A DNA stretch of 64,000 nucleotides from assembly GCA_030710605.1 (NCBI GenBank), contig CP092877.1:42826406-42890405 (forward strand). The letters are read 5' to 3'. This DNA comes from Cordylochernes scorpioides. Taxonomy: Eukaryota; Arthropoda; Arachnida; Pseudoscorpiones; Chernetidae. Of this stretch, positions 1 through 64,000 are shown piece by piece; position 1 is the first letter of the stretch; every line of letters begins with the position of its first letter. The notes under the pieces were generated by a model. The model was given only the letters and a program-made list of their open reading frames with translations, ran no database searches and had not been told where the DNA came from. A program made the position numbers and the translations under genes.

Positions 1-2883
1 GCACCAACCAGCCCCCACCCCATCATCAGACTTTGAGCCGTCAGTGTAGATGGTAAGAGATGATGAGTCTGGAATGGATTTATCATAGGTAATGAGGTGG
101 ACCTCTGCTGGATGGCAGTACCATTGTAGAGGGGGTGAGTCAACCTGTTCTGGAGTGGGATCTGTATCCATATCAGAGCCTGGGCGTATTAATTCCGCCC
201 TCTTGGATTCGAGGGTTAGGATATTGTTAATAGGTACCAGGCCTGATAGGACCAGTGCGGCGTCAGTACTAAGAGTGTTGTAGCCCCTGCATATAGCCAG
301 AGCGAATGGTCTCTGCGCTGAGCTAAGGATCTTGTGCGTCAAGCTGTTGTTTTCCTGTCTCCACCAAACCGAGGCGGCATAGCAGATGATTCTTTCGAAG
401 CCTGCTTTATAGAGTCTTTTTGTGACCAAAGGCGCCAGGCCGCGGTTCTCCCTCGTCAGTCTTCTCAATTCCATTCCCTTGGATAGAACTTTATCCCTTA
501 TGGATTTTGCGTGATCGACCCATGTTAGGTGTCTATTAAATGTTACCCCGAGGAATTTCAGGGTATTTTTAAAGAGAATATGGTTGCCGTCCATTCTTAT
601 AGCTGGGTTTCTGACGCCTCCTTTTCCCGCACCTTTGTTTCGGCCTGCAGGAGCGACATATAAGGCAGCGCTTTTTTTCGGGGCGATATTTAGTTTTCTC
701 GAGGTTATCCAGGTATGGAGGGTCTCCAGAGCTCTGTTGGTAATATTTTCGACCTTAACGCGGCTTGTGCTTGTGCAAATGAGAAGCAGGTCATCCGCAT
801 ATGCTATTGTATGGACGTTTTCATCTTTAAGGATACTAAAGATCGGGTCCATATATAGGATCCAGAACAGAGGGCCACTATTGCTGCCCTGTGGACAGCC
901 TCTTGTGATTTGTAACGGGTCAATAAGACTCTGTGGGCTAGCGTCTGAGGATACCTTTCTGGAGCACAGGTAGCTGTGTATCATAGTCCTGAGATAAGGG
1001 GGGACTTCCTTTTCCTTTAGGGATTCTCTGATGATATCCCAAGAGGCGTTGTCAAACGCTCCTTCGATATCCATAGAGATGACTATCGAGTGGTTATTAA
1101 CCAACCTAGATTTGTGTAGGATGTCCTTAACTTTCCTTAGGGCCTCTTCACACGATTTACCCCACCTAAATCCAAACTGAGAGTCGTTTAGACGGTTCGT
1201 GACCTGTAGATGATATGTAATCCTGTTGACAATAATTTTGTCGAGGATTTTCCCAAATAAGTTCAGGAGGGTGATAGGTCTCAGGGAGGTTATGTCCCGA
1301 GGGTCTTTGTCTTTTTTCTGTAGAAATATAATGTGACCAATTTTCCAGGCTTGTGGGAAGTAACCCAGGAACAGGCAGGCGTTATATAGGTTATTAAGTA
1401 TCACGGGGTGTTCGTCATTAAGGAATAGTATGGGGTTTCTCATAATACCGTCAGGCCCAGGGGCCTTTTTGTGACCCATTGTCCTGATGGCACTGGATAT
1501 TTCCACCATGGAGATGAGGGGATAGTAGTGTTGCTGGCCTGAGTCTTGTAACTCAAAGGGTGTTGTATCTGTGTCACTTGTTGTGTCCAGATACTTTTGG
1601 GAGATAAAGTATGCAAAAGTTTCGTCAGCTGTTTTGGTTAATTCCCCGTTGGTTTTTCTAAAGGAGTGAAAGGTTGTTGGCCTAAGCTTCTTCCCACTGA
1701 TGATTTTTTATGGACCTGTAAACGGATTGGATGTTGTGATAGTTTCGAAATGTTTTTTGTAAAATGAATTTTTGGCCCTCCTGATTGCTCTTTTATATAT
1801 GGCCAGAGCTACCCTAAACCTTTGGACCCTGTTAAGTCTTAGTGTTGCGTCGTTATCTGTGGCTTTGTATAATCTTTTAAGAGCCATTGCCTTATTTTTT
1901 AATGTTTGGAGATTCTCATTCCACCAAGGGTTGTGTCTTTCTTTGTATCTTGGAGGGTTGAGAGTTTGTTTATTTATTTTTTTACAAGAGGAACCAATGA
2001 TGTTTGTTAGTAAATCTATATATTCATCTAGGTTGCCAGTATTGCAATTCTGTGGGTTAATTACGGGTAGGTTATTGATTTGTCTATTAAGTAGGTTCAC
2101 GAAACGTTGCCTCTTAGCGTAATTAACGTTAAACCTGGGTCTATCCAGGGGGGGTGTTTCTTGGCTGTCTGGTGTAGTGAGTTTTAAGAGAATGCTAACA
2201 TGATCGCTAGTGCTTAAAAATGGTTCTGCTGTCCACGAGAGGGACTGTGAGATGTTGAAGGAGGAGAATGTGTGGTCAATATGAGACAAATGTCTTGTAT
2301 TGTCAAAGGTAGGGCGAGATATATCCGAAATTATTTCTAATTGTTTTGTGTAAACAAAGTCGAGTAGTTTTTCTCCTCTAAGGTCGTTGTGATTGCCACC
2401 AAAAAGACTGTTGTGAGCATTGAAGTCTCCAATTATTATGTGGTTATCTAGGCCTACCTTGTTACATGCAGCCTCCAGGTCATCTAAGAGAGTGGAGAAG
2501 GCGCTGTCCTCTTGCGTGGGGTCCACAGGGGGCACGTAGCAGTTGGTGATGAAGGTGGATCTTCCCTCTTTTAGGATTTGGATGGTGGAAGTATGTGTGG
2601 AAGTATGAACGCAGAAACTGCGTACCATGGGGTTGATAAAAATCAGCGACTTGTTATCATGGCTTGAAATCCTCTGCCACGTCATTTTGTATCGGTCATC
2701 ATTAGGTGGAGGTTCTTGTATCAAGATTAAGTCGGCGTCACCAAGGGCGGCGTGATGCAGGAGATTATCCACACTGATATAGCTCCTGCCCAGGTTTTGA
2801 GAAAAAATGTTCAGGCTAGACATGGTATTATTATTAAGTTTTTGTGCCTTTTTATTTACTTTCATATTTTTAAATCCTGGCAT
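1..2883 (-). pseudogene. LINE ORF2: endonuclease-reverse transcriptase-RNase H, one in-frame stop
   Basis: I translated the minus strand from the ATG at 2883 to the window edge. It stays in one frame except for a single TAA at 1708-1710, between endonuclease and RT. The first ~390 residues are an apurinic-type endonuclease with LIQEPP (catalytic Glu), GDFNAHNS, an IDHTF Asp and a final SDH. The RT follows with GPDGI, FGFRWGKS, GAFDNA, GCPQGS and the catalytic YADD at about 800-810. The last residues before the edge, IYTDGSKSD, begin an RNase H domain. The protein nicks chromosomal DNA and copies its own RNA at the nick. Because everything else is in frame, the stop is a point mutation rather than deep decay. 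Readthrough is possible but unsupported. Confidence 0.9.
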
Positions 2884-2906
2884 TTTGTGGAGTATTCTTC
2901 AATTTG

Positions 2907-4418
2907 TTAAAGTCTAAAATGTTTTAGTGCCGAGACCTTGTTCTTGTAGCATTGACATTTATATGCCATTGAGTGGTGGTTAGTGTCAAGTTTCAGAGCT
3001 GGGTTGGCAATGTTGGCCTTGGTGCAATTGACGCACTTGGGTGCTTCTTTACAATTGGCGCTCTGATGGTCTGAAGCCCCGCAGTTCAGGCATAATGTTT
3101 CCTCTTTTTGACAGACCTTCGTTCCGTGAAAGCCAGCGCATTTACCACATCTCCGTGGTGAGAAGTGTTCCGTCCAGCTAAGGGAGGTCCAGTTCCCATG
3201 TAGCCTAAGCAGGCCATTTTCCAGGGTTGAGGCAGTCTTCAGTGAGGTGAAGGAATCTCCATCAATTATGGAGAACCAGGTGTTCCTGTTGAATCTATCT
3301 TCGTGGTGCCTGAAAGGTCTGATGTCGATATTCGGGAGGCTGCTCATTTTTTTAACGTAATTAATTAAATCTTCCCTGTTCATATCCTTGTTAATTCCGA
3401 TCAATTTTATGACCGGAACTGGCCCTTTTGGTATCTTGACTATCAATTTTGAGGCATCTACAGATTTCATTAGAATGTCTCCAATTTTTTGCGCATCCTT
3501 CAACTCAGGGACCTCAATTAGGCACCCTTTGTTTTTGAGGGTCGATAGTTTGGCCCTACTTATCCCTAGTTCAACTAGGGGGACACGTTTCTTTATTATT
3601 GCCTGCAGGTCGGTATGGTCAGGATGTTTTGCATCCACAGTGACCCTTCCTTTCATAACATTGCGATGGGGCCGTTCGTTGTGCTGAATGGTCCTGGATG
3701 AAGTTGTAGGGTTATTATGTTTAAGCTCCTTCAGCTCCTTCGCGAGGTTAGAGATCGTCTTTTCTTCTAATTCTTTTATGGATTCCTTTATACCTGACTG
3801 GTCCGGTAAGCTAACTATTTTGGAGCAATTCTCCAAAATCTCCGCTGAACAAGACGACATAACTCCTTTTATGTTGGAGACCTCGATAGCGAGGCTCTCC
3901 AGACGGGACATAATTGTTTCATTTTTTGATTCAATCAGCGAATCTATTTCTAAAACTTTAGAAGAAAATACTTTTTCTATCTTGCTCTTGCATTTCCTTT
4001 CTGTCTCTTTAAGCAGTGGCACCACTGTTTCATCGATCCCGCCCTGTACTGATTCTTGAATCAAATTGGCTACCTCGGCGTTTTGAGACCCAAAACCTTC
4101 ATTTAGGGTCTTTTCGAACCTATCGCACTTTTCGCCTAGTTGCTTCACCTCTGAAAAGGTGGTTTTTACATTGTTTTCTATGGTTTGCATGTTCTTTGAC
4201 GTTCTGTCAATGCGCTCATGAATGACAAGTTGTCCTATATCCTGGGGCATGGACTCTAGGAGAGCTTTCGCATTAGTAACAGTAGATTTAAACAGTCTTT
4301 TAATGTTCGCATCTTCCAGCATTTTAGGTTTCAAGGCCACGATGTCTTCTAAGTTCTCCATGAAGAGGACAAAAGAAGGAAATACCGATTGGACCTTGGT
4401 GATAAGGCGCTTGTCCAT
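2907..4418 (-). CDS. LINE ORF1: Gag-like RNA-binding protein with CCHC zinc knuckles
   Basis: 503-residue intact ORF directly upstream of ORF2. The N-terminal ~230 residues are charged, rich in Lys, Glu, Leu and Ser, and look helical or coiled-coil. The C-terminal ~80 residues carry zinc knuckles: CGKCAGFHGTKVC (C-x2-C-x3-H-x4-C) and CLNCGASDHQSANC (C-x2-C-x4-H-x4-C), then a third looser cluster starting CVNC. This is the usual architecture of ORF1 in I/R1/Jockey-type LINEs, where the protein coats element RNA and helps deliver it to the target. The ATG is preceded by an A/T-rich stretch. No frameshift or stop is present. The gene is a transposon gene, not a host gene. Confidence 0.88.
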   Translation of the reverse strand: MDKRLITKVQSVFPSFVLFMENLEDIVALKPKMLEDANIKRLFKSTVTNAKALLESMPQDIGQLVIHERIDRTSKNMQTIENNVKTTFSEVKQLGEKCDRFEKTLNEGFGSQNAEVANLIQESVQGGIDETVVPLLKETERKCKSKIEKVFSSKVLEIDSLIESKNETIMSRLESLAIEVSNIKGVMSSCSAEILENCSKIVSLPDQSGIKESIKELEEKTISNLAKELKELKHNNPTTSSRTIQHNERPHRNVMKGRVTVDAKHPDHTDLQAIIKKRVPLVELGISRAKLSTLKNKGCLIEVPELKDAQKIGDILMKSVDASKLIVKIPKGPVPVIKLIGINKDMNREDLINYVKKMSSLPNIDIRPFRHHEDRFNRNTWFSIIDGDSFTSLKTASTLENGLLRLHGNWTSLSWTEHFSPRRCGKCAGFHGTKVCQKEETLCLNCGASDHQSANCKEAPKCVNCTKANIANPALKLDTNHHSMAYKCQCYKNKVSALKHFRL

Positions 4419-4440
4419 TTTTTTTTTAATTTGGCAAATA

Positions 4441-5703
4441 TATATTAAATAAAATATAAGTATATTAGTAGTCGCTATTGAGCGAATAAATCCTTCTATG
4501 TTCTGGGGTAGGTTTCAAAGTTAAAGTATAGAAGATTTACCTTCTTCCAGGAGCAGGTCTTGATAGGTGTTTACTCGTCGAGAGCTGGGTGAAGACTCCA
4601 TTTAGCTACAAATAAATTGGATAACACTTTCATTCTACTGTCACTAACAAATCGGTCCACTAACAGAAAAACTAATTAATTCAATAACTAATCCCGCCTA
4701 CTGATCCCCAATGAATTAAAATATCTATTCTTTCATTAATAACCCAAAACCAAGTCACCAGGTCTAGATTCTCTCGCCCTCGATTAACTTGTCCACTTAA
4801 CAACGACACTTAGAACCAAGGACATTTTACCTACAACAATCATACAAACCCACATATGTTATAAAAAAAAACCTTGACCGGTTAGACAGATCGCCGTGTT
4901 TCCTCCACACACAATATAAATGCCGCTTTAGGAAGAATCACGTTTTCACCTAAACGTGGCGCAGGGAACAAAAAATCGACAACATTAGGACTCAGTAAGT
5001 TTCACAGTTGAAAACAATGTGACCCACGAGCCGCGTTAAACATAAAACGATTTCGATAAGTTAGAACAACTTATGCCAACAAGACCAACTCGACTTATTT
5101 CTTAAAGGCCAACTGGCAGCAACTTTAGATTCTTTCCCAATATATAACTTCTATGTATAATCTTACTTACTTTCTTTCTCGATGGATATTTTTTATTTTT
5201 AATATCCTTTATATAATCATTATCTAGCACTTGTAATTGTTTTTTTACGTCAACCAATCAGTTTAGACTATTGTCATTTTAAATTAATTACTTTTTCCTC
5301 TTTACCAAATTGTTTTTTACTTTTGCTTTATGACTCTATTTTATAATCAACTTTATATTTTATCTTTCATATGTAATAATGTCAAGTTTATATTTCATGT
5401 TTATATCACTAATTTGCATTTGTCATTTTATATTTTCTCTTACTTTATAAGATATCCAGATATCTACTACCACATGTTCCACCACGTGACTGTATATAAC
5501 TTGTTATTTACTGCAAATAGAAAGCATCACATAATATCATTCTGTACCGCGTAAGACTCTAATAAAGTATAGCAACTGTACAGATAGAAGGAATGGAGAA
5601 TAACAGGAGAAAATTAAGGTTAAAACTAATCAGGCCTAAAGGAGAATAAGAAAGTAGGCCTATCGAGCCCCGTCCAATTTTTACGAGGTCGCGGCCTTCC
5701 TGG
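4441..5703. other. Non-coding, AT-rich stretch; possible LINE 5' region
   Basis: No convincing ORF or repeat is seen. The first few hundred bases could include the LINE 5' untranslated region, but no promoter element or target-site duplication is recognisable. The remainder is ordinary AT-rich sequence. Confidence 0.4.
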
Positions 5704-6040
5704 ATGATGTAACTTCCCCCCCCTGTTTACGTAAGAAAAGTGCAGTGACCTGCTTGGACCCAGCAGCTATAAAAGGAGGCCCTAAGTCTTCAGTCATAAG
5801 TCCTTTTTTTCAGTCCGTCCGTCCTCCAGCCGCGCAAGTCGCTCCTATAGAGGTAATAATCCTTTCCTGTCAGAAACCTCCTCGTCCCATTCCTTCTTGA
5901 CGTTTAGACGCTTCTTAGTGGAATCTCTGTTTGTTTATTTCACCTTTGGCCCAGCTGTGTCGCCTTCCACCACTACTGCACGGTAGAGGTGACATCGAGG
6001 TTCGTCTAGCATCAGGTAAAACTGGTCCCAGAGGTCCCAA
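5704..6040 (+). promoter_or_regulatory. Core-promoter-like segment, perhaps a decayed LTR
   Basis: A strong TATA box, TATAAAAGG, lies at 5768-5776. Downstream is TTCAGTC at 5789-5795, a match to the arthropod initiator TCAGT about 24 bases on, and a second TTCAGTC at about 5809. GAGGTAATAAT near 5849 could be a splice donor. The segment is GC-rich compared with its flanks. It starts TGATGTAACTT near 5704 and shows GCATCA near 6013, so an LTR reading is also possible; a second copy is not present in the window. No coding exon can be tied to it. Confidence 0.35.
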
Positions 6041-6106
6041 GATATCACATACATTTAAAGTAGAAAAAATAACAAATCAGAAAATAAAATTGCAATTCTA
6101 GTTTTA

Positions 6107-6579
6107 CTAGACGAATGACCCGGGCAACGCCCGTGTTTTACCCGATTGAATGTTTTTATTCCAATACTATTTGTTACAATTATAAATTGGAGCCGTGGAT
6201 GTCACTCTTGTGAAACGTCCCGCTCCAAACTTTACATGTACATTAGGTCAGCTGGTATTACCCCTCATTTTCACCGCTAGAGGCGCGAGCGAATTGACTT
6301 TTTGTAAATATACATAATTAAAAAGATAGAAGCTTCTATAGAAGATAATGATCATAATGATGATGCGCGCGCATCCGTGACAGCGATGAGGAATTGAGGA
6401 AAGACGGTCGTGACTATATATATTAATGATAAAATAATAAAATAATAATAATAATATAATAATAATTATTATTATTATTATCATTAGATAATGATAATGA
6501 TCATAATGATGATGCGCGCGCATCCGTGACATGAGGAATTGATTGACGGTGGAAAGACGGTCGTGACTATATATGTTGA
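6107..6579 (-). mobile_element. Non-autonomous Helitron inserted at an A|T site
   Basis: On the minus strand the element ends in a GC-rich hairpin (GGGC/GCCC around a 3-nt loop, 6119-6133) followed by 8 nt and CTAG (6107-6110), the standard Helitron 3' terminus. The 5' terminus starts TC at 6579. The flanks are A (6106) and T (6580), the Helitron target. The paralogous copy near 20515-20535 has the same flanks joined without the insert and so acts as an empty site. The interior holds a near-direct repeat (about 6367-6421 and 6516-6572) containing GCGCGCATCCGTGAC and an AT microsatellite between. There is no coding capacity. Confidence 0.8.
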
Positions 6580-6591
6580 TATATATATGGG

Positions 6592-6795
6592 TTCAACTTT
6601 ACATGTATGCTATCCAAAATTCGTACTTGAATAAAAGCCACATAGAGCTGTCCATGTGTAGACACAGGCTCTTGTAGCAAGAGACCCACTCTAGCAAAGG
6701 TTAGGCCTTGAGCCTTCATTTATAGTCATAGCAAAACCCAACCTTAGTGGAAACTGATGCCTCTTCAGAATGAAGGGAAGGTTGTTATCAGAATT
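6592..6795 (-). pseudogene. Helitron helicase (Pif1-like) C-terminal fragment
   Basis: The minus strand reads FPLRLGFAMTIN, then after a one-base shift KAQGLTFARVGL and HGQLYVAF, which correspond to the last conserved helicase motifs of the Rep-Helicase protein of Helitrons (motifs V/VI). A single extra base just after the AMTIN motif (about 6718-6722) breaks the frame. The same extra base is present in the second copy at 20533-20735. Only this tail remains; the Rep domain and the rest of the helicase are absent. Confidence 0.82.
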
Positions 6796-7092
6796 ATCCA
6801 AAGAAGAACAAATAATACAAAAAGAACGTTTTAAAAAGCAAATAATTTGATAATGATAAATAACAAATAAAATAAGATAAGCAACATTTGAAGGCAAAAA
6901 TCTACGATTGAAAATCGAATAAATTAGAAATTAATAAATCTATTAATATTTGAAAATAAAAATAAAACGGTCATGTGAAGCAAAAAAAAAAACAAAATTT
7001 TGGTATATAGATGGATTATAGTTAAGTATCTTTGGAAGAGATAGCTTCAAACTTTACAACTGGAAACTCTGTTAGCCTATCATCTATATAGA

Positions 7093-7859
7093 AGAAAATA
7101 GATAGAAAAATATATAAATGCGTAATTTCAAAAGTCGGCTTCGCAAAAAACACCCATTAGAATAAATCAATTTCAACCAAATTTCGAACACTTATATATA
7201 ACAAGAGCATTTTTTGCGTAACATAAAAATATGTAACTTGGCTATTTTAATTTTTTTATCAATTAAGTATACAAAAATTACCACAGAATTAATATTTCAA
7301 TGCTTTTTTATTCAGTGATGCTAAAAATGAAAATATTTGAAAATAATACGAATTAAAATTTCTTTTTAAAAAGGCACTCCCGGGAGGCGAACCTATTCTA
7401 CTAAATGCCTGCGTTTGAAACGATGGCTCTCTATAATATATTATTATTACTATTCAACTATTAAAAAGCGTTATAATATACTTATGCAAAAAAAAGTATC
7501 GACAAAAAATAAATATTAAAAGAGGACCTAAATGTTTGACAAAGGTAGAAAAGTTTAAATTGCTGAGTGTGAGGATTATTTTCTCCTTGTTCAACATTTG
7601 CGGACACATTGGGTAGATTATTAGCTTATATTGATATCCAGGTTCAAGAAGATGCTAGGTCAAGAAAAAAATGTAACTAAGAATTCACATTGTTGAACCG
7701 TGAACAAGCATTCTGAAAAGCCATACCAACAATGAAAATTTTACCAAAATGTACAAAGGAATTAGATGTCCAGGATCAGTTTCAGACATTATACAATGCG
7801 AAACAATCCCAGCGAAAGGTAGCTCCACTACAGGACGGTCGTCGAGGAGGAATCGGAGC
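7093..7859. other. AT-rich non-coding DNA
   Basis: No gene, clear repeat or element end is visible. The sequence is A/T-rich with short homopolymers and becomes GC-rich only at the start of the minisatellite. Confidence 0.5.
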
Positions 7860-9115
7860 AACGAGCACGGCGAGAGGCGGAGAATCGAGCACATCGAAGA
7901 TGCTGAGAATCGAGCACGGCGAGGGAGCTGAGAAGCGAGCACGGCGAGGGAGCGGAGAAGCGAGCACGGCGAGGAGGCTGAGAATCAAACCCGGCGAGGA
8001 GGCGGAGAATCGAGCACGGCGAGGAGGCGTAGAATCGAACACGGCGAGGAGGCGGAGAATCGGGCATGGCAAGGAGGCGGAGAATCGGGCACGGCGAGGA
8101 TGCGGAGAATCGAGCACGGCAAGGTGGCGGAAAATCGAACACGGCGAGGAGGCGGAGAATCAAACCCGGCGAGTAGGCGGAGAATCGAGCACGGCGAGGA
8201 GGCGTAGAATCGAACACGGCGAGGAGGCGAATAATCGGGCATGGCAAGGAGGCGGAGAATGGAGCACGGCGAGGATGCTGAGAATCGAGCACGGCGAGGG
8301 AGCTGAGAAGCGAGCACGGCGAGGGAGCGGAGAAGCGAGCACGGCGAGGGAGCGGAGAAGCGAGCACGGCGAGGAGGCTGAGAATCAAACCCGGCGAGGA
8401 GGCGGAGAATCGAGCACGGCGAGGAGGCGTAGAATCGAACACGGCGAGGAGGCGGAGAATCGGGCATGGCAAGGAGGCGGAGAATCGGGCACGGCGAGGA
8501 GGCGGAGTATCGAGCACATCGAGGAGGCGGAGAATCGAGAACGGCGAGGAGGCGGAGAATCGAGCACGTCGAGGATGCGGAGAAACGAGCACGGCGAGGA
8601 GGCGGAGAATCGAGCACGGCAAGGAGGCGGAGAGTCGAGCACGGCAAGGAGGCGCAGAATCGAGCACGGCGAGGATGCGGAGAATCGAGCACGGCAAGGT
8701 GGCGGAAAATCGAACACGGCGAGGAGGCGGAGAATCAAACCCGGCGAGTAGGCGGAGAATCGAGCACGGCGAGGAGGCGTAGAATCGAACACGGCGAGGA
8801 GGCGGAGAATCGGGCATGGCAAGGAGGCGGAGAATGGAGCACGGCGAGGAGGCGGAGAATCGAGCACGGCGAGGAGACGGGGAATCGAGCACGGCGAGGA
8901 GGCGGGGAATCGAGCACGGCGAGGAGGCGGAGAATCGATCACGGCGAGGATGCGGAGAATCGGGCACGGCGAGGATGCGGAGAATCGGGCACGGCGAGGA
9001 GGCGGAGAATCGAGCACGGCGAGGATGCGGAGAATCGAGCACGGCAAGGTGGCGGAAAATCGAACACGGCGAGGAGGCGGAGAATCGATCACATCGAGGA
9101 GGCGGATAATCGGCG
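7860..9115. repeat. 25-bp minisatellite, about 50 units
   Basis: The unit is close to GGCGGAGAATCGAGCACGG plus CGAGGA; identical positions recur at exactly 25-bp steps (for example 8881 and 8906). Variant units show higher-order duplication: a block around 8096-8225 recurs at 8671-8800 (575 bp, 23 units), and one at 7921 recurs at 8296 (375 bp, 15 units). The array is GC-rich in an AT-rich region. Because 25 is not a multiple of 3 and the unit has no stop in most frames, several long overlapping ORFs appear on both strands, with a 25-residue period. I treat these as by-products of the repeat. Confidence 0.93.
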
Positions 9116-9298
9116 GATAAAAAAAAAAGAGTTAAATGCATTTCGTTTTTCGAAATCAATTATGAAGAAATAAATACTTGAAAAAATTAGTTTTCAACAT
9201 GATTAAAACCTTTTCAGTAATATATGAAGAACTATATAATTATACAAAAGAGTAAAACATTACAATCTCTATATTTTCAATTTAGGTATTGTCTAGTC

Positions 9299-9508
9299 CA
9301 GGGTTCGGCAACCTCTTGAGGCGGGAAAGTAAAAATTACAATTTTCAAAATTCAAAGGTTTTCAAAGTGAGCCACAATTTTTTTATTGCCAACAATAAAT
9401 AGTAATCACTTGAATAAAGTGTTTATTTATACGAGTACTACACATATATATATATATTACATCCAAAGAGCCGCATGTGGCTCGCGAGCCGCAGTTTGCC
9501 GACCCCTG
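9299..9508. mobile_element. hAT-type MITE, ~210 bp
   Basis: The right end reads, inward from the terminus, CAGGGGTCGGCAAACTGC and continues with GGCTCGCGAGCC; the left end begins CAGGGTTCGGCAACCT. These are terminal inverted repeats of the widespread hAT (Charlie-like) type. The flanking 8-mers GTCTAGTC (9291-9298) and GTATAGGC (9509-9516) agree at 6 of 8 positions, consistent with an aged 8-bp target duplication. There is no transposase. Confidence 0.8.
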
Positions 9509-9968
9509 GTATAGGCTATTCTTCTATTTATGAAGTGTTTTAAAATACCTTTATAAGTACCTCAAGAATTTGAATTTCCTCGAGAGCAAATAACCTAGAA
9601 ACTGATATTTCTCATGAAGATTGTCCTTTGTTGAAGTTTACATTTTATCAAGACATATCAGTTTTGATAATACAAAAATACTTGAACATCAGAAGGCCGC
9701 TCAGGCGAGGTATCATAATTGTGAAGTTATTTGCATTGTAAATTATTTTTCTGAACTTTTATAGCCCATAGAGTAATATTGCAATAAAAAGAGTGCGGCT
9801 TATGGATCTAATAATATGGACAGAAATAATTTCTGATCTTATAAATTCAGGACATGCCTTTTATTATAAGTATTGAATAAATTAACTTTATCATTATTTG
9901 AAACTGATTATTTCACGTTTTTATTTATTTGTTAAAATTACATAATTACTAAACGGAACATATATGTA
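9509..9968. other. AT-rich non-coding DNA
   Basis: No ORF, element end or structured repeat was found here. Confidence 0.5.
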
Positions 9969-10124
9969 CTAGCCGAGCTACCCGGGCAACGTCCTTGGTT
10001 TAACTGAAGGGCAGCAGAGACATTAAGAGTATAAATAGTGGCTTAAAAATTGCAATGGGTGTAATCTTATTTCCAAGAAGCATCATTTCAAATATTAGGT
10101 GAGTAAAAATACTTTCAAAGTATA
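9969..10124 (-). mobile_element. Degenerate Helitron 3' end
   Basis: CTAG at 9969-9972, eight bases, then CCCGGGCAACG followed by a mutated arm (TCCTTGG) resemble the hairpin-plus-CTAG termini at 6107 and 62918. The rest of the element to the right is cut by LTR element 1 at 10125. The body has no recognisable helicase. Confidence 0.5.
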
Positions 10125-10806
10125 TGTCATAATTTGTACATAACCGGATGCAAACCCGCCCAAATATGTATGCAATGTATGTTTTAAAAGATTTAATAAA
10201 GGCAAGGCTTAAGAATCTGGGAGAGAAGGACTGACAAAGAGGAAGCAATCATTAGCAGGTTTTATTATCCCGGAACTCATGGAAATGAGTTCAAGAACCT
10301 AGCATTTCCTGGTCAGGTCAGCACATGTCCAGAGAGCAAAGAATTAGCAAAAACCAATCAGAGAGTAGGCCATTAGCTAGGAACCTATAGAAAGATTACA
10401 CGTCACAAAGGACCAGCCAATGAAAAGCCTATAGAGTTTTCTTCTTAAATCGGGAACGAAGAATAGTTAGTCAGGACGGTGGCACCATCGAGTTGGGACC
10501 TGGACAGGATCGAGTGGTGAACTCGACAGGATCGAGTTAGCACCTGGACCGCCTTGAGATCAGCTTGGAGCAAAATCCCATCTCCGCAAACCTCAGATAA
10601 GTCACTTCTCAATTATGGAATAGATAGTCGATAGCCCACTCCTCAACTCCTTTTCTCCCTATTTTACTAGCCTTTTTCAACTCAACCAACCCTGTGTTTT
10701 CGTTATTTTCCCCTGTATGCATAACTTGTCACTCAAACGACTGCGCCATCATCAATTCAATCAATTATCAACCAACTTCAAAAGATTTCCTACCGATAAT
10801 CCCACA
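10125..10806 (+). repeat. Element 1 left LTR
   Basis: 682 bp, TG...CA ends, preceded by TATA and followed three bases on by AGTCGACAGGAT. Near-identical to the right LTR, with differences such as CCGG against CTGA near position 22. Confidence 0.95.
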
Positions 10807-10809
10807 TTA

Positions 10810-10821
10810 AGTCGACAGGAT
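10810..10821 (+). promoter_or_regulatory. Candidate primer-binding site AGTCGACAGGAT
   Basis: The 12-mer lies 3 bases after the LTR end. The same 12-mer lies 3 bases after the left LTR of element 2 (36878-36889) and 6 bases from the LTR of element D on the minus strand (46413-46424). It resembles the complement of a tRNA acceptor arm leading into the T arm (other copies continue TTCGAC) but lacks the usual leading TGG. Which tRNA, if any, primes is unknown. Confidence 0.5.
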
Positions 10822-10824
10822 ATA

Positions 10825-12258
10825 ATGGAAAGTGACCAGAATACAGAAGTCAAAGATAGCGGTAACCTATCGAGAGAGGGCGAGACGGCAGGAAGTGGGG
10901 CGGCAACTGCGCCCCTGGCATGCATCTTGTTGCAACTAGCGACGCTGCTGACCCAAGCGAAGGTCTCCGACGGAGCCGCGGCGGCACTCCCACCCTTCGA
11001 TGGAACCTACAGCGCACACCAATTCTTCCAGGCCTTCGACCGGAAGATGGATGACGCCCACGTGGACGCCCCCGAAAAACTACTCCGGCTGCCGAACTAC
11101 CTGACGCGCCAACACCTGGAACACTTCAGGAAACTCCGGTTGGCCGCCCAGGACTATTTCCATGTGAGGCAAATCCTCTTGGATCTCTATCCAGAATCCA
11201 GCGACGCATCCTTCGCGAAATATTTCGCCATGAAGCTTACTGGACAAGCAGACCTGGAGACGTACTACCGGGAGAAAACCGCCATGGGTTTACAACTAGG
11301 GCTCCCACAGGAGGTGATCCTCGAGACGCTGACGGAAGGATTGCCGTTCTTCGACCAGCGCCTGGTCCGCGTGGTACCTCCTGAGAGCCTAGGAGAGTGG
11401 TTCCGACTGGCACAGCGGATCCACGGGCCCAGCATGCCAACGGCACGACACCGCGAGGACCAACCGCCCACCATGTCGGGTCCATACCCCAGCACACCCC
11501 GACGAACAGGTGCATGGACTGCACCTCCTCCGCCGTCCAACTGTAAGTTCTGCGGCGCTCGTCACTGGCACAGCGAATGCCGGCATAGGCCAGCCCCGAC
11601 AACACACGCAAACGCAAGGGCAGTGCAAATGGCCCAAAATCGACACCCGATGCGCGGACAGTGCAAACGGTCCCAACCCAACACGCACAGCGTCCCACGC
11701 AGCCACCCCACGCCGAAGACGCACCAGCCGAGCCGAATTTTCGGAACTGAGGTAGGATCTCAACCCTTTACCGTCACCCAGTTGACTATGAAACTGTTTC
11801 TAACCCCTGATTTACCATGCCCCTTTTTAATTGACACAGGCGCGAGTTTGAATATAGTGACATATAACCTGTATAAAATGTTAAAAATTCACCTTCTTAG
11901 TTTAAATTTAAAAAGGCAGCCCATAGATCTACAGGCTATAAATGGTCATTTAAAAACAGTAGGTAAAATTACTCTCCCTCTGACAATAGGTAAAATCACT
12001 AGAAAGGAGAATTTCCATGTGGTGGAAGCACCTCTACCATTTGGAATTCTCAGTATAAATACCCTCCGTAATTTTAAATTAACGATAGATTTCAACCAAA
12101 GCACTATATTCCAACTTGGCCCCCATTGTCTACCCCTACCTACTATTTTAACCATGTACCAAATGAATGCACAAACCGGGAGTGTCAAGCGATGTCCCAA
12201 AGGTCTTGCCCTGCACCCAAACCTTCCGCACATGACAACCACTGCGTGCATCCATTGA
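10825..12258 (+). CDS. Element 1 Gag-protease polyprotein
   Basis: The frame is open well into the LTR; I take the ATG at 10825 (MESDQNTE), the first inside the element. Residues ~45-210 are a Gag core with PPFDGTYSAHQFF. A zinc knuckle CKFCGARHWHSEC (C-x2-C-x3-H-x4-C) lies at 11542-11580, one residue shorter than the canonical spacing. A retroviral-type aspartic protease follows with LIDTGAS (catalytic Asp codon 11832). Gag and protease are fused in one frame, and the frame ends in a His/Asn/Thr-rich stretch at 12258. RT begins in another frame after about 430 bp of decayed sequence. Gag packages element RNA; the protease matures the polyprotein. Confidence 0.85.
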   Translation: MESDQNTEVKDSGNLSREGETAGSGAATAPLACILLQLATLLTQAKVSDGAAAALPPFDGTYSAHQFFQAFDRKMDDAHVDAPEKLLRLPNYLTRQHLEHFRKLRLAAQDYFHVRQILLDLYPESSDASFAKYFAMKLTGQADLETYYREKTAMGLQLGLPQEVILETLTEGLPFFDQRLVRVVPPESLGEWFRLAQRIHGPSMPTARHREDQPPTMSGPYPSTPRRTGAWTAPPPPSNCKFCGARHWHSECRHRPAPTTHANARAVQMAQNRHPMRGQCKRSQPNTHSVPRSHPTPKTHQPSRIFGTEVGSQPFTVTQLTMKLFLTPDLPCPFLIDTGASLNIVTYNLYKMLKIHLLSLNLKRQPIDLQAINGHLKTVGKITLPLTIGKITRKENFHVVEAPLPFGILSINTLRNFKLTIDFNQSTIFQLGPHCLPLPTILTMYQMNAQTGSVKRCPKGLALHPNLPHMTTTACIH

Positions 12259-12689
12259 TCAAAACACAATTACCTACATGCCATCAGTCTAGTCACGCAC
12301 CACGCAACTTTTTCAAATAACAAGGCCACAACGGCTTCAACTTAAAACAACAATGCACAAAACATGTCCATACAGCAGGACAGCTCGCACACCGAGCACA
12401 TAGGTGACCACACGTCGTCACACAACTGTCACATGCACAACCAACGCAACAAACGCGACACTCACACTAAAACACAACAAAATTCTTCCCCACACATGCT
12501 ACAATGCGATACACAACCCTCACTATCCACCTCACTTCACCACACTTTTACAAAGATACAACCACATATTTATCCAAAACAAATTCAGTGTACCATGCTT
12601 AAAAATTCCCCAAGTAAAAATCCCCACGAACTCCGACAAAATAGTCACCATACGTCCATATCGTGTTCCGATATGTGATCAACAGGAAC
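12259..12689 (+). pseudogene. Element 1 protease-RT linker, decayed
   Basis: His/Asn/Thr-rich coding remnant. The homologous stretch in element 2 is still open, about 190 residues, and rich in the same residues. Here the frame is broken, with short open pieces in two frames. Confidence 0.55.
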
Positions 12690-13155
12690 CCTAGCCCTAG
12701 CTCGTCACCAAGCGCGACAAGACCAAAAGGTTTTGTATTGACTATAGAAAGGTGAATGAGCTAATTAGCTCTGATGTCCATCCCCTCCCGATGATCGAGG
12801 ATATACTCGACCGCCTCGCACAGGCCAAGTATTTCTCCACGGCCGACATATCCTCCGCGTATTGGCAGGTCCCAATACACCCCGATTCTCGACCACTGTT
12901 GGCCTTTGCCACGCTCGAAGGGTTATACCAGCCCCCTCGATTGCCTTTCGGGTTAAAAACCAGCCCTCAGATCTACGAACGAGCCATGAGTCAGGTCCTA
13001 CAGAGACACGGACTTGACTGTGTGGCACATTATTTTGATGACTTCATCATTTTTTCCAACACACTGGAGGAACATCAAAACCACCTGCGACAATTTTTCG
13101 CCTTTTGCGAGGTAGAGAAGTTACAACTTAACTTCGCGAAATGCGAATTTTTTTA
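12690..13155 (+). pseudogene. Element 1 reverse transcriptase
   Basis: RT core of Ty3/Gypsy type: RDKTKRFCIDYRKVN at the start, then HPLPMIEDILD, FSTADISSAYWQV, LPFGLKTSP and the catalytic YFDD at 13031-13042. The frame is intact from about 12710 to 13155. An extra T in a T-run at 13147-13154 shifts the frame just before the connection domain. The catalytic residues are present, so the break is small. Confidence 0.88.
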
Positions 13156-14030
13156 AGCAGTCCATAGATTTCCTAGGCTACACCATCACAGCTGGTACAA
13201 CCACACCGCTCACACGCAACACAGATATTATCCACGCCATTAAACAGCCGCACAACCGAAAAACACTACAATCCTTTCTAGGCGCTGTGAACGTCTATAA
13301 CAAATTCATCCCGGAATACGCCCGCTTGCGGACACCACTCAACAACCTTCTCAAAAAGGATGTCGTGTGGGTCTGGGATGAAACTTGCCAAGAGGCGTTC
13401 ATTAGCCTGAAGGAGAGCCTCACACAACACCCCATTTTACACCTTTACTAAGAGGGCCTGCCATGCCAGGTGTATTGTGACGCATCCACCCTCGGTATAG
13501 CAGGCATCCTTAAGCAGGTTCACCCTGATGGGAACGTATATCCAGTCCAGTTTTTCAGTCGCACTCTGCGTTCAAACGAGCGAAACTATTCCATCTCTGA
13601 ACTTGAGTGCTTAGCAATCGTTGAGAGTGTGGAGAAGTTTCGCATCTATCTGATGGGCAGAAAATTTATTATATTTTCTGACCATCACGCATTGCAGTGG
13701 CTGAAGACAATCAAAAACCCGTCAGGCAGATTGTTTCGATGGAGTTTACGGCTGTCGAGTTACGAGTATGAGGTCCGCTACATAAAAGGAAAACACCAGT
13801 ATGAGGCAGATCTCTTGTCCCGTAACCCGTTCTGTGTGTTCTTAGACGCATCCCTTATTAAGACCCATCAGCCTTCTCCATCGGGAGAGTCTAGCCTGAC
13901 CATTGATCACAATGGACTACATACCGCTTCCCGAAAAGGTGTAACAAAAATTATAATCCCCCAAAACACTCGTCCACCAACTCTTACAAACAGTACACGT
14001 AAAATACAACCACCCCGGTATTTCACAAAT
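13156..14030 (+). pseudogene. Element 1 connection and RNase H domains
   Basis: The frame continues from the RT after the shift: DFLGYTI, LGAVNVYNKFIPEYA, then a stop at about 13449, then RNase H. The RNase H acidic residues are all visible: YCDAST, SELECLA, FSDHHALQWL and YEADLLSRN. Further small breaks lie near 13950-14040, inside the integrase zinc-binding region. In element 2 three of these four acids are lost. Confidence 0.82.
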
Positions 14031-14676
14031 GACACGACTCATCTCCGCTCAATATTACTGGCAGGGTATGTCGAAAGACATTACACAAAAGGTTAAGACC
14101 TGCCCTATCTGCCAGTTAACAAAACGTCCATTGGGACCCACTTACGGGGAGTTAGGTCAACCGCCGGAAGCCAAGGGACCCTTTGACCTACTATCCCTAG
14201 ACACCATAGCAGGATTTTCCAAATATGGCAACACCAAAACATACCTCCATGTTGTAGTCAATCATTTTTCGCGCTACACATGGACGTTCCCATCTAAATC
14301 TACCAGCATTACCACCTACCAACAGGTAATCAAGCGAGTATTACAGGATGGCTCTCCGAAACGCCTTCTTACGGATAGAGCCCCTGCATTCACTTCACCA
14401 AAATTTAGTAGCTTCCTGCTTAACAGGAACATCCACCCGTTACTCACAACTAGCAATAATCCACAAGCCAACGGTCTATGTGAACGCCTAAACGCCACCC
14501 TCACAGGAAAACTTGGGCTATTACATTTGGAGAATCCTAAGATCGCATGGACCAAGTTGGTCAAACGAGTTACAACTATATATAACAGCACCCCACACTC
14601 TATCACCGGTTTTCCGCCCATCTACCTGATGTTTGGCGTCCTACCCCCAGAACTATCTGACCACAGCACATCTTAA
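14029..14676 (+). pseudogene. Element 1 integrase zinc-binding end and catalytic core
   Basis: CPICQ completes the HHCC zinc-binding motif. The DDE core shows LSLDTIAG, LLTDRAPAF and NGLCERLN. The frame stops at 14674-14676 and continues in the same frame afterwards, so a single stop separates core and C-terminal domain. The enzyme would insert the element's cDNA; TATA target duplication fits its activity. Confidence 0.85.
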
Positions 14677-15501
14677 CCAGATATCGACAGAGCTAGGAAG
14701 ATCGCACACACACGAACACATAACAAACATATACAAGATAAGAACATTTATGACCAAAGACACAAACAACCACATTTCGAAATAGGTGATCTGGTGTTAG
14801 TTAAATTATATCACCACCCCAACACAGGGACACTCGCCCCGTATTTCACAGGACCCCACACCATATTAGAGATTATATCACCAAATGTGGTCCGTATCGA
14901 TAGACCCAATCAACCTCTCCAAAGAGATACTGATACGATCCACGTCAACAAGCTTAAACTATACACAGAAAAAGTCCGATATATACACCCACCCGCCATT
15001 AGAATACACCATGTACGACACAAGCCCAATTACACGTTCCCGTTTAAACATTTCACACCCGAATTGTTTCCAGCAGAGCCGTTGAGATTCAAACCAACAA
15101 ACAGCGAGCCTTTCAAGCATTTAGATCCTACCATTTTTTCCAAAAAACGATTTACGCCATTCTCCCACGATAACAAGAATTGCGACATAGAACAGCCACA
15201 ATTAATAAAAGTCCAAATAGATATCCCAGAGCCACCATTCCTGGCAAAAACATGGGAGAAGATGGGTCAATATCCCATTTTTCACCTAATCTCTGTTATT
15301 TGTCTGCTATTTCTACCCTATGGACTCGTCCCATTTTTATTCATCGTTCACATGCTAATTTATACCCTACCTTCCCATAGAATTTACCAGCTGCAAGAGG
15401 CAGTCTTCCATATAGGTCAAGCACTCGTAAGACTCCTAGAAATTCTAGGGGACATTCTCGCTGAAAATTTAGACAAACTCAGAGGAACTCGAATCAACTA
15501 A
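14677..15501 (+). pseudogene. Element 1 integrase C-terminal domain with membrane-spanning extension
   Basis: In frame with the integrase after one stop. The first ~120 residues are an integrase C-terminal fold (GDLVLVKLYH, PYFTGPHTILEI, DTIHVNKLKLY). About 100 hydrophilic residues follow, then two hydrophobic stretches (FHLISVICLLFL and LVPFLFIVHMLIYTL) and an amphipathic tail ending at 15501. A membrane-associated tail is not a standard part of Gypsy integrases. Element 2 keeps the same tail. It could be a remnant of an envelope-like gene fused to pol, but I see no signal peptide or surface domain. Confidence 0.75.
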
Positions 15502-17447
15502 AAAGAAACAAAACCGATGCCGGAGGGAGAACACCCAATTCAATTAGAGCACGTGCAGATTCAATTAAAAGAACAATTAGGCGTTGAGCAAAAATAAATT
15601 AGGGAAGCCGGAGACCGTTTCCCCACACGACAATAAGACGTCCGCCATTACTCAAATTACTTGCAAATAGAGGGTGGATAGATTTAGAAAAGGACCTTGC
15701 TTTTCCCCACACATCCGCCATTCTTCCGGACTCGGATCATATTCCCATTTCCTCGCGACAAAGACGCCGGTCAGCTCAGCTACATGCAAATAGAGGGGGG
15801 ATAAATTGGGAATCACCCCGGCGGGCCCCTTGTTTTTCCCCCACACATCCGCTAATATAAATTGAGGTCAGCGCTGTGGACGATCTCTAGTGTCGCCCAG
15901 TTTGGATCCCAGTTGAACCTACATATCGACTTTTACAAAAAAAAAACACAATTCAATTGCACTCTCACAAGAGACTTAAGAAGTTACCGACACTCCAAAT
16001 GAGTTCACATTTCTATTTTTGTTTCTAAAGACTTCCAAAACTCTACATTTTTCACACCTAGACACACAGGTGTTAAATTTTAAAACACGCAGATCTCAAG
16101 GTTAATTATGAACAAAACACGCACATAACCACTTAAATGATAGGAAAAACTAGGTAGCTAAGCTTTCGAGCTTGCGTCTCTTCCGAAGGGATTAAACAAC
16201 CTTTTTAGAAGGATCGAGGACTCTCCTCGGATCCTGTATTCAAAGTTTTGACTACGGTAACGATACCCGATATATAAAGTGGATATTGGGCGAGCACATC
16301 TTAAGTGCCCTAGGGAAATGCATAAAAATCCCTGGAACGCATTAAGGCTCGGGACACATTAACATACAACATTCGGCATTGAGATCTCGAAAAACAAACA
16401 CGAACACCAAGACAAAATACACACGTAAGGTTAATTAGATTCCCATGTCTCCTATATACATAATATAAAGCACACAATTGGGACAGATCACGTTTCTACC
16501 CAAGAGTCGCATAGGAAAGAGAAAAAATTCTACAAGGCATATAATTAATTGGTTGCGAACATGATTAGATTGTGGCATGTAATTAACAAGCGAGTTTACG
16601 AACCTCGCTATACATTTTTTTTATATCATTCATTTACATTATTTTTCTTATTTTAAAATCAAAATACTTAATCCAATTTATCATTCTTTCTTAATTCAAT
16701 TACTTATCATTTATTTTAGCAATTATTTACCATTTTATTTACCACTTCTTTTATTTTGTTCATAATTCAATAATTAAACAAATTTTTATCAACGAAACTC
16801 ACTGGTTTTTGGTTAAATTTAGATATTGTTTTATTTTTTGATTTACAAAAACCCTTTTTCTTTTTTTTTTCTCACCAATGCAACAAAAGCATTCACTTTG
16901 ATTTCTTCCAACTTTTTATTTTTATTTTTGATTTCTCAAAAGACCTAATAGAAACTCCCTCGACTTTCTCAATTTCGAGTAGAATATAGTTAGGCATTTC
17001 TTTTTTTCTCACCATGCAACAAGCATTTTTCTTTTTTTTTTCACCATGCAACAAAGCATTTTTTTTTTCACCATGCAACCAAGCATTCACTTTGATTTCC
17101 TCCAACTTTTTATTTTTATTTTTGATCTCTCAAAAGACCTAATAAAACTCCCTCGACTTTCTATTCCCAATTTCGAGTAGAATATAGTTAGGCATTTCTT
17201 TTTTTTTCCACTATGTATCATAGTATTCATTTTGATGTCTTACAATTAAAGAATTTTTTTTATTTCTATTAATTATACGCAAGCTATATGTCATTAACAC
17301 CTTTTTCTTTTATCTTTTATATTACTACCAATGCTTGTATATAGCCTCTCTATAACCAACTAATTTTCCCACAAAATTATTTTTTTCCTTTACAGAACTC
17401 ACTCAGGTTCACCCCTTCGTAAATTCTTCACATGTAGGGGGCGCATC
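15502..17447 (+). other. Element 1 long 3' non-coding region with repeats and polypurine tract
   Basis: No coding capacity. It is similar in order and wording to 39922-41925 in element 2. From about 16860 to 17230 it contains tandem units with CACCATGCAACAA and T-rich runs, and TTTGATTTCTCAAAAGACC repeated. A purine run TAGGGGGCG near 17435 lies just upstream of the right LTR and probably serves as polypurine tract. Confidence 0.7.
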
Positions 17448-18129
17448 TGTCATAATTTGTACATAACTGAATGCAAACCCGCCCAAATATGTATGCAATG
17501 TATGTTTTAAAAGATTTAATAAAGGCAAGGCTTAAGAATCTGGGAGAGAAGGACTGACAAAGAGGAAGCAATCATTAGCAGGTTTTATTATCCTGGAACT
17601 CATAAAACTGAGTTCAAGAACCTAGCATTTCCTGGTCAGGTCAGCACATGTCCAGAGAACAGAGAATTAGCAAAGACCAATCAGATAGTAGGCCATTAGC
17701 TAGGAACCTATAGAAAGATTACACGTCACAAAAGACCAGCCAATGAGAAGCCTAAAGAGTTTTCTTCTTAAATCGGGAACGAAGAATAGTTAGTCAGGAC
17801 GGTGGCACCATCGAGTTGGGACCTGGACAGGATCGAGTGGTGAACTGGACAGGATCGAGTTAGCACCTGGACCGCCTTGAGATCAGCTTGGAGCAAAATC
17901 CCATCTCCGCAAACCTCAGATAAGTCAATTCTCAATTATGGAATAGATAGTCGATAGCCCACTCCTCAACTCCTTTTCTCCCTAGATTACTAGCCTTTTT
18001 CAACTCAACCAACCCTGTGTTTTCGTTATTTTCCCCTGTATGCATAACTTGTCACTCAAACGACTGCGCCATCATCAATTCAATCAATTATCAACCAACT
18101 TCAAAAGATTTCGCACCGATAATCCCACA
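17448..18129 (+). repeat. Element 1 right LTR
   Basis: 682 bp, same length as the left LTR, ends CCCACA followed by the TATA duplication. Confidence 0.95.
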
Positions 18130-18214
18130 TATATACATTCGGTTTGATCTTATATATTTATATTCCAAAATGAGAATGGAATCATCCATAACAGACCTTA
18201 TCATCAACAACATA

Positions 18215-19634
18215 CACTGCGTGACATTGAAAATGGAACACCAAGAAATAGTGGCCAGAAAATTATGCAAATTTCAGGGTGGACGCGCCTAACCGAGTTA
18301 TGCAAATGATGTAAAATGCGCAGCTCTCGTGCGAACATGGAGTAAGATATAAGGGAAGTAACTTGCAGAAAGGACAGTATTCGTGTCGTTATTTCTTCAA
18401 GGAAAATCATTGTAGAAATTTTGTTCTTGTGTCAAAAGACACGTGTAATAACAGAGAATGCCAGGTCATCGTAAACGGAGGCAGTTCAAGCAGACAGACG
18501 CTTTTACGAGGGGCATGGTGATCGGACTGAAAAGGGCAGGTTGGTCCATACGTCAAATCGCAGCTGATACACACCTTGGTGCGTCCACGGTGCACCGACT
18601 GTGGAGAAGATGGTTGGAACAAGGAAATGTGGCAATTTATAGGAATGCCGGTGCAGCCAGAGTGACGTCAGCACGTGTGGATCGGCGTATCCTTCGACAA
18701 GCAGTGGCGGCCCCACAAGCCACTTGTACCGCCAACCTGCAAAAATGTGCAAGACACCCTAGATCATTCCATCTCGACCAGAACCATTTCCCTTCGATTG
18801 GTTGCTAATGGCTTGCACTCATGCCGTCCGCTAAGAAGACTGCCATTGACTCCACCGAATAGGCGCCAACGTTTGGAATGGTGCCGGGCTAGATCGACGT
18901 GGATGACGGAATGGCACAGGGTCGTGTTCTCAGATGAGTCGCGTTTCTGCTTGTCCAGTGATAGACGCCGTGTACGCGTGTGGCGTCGACGTGGAGAAAG
19001 GTCCAATCCGGCAGCAATTGTGGAACGCCGCACCGTGCGACAACGTGGAATCATGGTTTGGGGCGCAATCACGTATGATTCCAGGTCACCTTTACTTCGT
19101 ATTCAGGGCACTATGACGGCCCAACGATACGTTGATGATGTGCTGCGACCGGTGACACTCCCCTACCTTCAGGGGGTACCCAATGCCCTTTATCAGCAGG
19201 ATAACGCCCGACCGCACACTGCTCGCATTAGCCAACAAGCTCTGCAAGATGTACAGATGCTTCCCTGGCCACCGTACTCTCCTGATCTCTCACCAATCGA
19301 GCACGTCTGGGACATCATTGGACGCCGTTTGCATGCCTTGCCACAGCCGCGTTCAGAAGACGAACTTTGGCAAATGGTTGAGAGGGAATGGAGAGCCATC
19401 CCTCAGGACGCCATCCGTACTCTGATTGACTCTCTACCTAGACGTGTTGCTGCGTGCATCGCCGTCCGCGGTGGTCCTACTTGCTACTAAGCCGACGCCG
19501 TTCTCGCTCTGTATTATGACTATCATTTTGAAATAAAGATCACTTATTGTTCGTCCCTGTCTCTCTCTGTCTGCCGAGTTTCATCACTTTCTGGCCACTA
19601 TTTCTTGGTGTTCCATTTTCAATGTCACGCAGTG
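18215..19634 (+). mobile_element. Tc1-like DNA transposon, 1420 bp, perfect 47-bp TIRs
   Basis: The ends CACTGCGTGACATTG...  and its inverse are identical over 47 bp (18215-18261 and 19588-19634). TA dinucleotides flank both sides (18213-18214 and 19635-19636), the Tc1/mariner target duplication. A single transposase gene lies between. Perfect TIRs argue for a young insertion. Confidence 0.95.
18458..19490 (+). pseudogene. Tc1-like transposase with one-base frameshift
   Basis: The N-terminal half (18458-18745) has paired helix-turn-helix DNA-binding motifs (TRGMVIGLKRAGWS, ASTVHRLW). The C-terminal half (about 18740-19490) is the DDE domain: VVFSDESRFCL, YQQDNARPHTAR and SPDLSPIEHVWD. The two halves are in different frames, and the A-run at 18741-18745 is the likely site of one extra A. 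Only 32 residues separate the second Asp from the Glu, against 34 in Tc1. The transposase cuts and pastes the element at TA. Confidence 0.9.
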
Positions 19635-20454
19635 TATTAGACAGCACAGTGCAAAAATGTAGAAAATTAATGTATAGAGCAGTGGGGGAAATAGGTAAAT
19701 TAGAGAAAACCGATAATCAAAATAATTGATAATAAATAGTTTATTAGTGAATACAAAATTAAATTACAAAAGTTAATACAAAAAATTCCTTTCGGGTTAT
19801 AAACTATAGGCATTGGTGCTTATGCCTAAAAAAATTTAAAATGAAAAATATTCATATATTTTTAACAAATATAAAATAGAGTTGCAAACAACACAACTAT
19901 ATTGAAGATGAGACAACATATAAAAGGAATGAATTAATATAAAGGACCTCAAAAAACTACATTTATAGTTTTATATATATACGATATAACCTTGTTAATT
20001 CGACACATGATATTTCGACCCTTTTTGGATTTCCCGACCTACGGCCTTATCATAATACAAACTGTAATTCGACACTATCGATAATCCGACTCTTCCGATA
20101 ATTTGACCATTTTCAAATTCAAATTTAGACAGTTGATTGTTGCTTAAATACAAACTTTACCGCTTTAAAGGTATTTCAGAGGCGAAGGAGACAACTGAAA
20201 ATGTACAAAATTTATGTAAAGAGCAGTAAGAAAAAGTAAATAAAGAGAAGTCCAAATCGAAAAATTTGGAAATAAATAGTTTATTAACTAACAAATAATA
20301 CCAAAAAAACTTTCAGGTGAAAATCTTTAGGCGTTGATTAAATTTATATGAATATATTCAAATGAAAAAAAATGTAATTATTTTGCTCCTCCACATTCTC
20401 ATGTTTGGTAAGCAATTTCTGGTGATGAACTATAGCCATTGGGGAAATGTTTAG
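19635..20454. repeat. AT-rich DNA with a ~540-bp direct duplication
   Basis: A block starting near 19654 (AAAATGTAGAAAATT, then AGAGCAGT and AATAAATAGTTTATTA) recurs near 20197 with ~80% similarity by eye. Between them, 19990-20150 has several TTCGAC/TCCGAC-type words reminiscent of pogo-like transposon ends, but I cannot define an element. No ORF. Confidence 0.45.
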
Positions 20455-21028
20455 ATAAATATATTTTAAGTAGAAAAAAGAAAAAATAACAAATAAGAAA
20501 ATAAAATACAATTCTAGTTTTTTATATATTTGGGTTCAACTTTACATGTATGCTATCCAAAATTCGCACTTTATTAAAAGCCACATAGAGCTGTCCTTGT
20601 GTAAACACAGGCTCTTGTAGCAAGAGGCCCACTCTAGCAAAGGTTAGGCCTTGAGCCTTCATTTATAGTCATAGCAAAACCCAACCTTAGTGGAAACTGA
20701 TGCCTCTTCAGAATGAAGGGAAGAATGTTATCAGAAGGATCAAAAGAAGAACAATTAATACAAAAAGAACGTTTTCAAAAACAAATAATTTGATGATGAT
20801 AAATAACAAATAAGATAAGCAACACACATTTGAAGGCAAAAAATCTACGATTCCAAAATCGAATAAATAAAATAAATGAATCTATTAATATTTGGAAAAT
20901 AAAATGGTCATGTGAAGCAAAAAAATAACGAAAATTTGGTATATAGATGGCTATTTATAGTTAAGTATCTTTGGAGGAGATAGCTTCAAACTTTACAACT
21001 CTAAACTCTGTTAGCCTGTTATCTATAT
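20455..21028 (-). mobile_element. Decayed Helitron 3' region, copy 2 (empty-site paralogue)
   Basis: Homologous to 6055-7092 but without the 473-bp insertion at the position corresponding to 6106/6580. It includes the same helicase tail (20533-20735) and ends where an LTR-like repeat begins at 21029-21037. Confidence 0.72.
20533..20735 (-). pseudogene. Helitron helicase C-terminal fragment, copy 2
   Basis: Same motifs as the fragment at 6592-6795 (FPLRLGFAMTIN, HGQLYVAF), with the same extra base after AMTIN. A few private substitutions separate the two copies. Nothing upstream of motif V remains. Confidence 0.8.
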
Positions 21029-21036
21029 AGATATAT

Positions 21037-21750
21037 GTGGTAGCGAGAGGGTCAAACCTGTCGACTCTCTCCATTCCTGTAGTAACCGAGAGGGATAGTC
21101 AGGGTGTAGAGAGTTTTCCAATACCTCTCTGCACCTTGGAAGACCTTTAACAGCTCTCACAGAGTACAGGCAGTCGTGGTCGAGGCAGAATGGAAGACTT
21201 GGTATTGCCCACACACAAAAAACGAAGGAAAACAGTTGTACTATGAAATTTCGGTGAATAGAAAGAGTCGAGCTGGCAGCAAAATATTAAGTGTTAAGAA
21301 GATTTCTTACTGGTCTACGGCGGCATGATTAAGCATCAAAAGATGAAATGACGAAGGCTCCTGCGGATGTTGAAATGGTTATCAATTTTCGGCTTTGCGG
21401 AAGTTTATATATCGTTCCGATAAGTGCTGGGCCTTCAGCGTATGCAATAAGTTCGTGGATCACGGAAGAGATGTCATTGTACACTCTTAACGACTTTTTG
21501 GCAACTTTTTACATCTTTTAGCCTCTTTCTTAAATGTTGTTTGACTTCTATATCTCAAACTCTGCTATTTAGCTCAACTCTTCTTCTATTACACAGTTTT
21601 ATTTTAATATCCCCACTTTGTACATCGTGATGTAATGACACATTAAATCATGCGTATCATTATTTACAGAGGTTTTCATTATACAACACGACGATCTTGT
21701 TATATTTACTAATAAGGGGTTGTGGATTCAAATTACCATATAAATGTAGT
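21037..21750 (-). repeat. LTR-like repeat, copy a
   Basis: Similar along its length to 34246-35040. Shared words include GTAGTAACCGAGAGGG, CCTCTCTGCACCTTGG, ACAGAGTACAGGCAGTCG and, at the right, AAATTACCATATA. Its left end begins TGTGGTAGC after an ATATAT flank, so on the minus strand it would end in CTACCACA. An LTR reading on the minus strand fits, but the second terminus is not sharply defined. Confidence 0.5.
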
Positions 21751-21895
21751 GTGCATATGTATCTTCATATTTATCAATTATTTTATATACTTACAAATTT
21801 TTATTCATATATTATTTATCGTTATTCAATATTAATTATTCAATTTTGTATGAACCTATCAATCTTATATGAACTATCAATAAAAGTAGTTTCAA

Positions 21896-22925
21896 TCTCA
21901 TCTCTTTCTCGAGGTGCGAGGATGCGTCCAGGCAGCTGCGGCGAAGCAAGCTCTCCCTAAACGCCCAATTCCGAAGTACAAGAATGTACGATGACTCGGC
22001 AGAAGCAAGTGGCGTTCAGAGCCAGGTCGGCGGTGGGCAAGGTAAAACAATGCGTCTATTTTTATTTTCTGACCAGGCTTCAGCCAGGCCCAGTACTTTC
22101 TGGCGCTGGAGGCAAAGCTAGGCAAGGGCTCTATATATCAGCTCACAAAAAATAGAGGGGCATATCTTGGTCGGTCTCTCCAGCATGTAACTAGCCGACA
22201 AGCTGATAGTAGAAGGCCTTGACATCGAGGGCCTTTCCCCTGCGGAAAAGAGCCAAACGCATTGTGTTCGGCAATGTTATTTTTTTCGTAGAGGACGCCG
22301 ACTTCGTTGCAGCACTTCGGCCCAATGTACAGGTGACATCCATTGTTCAGAAAATGATGGAGATGGGCGACTCCTGCTGGGCTGATGCCCGTCGGGAATC
22401 TTTCATCACTATAAAAGATGGAGTCAGGCTGTCCCAAATCCCTGCCTGGCTGAGGTCAAGTTCAAGCGAATTGTTATCCACATCTACGTGACTTACAGTA
22501 TCAAGTGATCCCTGTGCGATAAGCAGAGGCACAAACGCGCCAACTGTCCACGAAGGATCGGCCTGAAGGAGAGCAACCTGCTGCTACGCATGGATACTTC
22601 CCTTGTGTCTACGAATGCCGCAAGCAAGCCGACCTCCAAGTCGAACACCTGTCCTCCTACTGTTTCAGCCCCACCATCGGTTGGTTCTGTCGTCGTATCT
22701 CCTTCTCCCAGCAACACAGAAAAACAAAAGAAAGGTTCGACCTTAGTACTCCTCCAACTGAAATCCAGGACGAACCTAAGGCGCCTGAATCTTCCCAGGA
22801 ACGGCGCACTATGGCTAATATTTAAATGGATGTTCTCCTGAAGAACGACAAGGCCTCTACAGTCATAGTTCGTGCCGAAAAGCAGAACCTGGAGAGAGAA
22901 ACCTTTCTTCAGGCACTTACGCAAA
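21896..22925 (+). pseudogene. Degenerate gag-like fragment with zinc knuckle
   Basis: GC-richer than its surroundings. An open piece at 22219-22491 (FVEDADFVAALRPN, IKDGVRLSQIPAWL) is followed, in a shifted frame, by a CCHC knuckle at about 22510-22560 (SLCDKQRHKRANC, whose first Cys codon is now TGA). It then passes into a Ser/Pro/Thr-rich tail. This looks like a LINE or LTR-element Gag with several frame breaks. No polymerase lies next to it, and I cannot name the family. Confidence 0.5.
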
Positions 22926-23075
22926 ACGGGAAGATGGACCTGTGAGAGTTAAAAAGGGCTATAACAAGATGTTTTGTTTGGATATATCTGAAAATAATAA
23001 AAATAAAGCTTGTTTAATTAAAAAGTTATAATATTGGTTATATAAAAATATATATTTTTTAGATAAAACCGTTGT

Positions 23076-23116
23076 TTCTCAACGTCTCGACAAAATTTTT
23101 GTCTTCGTCAGGAGAA
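23076..23116 (-). ncRNA. Hammerhead-like motif, damaged (left arm of Penelope-like element)
   Basis: On the minus strand it reads TTCTC, CTGACGA, a GACAAAA/TTTTGTC hairpin, then GAGAC and GTT-GAGAA. The core GAAA is changed to GAGA, so self-cleavage is not expected. It is the mirror partner of 24027-24069. Confidence 0.4.
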
Positions 23117-23149
23117 GTAAATAAGAAGTAAATAAAAATAAAGCATTTG

Positions 23150-23765
23150 GCAAGGCGTTAAAAAGGAGATAAAGAAAATTAGAGCGGAGTTGAAACAACC
23201 CGAATATCCAGTTGGTTTCATAAATAAATGGATTAGAAGATATGAAATAGATAGGCCAAATTTGAATAGAACTACAGAAGGTTATAATAATTCCTTATAT
23301 TAGAGAAGTTGATAACGAAATATCTAGAATTTTGAAAAATGGAAATATAATATTTGGTATAGTACTGGGACAAAAAAGTAATTTTTAACTAGAAATAACA
23401 TAATGAAGGATAACATAAGCACATCACAACTAAATAACGTAATTTATGGGATTAAATGCACAGAATGTGACAAATTTTAGGTAGGAGAAACCGGCTGAAA
23501 TATAGAGACCAGAATTAAGGAACACCAACAGGGTTTATTGGGGAGAAGGGCGTTAAGCAAAATTGGGGAACATGCATTATTTTCAGGACATATATATAGG
23601 CCAGATAGGAATGATATTGAGATATTTCAAATTAATATAAAATTTAAAAAGGAAAGATTATTTTTAGAGGGATGGGTATCACGAGAATTTGGGAAAAGAA
23701 CTATAAATAATTTTGAAGATATTCCGCAACAATATGCTTCATTTTTAAATTTAAAAAGTAGTTAA
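23150..23765 (+). pseudogene. Penelope-like RT tail and GIY-YIG endonuclease
   Basis: In the conceptual plus-strand translation, EVDNEISRILKNGNI is a Penelope-type post-RT segment. It is followed by VIYGIKCTECDKF, VGETG (the YIG-like motif), TRIKEHQQG and IGEHALFSGH, the GIY-YIG endonuclease signature of Penelope-like elements. Several stops interrupt it, including one at the Tyr position of the second motif. The last 75 residues (23538-23765) are open. The endonuclease would nick target DNA for reverse transcription; this copy cannot. Confidence 0.75.
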
Positions 23766-24026
23766 TAAGCTAGATAAAAAAGTAGACATATAATAATCTT
23801 TGTGATTATTATTATTATATTACTTTATTTATTTATTTTTACTTAATTTATTATAATTTTATTATTATATATTTTTATTTCCAAGATCATAGTTTTTGAC
23901 GAGTTTAATATTTGTTTTTGACTCGCACTTTAGATGTTGTACTAAATTCGAAAAATCACGTGAGAACGCCCTTGCAAACCTCAGAACAATTTTTAACGCC
24001 TTGCCAAATCCTTTATTTTTATTTAC

Positions 24027-24069
24027 TTCTCCTGACGAAGACAAAAGATTGTTGTCGAAACGTTGAGAA
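24027..24069 (+). ncRNA. Hammerhead-like ribozyme motif in Penelope-like terminal repeat
   Basis: Order: TTCTC (24027-24031), CTGACGA (24032-24038), one extra A, GACAA/TTGTC hairpin (24040-24056), GAAA (24057-24060), CGTT, then GAGAA (24065-24069). TTCTC pairs with GAGAA as stem I and ACGT could form a minimal stem III. Hammerheads in Penelope-like elements are established. The extra A before stem II is not canonical, so activity is uncertain. Confidence 0.5.
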
Positions 24070-24110
24070 AATAAAAAACTCCAACTGGCTGAGGTGTTTA
24101 TTTTTATATA

Positions 24111-26077
24111 AATAATTCACAGAGTTTGTTGAAATTACGAAATCAAAAAAGAGAATTGCCAATCAGTGCTGTCGTTTCTCTACAATGAAGAGAAGCAATG
24201 GCTGAAAAGATAGTGATGAAAAGTATACTGAAGTGGTTAGAGATTATGATTGTTGTGGATGCCCTATAGTTGATGTTAAACATTGTCATATAATAAAGGT
24301 ATTTAAACAAATATAAAATATAGTGAATAAAAAGATAGAAATATGATTGCGAATAAAAAAAAGTGTAAGTGGACAATATCAAACATGCAATATATAAAAA
24401 ATATGATAATGAATTAAAAATGATTTTTTAAAGCAATAAATGTTTTGCAATACTAAAATAATATCATGAAAAATAAAAGTAAATTTCATTAAAGTTTTTT
24501 TTTTTTTGAATAATGTTAGAGTAAAAAATTGATTATATAATTGAAAGGTAAAAATGAAAATAATTATTCAAGATTATATACAAAAATTTGAATATAATAT
24601 TAAAAGTTATTAAAATGATTAAATAAATGTTGGGTAGTGGAAAATTGAACAATATTCTCGTTTATCCAAAAAGGTGATATGTAGATAATTATATCTTTTT
24701 TCCTTTATAAAATCTATATCACACTTAACCAAGTTCTTTTAATTAGTGATTTTGTAAAGTTTTTATAAATAATGAGGTCACGTTGGTGATCGCATAATTG
24801 CGACATACAACTGTTTGGCAGCTTCACATTTTTTCTAGTGGTTGAATAATAGAAATTGTTTAGACGCTGGGTTTTTAAGAAGCACAGTGAAATATGAAAG
24901 TAAAATTAATTGTATTGTACCAATAATAAATTGTGATACGCTGTGTGTGTCGGTTGTATAAATAGAAATTTCAGAAGCGCAATTTATTGGTTGGATTGGT
25001 TACTAATATGTTATGTATTATGATCTCCATTAACATGTAAAATGTTTTATATCTGTGGTGTGGTTAAGGAGTTTGTGAGATTCTCGAGGAAATCTAAATG
25101 AATAGTGTGAAACATGTGTTTAAATAAACGGCGATCATGAAGATAGCGGTCAAGATGATAGCTTTGTGAGGGGAGGGAGGACGATGGACGGGGCGTTGTA
25201 ACTGAAATAGATTCGGGGAATCCTATTACTGGCGGGGTCACTCGTGCGGGGTGTTTGTTTTTTTTTTTTTCGTCATTTACTTGAAACTGGCTTTCTTCTT
25301 TTGTTGAGGTTGGCAATTTTCTGGTATAATAGAAAAATATGGTTTTCTCGGTGTTCGTGTCTTGGAGTTTCGATGTTAGTTAAGACTTAGTAAAAATGTT
25401 ATTCGGTGATTTTAGATTAGATATCTGTGAAAGGTGTGACTTTCGACGTGGACCTTCTTTGAGGTGAGATGTGTCACAGGCAGGAAGGCATCTTTGGCCT
25501 GAAAAGTGAGAAAAAGTTTTGTCGTGTGGCGCTCTGACACGAAGTGAAAAATTGTGAATGAAAGGGTGTCACGTGAAGTCGTTGTTTGGTACAGAATCTA
25601 ACCTGTTTCACCATGAATAACAAATTTACTAGTCATGTGTGGTCGTTGTACGAATAGGTATCGAGAATTTTTATATTGTTAGTGGATATGGCACGTTTAA
25701 TGTGAAATATTTTAGTGATTAGTGGGGCGACGTTATGAAGCTTGTGTGGCTTGAAATTGGATTTGTTTGTGAAGTCGCGCACTAATAATTGTTGCTTATT
25801 GGAGATAGTGATGGGGGTGTTGTAACGTTTGTTTAGAGAGATTTGTTGATGATAAAATATGCATGTAAAAGGAAGGTACGAGGGAGTGTAGTTATGTTGG
25901 AATTTAACGATTGTAATAGTTTTGGAAGGCTGTTACTTAATTTAGCTACTGGCGTGGTAGTTGAAGGGATTTTTATTTTTAACTTTACTTTGGGAAAGAT
26001 AGTTGTTTTTCCTAGTTGTGATTTTGAAGATATTGTCTCTTTCGATTTTTTTTCAATTAAAAAAAATGCGTTTCACC
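24111..26077. other. AT- then G/T-rich non-coding DNA
   Basis: No credible gene. From about 24780 the plus strand becomes unusually G/T-rich, similar in style to the interior of element D (44.4-46.4 kb) and to 30.8-31.5 kb. This hints at minus-strand remains of LTR-element non-coding interiors, but no boundaries can be given. Confidence 0.35.
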
Positions 26078-26339
26078 TGTAGGATCATTAATCACCACAG
26101 ACACGGTTGGCCACTAAAGTTGTTTTTATTTCAAAAGTCTCTCGACTTATTTAGGCATACAATTTTTAGTTAAATGGTATTCTAAGAACAAAGAAATATA
26201 ACATATTGTTTACAATAAAATATAAAATAATTTAATAAAGAATAATTAAATATTTACATTTAAAAATGTAACTTTTATAACACACAAAGCTTAACACAGC
26301 GCCATCTAGGTGTGGCAATTGGAATTATTTAACCCTACA
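26078..26339 (-). repeat. Element A 3' LTR
   Basis: 262 bp with inverted ends TGTAGG and CCTACA. It lies immediately downstream (minus strand) of a polypurine tract. No second LTR of this family is in the window. Confidence 0.7.
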
Positions 26340-26613
26340 TTTACTCCCCCTCCAGTGACCGAGGTCACGTTATGTTAAAAATCTTTGGGGAGGATGAATC
26401 ACTCTACCACTACGAGTCCTTTGGGGTTCCTCAAAATGGACTTTCTGGGTTCGGGCCTTGGATAGTTGCAGGTCCTGCTGGATCCCTGGTTGCTGGCGCC
26501 GGTCATCATCTTCAGGGTATGACTCCTTCAGAAGATAAGCTGGTTTCAAACGGTCGAGGGAAATATTGTCTTCTTTCCTTTAACCATTACTGTAAAATAT
26601 TTTACAGTCCTCT

Positions 26614-27640
26614 TCAAAACCTTAATGGGCCTTCATAAGCCGGTTCGAGAGGTTTTTCAACTCTGTCCTTTCTAATAAATACGTGAGAGCAACTTTGCAG
26701 CTCCTTATGAATGAAAACATTAGGATTCTGGTTGATCCTTGATTTCAGGGGTTGGAGGGAAGACATGTCTTTTTGCAAGTTTTTGATTAGATCATCTCTA
26801 TCTCTCGTTTGTTGAGAGTCCTGGAAAAATTCTCCTGGAAGTCTTATGGTCTTGCCAAATACCATTTGTGCTATGGAAAAGTCAGAAGAACCATAGATTG
26901 AGGATCTTAATCCTAAGAGTACTGAAGGCAGCCTCTCGGTCCCCCTGATGTAGTTGTGAGAACTTATTGCGGTTTTCAAAGTTCAATGGAACCTTTCAAT
27001 TTTGCCATTGCTCTGGGGGAGGGGGTATGAAGTCGTATGCTTCAACTGGATTCCGCACATTTTGGCAAATTCCTTAAGTTTCTGAGACATGAATTGCATA
27101 CCTCTATCAGTTATTAGATGGCATGGGGTTCCATATCTGCTGATCCATTCCTTGTAGGATTTGATTATGGTTTCTGCTTTTATGTCTTCCAATGGCAGAA
27201 CTTCCACCCAATTGGTGAAACGGTCGATACAGGTCAGGCAATAGGTTTTTCCTTCCGAATGTGGTAGAGGTCTAATTAAGTCGATGTGGACGGTTCCAAA
27301 CCGCTCATCAGGTTTCCCGAAAATACCATACTCAGTTTTGGTATGACGAGTTATTTTACTCTTCTGGCATTTTATGCATTCCTTGGCCCAATTCCTAATG
27401 TCTTTGTTGATATTAAGCCATATATAACGCGAGGTCACTTATCTGACTGTAGTCTTAATACCTGGATGAGACAGTCTATGAATTGATGTGAAGACGTTCA
27501 TCCTGAATTCTTCTGGAATATATGGCCTTATTCTGGAAATGGAGATATCGCACCAAAGGGTTCTTCCTGAAGGAATGTGATGCTCTTTAAAAATCAGCGA
27601 CTTGTTTTATGACCGAAGATTCGATAATTCAGTATCGTCT
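26614..27640 (-). pseudogene. Element A integrase
   Basis: The minus strand reads a zinc-binding region (HRLSHPGIKTT, CIKCQKSK), then the DDE core with TVHIDLIRPLP, HLITDRGMQF and NGKIERFH, and then a C-terminal part up to 26614. Two in-frame stops interrupt it: one near 27438, before the core, and one at 26983-26985 directly after ERFH, probably a CGA-to-TGA change. Otherwise the frame is continuous from about 27640 to 26614. Confidence 0.82.
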
Positions 27641-27679
27641 TGTTGTTTCTCAGCAATGATGTCGTAATCAATTGAGATG

Positions 27680-27885
27680 TGTTGTGTAGCCTCTGTGTGG
27701 GTTTCTCATTACCAGGCCACTACATTCTCTTAGAATTTATTAGTACACCAACTTCTACAATACGGGCTGACTGACTGCCTAGCTGCTAACAACTTGTAGC
27801 ACTATTTATACATTAAGTCAGAAATGAGTATGCAAAGAGGATATTTGCATATCTGCAAATATCCCAAGTATGCAAATACACAACA
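27680..27885 (-). repeat. Element B 3' LTR
   Basis: 206 bp with 9-bp inverted ends TGTTGTGTA / TACACAACA. On the minus strand it contains TATAAATA and AATAAA at positions suited to promoter and polyadenylation signals. Confidence 0.8.
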
Positions 27886-27895
27886 CCCTCCCCTC

Positions 27896-29620
27896 CTAAT
27901 AATATCGGAGACGGTCTGGCGGTTTCCAGGATCGCTGGGGTCTGGGGCTCCGGCTCGGGACTTTTCCTCCAGAAGCAGCAACAGGACTCTGGTTGTCTCC
28001 AACTGGTGCCACGTCCTGCCTTGTTGACCGCGGCTTCTCTCGCTGACGTCTAGGGCTCCGGCTCGGGACCTTTTTTCCAGAAGTAGCAACAGGACTCTGG
28101 TTGTCTTCAACTGGTGCCAAGTCCTGCCTTGTCGATCCAGGCTTCTCTGCCAAATCCATATCTGGCAATTTACTCTCAGGGATCTCCAGGCCAACTTGAG
28201 AGGGCTTCATCTTAGGATGGTCTTCCAGGGTTTCCGTAGATGTACTTGGAAGTACTAACCTCGGATCTTTCAGTACTGCAGCCTCTGGTTTTTCCTTTAC
28301 AGGGCGCAACTGGTTTATGTGTCTCTTGAAAGATTGGTCCTCATACCCTATTAGGTAGTGATGGCAACTAAGGATTTTTAGTATTGTGCCCAGCTTCCAC
28401 TTTGGTCCAGCAGCATAATTCCGGAAATTAAACATCGGAACCTATGTTGAAATTCTCTTGTTTTCTTAGGGCATCATGAAACGCCTCTCCTTTGAACTCC
28501 ATTTTAGGCATTAGATTTGAAAACCTTGTTTTCAAACGCCTTTTCATCAATAGTTCCGCCGGCGATTCCTTCATCGTCTGTGGAAATGCTCTCTGAGCTA
28601 ATAAAAACTCTCCAAGTTTGTCTCGAGGCTATCCTTTCCACTGTTCTTCCTTAGTGAGGTCTTGAACTCTCGCACATAGCGCTCAGCTAATCCATTTGTG
28701 CTTGGATTGTATGGGCTTGTTTTTGTATGCCGAATTCCCTTCATCTTGGTGAATTTCTCAAATTCCTTTGAGACAAACTGTCGCCCATTATCCGTTACCA
28801 ATAATTCCGGCAGTCAGAACCTTGCAAACACTTGCCTGAGATGGTAAATAATGGTTCTGCTGGTTATTTCTTTCAGGATGAAAATCTCCAACCATTTTGT
28901 ATAGGCGTCCACTATGACCAAAAACATTCTACCCATAAAAGGGCCGGCCAAATCCATATGTAGTCGATGCCAGGGTTTTTCGGGCCAAGTCCATTCTGAA
29001 ATTGTGGAGGGAGGCATATTTGCAGATTCCTGACAGATGGTACATTCCCGGGCCATATCTTCGATGTTCCCATCTATTCCAGGCCACCAAAAATATCTCC
29101 GTGCGATCATTTTCATTTTCACTATCCCAAAATGCATCTCATGGAGGTCTCTAAGAATCTGCGATCTCAACTTGGGAGGAATTACTATCCGTTCCCTCCA
29201 CTGTAAGCAGCCGATATCCGCACTTAGTTCATTCCTAATCTTGTAGAAAGGGAACAACGGATTTTCTTTCGAGATTTTTGGTATTTGCCAATTGTCTTCC
29301 CGGACATTCCTCAAAACAATTGAGAGGATCTTGTCTCTTCTCGTTTCAAAAGCCACATCCCGGAATGAAAAAGGCACTTCATTCATTTTTCTCAGAAGCA
29401 AGACTTGATCTTCATCAATAGACTCTCTCTCAACTGCTTTTAACGGCAACCTTGATAAAGCATCCGCATTTCCGTGGTCGTCAGTCTTCCGAAATTCAAC
29501 TGAGTAATGAAAAGCACCCAGCTTTAACGACCAACGCTTTATCCTAGACGCTGCACTTACTGGAATCGGTTTGTGAGGTGAGAACAAGTGCATCAGCGGC
29601 CTGTTATCCGTCACCAACAC
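27896..29620 (-). pseudogene. Element B RNase H end, integrase and C-terminal tail
   Basis: Open stretches share one frame (29620-28814, 28801-28598, 28435-27896) separated by stops. RNase H ends in GNADALSRLP. The integrase shows HEMHFGIVKMK and CTICQ (zinc site), HMDLAGP, MVTDNGRQF and NGLAERYVREF (DDE), then FRNYAAGPKWKLG and KRHINQLRP, a K02A2.6-type C-terminal domain. The last ~100 residues carry two near-repeats with APV(G/E)DNQSPVA and SRSPR. Single stops rather than large losses make this moderately young. Confidence 0.85.
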
Positions 29621-29739
29621 AAACGAGCGTCCTAGAAGGTATTGCCTGAATTTTTCACAGCCATAAACAATACTTAAGGCTTCTTTCTCAAGCTGGGAAT
29701 AATTTTTTTCAGCATCTGTAAGTGTTCGCGACGCAAACG

Positions 29740-30720
29740 CTATTGGATCTCCTGCTTATTTTTGTCTCTGTGACTAAGTACCACACCAAGTCCATAGCTT
29801 GAGGCATCGCATGCCAGTACCAGTTCCTTTGTTGGATCATAGTGTGTCAATACTGACTCATTAGTCAATAATGATTTGCATTTATTGAACAATATCCGAT
29901 GTTCTCTTGTCCATTTCCAACGAGTATTTTTCTTCAATAACTTGTAAAAATGAGTTAAAATATGAGAGATATTCCTTATAAATCTGGCGTAGTACATCAA
30001 CATTCCGATAAATGATCGTAACTGACCAATGTTCTTAGGCTCAGGAGCATTAGAGACTGCTTGAATCTTGTTGATCAATGGATGCAGGCCGTTCTTATCG
30101 ATTCGAAAACTCAAGTATTCAACCGAATCAACAGCGAATCTGCATTTATTTTTATTCAATTTCAAGCCTTTGTCCTCTAATCTTTTAAATACCAGCTCCA
30201 ACTTGGCTTTATGCTCATTTTCATCTCTATCTGACACCAAAATGTCGTCAATATAACAAGCCACTCCTGGTATGTCAGCAAAAATGTTGTCCATCAACCT
30301 CTGGAATTTATTCAGTGCTACAGCCACACCATAAGGGAGTCTTTTATATGCAAACAATCCCTTCGTAGTATTTATATTTACTACTCCTTTGGCTTCTGCT
30401 AGCTCTACCTGCAGATAGGCCATTGAAAGATCCAGAGTTGAGAAGACTGTACTACCCGATAATTTAGAAAATATCTCATCTATCGTAGGCAATGGGTATT
30501 TATCCAATATAATTGCCTTATTTGCCGTACTCTTAAAATCTCCACATATTCTAATTCTGCGCGCGCGCGCCATCTTTCTTCAAAACTGGCACTATGGGTG
30601 CTGCCTAGTCGGCGTTATCAAGAGGCTCTAAAATTCCTTTATCTACCATATCCTCAATTCATCCTCTACCTTTTTTTTTTCATAGTAAAAGGCAGAATTA
30701 GAGCCTTCAAATCATTTTAA
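29740..30720 (-). pseudogene. Element B reverse transcriptase
   Basis: Ty3/Gypsy RT with RICGDFKSTAN, YPLPTIDEIF, FSTLDLSMAYLQV, LPYGVA and the catalytic YIDD. Upstream, PIVPVLKKDG and a Trp-to-stop change (TAG) near 30610 mark the missing finger region. A GCGCGC run at 30560-30570 encodes ARAR and may be a slippage site. A frameshift separates it from the RNase H at 29620. Confidence 0.86.
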
Positions 30721-31754
30721 TTTCAAAGAGAAATATTTAATATTTCTAACTTTTGGATGACGTATGAAAAGGTTGAATACATGAAGAGTGACAACTCCAC
30801 ACAACTATGTTAATTTATATTTAAAATTTGAATATATTTTTTAAATCGTCGATTATTGTAGTTAAAATGATTATTTTAAAAGGGCAATGTCGTGATAGTG
30901 ACGAGAATAGTTTGAATTGGGGCATTTAGTTGAAATGGTGAATATGACAATGATTTTTTTCAAAATGTTAAGTATTTGATTACGAAATTGGTATATTTTG
31001 GTATGAAAATGATATTAGGAAAAACAAAAATGAGTTTTGAATTTATGATATGATGAGATTTATTTTTTAAATATAAAAATAATGATTTTTTTAAAGTTGT
31101 AGATTTGGATAATGCCATTTTAGGTAAATTTAAGAAAGACATGTAAATTGATAAAATGTTTGATTGGCGATTTTTTTTTCAAGGAAAATTGAAAGTAATA
31201 ACTTGAAATTTATAATCTTATTAAAATTAAAGTAAATTTGATAAATGAGAGTTTGAATGATTTTTTTAAATTGAATAAAAAATGATATAAAAATGGCAAA
31301 AATTTATTTTAAAATGCTTAGAGTGAAAATATAAATACAAAATTTATGGGGATTCAAGTTGTGAGTTCAATGAGAAAGTTATGTAAGATTTTAAAAACTT
31401 ACAGTTGTGTAATGATTGTTCAGTCAGGAAACTTGGTCTCTGGTTGTTTTCCAGCTGACGTGGAAAGCGCTCCATGTAGGGGTTGTAGAACCTTGTAGCT
31501 TCTGTAAAGTTGATCGCGGCTAGTCGCTTTGATCATTGTCTCGTCGATGTCAGGTCGAAGGTCGAGAACTTCTCACCGGGTTTGCGTCATTATGCTCCTC
31601 GATTTCCATGACTTGCAGGAATTTCGACTGTGTCGTTGGGGTGGTCAGACAGCTTGCTCCCGGCGTTGGCGATGTGTTAGCGGGTCTTCGGAGGTCCCTT
31701 GGGACGTCGTGTCCTCCGTAAATATATCTTGTTGGGGAGAGATTGCTTGGTCGT
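30721..31754. other. AT-rich then GC-rich flank of element C
   Basis: 30721-31400 is AT-rich with many TTGAAT/GAAAAT words and no ORF. 31400-31754 is GC-richer and continues, after removing element C and one copy of its GTCGT target duplication, into 34128-34240. It probably belongs to a minus-strand LTR-element interior. No coding call can be supported. Confidence 0.4.
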
Positions 31755-32105
31755 TGATGTATATAGTTGTTCATTTGTTTTAAATAAATATTAAATTGAT
31801 GTATATAGTTATTCATTTGTTTTAAATAAATATCAAATTGATGTATATATTTGTTTAGTTATTTTGCATATTTTTCATCTGTGAATTAATCTTATAATTT
31901 GGTCTATGAAAATAAAAATATTGGACCAGTGACCAAAACAAACTGTAAATAGATCGCTTAATGTTATATAGTATAGTATAGAGAATGGTTAGGCAGGATA
32001 TATATATATATTTAAATGTTATGCTTGTGTAATTATAATCTTAATTGAATAAAAATATTTAAATTATAATTGTATTCTAAATCTTAAATACCAAGCATTA
32101 AAACA
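31755..32105 (+). repeat. Element C left LTR
   Basis: 351 bp. The first ~130 bp contain about three copies of a ~44-bp unit with TTGATGTATATA and CATTTGTTTTAAATAAATAT. Identical to the right LTR by eye. Confidence 0.95.
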
Positions 32106-32106
32106 A

Positions 32107-32120
32107 CTGGCGACGAGGAA
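32107..32120 (+). promoter_or_regulatory. Element C primer-binding site
   Basis: CTGGCGACGAGGAA directly after the LTR is a standard insect Gypsy/BEL primer-binding sequence, beginning with the TGG that pairs with tRNA CCA. Confidence 0.75.
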
Positions 32121-32154
32121 AAACAAATTTTGTAAAGAAAAAAGCATTTAAATA

Positions 32155-33732
32155 GTGAAAAGAAATTATACTTTAAAAATGTCTTCAAGTATGTTTGAGA
32201 GATTTGACGAAAATCAAGAGAATGTTGAGAATTATATTTTTCGCTTGAAGCAATTCATGCTAATTTCTAAAACAAAAGAAGACTTTAAGACGCCATTTCT
32301 GATATCAAGCATCGGACCTAAATATTTCGGGATCTTGCGAAACTTAGTTTTTCCGGAAGAAGTTGATCAAGTTCCCTTTGATAAATTGTGCAGGATCTTA
32401 TTGAAACATTTCAATCCTAAGACCAATATAATATATGAAATATTTGTATTCCAGAAAATGGATCAAAAATCGGGCGAGGCAATTTCTAAATATATAATAC
32501 GCCTAAAAGAACAGGCTCAAAGGTGTAACTTTGGAGATTTTCTGCAGGAATCACTAAGAGACAGATTTGTGGCGGGCATCATTGATACACCAACCCAAAA
32601 GAAGCTGCTACAGGAAGAGGGATTAACTTTTGAAGGAGCATTAGACATCGCTCTGTCTGCGGAGTCTGCAGATAAAGACCTACACAACCTCAAGAGATCC
32701 GAAGATGCCCATCGGTCCCCACAGCATCTTCATGCCATCAATAATCCCTGCAAACACTGTGGTAAGAACAATCATCTACACTATAATTGTTTTTTTAAAT
32801 CAGCTAATTGTAGAGTTTGTGGTAGAGTAGGGCATATTTCTACTATATGTTATAAAAAAGACAGTTCTGCCCGTAAATTGCCCAGAAATTCCAAAAATAC
32901 TTTTAATAAATTTAAAAAGCATGCTAATGATAATAATCCTTCGGGATCTCAAAATAATTTATCATTGAATAATATAAATTTACATCCTCCTTTGACTGAA
33001 ACAGTATATGTAAATAATATAAAATTGTTGGCTGAAATTGATACTGGAGCAGCCATTACTACATTAACTAAATATGAGTACTTTAAATATTTCAAAAATG
33101 TTAAATTAAATAAATGTAATACAGTCTTGACCGGCTATAGTGGCTCTAAAATACCTATTTTGGGCAAGGCTAAATTTGATATAAAATTAAGAAATGTTTC
33201 TAGAACCATTGAAATACTAATAACTAATTTAAATTGTTCTAAATTTCTCTTAGGAAGAGATTTCCTTAATCTTTTCAATATCTCATTCAATTATTTGCAT
33301 AAATTGGACTCTTTTAGTATAGATTCACTTTTAAATGATTACGGGTCCATTTTTGAATGCAAATCTGACCCTATTAAAGGTATCAAATGCCATCTTGATG
33401 TAAAAGCCTCCAAATTCAATAGTCAATATGTTAGCGGTAAATTTAAAGTGGATGAGACTGTGAAGTTTAGGTGGATTACTAATGGGCATCCCTCTTGGTA
33501 TACAGGAAAGATAATTAAAATACTAGGAAGGAATGTTTATTTAATAAAACAAGGTGACAGTAAAAAAAAGGTTCATCAAAACTACATTAGAAAAATGTTG
33601 CCTGGTAAATCACATCCCACTAATATGAATGATGCTGAACGTGTGCCAACTCCAATCTCGGAGGAGAAAAGTGTTACAACCCCCAGGTATCCTCAGAGGG
33701 AGCGCAGATGTCCGCAGAGATATGGAGAGTAA
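32155..33732 (+). CDS. Element C Gag-protease fused to integrase tail
   Basis: Intact 525-residue ORF. The listed start at 32155 is not an ATG (GTG); the first ATG in frame is at 32179 (MSSSMFERF). Residues ~1-180 are a Gag core. Two zinc knuckles follow (CKHCGKNNHLHYNC and CRVCGRVGHISTIC, both C-x2-C-x4-H-x4-C). The aspartic protease has EIDTGAAIT and FLLGRDFL. After about residue 400 the pre-RT segment (GSIFECKSDPIKGIKCHLDV) runs straight into an integrase C-terminal domain (KVDETVKFRW, RNVYLIKQGD, VHQNYIRKML). RT, RNase H and the integrase core are thus removed in frame. Gag and the protease look functional. Confidence 0.93.
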   Translation: MKRNYTLKMSSSMFERFDENQENVENYIFRLKQFMLISKTKEDFKTPFLISSIGPKYFGILRNLVFPEEVDQVPFDKLCRILLKHFNPKTNIIYEIFVFQKMDQKSGEAISKYIIRLKEQAQRCNFGDFLQESLRDRFVAGIIDTPTQKKLLQEEGLTFEGALDIALSAESADKDLHNLKRSEDAHRSPQHLHAINNPCKHCGKNNHLHYNCFFKSANCRVCGRVGHISTICYKKDSSARKLPRNSKNTFNKFKKHANDNNPSGSQNNLSLNNINLHPPLTETVYVNNIKLLAEIDTGAAITTLTKYEYFKYFKNVKLNKCNTVLTGYSGSKIPILGKAKFDIKLRNVSRTIEILITNLNCSKFLLGRDFLNLFNISFNYLHKLDSFSIDSLLNDYGSIFECKSDPIKGIKCHLDVKASKFNSQYVSGKFKVDETVKFRWITNGHPSWYTGKIIKILGRNVYLIKQGDSKKKVHQNYIRKMLPGKSHPTNMNDAERVPTPISEEKSVTTPRYPQRERRCPQRYGE

Positions 33733-33771
33733 ATATATAAATAAGGGGGGCCAAGCCTAAGAAGGGGGAAT

Positions 33772-34122
33772 TGATGTATATAGTTGTTCATTTGTTTTAA
33801 ATAAATATTAAATTGATGTATATAGTTATTCATTTGTTTTAAATAAATATCAAATTGATGTATATATTTGTTTAGTTATTTTGCATATTTTTCATCTGTG
33901 AATTAATCTTATAATTTGGTCTATGAAAATAAAAATATTGGACCAGTGACCAAAACAAACTGTAAATAGATCGCTTAATGTTATATAGTATAGTATAGAG
34001 AATGGTTAGGCAGGATATATATATATATTTAAATGTTATGCTTGTGTAATTATAATCTTAATTGAATAAAAATATTTAAATTATAATTGTATTCTAAATC
34101 TTAAATACCAAGCATTAAAACA
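33772..34122 (+). repeat. Element C right LTR
   Basis: 351 bp, identical in length and, by eye, in sequence to the left LTR; followed by GTCGT. Confidence 0.95.
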
Positions 34123-34245
34123 GTCGTTTCGTTGGAATGGCCGGTTTGTTCCTCCATCTTCGCTCTTTCTCGCTTCTATCTGGACAGTCTTCTTACCTTC
34201 TTCGTTGTGTCATTTTTCGTTTTGGTCATCCTGTCGACTATAACT

Positions 34246-35040
34246 GTGGTGAGGTCCCTGTTGACTCTTGTAGAATCCTGTCGACTCTCGCTATACTGTG
34301 GTAACCGAGGGTCTCTCGCTGTAGTATGGTAACCGAAAGGGGCAAACTGTAGTAACCGAGAGGGACAGTCAGGGCGTGGAGAATTTTCCAGTACCTCTCT
34401 GCACCTTGGGAGACCTTTAACAGTTCTCACAGAGTACAGGCAGTCGTGGTCGAGGCAGAGTGGAAAGCTTGGGAATGTCCACACAAAAAAAACGAAGACA
34501 CAGTTGCACTAGGAAAGTTCCATGAACAGATAAAAGTTGAGCTAGGAGCGAAAGATGGAGATAGAAGAGTTCTTACTGGTCTACATTGTCGATGAGGAGG
34601 ACCTTGGTGACAACCGACGAGGGCTCACGCTGATGGTGAAGTGACTGTCAAGTGACTGTATTTTTGGCTAAAGACAGAGGCCTTTTATATATTTTCCGAG
34701 AAAGGGGGTGTTGCATTTCAAAAGATGTGACGAGGGTGGATCAGGGGTGAATTTGAACACGGGCGCCGTGGCAGCTTCCATCTTTGACCTTGTTTTGGGA
34801 CTGCTATATGCTCGATTTTAGACGTTATGACTTCTATCTCTTGCTTCAGCTCAACTCTTTATCTATTGCAGAGTTTTATTTATTTATCCTAAGTTTGTAC
34901 AAAGTACTTTACATATGATGATGTAATGACACATGTTAATCATGCATATAATCATTTACAGATGTTTTTCTATTATACAACATGAAAATCTTGTTATAAG
35001 GTATATACAATATGCGGTAGTTGGTTTAAATTACCATATA
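34246..35040 (-). repeat. LTR-like repeat, copy b
   Basis: Similar to 21037-21750. The 12-mer ATCCTGTCGACT lies 6 bases to its left (34228-34239) and again inside at 34275-34286. On the minus strand this is LTR end CACCACA followed by AGTCGACAGGAT, as in the other LTR elements here. Short TGTRGTAACCGAG words are repeated three to four times near its left end. The right terminus is ill defined in a TA run. Confidence 0.5.
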
Positions 35041-35054
35041 TATATTTATATATA

Positions 35055-35583
35055 TGTAGTATCCCGACGTGGAATGTATTGGGCAGTCGTGGTCGTGGGT
35101 GTGTGATGGGATTCCCGCACTGGGACAGCAAGAGACAGAGGCAGGTCTAGATGGTAACTCCAAGAGGTAGAGGTAGACCACGGACGAAGGCAGTGGACCA
35201 CGGGCGCCGCGGATAGAAGGGGGGTGAGAGGTCCAACTGACCGTATAACGGCGTCGCTCTGAAAACAACTAACTTTTGTCCCATCTTGGGGGGCTTTTAT
35301 ATGAGACGCCCGCATATGTTGGCGAGTTCTGATTGGCTCCTGTAAAATCACGCCACCTGTCAGGCGCCGGGTTGTTTATCATGTCTGGCCACCTGTTGAC
35401 GGGGTGATTGAACTCATTATCATAAACACCTGTTCGTCTGGTCTTTGTCTCCGTCTAGACTACCTTTACCTCTTTGTTTATTTGTCACTTTGTTACAAGG
35501 TCGATACCTATTTTTATATAGAGATGGGGTTATAATAAATATTAGAAGAAGGTTGTGATCTATCTAACTCAAAATATACTACA
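35055..35583 (-). repeat. Solo LTR in a TA run
   Basis: Begins TGTAGTAT and ends ATACTACA, an 8-bp inverted terminus, and is flanked on both sides by TATAT. On the minus strand TATATAAAAATAG near 35515 could be its TATA box. No internal region adjoins it. The GC-rich middle encodes nothing recognisable. Confidence 0.6.
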
Positions 35584-36232
35584 TATATATGTCGAATCCT
35601 GTCGACTTTATGTCGAATCCTGTCGACTTTCTTCTTTAGCTGTGGTATTTCGGTGGTCTGGTTTGTTGTATTGAGTCGTGGGGGGAGATGATGATTGCGC
35701 AGTCGTGATGGTGGTGAGTGGTAAAGCACACAAAGACGAATCACAGGGGAATCCGAGGCATCAGAGAGAGGGAACGAAGAGACCAAGTAGCGGCCGGCGG
35801 GCCATCCACTAACGATCTGTCTGCTACTTCTGTCTGCTATCTGGCATCTAATGAACTGACTTGGCTGCGGGGCAACCCCCTTTTTATATGCTCAAGTGTT
35901 ACGTCACCGGCCGTCTGGCGCCCTGGCGACAGCGGGGCGGTTTACCTTATTTGGCTGCGGGTAATCCTGTTTACGTCATTTTATTGGCGCCGCGTTGACA
36001 GGGTGATTGACCTCATTGTCTGCGGGGTAAGCCCTTTTGGTTTCTACGTTCCCTCTAGATGTACCTCTGTATTTTATTGAACACACAAAAACGATACATA
36101 CAAAGTTAAATTGATTAAAAGAGGATTGGGTACAATGATTAAAAGACCATATTAGAGTAGGGGGTGTAAGAAGTGGTGGTGAGTATTTACACAGGTGTTT
36201 ATGATTCTTAAATTACCATATATATATATATA
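35584..36232 (-). repeat. LTR-like fragment with duplicated AGTCGACAGGAT tag
   Basis: Starts with two tandem 21-bp copies of a TGTCGAATCCTGTCGACTT unit (35590-35631), the reverse of the candidate primer site. An LTR-like body follows, whose left end is TGTGGTATTTCGG (35643). The right side reaches TTAAATTACCATATATA, shared with the other two LTR-like repeats. The body has no real ORF. Confidence 0.45.
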
Positions 36233-36874
36233 TGTCATAATTTGTACATAGCGAGATGCCAACCCAATCCAATATGTATGAAAATGTATGCTTTGAATCA
36301 ATAAAGGACAAGGCTTAACAAAATCTGTGGAGGAAAGAAGGCCTAGAGAGAGCACAATTATTAGTAATTTTATTATCCCGGAACTCGTAAAAGTTCGAGT
36401 TCAACAAATTGTCACTTCCGGGACAGGTCAGAACACGTCCAAATACAAAGAGTTAAAACGAAACAATCAGAGAGCAGCTATTATAGCTAGGAACCTATAG
36501 GGAACTTCCACGTCACACAGGTCAACCAATGAGAAGGAAGAAGTGTTTTCGTTTTAAATTGAGAACGGATAATTGTCAGTAGTTAGCTGGATCCCACCGA
36601 GTTAGCACCTAGCCCTCTGGAGTCATTCTCACCGCCAACCCCCATCAGATAAGTCCAATATTCCGTAATGTAATTGAATAGCCAATAGTTAATCCGCCCA
36701 ACCTCTCAAGCCTTTCTTTCCTCCGATCAGTTGCCTTTATTTCAACAATCAATTGTGTACTCTCAACTACTTTCCCTTGTTGTGTACACCTGTCCGCTCA
36801 GCACCACGACTGCGCCACCATCTCAACAATTACAATCAATCTCCAAGAGTAATATTCACCGGTATAATATTACA
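36233..36874 (+). repeat. Element 2 left LTR
   Basis: 642 bp. The first 30 bases closely match element 1's LTR; the rest is related but diverged. AGTCGACAGGAT follows 3 bases after its end. Confidence 0.9.
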
Positions 36875-36890
36875 GTGAGTCGACAGGATT

Positions 36891-37373
36891 ATGACGGAAA
36901 GACGGGAGCACTTGACGAACGGAAAGGACAAGAAGCTGGCGAAGAGCGAAGCGACAAGACGCACTCTGGCGGCCATCATATGGCAGTTGACGGTTGCCCT
37001 TCAAGGAGTGAGGTCCACCCAACTAGAGACGGCGTTCCGGAGCTCCACCCCCGGGAGAGATGACGCACACGCCGCCGCCCCAGGCAAGATGGACGGGCTT
37101 ACCGCCGGCGCGTGTCACAGCGACCTGACGACGCCCACCGAGGAGTCATCAACCGCCATGCCGTATCCACACGCCAGTACCCGAAATCAATCCATTCGAC
37201 CAAAGGTAGTGCAAATGACCCGAAAGCAATCCACGCGACCCAGGGCAGTGCAAACGGCCAGAATTCACCATCCGATTTCGCGGACAGTGCAATCGGTCCC
37301 GATACAGCACATCAGACGTCCCAAGCAGCCATCCCAAGCCAAAGACGCCCCAGTGGAGACTTTTCGAGACTGA
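36891..37373 (+). pseudogene. Element 2 gag remnant
   Basis: 160-residue ORF starting MTERREHL, corresponding to the N-terminus and the C-terminal basic tail of element 1 Gag, with the central core and zinc knuckle lost. It is out of frame with the downstream ORF: in element 1 the two regions are one frame. Confidence 0.65.
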
Positions 37374-37404
37374 GGTAGTCTCTCCACCCTATGGCGTCAT
37401 AAAA

Positions 37405-39921
37405 TTGACATTGGAACTGTTTCTGACCCAGGACCTACCATGCACCTTTCTAATTGAACCAGACGCAGGTTCGAACGTAGTGCCATATCATTTATACAAT
37501 AGGTTAAAAACTCACCTTCCTAATTTAAGTATTAAAAAACCTTCCCCTGATCTGTCAACCCTAAATGGTTTTACGAAAATAATAGGTAACTTAACTCTCC
37601 CTCTGACAATAGGCCAAATATCCCGTAAGGAAAACTTCCACGTGGTAAATACATCCTTGCTATTTGGAATTCTTACCTTAAAAACTCTTTATCAGTTTAA
37701 ATTAAAATTAGATTATAATAAGGGCACTATTTTCCAACTTGGCGTCCCATTGTCTAACTCTACCTATCACTTTAAACATGTACCAAATGAATGCAAGCAC
37801 GGGCTATGCCAAAACCTGTCCCAAAAGACTTGCACTGCACCCAAATCTTTCACACATGGCAACCCTTGCATGCATCCATTGAACCAGACTCAAATATTTA
37901 CCTGCCACCAATCTAACCCCGCACCACACAACTTCTTTCCTAAAACCAATTGCCAGTACTATATGCCCTCAACTCACAAAGCCACAACGGCTTCCACTTA
38001 CAACCACAAGGCCCAAAACATGCCCATCCCACAGGACAGCTCGCACAACTACCACACAAAGTTCATACGTGACCATACGTTGTCACGCAACAATCACGCA
38101 AGTGTACCTCACAACAAACACGAAATTCACAACAACAAAACACAGATAACATCCATCCAACAGGACGGTTTTCACGCTAACAACACACGCGTCCATACGT
38201 CATCACACAACGGTAACACACACAACCAGCACAACAAGCGCGACACTCACACCAAAAGACGACAACAACCAGCAAAAATATGCACAAACATTAATAACAC
38301 AACCATCCCGTCTACACAAAACATAGAAAAAATTCACACCACCAAACAACCACACAGTCGAAAAACATTGCGATCTTTCCTAAACGCTGTGAACGCTTAT
38401 AAAGAGTTCATTCCAGACCACGCCCGCTTGCGGACGCCACTAATCAACCTTCTAAAAAAGGATGTCATGTGGGTCTGGGATGACGAATGCCAGAAAGCGT
38501 TCACTAGCCTGAAAGAAAGCCTTACCACGCACCCCATATTACACCTTTACCAGGAAGGTCTGCCATGCCAAGTGTACTGTAACACCTCAACACTCGGCAT
38601 TGCAGGCGTTCTTAAACAGGTCTACCCTGATGGGAAGACATACACAGTTCAGCATTTCAGCCGCTCTCTGCGTACTCACGAGCGAAGTTATTCAAACTTA
38701 GAACTACAATGCCTAGCCATTGTGGAAAGTGTGGATAACTTCCGCGCCTGTCTAATGGGCAGAAAGTTTACAATACTTTCTGACCATCCCGCATTGCAGT
38801 GGTTGAAAGGGATCAAAGCCCCGTCAGGCAGATTGTTTCGATGGAGGTTAAGACTGTCAAGATACGAATATGAGGTCCGTAGCATAAATGGAGTACAACA
38901 ATATGAAACGGGCGTTGTAACTCGTATCCCATTTTGTGGCTTTCTAGATGCGCCACTCCTAAAGAGCCAACAGTCTTCTCCACCGGGAAAATCTTGCGTG
39001 ACTATGGATCACAATGGACTGCATACCGTCCCCCGAAAAGGTGTTCTTAAAACTATAGTCCCAAGTTCACTTACAGCCAGACTTCTTAAGTCCGTACACA
39101 CACAACACCACCATCCAAACATCTCCAAGATAACGAGACTCATCTCTTCACAATATTATTGGCAGAACATGACACAAGACATTGCAAAACAGGTAAAAAC
39201 CTGTCCCACCTGCCGATTCGCTAGAAGTATCGATGAATCCCACCAATTTCCACATAAAAACACCGACACAACCCACAAAACAAAACAAAATTCGTACACA
39301 ATACAAACAATGCCGAAATTACATCACCTACGACAGAGAAACGATTACACATCTCCACTTAAACCAATGACCACCATTTTTCCAAAAGAACGATTTACAT
39401 CATTCTTCTCCGATAATAAGAACTGCGAACCTGACAATCATTTAAATCCTACCATTCTGTCCCAAAAACGATACAGGCCACTCCCCAACGATAACAAGCA
39501 GTGCGACATTGAACGGCCAACAATGAATAAGGTTCAAACAGATATTCCAGAACTACCATTCCTAACACCAATATGGGAGAACATGCGTCGATACCCTATC
39601 TTTCATCTGATTTTTGTTATTTGCCTACTATCTCTACCTTATAGATTCATTCCATACTTATCCACCAGTTATATGCTAATCTATACCCTAACTTCTCATA
39701 GAGTTTTCGTGCTGCAAGAGGCAGTTTTTCATATAGGAAACTCCGTCTTAAACTTAGTTTTTCATATAGGAAACTCCGTCTTAAACTCAGATTTTCATAT
39801 AGGAAACTCCATCTTAAGTTCAATCTCTCATATAGTCCAAGCATTTGTAAAACTTCTTATAATTTTAGGAAACATGTTCGCAGAAAATCTAGACAAATTC
39901 CGAGGAGATAGAAGAAACTAA
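37405..39921 (+). CDS. Element 2 catalytically dead pol-derived ORF with membrane tail
   Basis: The frame is open for 838 residues and in fact from about 37220, but has no ATG at its homologous start, so initiation is unclear. The protease Asp-Thr-Gly is replaced (LIEPDAGSN). A ~190-residue Asn/His/Thr-rich linker follows, then the connection and RNase H regions. There YCDAST has become YCNTST, ELECLA has become ELQCLA and YEADLLS has become YETGVVT, so three of four catalytic acids are gone. The RT palm and the integrase DDE core are deleted in frame; CPTC of the zinc site is the last integrase residue set. The end has two hydrophobic segments and an 11-residue unit (FHIGNSVLNLV) repeated three times. 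No stop interrupts this in 2.5 kb. Confidence 0.75.
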   Translation: MTLELFLTQDLPCTFLIEPDAGSNVVPYHLYNRLKTHLPNLSIKKPSPDLSTLNGFTKIIGNLTLPLTIGQISRKENFHVVNTSLLFGILTLKTLYQFKLKLDYNKGTIFQLGVPLSNSTYHFKHVPNECKHGLCQNLSQKTCTAPKSFTHGNPCMHPLNQTQIFTCHQSNPAPHNFFPKTNCQYYMPSTHKATTASTYNHKAQNMPIPQDSSHNYHTKFIRDHTLSRNNHASVPHNKHEIHNNKTQITSIQQDGFHANNTRVHTSSHNGNTHNQHNKRDTHTKRRQQPAKICTNINNTTIPSTQNIEKIHTTKQPHSRKTLRSFLNAVNAYKEFIPDHARLRTPLINLLKKDVMWVWDDECQKAFTSLKESLTTHPILHLYQEGLPCQVYCNTSTLGIAGVLKQVYPDGKTYTVQHFSRSLRTHERSYSNLELQCLAIVESVDNFRACLMGRKFTILSDHPALQWLKGIKAPSGRLFRWRLRLSRYEYEVRSINGVQQYETGVVTRIPFCGFLDAPLLKSQQSSPPGKSCVTMDHNGLHTVPRKGVLKTIVPSSLTARLLKSVHTQHHHPNISKITRLISSQYYWQNMTQDIAKQVKTCPTCRFARSIDESHQFPHKNTDTTHKTKQNSYTIQTMPKLHHLRQRNDYTSPLKPMTTIFPKERFTSFFSDNKNCEPDNHLNPTILSQKRYRPLPNDNKQCDIERPTMNKVQTDIPELPFLTPIWENMRRYPIFHLIFVICLLSLPYRFIPYLSTSYMLIYTLTSHRVFVLQEAVFHIGNSVLNLVFHIGNSVLNSDFHIGNSILSSISHIVQAFVKLLIILGNMFAENLDKFRGDRRN

Positions 39922-41925
39922 AAAATTAACAAATCAGTGCCGAAGGAAAATCACCAGGCCAGTAAAAAAGGTAAAAAACCATTAGTTGAACAAAAACTAA
40001 TTAGGCGGCAGGAAGTGAGGAGGGTAGCTCCCGCGAGGCAATAAAAATATCGACCAGCAATCTCGTGCAAATAGAGAGGGAGTCTTGTTTGTCCCCACGT
40101 TGCTCCCCCGCTTCCGGTCTCTAATTACCATCTCCCCTTCGACCAGCAGTTAAATTAAGGCTAGATGGGGACTTTGTTCCTCCACATCGCCCAGCTTCCG
40201 GTTCTAATTACAGTGGGGGCCCCTCGTCTATTGAGGTCAATTGGGAACCTCTCTGGATGTCATCCCAGTTTTCATTCCCCATTCCAGCTGCATATCGACT
40301 TTTACAAAAATACAATTCAATTGCACTCTCACAAGAGTTAAGACGTTACCGACACTTCATAATGAATTCACATGTCTATTATAATTAATTCTTATTAATT
40401 TTTATTATTCTTTACAGACTTCCAAAAAACGCTACATATTCCACCTACACGTAGATATCACAGACCTTAGGATCTTGACGACACATAGAATTCGTTTCAC
40501 ACATTTCTTACACAAAAACTTCTAACATTTTCCACAATACACACAAAGACAAAAGAAAATTCTACAAGGCATAATTAATTGATGGCGAAAACTAAATGAT
40601 GGCATGTAGATACAAAAACGGGTTACAATCTCACTAATACATTTTCTTTGTTATATATCAATCATTTACATTATTTTCTAAAATTAAAATCAAAACATTT
40701 AACCCAATTTATCAATTTTATTCAATTTCTTATCACTTATTTTAGCAATTATTTACCATTTTATTTACCACCTCTTTACTTTTGTCATATTACCATTTTT
40801 CAACGAAAACTCATTGGTTTTCAGTTAAATTTAGACGTTAGATTATCCTTTATTTTACAAAAACATTTTTTAAAATTATTTTTCTTTTTCTTCATGCAAC
40901 CCAGCATTTTTCCTTTTTTTTTTCTCATACAACAAGGCTTTTTCATTTTTTTCTTTTTCAACCACGCCTTCACTTTGATTTCACTCAACCTTTATATTAT
41001 ATTATTTTTGATTTCTAAAAAGACCTCATGAAATTTCCTCGTTTTCCTTCCCAAACTCGAGCAAAAAAGTAATTAGGCATTTTTCTTTTTCACCAATGCA
41101 ACAAAGCATTTTTCTTTTTTTTTTTTCATCACGCAACAAGGCATTTTTTTCTTTTTCAACCACGCCTTCACTTTGATTTCACTCAACTTTTATTTTATTT
41201 TTATTTTTTGATTTCTCAAAAGACCTCATGAAATTTCCTCGTTTTCCTTCCCAAACTCGAGCAAAAAAGTAATTAGGCATTTTTCTTTTTCACCAATGCA
41301 ACAAAGCATTTTTCTTTTTTTTCATCACGCAACGAGGCATTTTTCTTTTTTAACCACGCCTTCACTTTGATTTCACTCAACCTTTATTTTATTTTTATTT
41401 TTTGATTTCTCAAAAGACCTCATGAAATTTCCTCGTTTTCTTTCCCAAATTCGAGCAAAAAAGTAATTAGGCAATTCATTTCTTTTTTCACCAATACAAC
41501 AAAGCAAATTTGTTTTCTCCCATCACACAACAAGGCATTTTTCTTTTTCAACCACGCCTTCACTTTGATTTCACTCAACCTTTATTTTATTATTATTTTT
41601 TTTTTCTCAAAGGACCTCATGAAATTTCCTCGATTTCTTTCCCAATTTCGAGCAAAATAGTAATTAGGCAATTTTTCCTTTTTCATTATGTACCATAGTA
41701 CTCATTTTATGTTTTCACCATTACAATTTTGATTTCTAGTAATTATAAGCAAACTATATAGCATTAATACCATTATTTTGTTTTATCTCTTATATCCTTA
41801 CCAATGCCTGTATATAACCTCTCTATATCCAATTAATTTTCACAAAATTATTTTCTTTTCTTTTATAGAACTTACTCAGACAAAAAAAAAACCTTCGTAA
41901 ATTCTTCACATGTAGGGGGCGCATC
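39922..41925 (+). other. Element 2 3' non-coding region with ~195-bp tandem repeats
   Basis: Parallel to 15502-17447. ACCACGCCTTCACTTTGATT recurs at 40961, 41159, 41353 and 41551, giving units of 194-198 bp that also hold GACCTCATGAAATTTCCTC and T-rich runs. A purine run TAGGGGGCG lies just before the right LTR. Confidence 0.75.
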
Positions 41926-42258
41926 TGTCATAATTTGTACATAGCGAGATGCCAACCCAATCCAATGTGTATGAAAATGTATGCTTCGAATCAATAAAGG
42001 ACAAGGCTTAACAAAATCTGTGGAGGAAAGAAGGCCTAGAGAGAGCACAATTATTAGTAATTTTATTATCCCGGAACTCGTAAAAGTTCGAGTTCAACAA
42101 ATTGTCACTTCCGGGACAGGTCAGAACACGTCCAAATACAAAGAGTTAAAACGAACCAATCAGAGAGCAGCTATTATAGCTAGGAACCTATAGGGAACTT
42201 CCACGTCACACAGGTCAACCAATGAGAAGGAAGAAGTGTTTTCGTTTTAAATCGAGAA
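41926..42258 (+). repeat. Element 2 right LTR, truncated
   Basis: First ~333 bp of the 642-bp LTR, near-identical to the left copy. It ends abruptly in TTTAAATCGAGAAT, where the 339-bp repeats begin. Confidence 0.85.
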
Positions 42259-42534
42259 TTATCAAGAATGGGTATTTGGCCAATTCTGGAATAATTAAAA
42301 ATCAACGAGAATAGTTGATATTTATTCCGATAGATGGCGCCAGCCATCAGCAACTTTCAGTTGCACGATAAGAAGATGCCTTTTTCTTAATTTATGCACC
42401 TTATCCCAGTACAATGTTACATTTGTACTATTTTTTCACATTGTGTAGCGTCCTCACGCAATTCTGGCCTTAACTACCCGTTTCATGATTTTTCAGGATG
42501 CCTTAATGACCATTTTTTTTGGTCGCTGAGGTAG

Positions 42535-42588
42535 AGCTTGCACCACGCTGATGAGGGCCAACAGCCCGAAACGCGTCCGTGGTTAGCT
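42535..42588 (+). ncRNA. Hammerhead ribozyme A1
   Basis: Core nucleotides are all present: CTGATGA (42548-42554) and GAAA (42568-42571). Stem II is GGGC/GCCC with loop CAACA. Stem I is CCACG (42543-42547) with CGTGG (42578-42582), extended beyond an internal loop by AGCT/AGCT. Stem III is the minimal palindrome ACGCGT, giving predicted cleavage after C42577. This is a type I fold as known from Penelope-like elements and retrozymes. Short stem III forms often work as dimers, which fits a tandem array. Confidence 0.88.
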
Positions 42589-42872
42589 TTTCTTGATTAA
42601 TCAAGAATGGGTATTTGGCCAATTCTGGAATAATTAAAAATCAACGAGAATAGTTGATATTTATTCCGATAGATGGCGCCAGCCATCAGCAACTTTCAGT
42701 TGCACGATAAGAAGATGCCTTTTTCTTAATTTATACACCTTATCCCAGTACAATGTTACATTTGTACTATTTTTTCACATTGTGTAGCGTCCTCACGCAA
42801 TTCTGGCCTTAACTACCCGTTTCATGATTTTTCAGAAGTCTTAATGACCAATTTTTTTGGTCGTTGAGGTAC

Positions 42873-42926
42873 AGCTTGCACCACGCTGATGAGGGCCAAC
42901 AGCCCGAAACGCGTCCGTGGTTAGCT
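42873..42926 (+). ncRNA. Hammerhead ribozyme A2
   Basis: 338 bp downstream of A1 and identical in all core and stem positions: CTGATGA at 42886-42892, GGGC/GCCC, GAAA at 42906-42909, CCACG/CGTGG. Predicted cleavage after C42915, so A1-A2 cleavage would release a 338-nt monomer. Confidence 0.88.
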
Positions 42927-43222
42927 TTTCTTGATTAATCAAGAATGGGTATTTGGCCAATTCTGGAATAATTAAAAATCAACGAGAATAGTTGATATTT
43001 ATTCCGAAAGATGGCGCCAGCCATCAGCAACTTTCAGTTGCACGATAAGAAGATGCCTTTTTCTTAATATATTTATATATATATATATATAAAGAGACAA
43101 AGGTCGCCTCTCCCGTCAAAATAGACGTCAAAACTAGACGCCATCTATTGACCGTCGCCGCAACTAGCGGCCTCGGGTCGGTGATAAAGCCACAAACACC
43201 AGCTTTGGCAAACTGAAAAGCG

Positions 43223-43277
43223 TCCAACTAGAGACCATGGTTTCGGGCTAATGGCCCTCGTCAGTCTAGGGCAGACT
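43223..43277 (-). ncRNA. Hammerhead ribozyme B1
   Basis: On the minus strand: CTGACGA (43258-43264), stem II GGGC/GCCC with loop CATTA, GAAA, minimal stem III ACCATGGT, and stem I CTAGA/TCTAG extended by GTCT/GGAC with one wobble. All invariant core positions match (CUGANGA...GAAA). Predicted cleavage is after the C following ACCATGGT. Confidence 0.85.
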
Positions 43278-43538
43278 TTATTCCATGAGATCCACACGGG
43301 ATCTAATGGAATCTTGACAATCTGCCAAAGAGGTGTTTATCTGGCAAAGTGGCTGGGCCAAATCTATGGCTAAAATATAGATGGAAATTTTGCCGGGAGG
43401 ATATTGATATGAAGAGACAAAGGTCGCCTCTCCCGTCAAAATAGACGTCAAAACTAGACGCCATCTATTGACCGTCGCCGCAACAAGCCTCGGGTCGGTG
43501 ACAAAGCCACAAACACCAGCTTTGGAAAACTGAAAAGC

Positions 43539-43593
43539 GTCCAGCTAGAGACCATGGTTTCGGGCTAATGGCCCTCGTCAGTCTAGGAAGGAC
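43539..43593 (-). ncRNA. Hammerhead ribozyme B2
   Basis: Same fold as B1, 316 bp away, with outer stem I GTCC/GGAC fully Watson-Crick. Core CTGACGA, GGGC/GCCC and GAAA are intact. Confidence 0.85.
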
Positions 43594-43781
43594 TTTGTTC
43601 CATGAGATCTACACGGATTCTCATGGAATCTTGACAATCTGCCAAAGAGATGGCGTCTAGTTTTGACGTCTATTTTGACGGGAGAGGCCCAGAGATTTGG
43701 CCCAGTCACTTTGCCAGCTAAACACCTCTTTGGCAGATTGTCAAGATTCCATTAGATCCTGTGTGGATCTCATGAGATAAA

Positions 43782-43836
43782 GTCCGCCCTAGACTGACGA
43801 GGGCCAATTGCCCGAAACCATGGTCTCTAGGTGGAC
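43782..43836 (+). ncRNA. Hammerhead ribozyme B3
   Basis: Plus-strand copy. GTCC (43782-43785), CCTAGA (43788-43793), CTGACGA (43794-43800), GGGC-CAATT-GCCC, GAAA (43814-43817), ACCATGGT, C43825, TCTAGG (43826-43831), GGAC (43833-43836). The loop differs from B1/B2 while the stems are kept. Confidence 0.87.
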
Positions 43837-44006
43837 GCTTTTCAGTTTGCCAAAGCTGGTGTTTGTGGCTTTGTCACCGACCCGAGGCCGCTAGTTGCGG
43901 CGACGGTCAATAGATGGCGTCTAGTTTTGACGTCTATTTTGACGGGAAAGGCGACCTTTGTCTCTTTATATCAATATCCTCCCGGCAAAATATCCATCTA
44001 TATATA

Positions 44007-44376
44007 TGTGGCAATATAATAATAAGAAGGTGGGAAAAGAGAAATAATCACACCACAAGTTGGAGAAGGGACCCGGGCAACCAGCGAGAGAGAGACGGCC
44101 CGGCCACCGCTGAACGGCCGGCCGTTCGTATCGCACACAATTCCCCAACTCCCCTAATATTCCTGAGGTTCCAAGTAACGGGCCCCTTGGAATGTCGCTG
44201 ATATCTCAAGTGACCAGACTTTACATCCTGTCTTAATAGTCCCGAGAACTCACGGGCCTCTGGTCGCCCCTTGGAATGTCGCTAGTGTCTTAAATGACCT
44301 TACTTTAGCTGCCCGTCTCTATCGGGCTTGACAGTTGGTTTGCTTTATTATTCCAAGAAGAGTATATATTATGACA
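44007..44376 (-). repeat. Element D 3' LTR
   Basis: 370 bp; differs from the other LTR at a small number of sites (for example AATAATAAGAAGG against AATAATAATAAGG). Confidence 0.88.
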
Positions 44377-46430
44377 TATGGCCCCCGTTGAAGTAGGCTG
44401 AACATGGTTTTAGTATACTTAAAGCTGGAAAAGCCAGAAATAAAGAAAATAATTTTACAGTTGAAATTATGTAAATAAAATATTGTATAGTACACAAGGA
44501 AATATTATTTATAAGCAGTTTTACAACACCGGAGAGTTTGTTATTTAAGGGATTTTTTGATAATATCAAAATTATAAAAGGCTATATACAATAACATCTA
44601 ATGTATTATAAGTTAAATGCTATTGAGAGGTGTGAACAACGAGAAGGGGAGTCACAAACACATGATGAAATTATGAAGGTCATTAAGACTGGGGAACTCT
44701 ACACTTCAAGATATTTTTCAGGCCGACATGGAAAGGGGAAACTTGGCATGGGCTTTCTATGCTATAGGTGTAGAGTACGAGAAATGAGGTTGAGAGTGGA
44801 AATTGCGTGAGTTCAGAACTGAGGTAAACATAGGACTACATACAATGTTAGAATTTTGGCGAACAGAGCGAGGGGAAACTGGCTTTGGGCCATTCTACCT
44901 TATATATGCAGTTACTCGTGTAGCGAGTCAGAGGAGAAAAGTCCCGTGTGTAGGTGAGGAAGTCGCATGGACTTATAGTTAATTTGAGAAGATAAAATAG
45001 TTCGAGATACAAAGGTAGAATATAGGCGAACAGAGCGAGGGGAAACCTGCTTTGGGCCTTTCTACCTTATTTATTTAGATACTAAGAGACTCTAGTATTT
45101 TAACTAATTGGAGGAAAGTATGCACGCACAGTGCCAAAAATTGGAACGAGGACGGCGTTGACCTTTACAATTTACAAGCTTCTCGTACACGAGTTGATTT
45201 CGCGACGGGTTGAACGTAAAACCCATGTCTGCGCGAAATGATGACGGACCGGACAGAATCAGCGACGATGTTTAACGTACCTTCGTGGGAATATCGGAGG
45301 TAGGTTATATCGTGCTGGTATGGACAAGGGACAAACATAAATTTGAAGACAGGGTCCGTGTGGCAAATGTGTGGCGCGAGAAGAAGGAGCGAACTGTGCC
45401 GCTCGATGCAGATTGTTCAAGTGCGAACAAAAGGGAGTTGATAAACATCTAGCAGTTAGTCAATCTGCATCCTGTGACGAACACACCAGTGGCTAGATGG
45501 TGTGGGTCGGTGGATATGTTAGAGAGAAACTACAAAATATTATCATAAATGAAGAGTGGAGATTAGTGGAAATAGTAGTTCGATAATTGATTAATCAATA
45601 ATTCTATAGAGGGGCGTGGGCTGGTAAAAGGTTGACAAAGTTATAAGAATGAGAGGGGCTTTCGGGGGAAGATTGATAAGGGTTGGTTGTAAGCAAGGCT
45701 CACGTGGTGGTTGGAATTCTTCTACGCCTAAGATTCAGAGTGAATTATCAGTCGTTTAGGGCAAGAAATTATTTTTTGTGAGCCGTGCTTACAAGTATGA
45801 GAGAAGGTCATATACAAATTCGTACAAATGGTTAGGTAGTGGAAAACTATTTTTGTAGATAACTTGATTATGAAAATATAGTATGGATAATAAAATCATT
45901 GTTAATAGGCGTGGAGAGAATTAATGGAGCTATTTATAGAAATATTGGCATCAGAGTTTACAAGGAATGACTTCTTTGAATAATGAATGGTAGGGGTAAA
46001 ACAATTGAACTTACAGGTTATGTTTGTTTAGAGAGAAAGTAGATTCATTGAGTTCATTGAGGGAGGGTTCTGTCTGTAGGTACTGTAGGTGCCAGTGTTG
46101 TCCGACACAGTAGTGGCAGGAATATGGCGGAGTCCATGGTGGTGGAAGGTGTCCTGCCCTGGCGCGGCGATCGTTCTTGGGCAGATCTAGTGCTGGGAGA
46201 AGTGTGCGGCAGGTTCATCTCCGTCGTAGGTGATCACTTTTTCCGGATCACGGTTCAAGAGTTGGCCGAGGCAGAGGGTGAGGGTTCGAAGGGAAGTGGC
46301 TACAGTTGAGTTGGTTGTGGGACTTGGCTGTGGATTTGTCCGATCACCATGGCTTTGCTTCTTTTTTCTTCATATTCTAGTGATATGGGAATTTGTTTCA
46401 CGGCCAGGTCTTATCCTGTCGACTTTCTAA

Positions 46431-46800
46431 TGTGGCAATATAATAATAATAAGGTGGGGAAAGAGAAATAATCACACCACAAGTTGGAGAAGGGACCCAG
46501 GCAACCAGCGAGAGAGAGACGGCCCGGCCACCGCTGAGCGGCCGGCCGTTCGTATCGCACACAATTCCCCAACTCCCCTAATAGTCCTGAGGTTCCAAGT
46601 AACGGGCCCCTTGGAATGTCGCTGATATCTCAAGTGACCGGACTTTACATCCTGTCTTAATAGTCCCGAGAACTCACGGGCCTCTGGTCGCCCCTTGGAA
46701 TGTCGCTAGTGTCTTAAATGACCTTACCTTAGCTGCCCGTCTCTCTCTGGGTTGAATGTAGGTTTGCTTTATTATTCCAGGAAGAGTATATATTATGACA
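46431..46800 (-). repeat. Element D 5' LTR
   Basis: 370 bp, ends in TATTATGACA followed by a TATATATATA run that continues the flank seen at 44001. Confidence 0.88.
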
Positions 46801-46835
46801 TATATATATATCTTAAATATGTTCAATCATATTAA

Positions 46836-47033
46836 CAAATAAACCAGGCGAACCCAATCTCATCTGAGTACCTGAAGTAGCAGAGGGCATAAGGCCAAAC
46901 AACGGCAACAAGTCGGTCAACATTTTTAACTATTGTTAACACTAAACAGATGGATGGGTACGCCACTACAAAAACAAAACATAAGAATGCACACCCTAGA
47001 TATGCTAGGCAAATTCTGCGAACCATTCTGTCA
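46836..47033 (-). CDS. Possible host exon, odorant-receptor-like membrane protein
   Basis: The minus strand after TTATTGACAG (a plausible splice acceptor at 47034) reads MVRRICLAYLG, a long hydrophobic segment (FLCFVFVVAYPSICLVLTIV), DRLVAVVWPYALCYF and FAWF. One membrane span followed by a Trp-Pro-aromatic motif recalls insect odorant receptors, but similarity is by style only. The donor is not clear (GTTAAT at the left end). No neighbouring exon was found; the transposon at 47199 would lie in the adjoining intron. Confidence 0.35.
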
Positions 47034-47869
47034 ATAAAGGTCATTTCCATTAGTAGTCAATATCACTTCCAGGCAGTAAACGAGAGTCAAATGTAACAAT
47101 GTGACACTTGCTTGGTAATAATTGCTCAAATCTTTTCTTCTTGAAAGGTTATAATATTTGATATTATTTAATCAAGTAATGAGATATTTACAGATATACA
47201 GGGTGATCCAAAAGTCCCGCACTATTTTAAAAATTAATAACTCCGCGAATATTTGCGCTAGAGAAATGCGGTAAACACCATTGTGTTCAGGATGCAATGG
47301 GATTTTTTATGGCAAATAATGAAAAATTCGAAATTGATTTTAGTTACAATTTTATTCGCCAGATGGCGCGCTACCAGAATCAGAGATTCAGCGGCCAAAT
47401 TGTTTGATAAATATAACTGATCGACACGTATTTTTCCTTTTTGAATACCAGGAAAGAACCCTAATAACATCAAATAACAAATTAATAAAACACCACTTCG
47501 CCAAAAGTATGAAGAATTGGTTAACTAATTTTTAAATACAATCAGAGATATGTAAAATAGGTAAATGCAAATTAAAACATGTAGCAAAAAAAAATTGATA
47601 TTTTAGATACGGTTTGTGTTTCCGAAGATAATAAATTTCTAATATTTTTAATTTAACTCTCTCTCAGTATCGATTATATTTATTTTAATTCATTTGAAAA
47701 ATATGTATTGGTTAACAATTTTTAAATACAATCAGAGATATGTAAAATAGGTAAATGCAAATTAAAACATGTAGCAAAAAAAAATTTTATATTTTAGATA
47801 CGGTTTGTGTTTCCGAAGATAATAAATTTCTAATTTTTAATTTAATTCTGGAATGCCGTTGTTGTTGTC

Positions 47870-48675
47870 GTGTCCAATAAAGAGCCTCAGATGTATCCAT
47901 GCATCTCCATCACAGCAGCAGCAATGTTCACTATCTTGGGTGTGTAAAGCTGCTGCTCTGGGTCTATGTCAAATTTCTGCATTTCGGCCATTGCTGGCTA
48001 TGAGAATATGTGGGTAGGTGTAAGTTCCATACCAGGACAATTGTTCAATGCCCTATAGGTTATTGTGCCATCTGGATGTATTGTCATTCCTTTATAGTGT
48101 TTTGTTCTAAGTCTTGTTATAGTTTTTGTCACTTTTCTCTCAGAGTTTATTTCGCATTTTGATCTTTTCTTATTTATTGTTTAATTATATTGTATTTTGA
48201 CAAAGAATCAGCGTCAAATAATGACATTTGTTCTTTCCTTTGGCTCAACTTTCTGGCTTCCTTTGCCAATTCAAATGCCATTTCATTACCCCCGATCTCA
48301 GCATGGGCAGGGATCCATTGTAGAATTCAGTTATTCTCCAATGGTTCCAGTTGGGTAAGTAACGAGTGTATTTTCTGTGTGATTTTAGTATTGCCCTTCT
48401 GAATTGCTTCTAGAGCGGATATGGAGTCGCTGTATATTAAATTTCCTTCTGCTTGATGCAGAGATGGTTGGCTAAGGCATACATCAAGGGCTTTCCAGAT
48501 AGCTGTTAGTTTACAAGTGAAGTTTGACGAAATCTGTCCTGCTCCTTCTTTGATTTTGATGTGCGTTCCATCTTGCAGTATTATGTTAATTCCGGCCCCT
48601 CCATAACTCAGGGTAAGGTCTGAAGATCCATCTGTATATGCTGTTAAAGGGGGTGGCCTAGCATTTTTAATCAAG
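47870..48675 (-). pseudogene. LINE 3' part: RNase H and C-terminus (sense segment of an inverted insertion)
   Basis: On the minus strand AYTDGSSDLTLSYGGAG, SSNFTCKLTAIWKALD, YSDSISALEAIQ and WIPAHAEIGGNEMAFELAK make an RNase H domain. Then come RLRTKHYKGMTIHPDG and YTPKIVNIAAAVMEMHG, a LINE ORF2 C-terminus ending near 47885. There are a few stops. It abuts oppositely oriented EN-RT of a similar LINE at 48679. Confidence 0.75.
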
Positions 48676-48678
48676 TAT

Positions 48679-50467
48679 TTGTACTATGAGGACATAGCCG
48701 TTAATATATCAAACACATTAGACCTCGAAGCCCAATATATCAAAGTCTACCTCAATCAAAACAAAGCCATAAACATATACAATATGTATCACCCTCCAAA
48801 CAATACACTTATTGACGATGGAACAATGGCTCAATTTCTTACAGACAACTCTTATTGTAGGTGACCTTAATGCCAAACATCAACTATGGGGATGTTCCAC
48901 GCCAAACCCAAGAGGCAAAATACTTTCAAACATATTTGACGACAATACCATCATGTGCTTAAATGATGGGAATCCTACCCATCATTCCTACAGCTATAAT
49001 ACTGCACAAGCCCTTGATATAAGTTTTTACTATCCTGACATTTTCCACAAATGCAATTAAGAAAAATTCTGGAACTTCAAAAATTCTAATTGGATATATT
49101 TCGAAAACACCATTATTAAAGCAGCCACAGTTTCAATACCAAGAGGTAATATTGAGAAATGGATTCCAAATTATACACACCAGGCAAAAAATATTCAAAC
49201 ACTTATAACTAAAAGAAATGAACTACAAAAAAGAGCACCCAAAACCAAACAAATTGTAGAACTGAACTGAACATTGTGAATGCAAAAATAAAAAGATTAT
49301 ACATAAATGTGAAAAGGGAAAAATGGAAACAAACTTGTGAAAACCTGAACCCAAGAAACCCAAATACAAAACTTTGGAATTTGGAAAACAAATTGACAGA
49401 TCCCAGTCACAAACCGAAAAAAAAAAACATATATAATTAAGAATACAGATGGTACACCAGCATTTAATGACAAAATTGCTGCCAATCTTTTAGGTAATTC
49501 ATATCAAATAAGTAGTAAAATCAAGGTTGAAACAAAAGCCCGAAGGATTATTCATGACTGTAAAAATGTCACCAGCACTCATAATATTTTCCATGAAAAA
49601 AATCATTATGAAAGAGCTAGCTTATGCATTAGAAAACACTGACCTTAACAAGACTCCTGGGCCAGATGGAATCCATGGCCGAATGATATCAAACTTGGGC
49701 AAAAATGGCAAAGAAAGACTTCTTGATATTTTCAATAACTCCTGGAAGACTGGAAAATTGTCTCAAGACGGTAAAACTGCAACAATAATTCCCATTTAAA
49801 AACTTGACAAATCTGCTGATGACCCAAAAAACTACCGACCTATCTCCCTCATAAGTATTTTCTGAAAATTAATGGAAAAAATTATACTCAGACGACTCAC
49901 CTACCACCCCGACACAAGAAATCTCTTACCTGAAGAACAATATGGATTTAGGAAAGGACATGGGACAATAGACCAACTCTTATTTTTCACACAAAAGGTA
50001 AAAGATGCACAAAACAGAAAACCAACTAACCACACAATAGCTGCTTTTTTAGACCTTACACAAGCTTTTGATAAAGTATGGGAAAACAATTTTTTACAAA
50101 ATTATACAAACATTTCAAAATTGACGGAAAAGCTATCACTTGGATAAATGATTCCCTTAAAAATAGATACATCAGGGTCAAATATGATGGAATTCTATCT
50201 GAAACCTTCAAATTGTATCAAGGATTACCACAAGGATCAGTCCTTAGCCCAAATCTCTTCACCCTATTTATTGCAGGCATAGAAGAAATATTTTCACATA
50301 AAACCAATATTGGACTTTTCGCTGATGACATTATTCTATGGAGCAGCAATACTAACTGGAAAAAAGTTGAAAGAGATTTGAACAAGACTCTTTTCCACCT
50401 AGAAAAATTTGCTAATAAACATAAATCGAGAAAATATCTTGTTGATGGAAGTTTCTTGCTTGTTTAA
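48679..50467 (+). pseudogene. LINE endonuclease-RT segment (inverted part)
   Basis: Plus-strand coding: endonuclease with IYNMYHPPNN, VGDLNAKHQLWG and ALDISFYYPD; then RT with KTPGPDGIHG, NYRPISLISIF, QYGFRKGHGT, FLDLTQAFDKV, GLPQGSVLSPNLF and the catalytic FADD near 50315. The wording is Jockey-like. Frame breaks occur at about 48850, 49070-49530, 49798 and 50095. Placed next to the minus-strand RNase H end, the order is what twin priming produces: the 5' part inverted, with the RT thumb lost at the join. Confidence 0.78.
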
Positions 50468-51350
50468 CTAACTGGTTTATATTATTTTTAGAGTCCTGTC
50501 TTCATTCGTATATTTGAGTTTGGAAGTACTTGAAAGACATTCAGCAATTATGTCAGCCATCTGTTTGTTCTCGTTCTCGCTGTTCTATTCATATCGGTTA
50601 GAGTAATGGAGGTTTGGTGTTGGTTTTGATTGTTTTCTAACACTCTAATCATATTCCAGTGTTGGCTGTCCTTTCTTGGATCCATTTTTTCGCAGAATTC
50701 TGCCATTTTTCTCTTGTTTGCATATCCAAATTTCTTGTTCTATTTTGTGACTAATTTCAATGTGTTACTTTCTCTTTTCTTCTGTTTTATTTTTTAAAGA
50801 AGTTCATTGATATTGTCTCTCTCTGCAATCATTGCCTCGATGTTGTGGTTCTTCCAGTAAGGTATCCACAGGTCTAACGTCTCCTTCTAGGTATCGATGC
50901 TTTTGCAGCTTTTGATATATTCGAAGAGAAGTTTTCCAAGTTTTTGTCAAGCGTTCTGTAATTCAATTTTTCGTTGCACAGTTCTTCAAGCTTTTCTGTG
51001 AATTTTTTTCAAGTCGGCTTTCCTAAAGTTCCATGTTCCTTTATTCTGTTGGACATTCTCAATTTTGAAGTTTAGGGTTGTTAAAATTGGTCTGTGGTCA
51101 CTGATTGCACCTCTCAGGATTTTCCATTGTGTTGTGGGTGCGATGTTGAAATTTATCGCTGTGATGTCTATTGCGGATTCTGTGCCTGTGGACTTGGATA
51201 GATAGGTGTTCTCTCCCTTATTTAATGGTATAAGGTCGAGGTCGATGACCTTTGTTATCCTGGACAGATGATCCCCAAGTTGAACTTTTGGCGTTAAAAT
51301 CACCGAGTATGATTGTGATATCAGAAGAGGCTTCACTTAATGTCTCTATT
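50468..51350 (-). pseudogene. Second LINE fragment: endonuclease end and EN-RT linker
   Basis: Minus strand shows ITIILGDFNAKSSTWGSS, IDITAINFNI and GAISDHRPIL (the endonuclease SDH), then a linker with WIPYWKNHNIEAM. The endonuclease wording differs from the 48.7-kb copy, so this is a separate LINE. It cuts the transposase N-terminus at about 51350. Confidence 0.65.
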
Positions 51351-51352
51351 GT

Positions 51353-52097
51353 GTGTACCCATACAAAATTCAAAGATTTCACGAGCTGAAAGCTGGCGAT
51401 TTTGAGATGCGTCAAGAATTCGCTGCATGGGTTTTCCGGAAAATTGATATTGATGAAAACTGGCTGTCGAATGTTCTGTGGACAGATGATGCTCACTTTT
51501 CCCTAAACGGAGAATTTAACATTCAAAACAGCCGCTTTTGGGCAACAGAAAACCCTAGGATTTTTACCGAAATGCCACTTTATCAGCCTAGAGTTACAGT
51601 TTTGTGTGGGTTCACTTCTTCTTTTATTATTGGGCCATTTTTCTTTGAAAAATCAATGGAAGAACTTTTAAAACCGTCTGTAACTGGTGAACGTTATGTT
51701 TAACTTTTGAGAGAAAAGGGTATTCCCATATTGCAGGGAAAAAGCACTAAGCGAAATAACATTCATGCAAGATGGAGGACCTCCTCATATCTCCCGAGGT
51801 GCCAAACAATTGCTGAAGAATACGTTCGTTGAAAATCGTGTGATAAGTCGCCACTTTATATACCAGTGGCCTCCAAGATCACCAGATTTGACGCCTTGTG
51901 ATTTTTGTTTATGGGAGTACATTAAATCGTGTGTTTATCAATGCTGGCCTACCACATTGGCCATGTTGAAGGCTTCTATCAGATGGCACGTTTTATCAAT
52001 TTCAACAGATATGTTATTTAATGCTGTCCATTCTGTCATTTATCGTCTGCAGGCGGTGATTGAGAATGAAGGGTGCCACATTGAGCAAGGATTGTGA
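51353..52097 (+). pseudogene. DDD transposase, C-terminal two thirds
   Basis: LWTDDAHFSLNG (first Asp), IIGPFFFE, then after a stop at about 51702 and a frameshift near 51735 FMQDGGPPH (second Asp) and WPPRSPDLTPCDFCLWEY (third acid, Asp). The gap between the second and third acids is 42 residues by my count. It belongs to the IS630/Tc1/mariner group in the broad sense. The N-terminal DNA-binding part is missing. It is the likely transposase of the long-inverted-end element. Confidence 0.75.
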
Positions 52098-52129
52098 CCT
52101 AATACAAGAGAGAAGGCAGCTACCTCATG

Positions 52130-52691
52130 TGTTATATAAGCTGCCATGTATTATATTGAAGCGATGCAGCAGAGAAATAGAAGAGAAGACGCGGGGAAGC
52201 CAAGAGAGAAGGTATGCCGGGGCTCCCCCAGGGAAGTGTAGATTGACAAATTCCAGAGGGGGGGGTGGCAGACGGTAGACGGCAGTCCAGCCGGCGCCGC
52301 CGTGGAGAAGGGGGCAGAGGGGAGTCCAGCTGACGTCGCCGTGGGGAAGGGATCAGCCGAGCCCAGCTGGTGCCGCAGTGGAAGGAAGCTGGCCGGCCTG
52401 CCGAGGATTTGTGTGTGCCGAGAAGACATGGCAGTCTGGGGAGAGAAGTCTGTCTGAGAAGTGGGCTCCGAGCGTGTGGCCGTATGGACTGACCGGGAAG
52501 ACGGTAGCGGAGAAGGATCCCTCTAGTGGCGGACATTGAAGGCAAGTTAATCTTCTACTGTATAGTTACTTATATCCCTTTCAAAGATCTGGTAATAAAT
52601 CCATAGTACTAAGCTGTATCCAAAACGAACTCACATTGTCTTCTCAGTAAACCTTGAACGCAAACATCGACGGCTGAGAAGCGTCGTAACA
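52130..52691. repeat. Possible solo LTR in the transposon
   Basis: GC-rich block bounded by TGTTA and TAACA, inserted just after the transposase stop. It has TTATATAAG near its left end and AATAAATCC near 52593. No target duplication could be matched, so the call is tentative. Confidence 0.4.
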
Positions 52692-53454
52692 ATATTATCT
52701 ACCAATATTTTGCAGCTCTTTATGTTGGGTTATGGGAATAATAAATGCTGTCCTCACATCTTGACTCTTTTTTTTTTGTGAACAGTAATATTTTGTTTGT
52801 CATTTGCTCACATATTATAGAAGAAATAGCATAAGGAATATTTTCTGTACACCAATAACTTTAGAAATTTTGTGCAAAAAATAATACAAAATGATTTTAC
52901 TACCACGTTTTTCAACGCAAAAGGTCGATTTGAAAAATATTTTTATTTGAGGCGACACATTTTTTAAAAATTTGGGTACAGTATGAGAGAGAGTTGAATT
53001 AAAAATATTAGAAATTTATTATTTTTGGAAACAAACCGTATCTAAAATATCAATTTTTTTTGCTACATGTTTTAATTTGCATTTACCTATTTTACATATC
53101 TCTGATTGTATTTAAAAATTGTTAACCAATTCTTCATACTTTTGGCGAAGTGGTGTTTTATTAATTTGTTATTTGATATTATTAGGGTTCTTTACTGGTA
53201 TTCAAAAAGGAAAAATACGTGTCGATCAGTTATATTTTTCAATTTATCAAACAATTTGGCCGCTGAATCTCTGATTCTGGTAGTGCGCCATCTGGCGAAT
53301 AAAATTGTAACTAAAATCAATTTCGAATTTTTCATTATTTGCCATAAAAAATCCCATTGCATCCTGAACACAATGGTGTTTACCGCATTGCTCTAGCGCA
53401 AATATTCGCGGAGTTATTAATTTTAAAATAGTGCGGGACTTTTGGATCACCCTG

Positions 53455-54900
53455 TATTATAGATATTGACGGAACTTATCATCGATACAAATAGAAATTA
53501 AATGCCACGCGATATAAAATCATGAGCTTCAATAAGCATTCAAAAAACATCTTCAAATTGTGTTCATTGTCTGATAATTCTTCCACTCTTATCTGATTAC
53601 ATCTAAACAATTTTAACAAACAGGACTTGAATCAAATATCTGAGGAAGACAAACAAACAATTTTAATTATTTCATACAGACAAGAATAAACGATAAATTT
53701 ATAAATAATAATAAAGATTTTCATCAGTTTTCTATTCCTTTAGGTGCATCGCTAAGTCTTTTCGCCTTGACTTTTCCAATTTGTTATAAACGACGAACAC
53801 TTTAGAGACTTTTTTCGGTATAGGAGCAGTGTACGATCCAAGGTGTATTTATGAAACGAGAAAACAAGATTCTAATTTTCCATCGCAGGAAGCAGGAAGA
53901 TATTGATTTCAAGGAACTTTAATTGAATCGCCGAATGCCGTGGTCCACACTCGCCTGTTCAGTAATTCACTAACCATGACATATGCACAAATAACGTGTG
54001 GCCATTGGACATGCGTCGGACCAGGAGGCTGTTGTTGGGTGCTGCGCTGCCTGGAGTATAGGAGCTCCATCTATTATTTCTTCCTGTGGTGAATCTGTAT
54101 AAGACCGCTGGTTTTAATATGCTTTGTGTGTGTGATTTCAAAGAACTATATTAGTTTATAAATAGTAGTGACGTATTTTTAAAATTCATGATATTTTGTA
54201 GATATAGTTATGATTTTTCTTTCTTGGTTGAGGAAAATATATATGGTTAATTAGTGATATGAAATTTATTATTTTATAATTTACCTTTCCAACTAAATTA
54301 TAAATTCAAGCTAAATTTCTCTTTCTTGGTATAGAATATCTATTCTATAAGTTGTATATCCTTTAAAAATGTTTTCATATATTTCGTGTTTTCTTCTTTG
54401 TTTCTTTCTAACTCTTTAACATATAACTATTTATTTGTAAATAGCGTTGTTCTTTGGCGCAATTATCCCTTGTTGGGATATCGCGTCTGATTTGATAGTA
54501 TTTAAAAACTCAATTATATTAAAATGAATAAAATTAGTTTATAACTATACCTTCTCTGGTCTTGTATAAATTATAGTATTGGATCAATCTACAGTCGAAA
54601 TAAAACCAAGAGTACATGAAGAAATAACAATAAAACAATAATTGGGGTAAAAGAATAAACATATATGGTTGTCGTGCCATACATATATTGTCGTGTGTAC
54701 GCAACTTTGTAAACATACAGGAAATGTATACATTCCAATATTGAAACACGAACCACACGAATGTAGAGACTGAATAACTTAATATCGAGTTAGAATCCTT
54801 GAGTCCTTATTAAAAACAATTTAATAATATGAAAATAATGTTTGAATAATATCAAAATATTTTTGATGAAAAAAAAAATTATATGAGGGTGATTAAGGCT
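53455..54900. other. AT-rich non-coding DNA
   Basis: Nothing assignable. A short GC-richer stretch at 53910-54095 is open on the plus strand for about 60 codons with several Cys residues, but matches no family I know. Confidence 0.4.
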
Positions 54901-55060
54901 TCAATGCGGCCCAGATATTGGAATTACTTCATAATGTCTTCGCTTCCGATATTGCTTTATAATCCTTCTAACAATTCTGGCGTTGATCTTGAGCCGGCGA
55001 GCGATGTTTGAAGGACAAACACCCTCGTCGGTCAGGTGCGCAATCGTAGCGCGATGAGGT
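54901..55060 (-). pseudogene. Tc1/mariner transposase N-terminal HTH fragment
   Basis: The minus strand reads IAHLTDEGVCPSNIARRL and VRRIIKQYRKRRHYE, the paired-like helix-turn-helix of a Tc1/mariner transposase. The DDE part is absent. A different family from the element at 18215. Confidence 0.6.
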
Positions 55061-55134
55061 GAAGGACACATAATTAAAAAATAAAAGACGTTGAATCTTT
55101 GCTTTCTAGGTAAATAGTTTATTAACATTAGCTT

Positions 55135-55225
55135 CTCTTCGGGGGTCGGTTGAAGGATGGTCTAGACCGTTGGTTCTCGACCATTACGACCCGGGTTAGA
55201 TTCCCGCATTGGGCACTTTTTCTGT
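55135..55225 (+). repeat. tRNA-derived SINE-like head
   Basis: GATGGTCTAGACCGTTGG resembles a pol III A box and GGGTTAGATTCCCGC a B box (canonical GGTTCGATTCC), about 35 bases apart, followed by a T/A-rich run. One changed base in the B box and poor stems argue against a working tRNA. Confidence 0.45.
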
Positions 55226-57020
55226 TTAAAAAAAAATGCTCCAATGGCCCCCGATTCTTGCAAAAGTCCAACCCCACCAGCGAGTGCAAGTAACCAAACG
55301 AGACTCTGGCACTTTTGTAAGTGCAAGGTCGAACTGCTTTTCACATGTGTATACATGTGGTGCACTTACAGTAAAAGCAGTCGCCTACTTCTACTCACCA
55401 TGATTATCATGGTCTGTACCACGTGTACTAGGGATAAGCAAAGCTCCTCGAAACACCACGAATTCATGCGTCCACGCGTTTTAAATACTGTTCCTATGTT
55501 CATAAATAAAGAGGACCATACATTTCAGATACCCTGTAGTACAAACGTTTATACACAAATATGTATACAATATCTTGCGTGTGTATTTTGTAATGAATGA
55601 ATAAAAAATAACAACACATAATTATATTTGTATGTCCAAGCTATAATCTTTTTTGTTATTTTTTTTAAGAACTCATTATAATTTTCCTTATAGGAAAAAT
55701 AAGAGGATATCATACAATAATTAGGAAAACTATTTTTTTTTAAATAAATTAGCTCTGTTATATATATAGACTTGAGAGGGGATGTTTTATTATTAATTTT
55801 AATAGCACATTTGAAGGTAAGTCATTGATGCATTTGCTTCTACTCTCTTCTTCTCTTCTTAGATATTTTGATTGAAATTTTCGAAGATTTTATCAATTGC
55901 CATCAAGAGATACTGTTGTATTGTTTTTGAAGACAACTCTCAGAATTATAAAATTAATTTATTAAACTTTAAACATTTTTAGATATAGAGAGAGAAACGA
56001 GTTAATTACCTCGTATTTAATGCAACAAAAGAATCATCTAATTTACATACATCGTTCTAACCAGATTCAACTTGTGCAAAACAGACGACAAAGAAAAATG
56101 AACAAATTAATCGTAAAGGGTGAGTTCCTATTTTTTACCAGCTTTCACACTCAAAGAATGATCATTTTCTTGCTTCAGATACTATATTCCTTTCAAATTA
56201 GTCTTTCTGTTTGTTATTCAATATTTGGATAAGAATTTCAGGTAGATTTATATTTTTATTTATTGTTATTGATATTTTGCTGTTGAACATAAATATTATT
56301 CCTTTAAGGTTTCTCTTTTATAACAATAATAAAGGTTTTGAAAGTGTGTTCCCAATTTTTCAATCAAATAGATTAATCTTTTACATTCTTTTTCAACCAT
56401 CAACTAAACATTTTGAAGTTGTTAGCATAGAAAATGTTTTTTTAACCTAATCGTTCATCTAGTTATCATTTTTTATAATATATTTTATATATAAAGATTT
56501 TTTTCTATTCTTATATTAACCTAACAATAACAGAAGGTATGTGGTTAAAACTTGAGAGAGAAATATATTTTGTTTAATCGCATTAAACCTGAAGTTAAAA
56601 AGTTGTGGTATCTCCAGTAAGGTTTGCGTAAATAGGTAAAAAGGCAGCAAATTAAAAGGAATATGCAATTAAAAATTTTAATTTTAAAATTTAAAATTAG
56701 TACCACATTTTTTAAATTAAAATTTAAAATATTAATAAGAATTTTAGTTTTTAATTTATTTTATTAAATTTAATCCATAAGTCAGCATCTCAGTTGAAAA
56801 TTTGACACTTAAAGTTTTGATATTTATGCAAATTCTAAAATGTATTCTATACTAAAGGCAAATAGCCTGATGAGGTGGTAAATCACTAATTAACCATAGA
56901 AAATTGCCAGGATACAAAAAGTCACTTTGAGAAGGTAAAGTGAATTTTAAAATATACCAAGGCACAAAAAAAAACATTTTAAATCAAAATATCGTAAATA
57001 TTGAGGCTGCCTGGCCGGCA
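55226..57020. other. AT-rich non-coding DNA
   Basis: No ORF with coding character and no clear repeat. Some ORFs of 70-118 codons are rich in Phe, Ile and Tyr, as expected by chance in AT-rich DNA. Confidence 0.4.
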
Positions 57021-57025
57021 TTCAT

Positions 57026-57156
57026 ATTTCTTGAAAATAAAGATAGTTCGGCCAGTAAATCTTTTTATTACCTCGACGTTTCGACAAAAATCTTTTGTCG
57101 AAACGTCGAGGTAATAAAAAGATTTACTGGCCGAAGTATCTTTATTTTCAAGAAAT
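57026..57156. repeat. Near-perfect 131-bp palindrome with Penelope-like end wording
   Basis: Arms of about 64 bp (57026-57090 and 57092-57156) share TTGAAAATAAAGATA, GGCCAGTAAATC and CCTCGACGTTTCGAC. The inner word GTCGAAACGTCGAGG followed by TAATAAAAA resembles the end of the Penelope-like element at 24054-24085. It may be two terminal tails joined head to head. Confidence 0.7.
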
Positions 57157-57179
57157 TTCAAATCAAATGTTGACAAACA

Positions 57180-58960
57180 GTTTTTCCCACTTTTTAAAAG
57201 TTTCCAGATGAAAAAATATATTTTTCTATTTTATTTTCACTATTGCTATTAAAGAAGATTTTTCAATTTGAAAGCTTTGGATTTGGTTCAGGGAATAGTA
57301 TATTGAAAATATCTGGAATGTCTATTCTTCTGTTTTAATGTTCTTTTTCTTTCTAGATAGGAGGGATTTTATGATAAGTCTCTGTAGTTTATTAGGGATG
57401 TTGAAGTAATGGGTCTTTGGTTCTGATAGGGAGAAGGAATGGCCTGTTTCTCTAATATATGATTATATAAAATATAATTTCTCTTAAAAGAGTGAATAGT
57501 AAGACCTACACGATGGTGATGTTTCCATCGAGTTTACGGGAATGGCTGTGCATCTAAACCACTGCAGTTCCATCTCCACCTGCAGCATTCAACCTGAATC
57601 AAAGTCTACCAAAGCAGCACAGATTTACTCCTCACCATCAGCTCAAATAGAAAAAGATCCCGAAATTGCACTCTTCACCAGTACTTCCACAAAGCCCTAA
57701 AATAAATCACTTCTTCAAACCACTAAGGATCAGGTAGAGGAGTGAGCTACAATTTGGTCCAGCGACCGTTCACTTCTCGTTTTGATAGACTTCCATCAGC
57801 AACCGCGGCCTGAATAAACTTGAAAAATATCAACGAGCTTCCTGATGATCTACATGAAGAATAATTCCATTTCTAAAACTGGTTTTCACGTTTTGCACCC
57901 ACTTCTTCCCGTGGATCACTAACCCTGGCGCAGTAGCCTCACATATACAACTCTACCCTACACACCATCCAAAGCTTTCCAAGGAACACTTTTTTTTAAA
58001 TCTATACACATATATCCATGGAACACTTTATCTCTCTGGTAGTTTCTCTCAGCAGTAGTAACACTGTAGGAGGATCTCGAGAGCCCTACCAAAAGAGTAC
58101 CTCAAATCTTACCGAGAAACACTACACCCGTGATACTCTTTTCCCTCTGACATTATCCGTTAGCCTTACCACTGGTGGTGGGACTGTCAGGACTTATCCG
58201 AAGAACGGTTACCGAGATGTTAGAACGTGAAAACACAACAGAGTAACCACAGGTGATAAGCCAACATTATTTTAAAATGATATTTATTGTTTCAAATATG
58301 ATATAGATAGAATCTATTTACAGTAGATATTTTTAGTGTTGGACTATCTCAACTCTCTCGGAGCTCTTTCACCCAGATATTGGCTTTACTTGACGTAGGT
58401 TTCTGTACCTTTAATGAAGAAATCTTGAAGTTTCAAATTTTTTTGAAGTGTGCTAATTTCATACTAGTATGTGTTTTTTGTAGGAAAAACTATGAATATT
58501 AGAATACTAGATAAAATGAGACCAATTATGAATCGCCTAGGATGAATATGGGAAAAGGAGAAATAAATGTCTGGTATTTAAAGATAAGTTGGGGAACATA
58601 ACAATCAAAAAAGGGGGAAGAGCGAGGGAAAATAAGAAAATAAAGGTCCAAGGGAAATATTTAAAAGCTTTAGGTAGTGTTGAATTCTATTTTTTGAGGA
58701 AAGAGCAAGCCGTTTAGAGGTTTATGGTAGATTTCCAGAATCCAGAACAAATCATAAGATCTTTCATGAATCTGGTAACATTCTTATCTAGGTCAAGAAA
58801 AAGCATTTAAAATGAACATAACGCGATACACTTAGGTATATTTTGATGTACACATTATATTTTGGGTTTTCTTATCATCCTCAACATTCAATTCAATATA
58901 GCTAGGAAAGCCTTCATAAGCCTTTCCTCTAAATACAGAGTATATTTATGTTTTTTTTTA
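57180..58960. other. Non-coding DNA, no assignable feature
   Basis: 57500-58260 is less AT-rich, with a 70-codon Ser/Thr-rich ORF at 58018-58230 that I do not recognise. There are no splice-consistent exons that I can defend. Confidence 0.35.
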
Positions 58961-58976
58961 AATTATATACATATTA

Positions 58977-59972
58977 CATTAAAATTTTACACATATAAAT
59001 ATACTGGCAATGCGTTTCTTTTAAATATCATCAAATATTATCTCTACAGACCTTACTGCAAAGATATGAGTTATTGAATGAGAGGGCTTGGCTCATCAGT
59101 AGTGAACCCTCTCAGCGGTTTCGCCAAATTAATCTCTAGACCGCTCTACTATTGTATATATTGGATTAGTTTTCTTATATACCCTGTATTTTCTATGGAA
59201 GGCAGCTTAGGGGTGTTTAGTGAACTATGGACATAAGCTTATAGGTCTGTAGAGGTACATATATATAATTTCAAGGTATTGCATCGAGCAAAGCTCTTCC
59301 GCAAAATATGTTTTCATATTTATATTCATAATTAAATTTAATTGCCATCTACGTTAAAATTTTACACATATAAATTTACTGGCAATGCGTTTCTTTTGAA
59401 TATCATCAAATATTATATCTACAGACCTTACTGCAATGATATGAGTTATTGAATGAGAGGGCTTGGCTCATCAGTAGTGAACCCTCTCAGCGGTTTCGCC
59501 AAATTAATCTCTAGACCGCTCTACTATTGTATTGGATTAGTTTTCTTATATACCCTGTATACCCTATAACGATAGATGGCAATTAAATTTAATTTACTAA
59601 TATATATTGATTATGAAAACATATTTTGCGGAAGAGCTTTGCTCGATGCAATACCTTGAAATTATATAGATGCACCTCTACAGACCTAAAAGCTTATGTC
59701 CATAGTTCACTAAACACCCCTAAGCTGCCTTCCATAGAAAATACAGGGTATATAAGAAAACTAATCCAATACAAGAGTAGAGCGGTCTAGAGATTAATTT
59801 GGCGAAACCGCTGAGAGGGTTCACTACTGATGAGCCAAGCCCTCTCATTCAATAACTCATATCATTGCAGTAAGGTCTGTAGAGATAATATTTGATGATA
59901 TTTAAAAGAAACGCATTGCCAGTAAATTTATATGTGTAAAATATTTACGATAGATGGCAATTAAATTTAATT
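58977..59972. repeat. Foldback repeat: two direct and one inverted copy
   Basis: A block starting at 58977 (ATTAAAATTTTACACATA, TTGAATGAGAGGGCTTGG, CGGTTTCGCC) recurs about 370 bp later from 59346. It recurs inverted from about 59730 to 59950. AATTAAATTTAATTGCCATC near 59332 and its inverse near 59955-59972 could be element ends. No ORF. Confidence 0.75.
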
Positions 59973-60195
59973 AATACATATTACATCCTCTACCTTCATT
60001 TGTAGATATTTTTGAAAATCAAGAGTCATTAGATTATTCCAGAAACATGTTTACTTTTTAAAATGTAAGTTTACAGGTCCTATATTTGCTATTTGTAATA
60101 CACGTTTTCGCCAAATTGGTTCAATTTATAGATTTTAATTAACCTATTTAGTGCATTTTATTGCATTTTAAAATGGTATTTTAATTTATTTATTA

Positions 60196-61530
60196 CACTG
60201 GTCAACAACATTTTTGCACAAGAGAACCTGATTATGTTTCTAGTGTACCTTTTCATGCTGAACTCAAAAATCTAATCAGAAATTTCCCATCACCTATGGT
60301 TTTTGCGTGACGGTCTTTTTTTAGTATTGGGATAAATACAGTAAAAAATGCAAACAATGTCACGTAACTGGTTTATCAAAAAATATTTTTCTTTGTCCAC
60401 AAAGAAATAGCATCTTATCTACATGTCCTGAATCCAAATATACCATTAGTTTTTTTTCTATTACACAATATTTCTGAGATACACCTACTTGAAATTTGGA
60501 AATATTGTTAATATATAGGCATATATGAACGAAACATATTTATTTAATGAAAAGCAGTTACAGTGGATTTTCTTCTATACTTTGCTTGTGGTAGATCCCT
60601 CTTGAGTGTTCAGCAGTAGTCGGCAAGCATAGTGGGACTCCATTTACCTTGGTACCGCTTCTCCATGCTTGATATATCTTGATGAAACCTCTCACCATGC
60701 TCATCGCTAACTGCGCCAAGATTGTCTGGAAAGAAATCTAGATGTGAATGCAGGAAATGGATCTTGAGGGACATGTTACATCCCATTGCCTTGTAGGAAA
60801 GCAACAGATCATTAACTATGTCTCTGTAATTTTCAACCTTGACACTTCCTAAGAAGTTTTTGCAAACGTTTCTAAAGGAATTCCATGCTGCTGCTTCAAC
60901 TTCATTCAAACTATTTTGAAAATTTCCATCCTGCTGCAATTCTCGAATCTGAGGTCCAACGAAAATGCCTTCTTTAATCTTCGCTTCACTTATACTAGAA
61001 ATTTTTGTTTTAGGTAGGCAAATCCACTGGCATTTCGATCCATTGCCTTGACAAAGTTCTTCATTAATCCCAGTTTAATATGTAATGGTGGTAAGTAAAT
61101 ATTTTCTGAATCGATCAGGGGTAGATTTGCAATATTTTTATAACCTGGAGTAAATATTTTAAGGTTAGGCCAGATTTTTTTAATGTAATGCCTTTCCCTA
61201 TCTCTGCTATCCCACTCACACAGAAAACAACAAAATTTTGTATATCCAAGCTGTAATCCACGCAAGAGAGCAACGACTTTCAAATCGCTGCATATTTTCC
61301 AACCGTATCTTTCATATTCTATCTTTTTCAAAAGCAGTTTCATGTTTTCGTAAGTCTCTTTCATGTTGGATGCATGTATTTATCCCAATACTAAAAAAAA
61401 GACCGTCAGGCAAAAACCATGGGTGATGGGAAATTTCTGATTAGATTTTTGAGTTCAGCATGAAAAGATACACTAGAAACATCATCAGGTTCTCTTGTGC
61501 AAAAAATAAAGTTTTTTTTGTAGACCTGTG
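60196..61530 (-). mobile_element. Unclassified 1.3-kb DNA element with ~140-bp inverted ends
   Basis: Ends CACTGGTCAACAA (60196) and CACAGGTCTACAA (inverse, ending 61530) begin inverted repeats of about 140 bp. TTATTA flanks both sides (60190-60195, 61531-61536). The interior codes on the minus strand for a protein remnant described separately. I do not recognise the superfamily. Confidence 0.75.
60550..61364 (-). pseudogene. Element-encoded protein with HGERFHQDI motif
   Basis: Two open pieces (61364-60990 and 60939-60610). Motifs: FCCFLCEWDSRDRERHY (a Cys pair), LPPLHIKLGLMKNFVKAMD, FLHSHLDFFPDNLG, VSDEHGERFHQDIS and RYQGKWSPTMLADYCW. The conserved Asp, Glu and His residues could be catalytic, but that is inference. 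I know this protein only as a multicopy, uncharacterised sequence in invertebrate genomes, which fits a mobile element. Residues between the two pieces are broken by a stop near 60985-60940. Confidence 0.6.
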
Positions 61531-61905
61531 TTATTATCAATATTTCGCCTTTATTTCTTTTTTTTTTTTCATATTTCATTGTGTGTATTTATAATATTGA
61601 CAAGTTCAACACACTAAACATTCAAATTTCTTTATAAATGGTCTAAGGTTAATATTTTAAGTTTGTTTTCTATCAAAGGATGTTGGAAATAAAGAAATAT
61701 AAGAGTCCTATAGTAGGTATTTTATTCCTATTTATAAATCAAACTTATAAAACCCATTGTGAGTTTAGTTACTTTGAAATAATTATAACAGTTTTAATTT
61801 CGTGATTAACTTTTTTGGAGTAATATTAATAATACATTATCGGATATTAAGCACCAGAATTATTTATGTACTAATTAAAATGTGTGTTTCAGTGGGAGAG
61901 TAGAA

Positions 61906-62089
61906 ATGGCTCCCAATATTGAAACCAAAGAAGCTCCTTTGGACAATGTTTCTGAAATTTCTTCCAAGAAAGAATATAAGATGGAAATTGTCTGGAGAAA
62001 TGTTATTGTATTCTTGATTCTTCACTATTATGGGATCTTAGGAACCTATTATGCTTTCGTAGTGGGGAAGACATCCACACTTCTCATGG
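61906..62089 (+). CDS. Acyl-CoA delta-9 desaturase, first coding exon
   Basis: After TGTGTGTTTCAG (acceptor, AG at 61891-61892) and 13 bases of 5' UTR the ATG at 61906 begins MAPNIETKEAPLD, then KKEYKMEIVWRNVIVFLI and LHYYGILGTYYAF. MAPN at the start and (M/R)EIVWRNVI followed by a hydrophobic LH.....G.Y segment are the hallmark of insect stearoyl-CoA desaturase N-termini, just before the first membrane span. A donor GTGAGT follows at 62090, so the exon has 184 coding bases. The di-iron histidine boxes would be in later exons outside the window. The enzyme introduces a double bond in fatty acyl-CoA at the ER membrane. Confidence 0.82.
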
Positions 62090-62766
62090 GTGAGTAAATA
62101 TATGGAAAGTTGAGACGCTTTATTGATAAAAAATATATATATTGCGTTCAAGTGAAATTTCATGGGGATTTTACATCTTCACACAGCTTGTTATTGTAGC
62201 GAAGTATTTATTATTTTTCAAGCATTTATTATTTTACACTATGTTTATATTTTACTGCTCTATAAACTTCCCTCATTCCTTATCTTTTGTTTATTCCTCA
62301 TAGTTTGTTCTTGCCTTAAATAAATTGCTGTCTCATCCTGAAGTTTGTCTTTCCTAATTTTCCACGTGTCAATATATATACATAAATATATATAGATATT
62401 TTGCTACTCTTTCTATCTTAAATTCTTCATTTATTTCTCAAGTTCTGCTTCTTTGACGCGTAACTGCCAAATCTTCAGTCTAAACTTGTTATAAACATAA
62501 TTTGTTACTAAAATAAACTTTTTTGCTATTATCCCCTTTTGGTTTTCTATATAGTTCGTCCTGAAACAGAATCTGGTTAATTTTGCAAAATTGTTACAAA
62601 ATACTCAAATCTTGAAAAATTTCATAACTCGAGATTTACTTCATATTTTTGGATGGGAGCTTCTTTCCTCATCCAAGTTTTAGATCCAACAAAAGTATTT
62701 ATCAAAATTGGTTTAGATTCTCATGGAACAGAATTTGGTCAATTTTTCAAAAATTTTCTTTAATAT
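62090..62766 (+). other. Desaturase intron, AT-rich
   Basis: Starts with the GTGAGT donor. No further exon is visible up to the window end, so the intron is at least 1.9 kb and contains at least two transposon insertions. Confidence 0.6.
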
Positions 62767-62897
62767 TCAAATTCGAATTTTTCATTATTTGCCCTAAAAA
62801 TCCCATTGCATCCTGAACACAACGGTGTTTACCGCATTTCTCTAGTTTAAATATTCGCGGAGTTATTAATTTTTAAAGTTGTGCAAGACTTTTGGAT
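62767..62897. repeat. Fragment of the 47.2-53.5 kb transposon end
   Basis: TTCGAATTTTTCATTATTTGCC, GCATCCTGAACACAA, ATATTCGCGGAGTTATTAAT and GACTTTTGGAT match 53320-53450 in the same order. The final CACCCTG terminus is lost. Confidence 0.8.
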
Positions 62898-62917
62898 TAT
62901 GAATGATTATGATCAAA

Positions 62918-63510
62918 CTAGACGAATGGCCCGGGCAACGCCCGGGTTTTACCCGAGTGCGAATATATTTTAAAAACGTTTTAAATCAAATACTATTCGT
63001 TACAATTATAAATTGGCGCCATGGATGTCACTCTTGTGAAACGTCCCGTTCCAAACTGTGTGTTCTTAAAAGTGGCCGCTATTGACAGGGTGGTCTGTAT
63101 AGACAGGTGGATGTATCACACAGCTGATAACAGGGTTGCCTAGAGTGGCCGCTATGAACAGGGTGGTCTGAATAGACAGGTGTATGTATCACACTGCTGA
63201 TAACAGGGTTGCCTAAGGTGACCGCTATAGACAGGGTGGTCTGTATAGACAGGTGATTGTAACACACTGTTGATAACAGGGTTGCCTAAAGTGACCGCTA
63301 TAGACAGGGTGGTCTGTATAGACAGGTGGATGTATCACACAGCTGATAACAGGGTTGTCTAGAATGGCTGCTATAGACAGGTGTATGTATCACACAGCTG
63401 ATAACAGGGTTGTCTAGAGAGGGGCAGGGAGGACACGTGTTCGCCGGCAGCCAATGGGCGCGCATTCTATCCGTGAGCTTCAGACAGAATAAGGCAATTA
63501 TATAAGTAGA
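62918..63510 (-). mobile_element. Complete non-autonomous Helitron, 593 bp
   Basis: On the minus strand it starts TCTACTTATATAATTG at 63510 and ends with a 7-bp hairpin (GCCCGGG/CCCGGGC, loop GTT on that strand, 62930-62946), 8 nt and CTAG (62918-62921). The flanks are A (62917) and T (63511), the Helitron target. It shares its terminal 90 bp with the copy at 6107 and contains a 73-bp tandem repeat. It sits in the desaturase intron. Confidence 0.88.
63072..63420. repeat. 73-bp tandem repeat within the Helitron, ~4.6 units
   Basis: GTGGCCGCT-type starts lie at 63072, 63145, 63218, 63291 and 63364. Each unit contains ATAGACAGG, GATGTATCACAC and CTGATAACAGGGTTG; the last unit is shortened. Confidence 0.92.
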
Positions 63511-64000
63511 TAGAAATAAATTGTATTTGAATTGTAGAAGTTTTCTCTCTATAACTTTGAGCTTCCGACCTTAATGTTCAAACTGATTTTTTTGTATGTT
63601 CTCTTTCTTCACGTGGTATAAACTATCTAATTTTTATCTAAATGACTTTTGATAAATAACTTTAGAGTTTTTAAAAATGAGAGAGATTTTTGATATTTTT
63701 TAAAAATAGAATTACAATCATTGGTAATAAATATGCGCTCCAGGAACCTGGTTTAACTAAATAAATACAAGTATGCTTGTATTTACTTGTAAATACTTGT
63801 ATATAGTACGAATATGTTGTGGTGTGTATAGGAATTCTGATTGGCTATATTGGAACCCTCTGTATAACGGCAGGGTACCATCGACTGTGGACTCACAAAT
63901 CTTACAAGGCCAAGCTACCTCTCAGGATTTTCTACATGATTGGATCCTGTATTAATGGACAGGTAACTTTCCCTCATTTATTGTTGAGTCGTTGTCAACT
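63511..64000. other. Intron or intergenic DNA, no assignable feature
   Basis: AT-rich to about 63770, then mixed sequence. No exon continuing the desaturase is recognisable. Confidence 0.4.

Follow-up and report, generated by a model that had tools for sequence, protein, structure and literature searches.

What kind of element is a tandem array of short units that encode no protein, and by what machinery would such an element be inserted into a genome? The question is raised by an array in a 64,000-nucleotide stretch of the Cordylochernes scorpioides genome (contig CP092877.1, positions 42,826,406 to 42,890,405), called the window here. A preliminary description had seen in it two full units and a truncated third, without any ORF, and had left the family unnamed. 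Direct reading, repeat detection and BLAST against the unit agree on this structure and place the array, which we call family A, at 42261-43072 on the plus strand. It runs from unit position 23 to 157 as one nearly complete, one complete and one truncated unit, with spacings of 339 and 338 bp. The unit is non-coding as described, the longest Met-ORF in its trimer being only 29 aa, and its GC content of 39.6% is low, as in metazoan non-LTR retrozymes.

Both full units carry a complete type I hammerhead ribozyme at a like position, as had been claimed, with cores on the plus strand at 42543-42582 and 42881-42920 (stem I to stem I; reading, motif search and Rfam E-value match). The core in both is CCACG-CTGATGA-GGGC/GCCC-GAAA-CGCGTC-CGTGG, where CCACG/CGTGG forms stem I, GGGC/GCCC forms stem II and stem III is merely the palindrome ACGCGT. 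The cleavage sites predicted earlier, after 42577 and 42915, agree with these core positions and would delimit a 338-nt monomer (42578-42915, plus strand), which folds far better than shuffled sequences (z -7.2); a 338-nt self-cleaved RNA from this locus is a fair inference. A strict search for type I hammerheads found five motifs in the window, two in family A and three in the neighbouring family B, and none in 60 dinucleotide-shuffled windows. The preliminary description had proposed a check with a covariance model. Both A sites match the Rfam model RF02275 Hammerhead_HH9 under an E-value threshold (E = 1.6e-4 and 4.5e-4), but their scores of 27.9 and 26.5 bits do not reach the curated cut-off of 52, and at the gathering threshold Rfam gave no match anywhere in the window. 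The low scores are perhaps due to the minimal stem III. The two 55-nt stretches around the A hammerheads folded no better than shuffles (z -1.05).

Genome-wide searches of the assembly (2.62 Gb, 24 contigs) returned 10,671 exact matches to the family A ribozyme pattern, 8,877 to that of family B and 9,619 to the minimal hammerhead pattern of some local Penelope-like loci; reversed-pattern controls for all three returned none. The genome-wide count suggested by the preliminary description finds unit A dispersed, and the family can now be named as a retrozyme family. The retrozyme-type interpretation of that description is also supported, in that the type I hammerhead, the palindromic ACGCGT stem III, the non-coding tandem units and the low GC content match those in the excerpts of PMC7229834. 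The units of 338 bp (A) and 317 bp (B) lie within the range of 150-450 bp for units in dimers upward, and both families are dispersed and multicopy with target duplications longer than 4 bp, as metazoan non-LTR retrozymes are. A and B look like non-autonomous retrozymes of the metazoan type, new families of a known kind. What is added to the earlier account is the inverted family B, the genome-wide dispersal, the head-to-head insertions and the Penelope-type ends.

Family B, with a 317-bp unit, adjoins family A across a (TA)n stretch and extends over 43081-44003 (repeat detection and BLAST). We numbered unit A from the predicted cleavage site and defined two end sites in it, P1 at 143-162 and P2 at 194-208. 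The window copy of A has one arm, on the plus strand, ending on the right at P1, and this end meets the P1 end of B in the TA-rich stretch at 43068-43091 (reading and mapped ends). The left arm of B, with P1 as its outer end, occupies 43092-43652 on the minus strand (the BLAST match, 43081-43652, includes TA letters). The right arm, with P2 as its outer end, occupies 43645-44003 on the plus strand (BLAST); it covers unit positions 81-124 at 43645-43688 and then 181 round to 175 at 43689-44003, skipping 56 unit positions at 43688/43689. The strict motif search placed the type I hammerheads of B at 43228-43270 and 43545-43587 on the minus strand and at 43782-43836 on the plus strand (fold z -2.6 for the last). 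Under the E-value threshold, Rfam listed no hammerhead on family B, where the strict search gives three; it listed microRNA-precursor families alone, which we took as inverted-repeat artefacts, the strongest being MIR821, which scored 50.6 bits (cut-off 249) across the inverted junction of B. Unit B is non-coding (longest Met-ORF in a trimer, 53 aa), and its GC content of 47.6% is below the 50% stated in the text of PMC7229834 but exceeds the 45% of its Figure 1 legend, as far as these excerpts go.

Other repeats lie elsewhere in the window. A 25-bp minisatellite of about 51 copies at 7847-9112 is open in several frames on both strands. Tandem arrays with periods of about 194 and 198 bp, at 16864-17261 and 40948-41685, have consensus units that look alike over the part compared, and 63069-63381 holds 4.3 copies of a 73-bp unit. 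Pieces of mobile elements are found at 1708-2898 (-), 12701-13156 (+), 18666-19490 (+), 29740-30579 (-) and 50075-50467 (+), and their kinds include an endonuclease/RT ORF, reverse transcriptases and a Tc-type transposase.

The form of single insertions was read from 40 loci that group the genome matches of A, namely the window and L019-L057; L046 duplicates L045, which leaves 39. The A and B loci were the best-scoring copies and no random sample, and the outer ends of the A loci were classed by eye from alignment coordinates. Head-to-head arms were found in 31 of the 39 A loci, the minus arm on the left, the plus arm on the right and the RNA 3' sides outward, and the other eight have one arm orientation (window, L021, L024, L030, L037, L044, L050 and L054). 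The outer ends fall mainly at P1 and P2. Among the 31 two-arm loci, 28 have both ends callable, and 27 of these pair one P1 with one P2, L052 being the sole P1/P1 locus; the other three have one end elsewhere (unit position 293 in L029, 124 in L040 and 138 in L041). Without L038 and L057, whose P1 rests on BLAST ends, the count is 25 of 26. Other DNA splits the right arm of L031, L038 and L043, where the end on the far side of the interruption was scored, and L022 and L055 contain further pieces besides the insertion counted. P1 lies on the left in 13 of the P1/P2 loci and on the right in 14.

The same pairing recurs in family B, for which 11 distinct loci of the 40 scored were examined. All nine two-arm loci are P1/P2 (window, L013, L014, L016, L017 and L071-L074, the P2 end of L072, which has a variant tail, being called by eye), and L010 and L011 have one arm each. 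It also recurs in A', a diverged relative inside A loci whose hammerhead has the stem II GCGC/GCGC, in all three loci with both ends readable (L028, L039 and L041). The binomial probability of the pairing is 2.2e-7 for A and 5.5e-10 for A and B together, and the distance from P1 to P2 is 48 nt in A and 37 nt in B. A check on unselected hammerhead places agrees with the head-to-head layout and appears to support it. For each hammerhead pattern we took the first 100 places listed and looked for neighbours on opposite strands no more than 1.5 kb apart. These were -/+ in 29 cases and +/- in one (p 5.8e-8); counted by eye, the ratios were 6:1 for A, 10:0 for B and 13:0 for the Penelope pattern. The lone +/- pair, L075, is a patchwork whose ends are mostly neither P1 nor P2.

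These layouts bear on two quite different explanations. Ordinary satellite DNA spread by recombination would give tandem units, and L050 does contain a longer plus-strand array, but the dispersed copies, the fixed outer ends with target duplications and the head-to-head arms contradict it, and we find it hardly conceivable. Alternatively, the inverted arms might be made by LINE-type machinery with twin priming. Twin priming uses both target strands on one RNA, which speaks for such an origin, as does the endonuclease/RT ORF at 1708-2898 in the window. It is weakened by the paired fixed ends, since two fixed end sites are each used once, and a like layout occurs in the Penelope-like loci of this genome; moreover, the outer ends inspected had no poly(A) and the flanks are mostly TA-rich. 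We therefore regard a LINE origin as improbable.

The target sites were analysed in 37 two-arm loci (29 of A and 8 of B). The longest match from flank to flank had a median of 13 nt, compared with 7 nt for mismatched flanks, and (TA)4 was present at 29 of the 37 insertions, compared with 53 of 1651 background windows. At the eight loci without (TA)4, the flanks matched over 10-14 nt in five and over 4-6 nt in three, whereas mismatched flank pairs among these same loci had a median of 5 nt and reached up to 12. It is usual for the target to be a (TA)n and to be duplicated over about 10-14 bp. Some (TA)n sites, in the window, L022 and L028, received more than one insertion, and it seems that an insertion, by its TA-rich ends, provides a target for another. 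Copies of A, A' and older pieces are neighbours at or close to one (TA)n in L022, L028, L039, L041 and L055.

Whether the two arms of an insertion come from one RNA can be judged from the variants that they share. We compared 29 two-arm loci, leaving out the composites L022 and L055 and excluding unit positions 143-163, 192-205 and 250-300, the first spectrum having had an indel-rich stretch. The recurrence rate of a variant was 0.69 for another pass of the same arm, 0.65 for the arm opposite and 0.13 for other loci (0.59, 0.60 and 0.11 over all loci). Every pass of a locus carried the variant in 88 cases, one pass in 141 and an intermediate number in 17; when passes were shuffled among loci, these numbers became 2.6, 371 and 67. 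Therefore, both arms and all their passes copy essentially one 338-nt sequence. The predicted cleavage site is spanned by 69 of 80 arm segments, and 59 are longer than one unit, which rules out a single linear cleaved monomer as the template. Template jumping between different monomers is disfavoured because the variants would then be mixed. The simplest reading is that the template was a circle, although a homogeneous linear multimer or later homogenisation would leave like arms. The hammerhead core of A is intact in 127 of the 133 passes that cover it. Variants found in all passes lie inside the hammerhead in 3 cases and outside in 85, compared with 24 and 117 for single-pass variants (Fisher p 0.0014, or 0.21 with repeated variants counted once), so any sign of purifying selection on the hammerhead is weak.

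The uniformity of the passes also bears on the closest competitor, in which a like Penelope-type priming from two strands takes place on long uncut tandem transcripts and the ribozyme is irrelevant to insertion. Such multimers too would give arms longer than one unit, and Penelope hammerhead mutants still insert in vitro (PMC11167929). However, that a single sequence essentially underlies every pass of the two arms is best fitted by a circle, and we consider insertion from uncut transcripts rather unlikely.

The inner ends of the arms tell how the arms may have been joined. In 30 loci they are uniform round the unit (KS p 0.75), and those of the two arms are unrelated, lying within 20 nt of each other in 4 of the 30 compared with 3.6 expected at random. 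In 19 loci the arms share an overlap of 1-18 nt, and in 11 a gap of 1-6 bases separates them. Such uniform and unrelated ends with short overlaps or gaps fit the end joining of two independent cDNAs. They contradict, for most A loci, a snap-back in which a single cDNA or antisense template primes itself, as proposed for Penelope palindromes in the excerpts of PMC3846280. A snap-back would suit L026, where both inner ends lie at one common unit position with an 18-nt overlap, and the near-perfect palindrome of the Penelope-like locus L068, but as the explanation of the inverted arms in general it seems very improbable to us.

Four Penelope-like loci of the same genome, L067-L070, were compared, of which L070 has arms extending past the retrieved stretch. 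The other three contain Penelope-like ORFs with RVT_1 and GIY-YIG domains, and all three are head-to-head with one end longer, the two end types being paired as in A and B. The 10-bp sequence CAAATTATGC is duplicated on either side of L068, in which, unlike L067 and L069, no hammerhead was recognised; in those two the target duplications are uncertain because the flanks are tandem repeats. The L068 element, at 1051-4821, is a nearly perfect palindrome (99.7%) of 3.77 kb, and one of its sides bears a tail of about 22 nt. For GIY-YIG, 146 places were listed; neighbours on opposite strands no more than 4 kb apart were -/+ in 11 cases and +/- in none (by eye). A and B are not themselves Penelope elements because their units hold no ORF with RT and GIY-YIG, and unit A had no close sequence match in the ends of the Penelope-like elements retrieved. 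Two other observations were made: diverged P1-P2 modules of A adjoin a piece of a GIY-YIG ORF at L062:1000-1150 and L062:2860-2950, and a match to the twister-P1 ribozyme lies near a Penelope-like locus, at L069:475-529 (-), with 49 bits and E 1.7e-8, below the gathering threshold of 67.2.

The RNA of the P1-P2 region folds better than shuffles in A (z -4.9), in B (z -4.0) and in the Penelope-like L069 (z -2.0). A stem around P1 (GATAAG:CTTATC and relatives) is paired in 81.7% of cells, compared with 23-45% when slid, and three of its pairs are altered on both sides among the relatives of A. In a column-shuffle control, 43 to 127 of 500 shuffles reached its five measures, and the minimum-energy fold of A favours another hairpin. 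The recurrence of this stem with some compensating changes among the A relatives is suggestive only.

Taken together, these observations make it likely, in our view, that one RNA, probably a circle, is reverse-transcribed by a Penelope-type enzyme, which uses both target strands and starts at two sites. A tandem transcript would be cut by its own hammerheads into monomers of 338 nt (A) or 317 nt (B), which would be ligated into circles. A protein with Penelope-type RT and GIY-YIG domains would make staggered cuts, about 10-14 bp apart, in the two strands of an AT-rich site. Both freed 3' ends would prime on one RNA, with P1 as the start site of one end and P2 as that of its counterpart. Copying may take more than one turn of the RNA, after which both cDNAs would be joined at arbitrary positions, often with short microhomology. 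The outcome would be a head-to-head insertion that ends in P1 on one side and in P2 on the other and is flanked by a target duplication. As far as sequence can show it, the arm orientation, the paired end sites, the target duplications, the (TA)n preference, the arms longer than one unit, the variants shared by both arms and the like end structure of the Penelope-like elements in this genome are in place. The P1/P1 locus L052, the odd ends of L029, L040 and L041, the one-armed loci (8 of 39 in A) and the +/- pair L075 count against this reading.

The strict pairing of P1 with P2 is not predicted by what is known of the Penelope protein, since its start sites in vitro are alike on both strands (PMC11167929). 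It is about an even call, in our judgement, whether every complete insertion is the work of a Penelope-type RT dimer that sits on a single ribozyme-made circle, its subunits obliged to take P1 and P2 from opposite strands and both free to run round the circle. If true, such a dimer would account together for the tail of Penelope, the copies lying head to head and the way animal retrozymes have spread.

Penelope elements have been named before as possible mobilisers of retrozymes. In the excerpts consulted, PMC7229834 based this proposal on the sharing of hammerheads, on tandem copies and on co-existence; PMC7761336, a review of 2020, repeated it, and the 2024 review PMC11722881 named LINEs or Penelope elements. 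In vitro, a Penelope protein was found to cut both strands and to extend them, and the "tail" lies between its two start sites; no start-site difference was seen between the strands, and the ribozyme was dispensable for insertion (PMC11167929). Penelope copies have head-to-head pLTRs with an optional tail on one and duplications of 8-10 bp, according to the passages of PMC3846280. The pairing of P1 and P2 in single retrozyme insertions and their origin from one template were not found among the literature matches listed or in the texts consulted.

Plant LTR retrozymes, as excerpted from PMC7229834 and PMC7761336, bear hammerheads, are non-coding and are thought to be mobile via circular RNA, as A and B may be. 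They differ in their type III hammerhead, LTRs, 4-bp duplications and Gypsy machinery, whereas A and B have type I hammerheads, head-to-tail units without an LTR arrangement and longer duplications. The hammerhead satellites of newt and axolotl can be likened to A by description, with tandem units of about 330 bp, a type I hammerhead and a very weak stem III; the weak stem III of axolotl HHR_Amex1 with its palindromic tetraloop is comparable to the ACGCGT of A. The insertion ends of these satellites are not described in the same passages of PMC7229834. Metazoan non-LTR retrozymes share with A and B the type I hammerhead and the non-coding tandem units of about 170-400 nt; the head-to-head arms, paired end sites and tail found here are not described for them in those passages. 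These last features are instead those of the GIY-YIG Penelope-like elements, which in PMC11167929 and the excerpts of PMC3846280 are head-to-head, with short target duplications, AT-rich targets, a hammerhead, two RT start sites and a tail on one end. Unlike these elements, A and B have no ORF and have a fuller hammerhead with stem II and loops. Judged by their sequence alone, the A and B insertions carry the Penelope signature. Short non-coding retrozymes make a clean record of it, since a letter-by-letter comparison of their arms is possible. The paired end sites bear on two puzzles of Penelope itself, the head-to-head inverted copies and the tail on one end, and they provide a signature tying retrozymes to Penelope that can be scored in any assembled genome.
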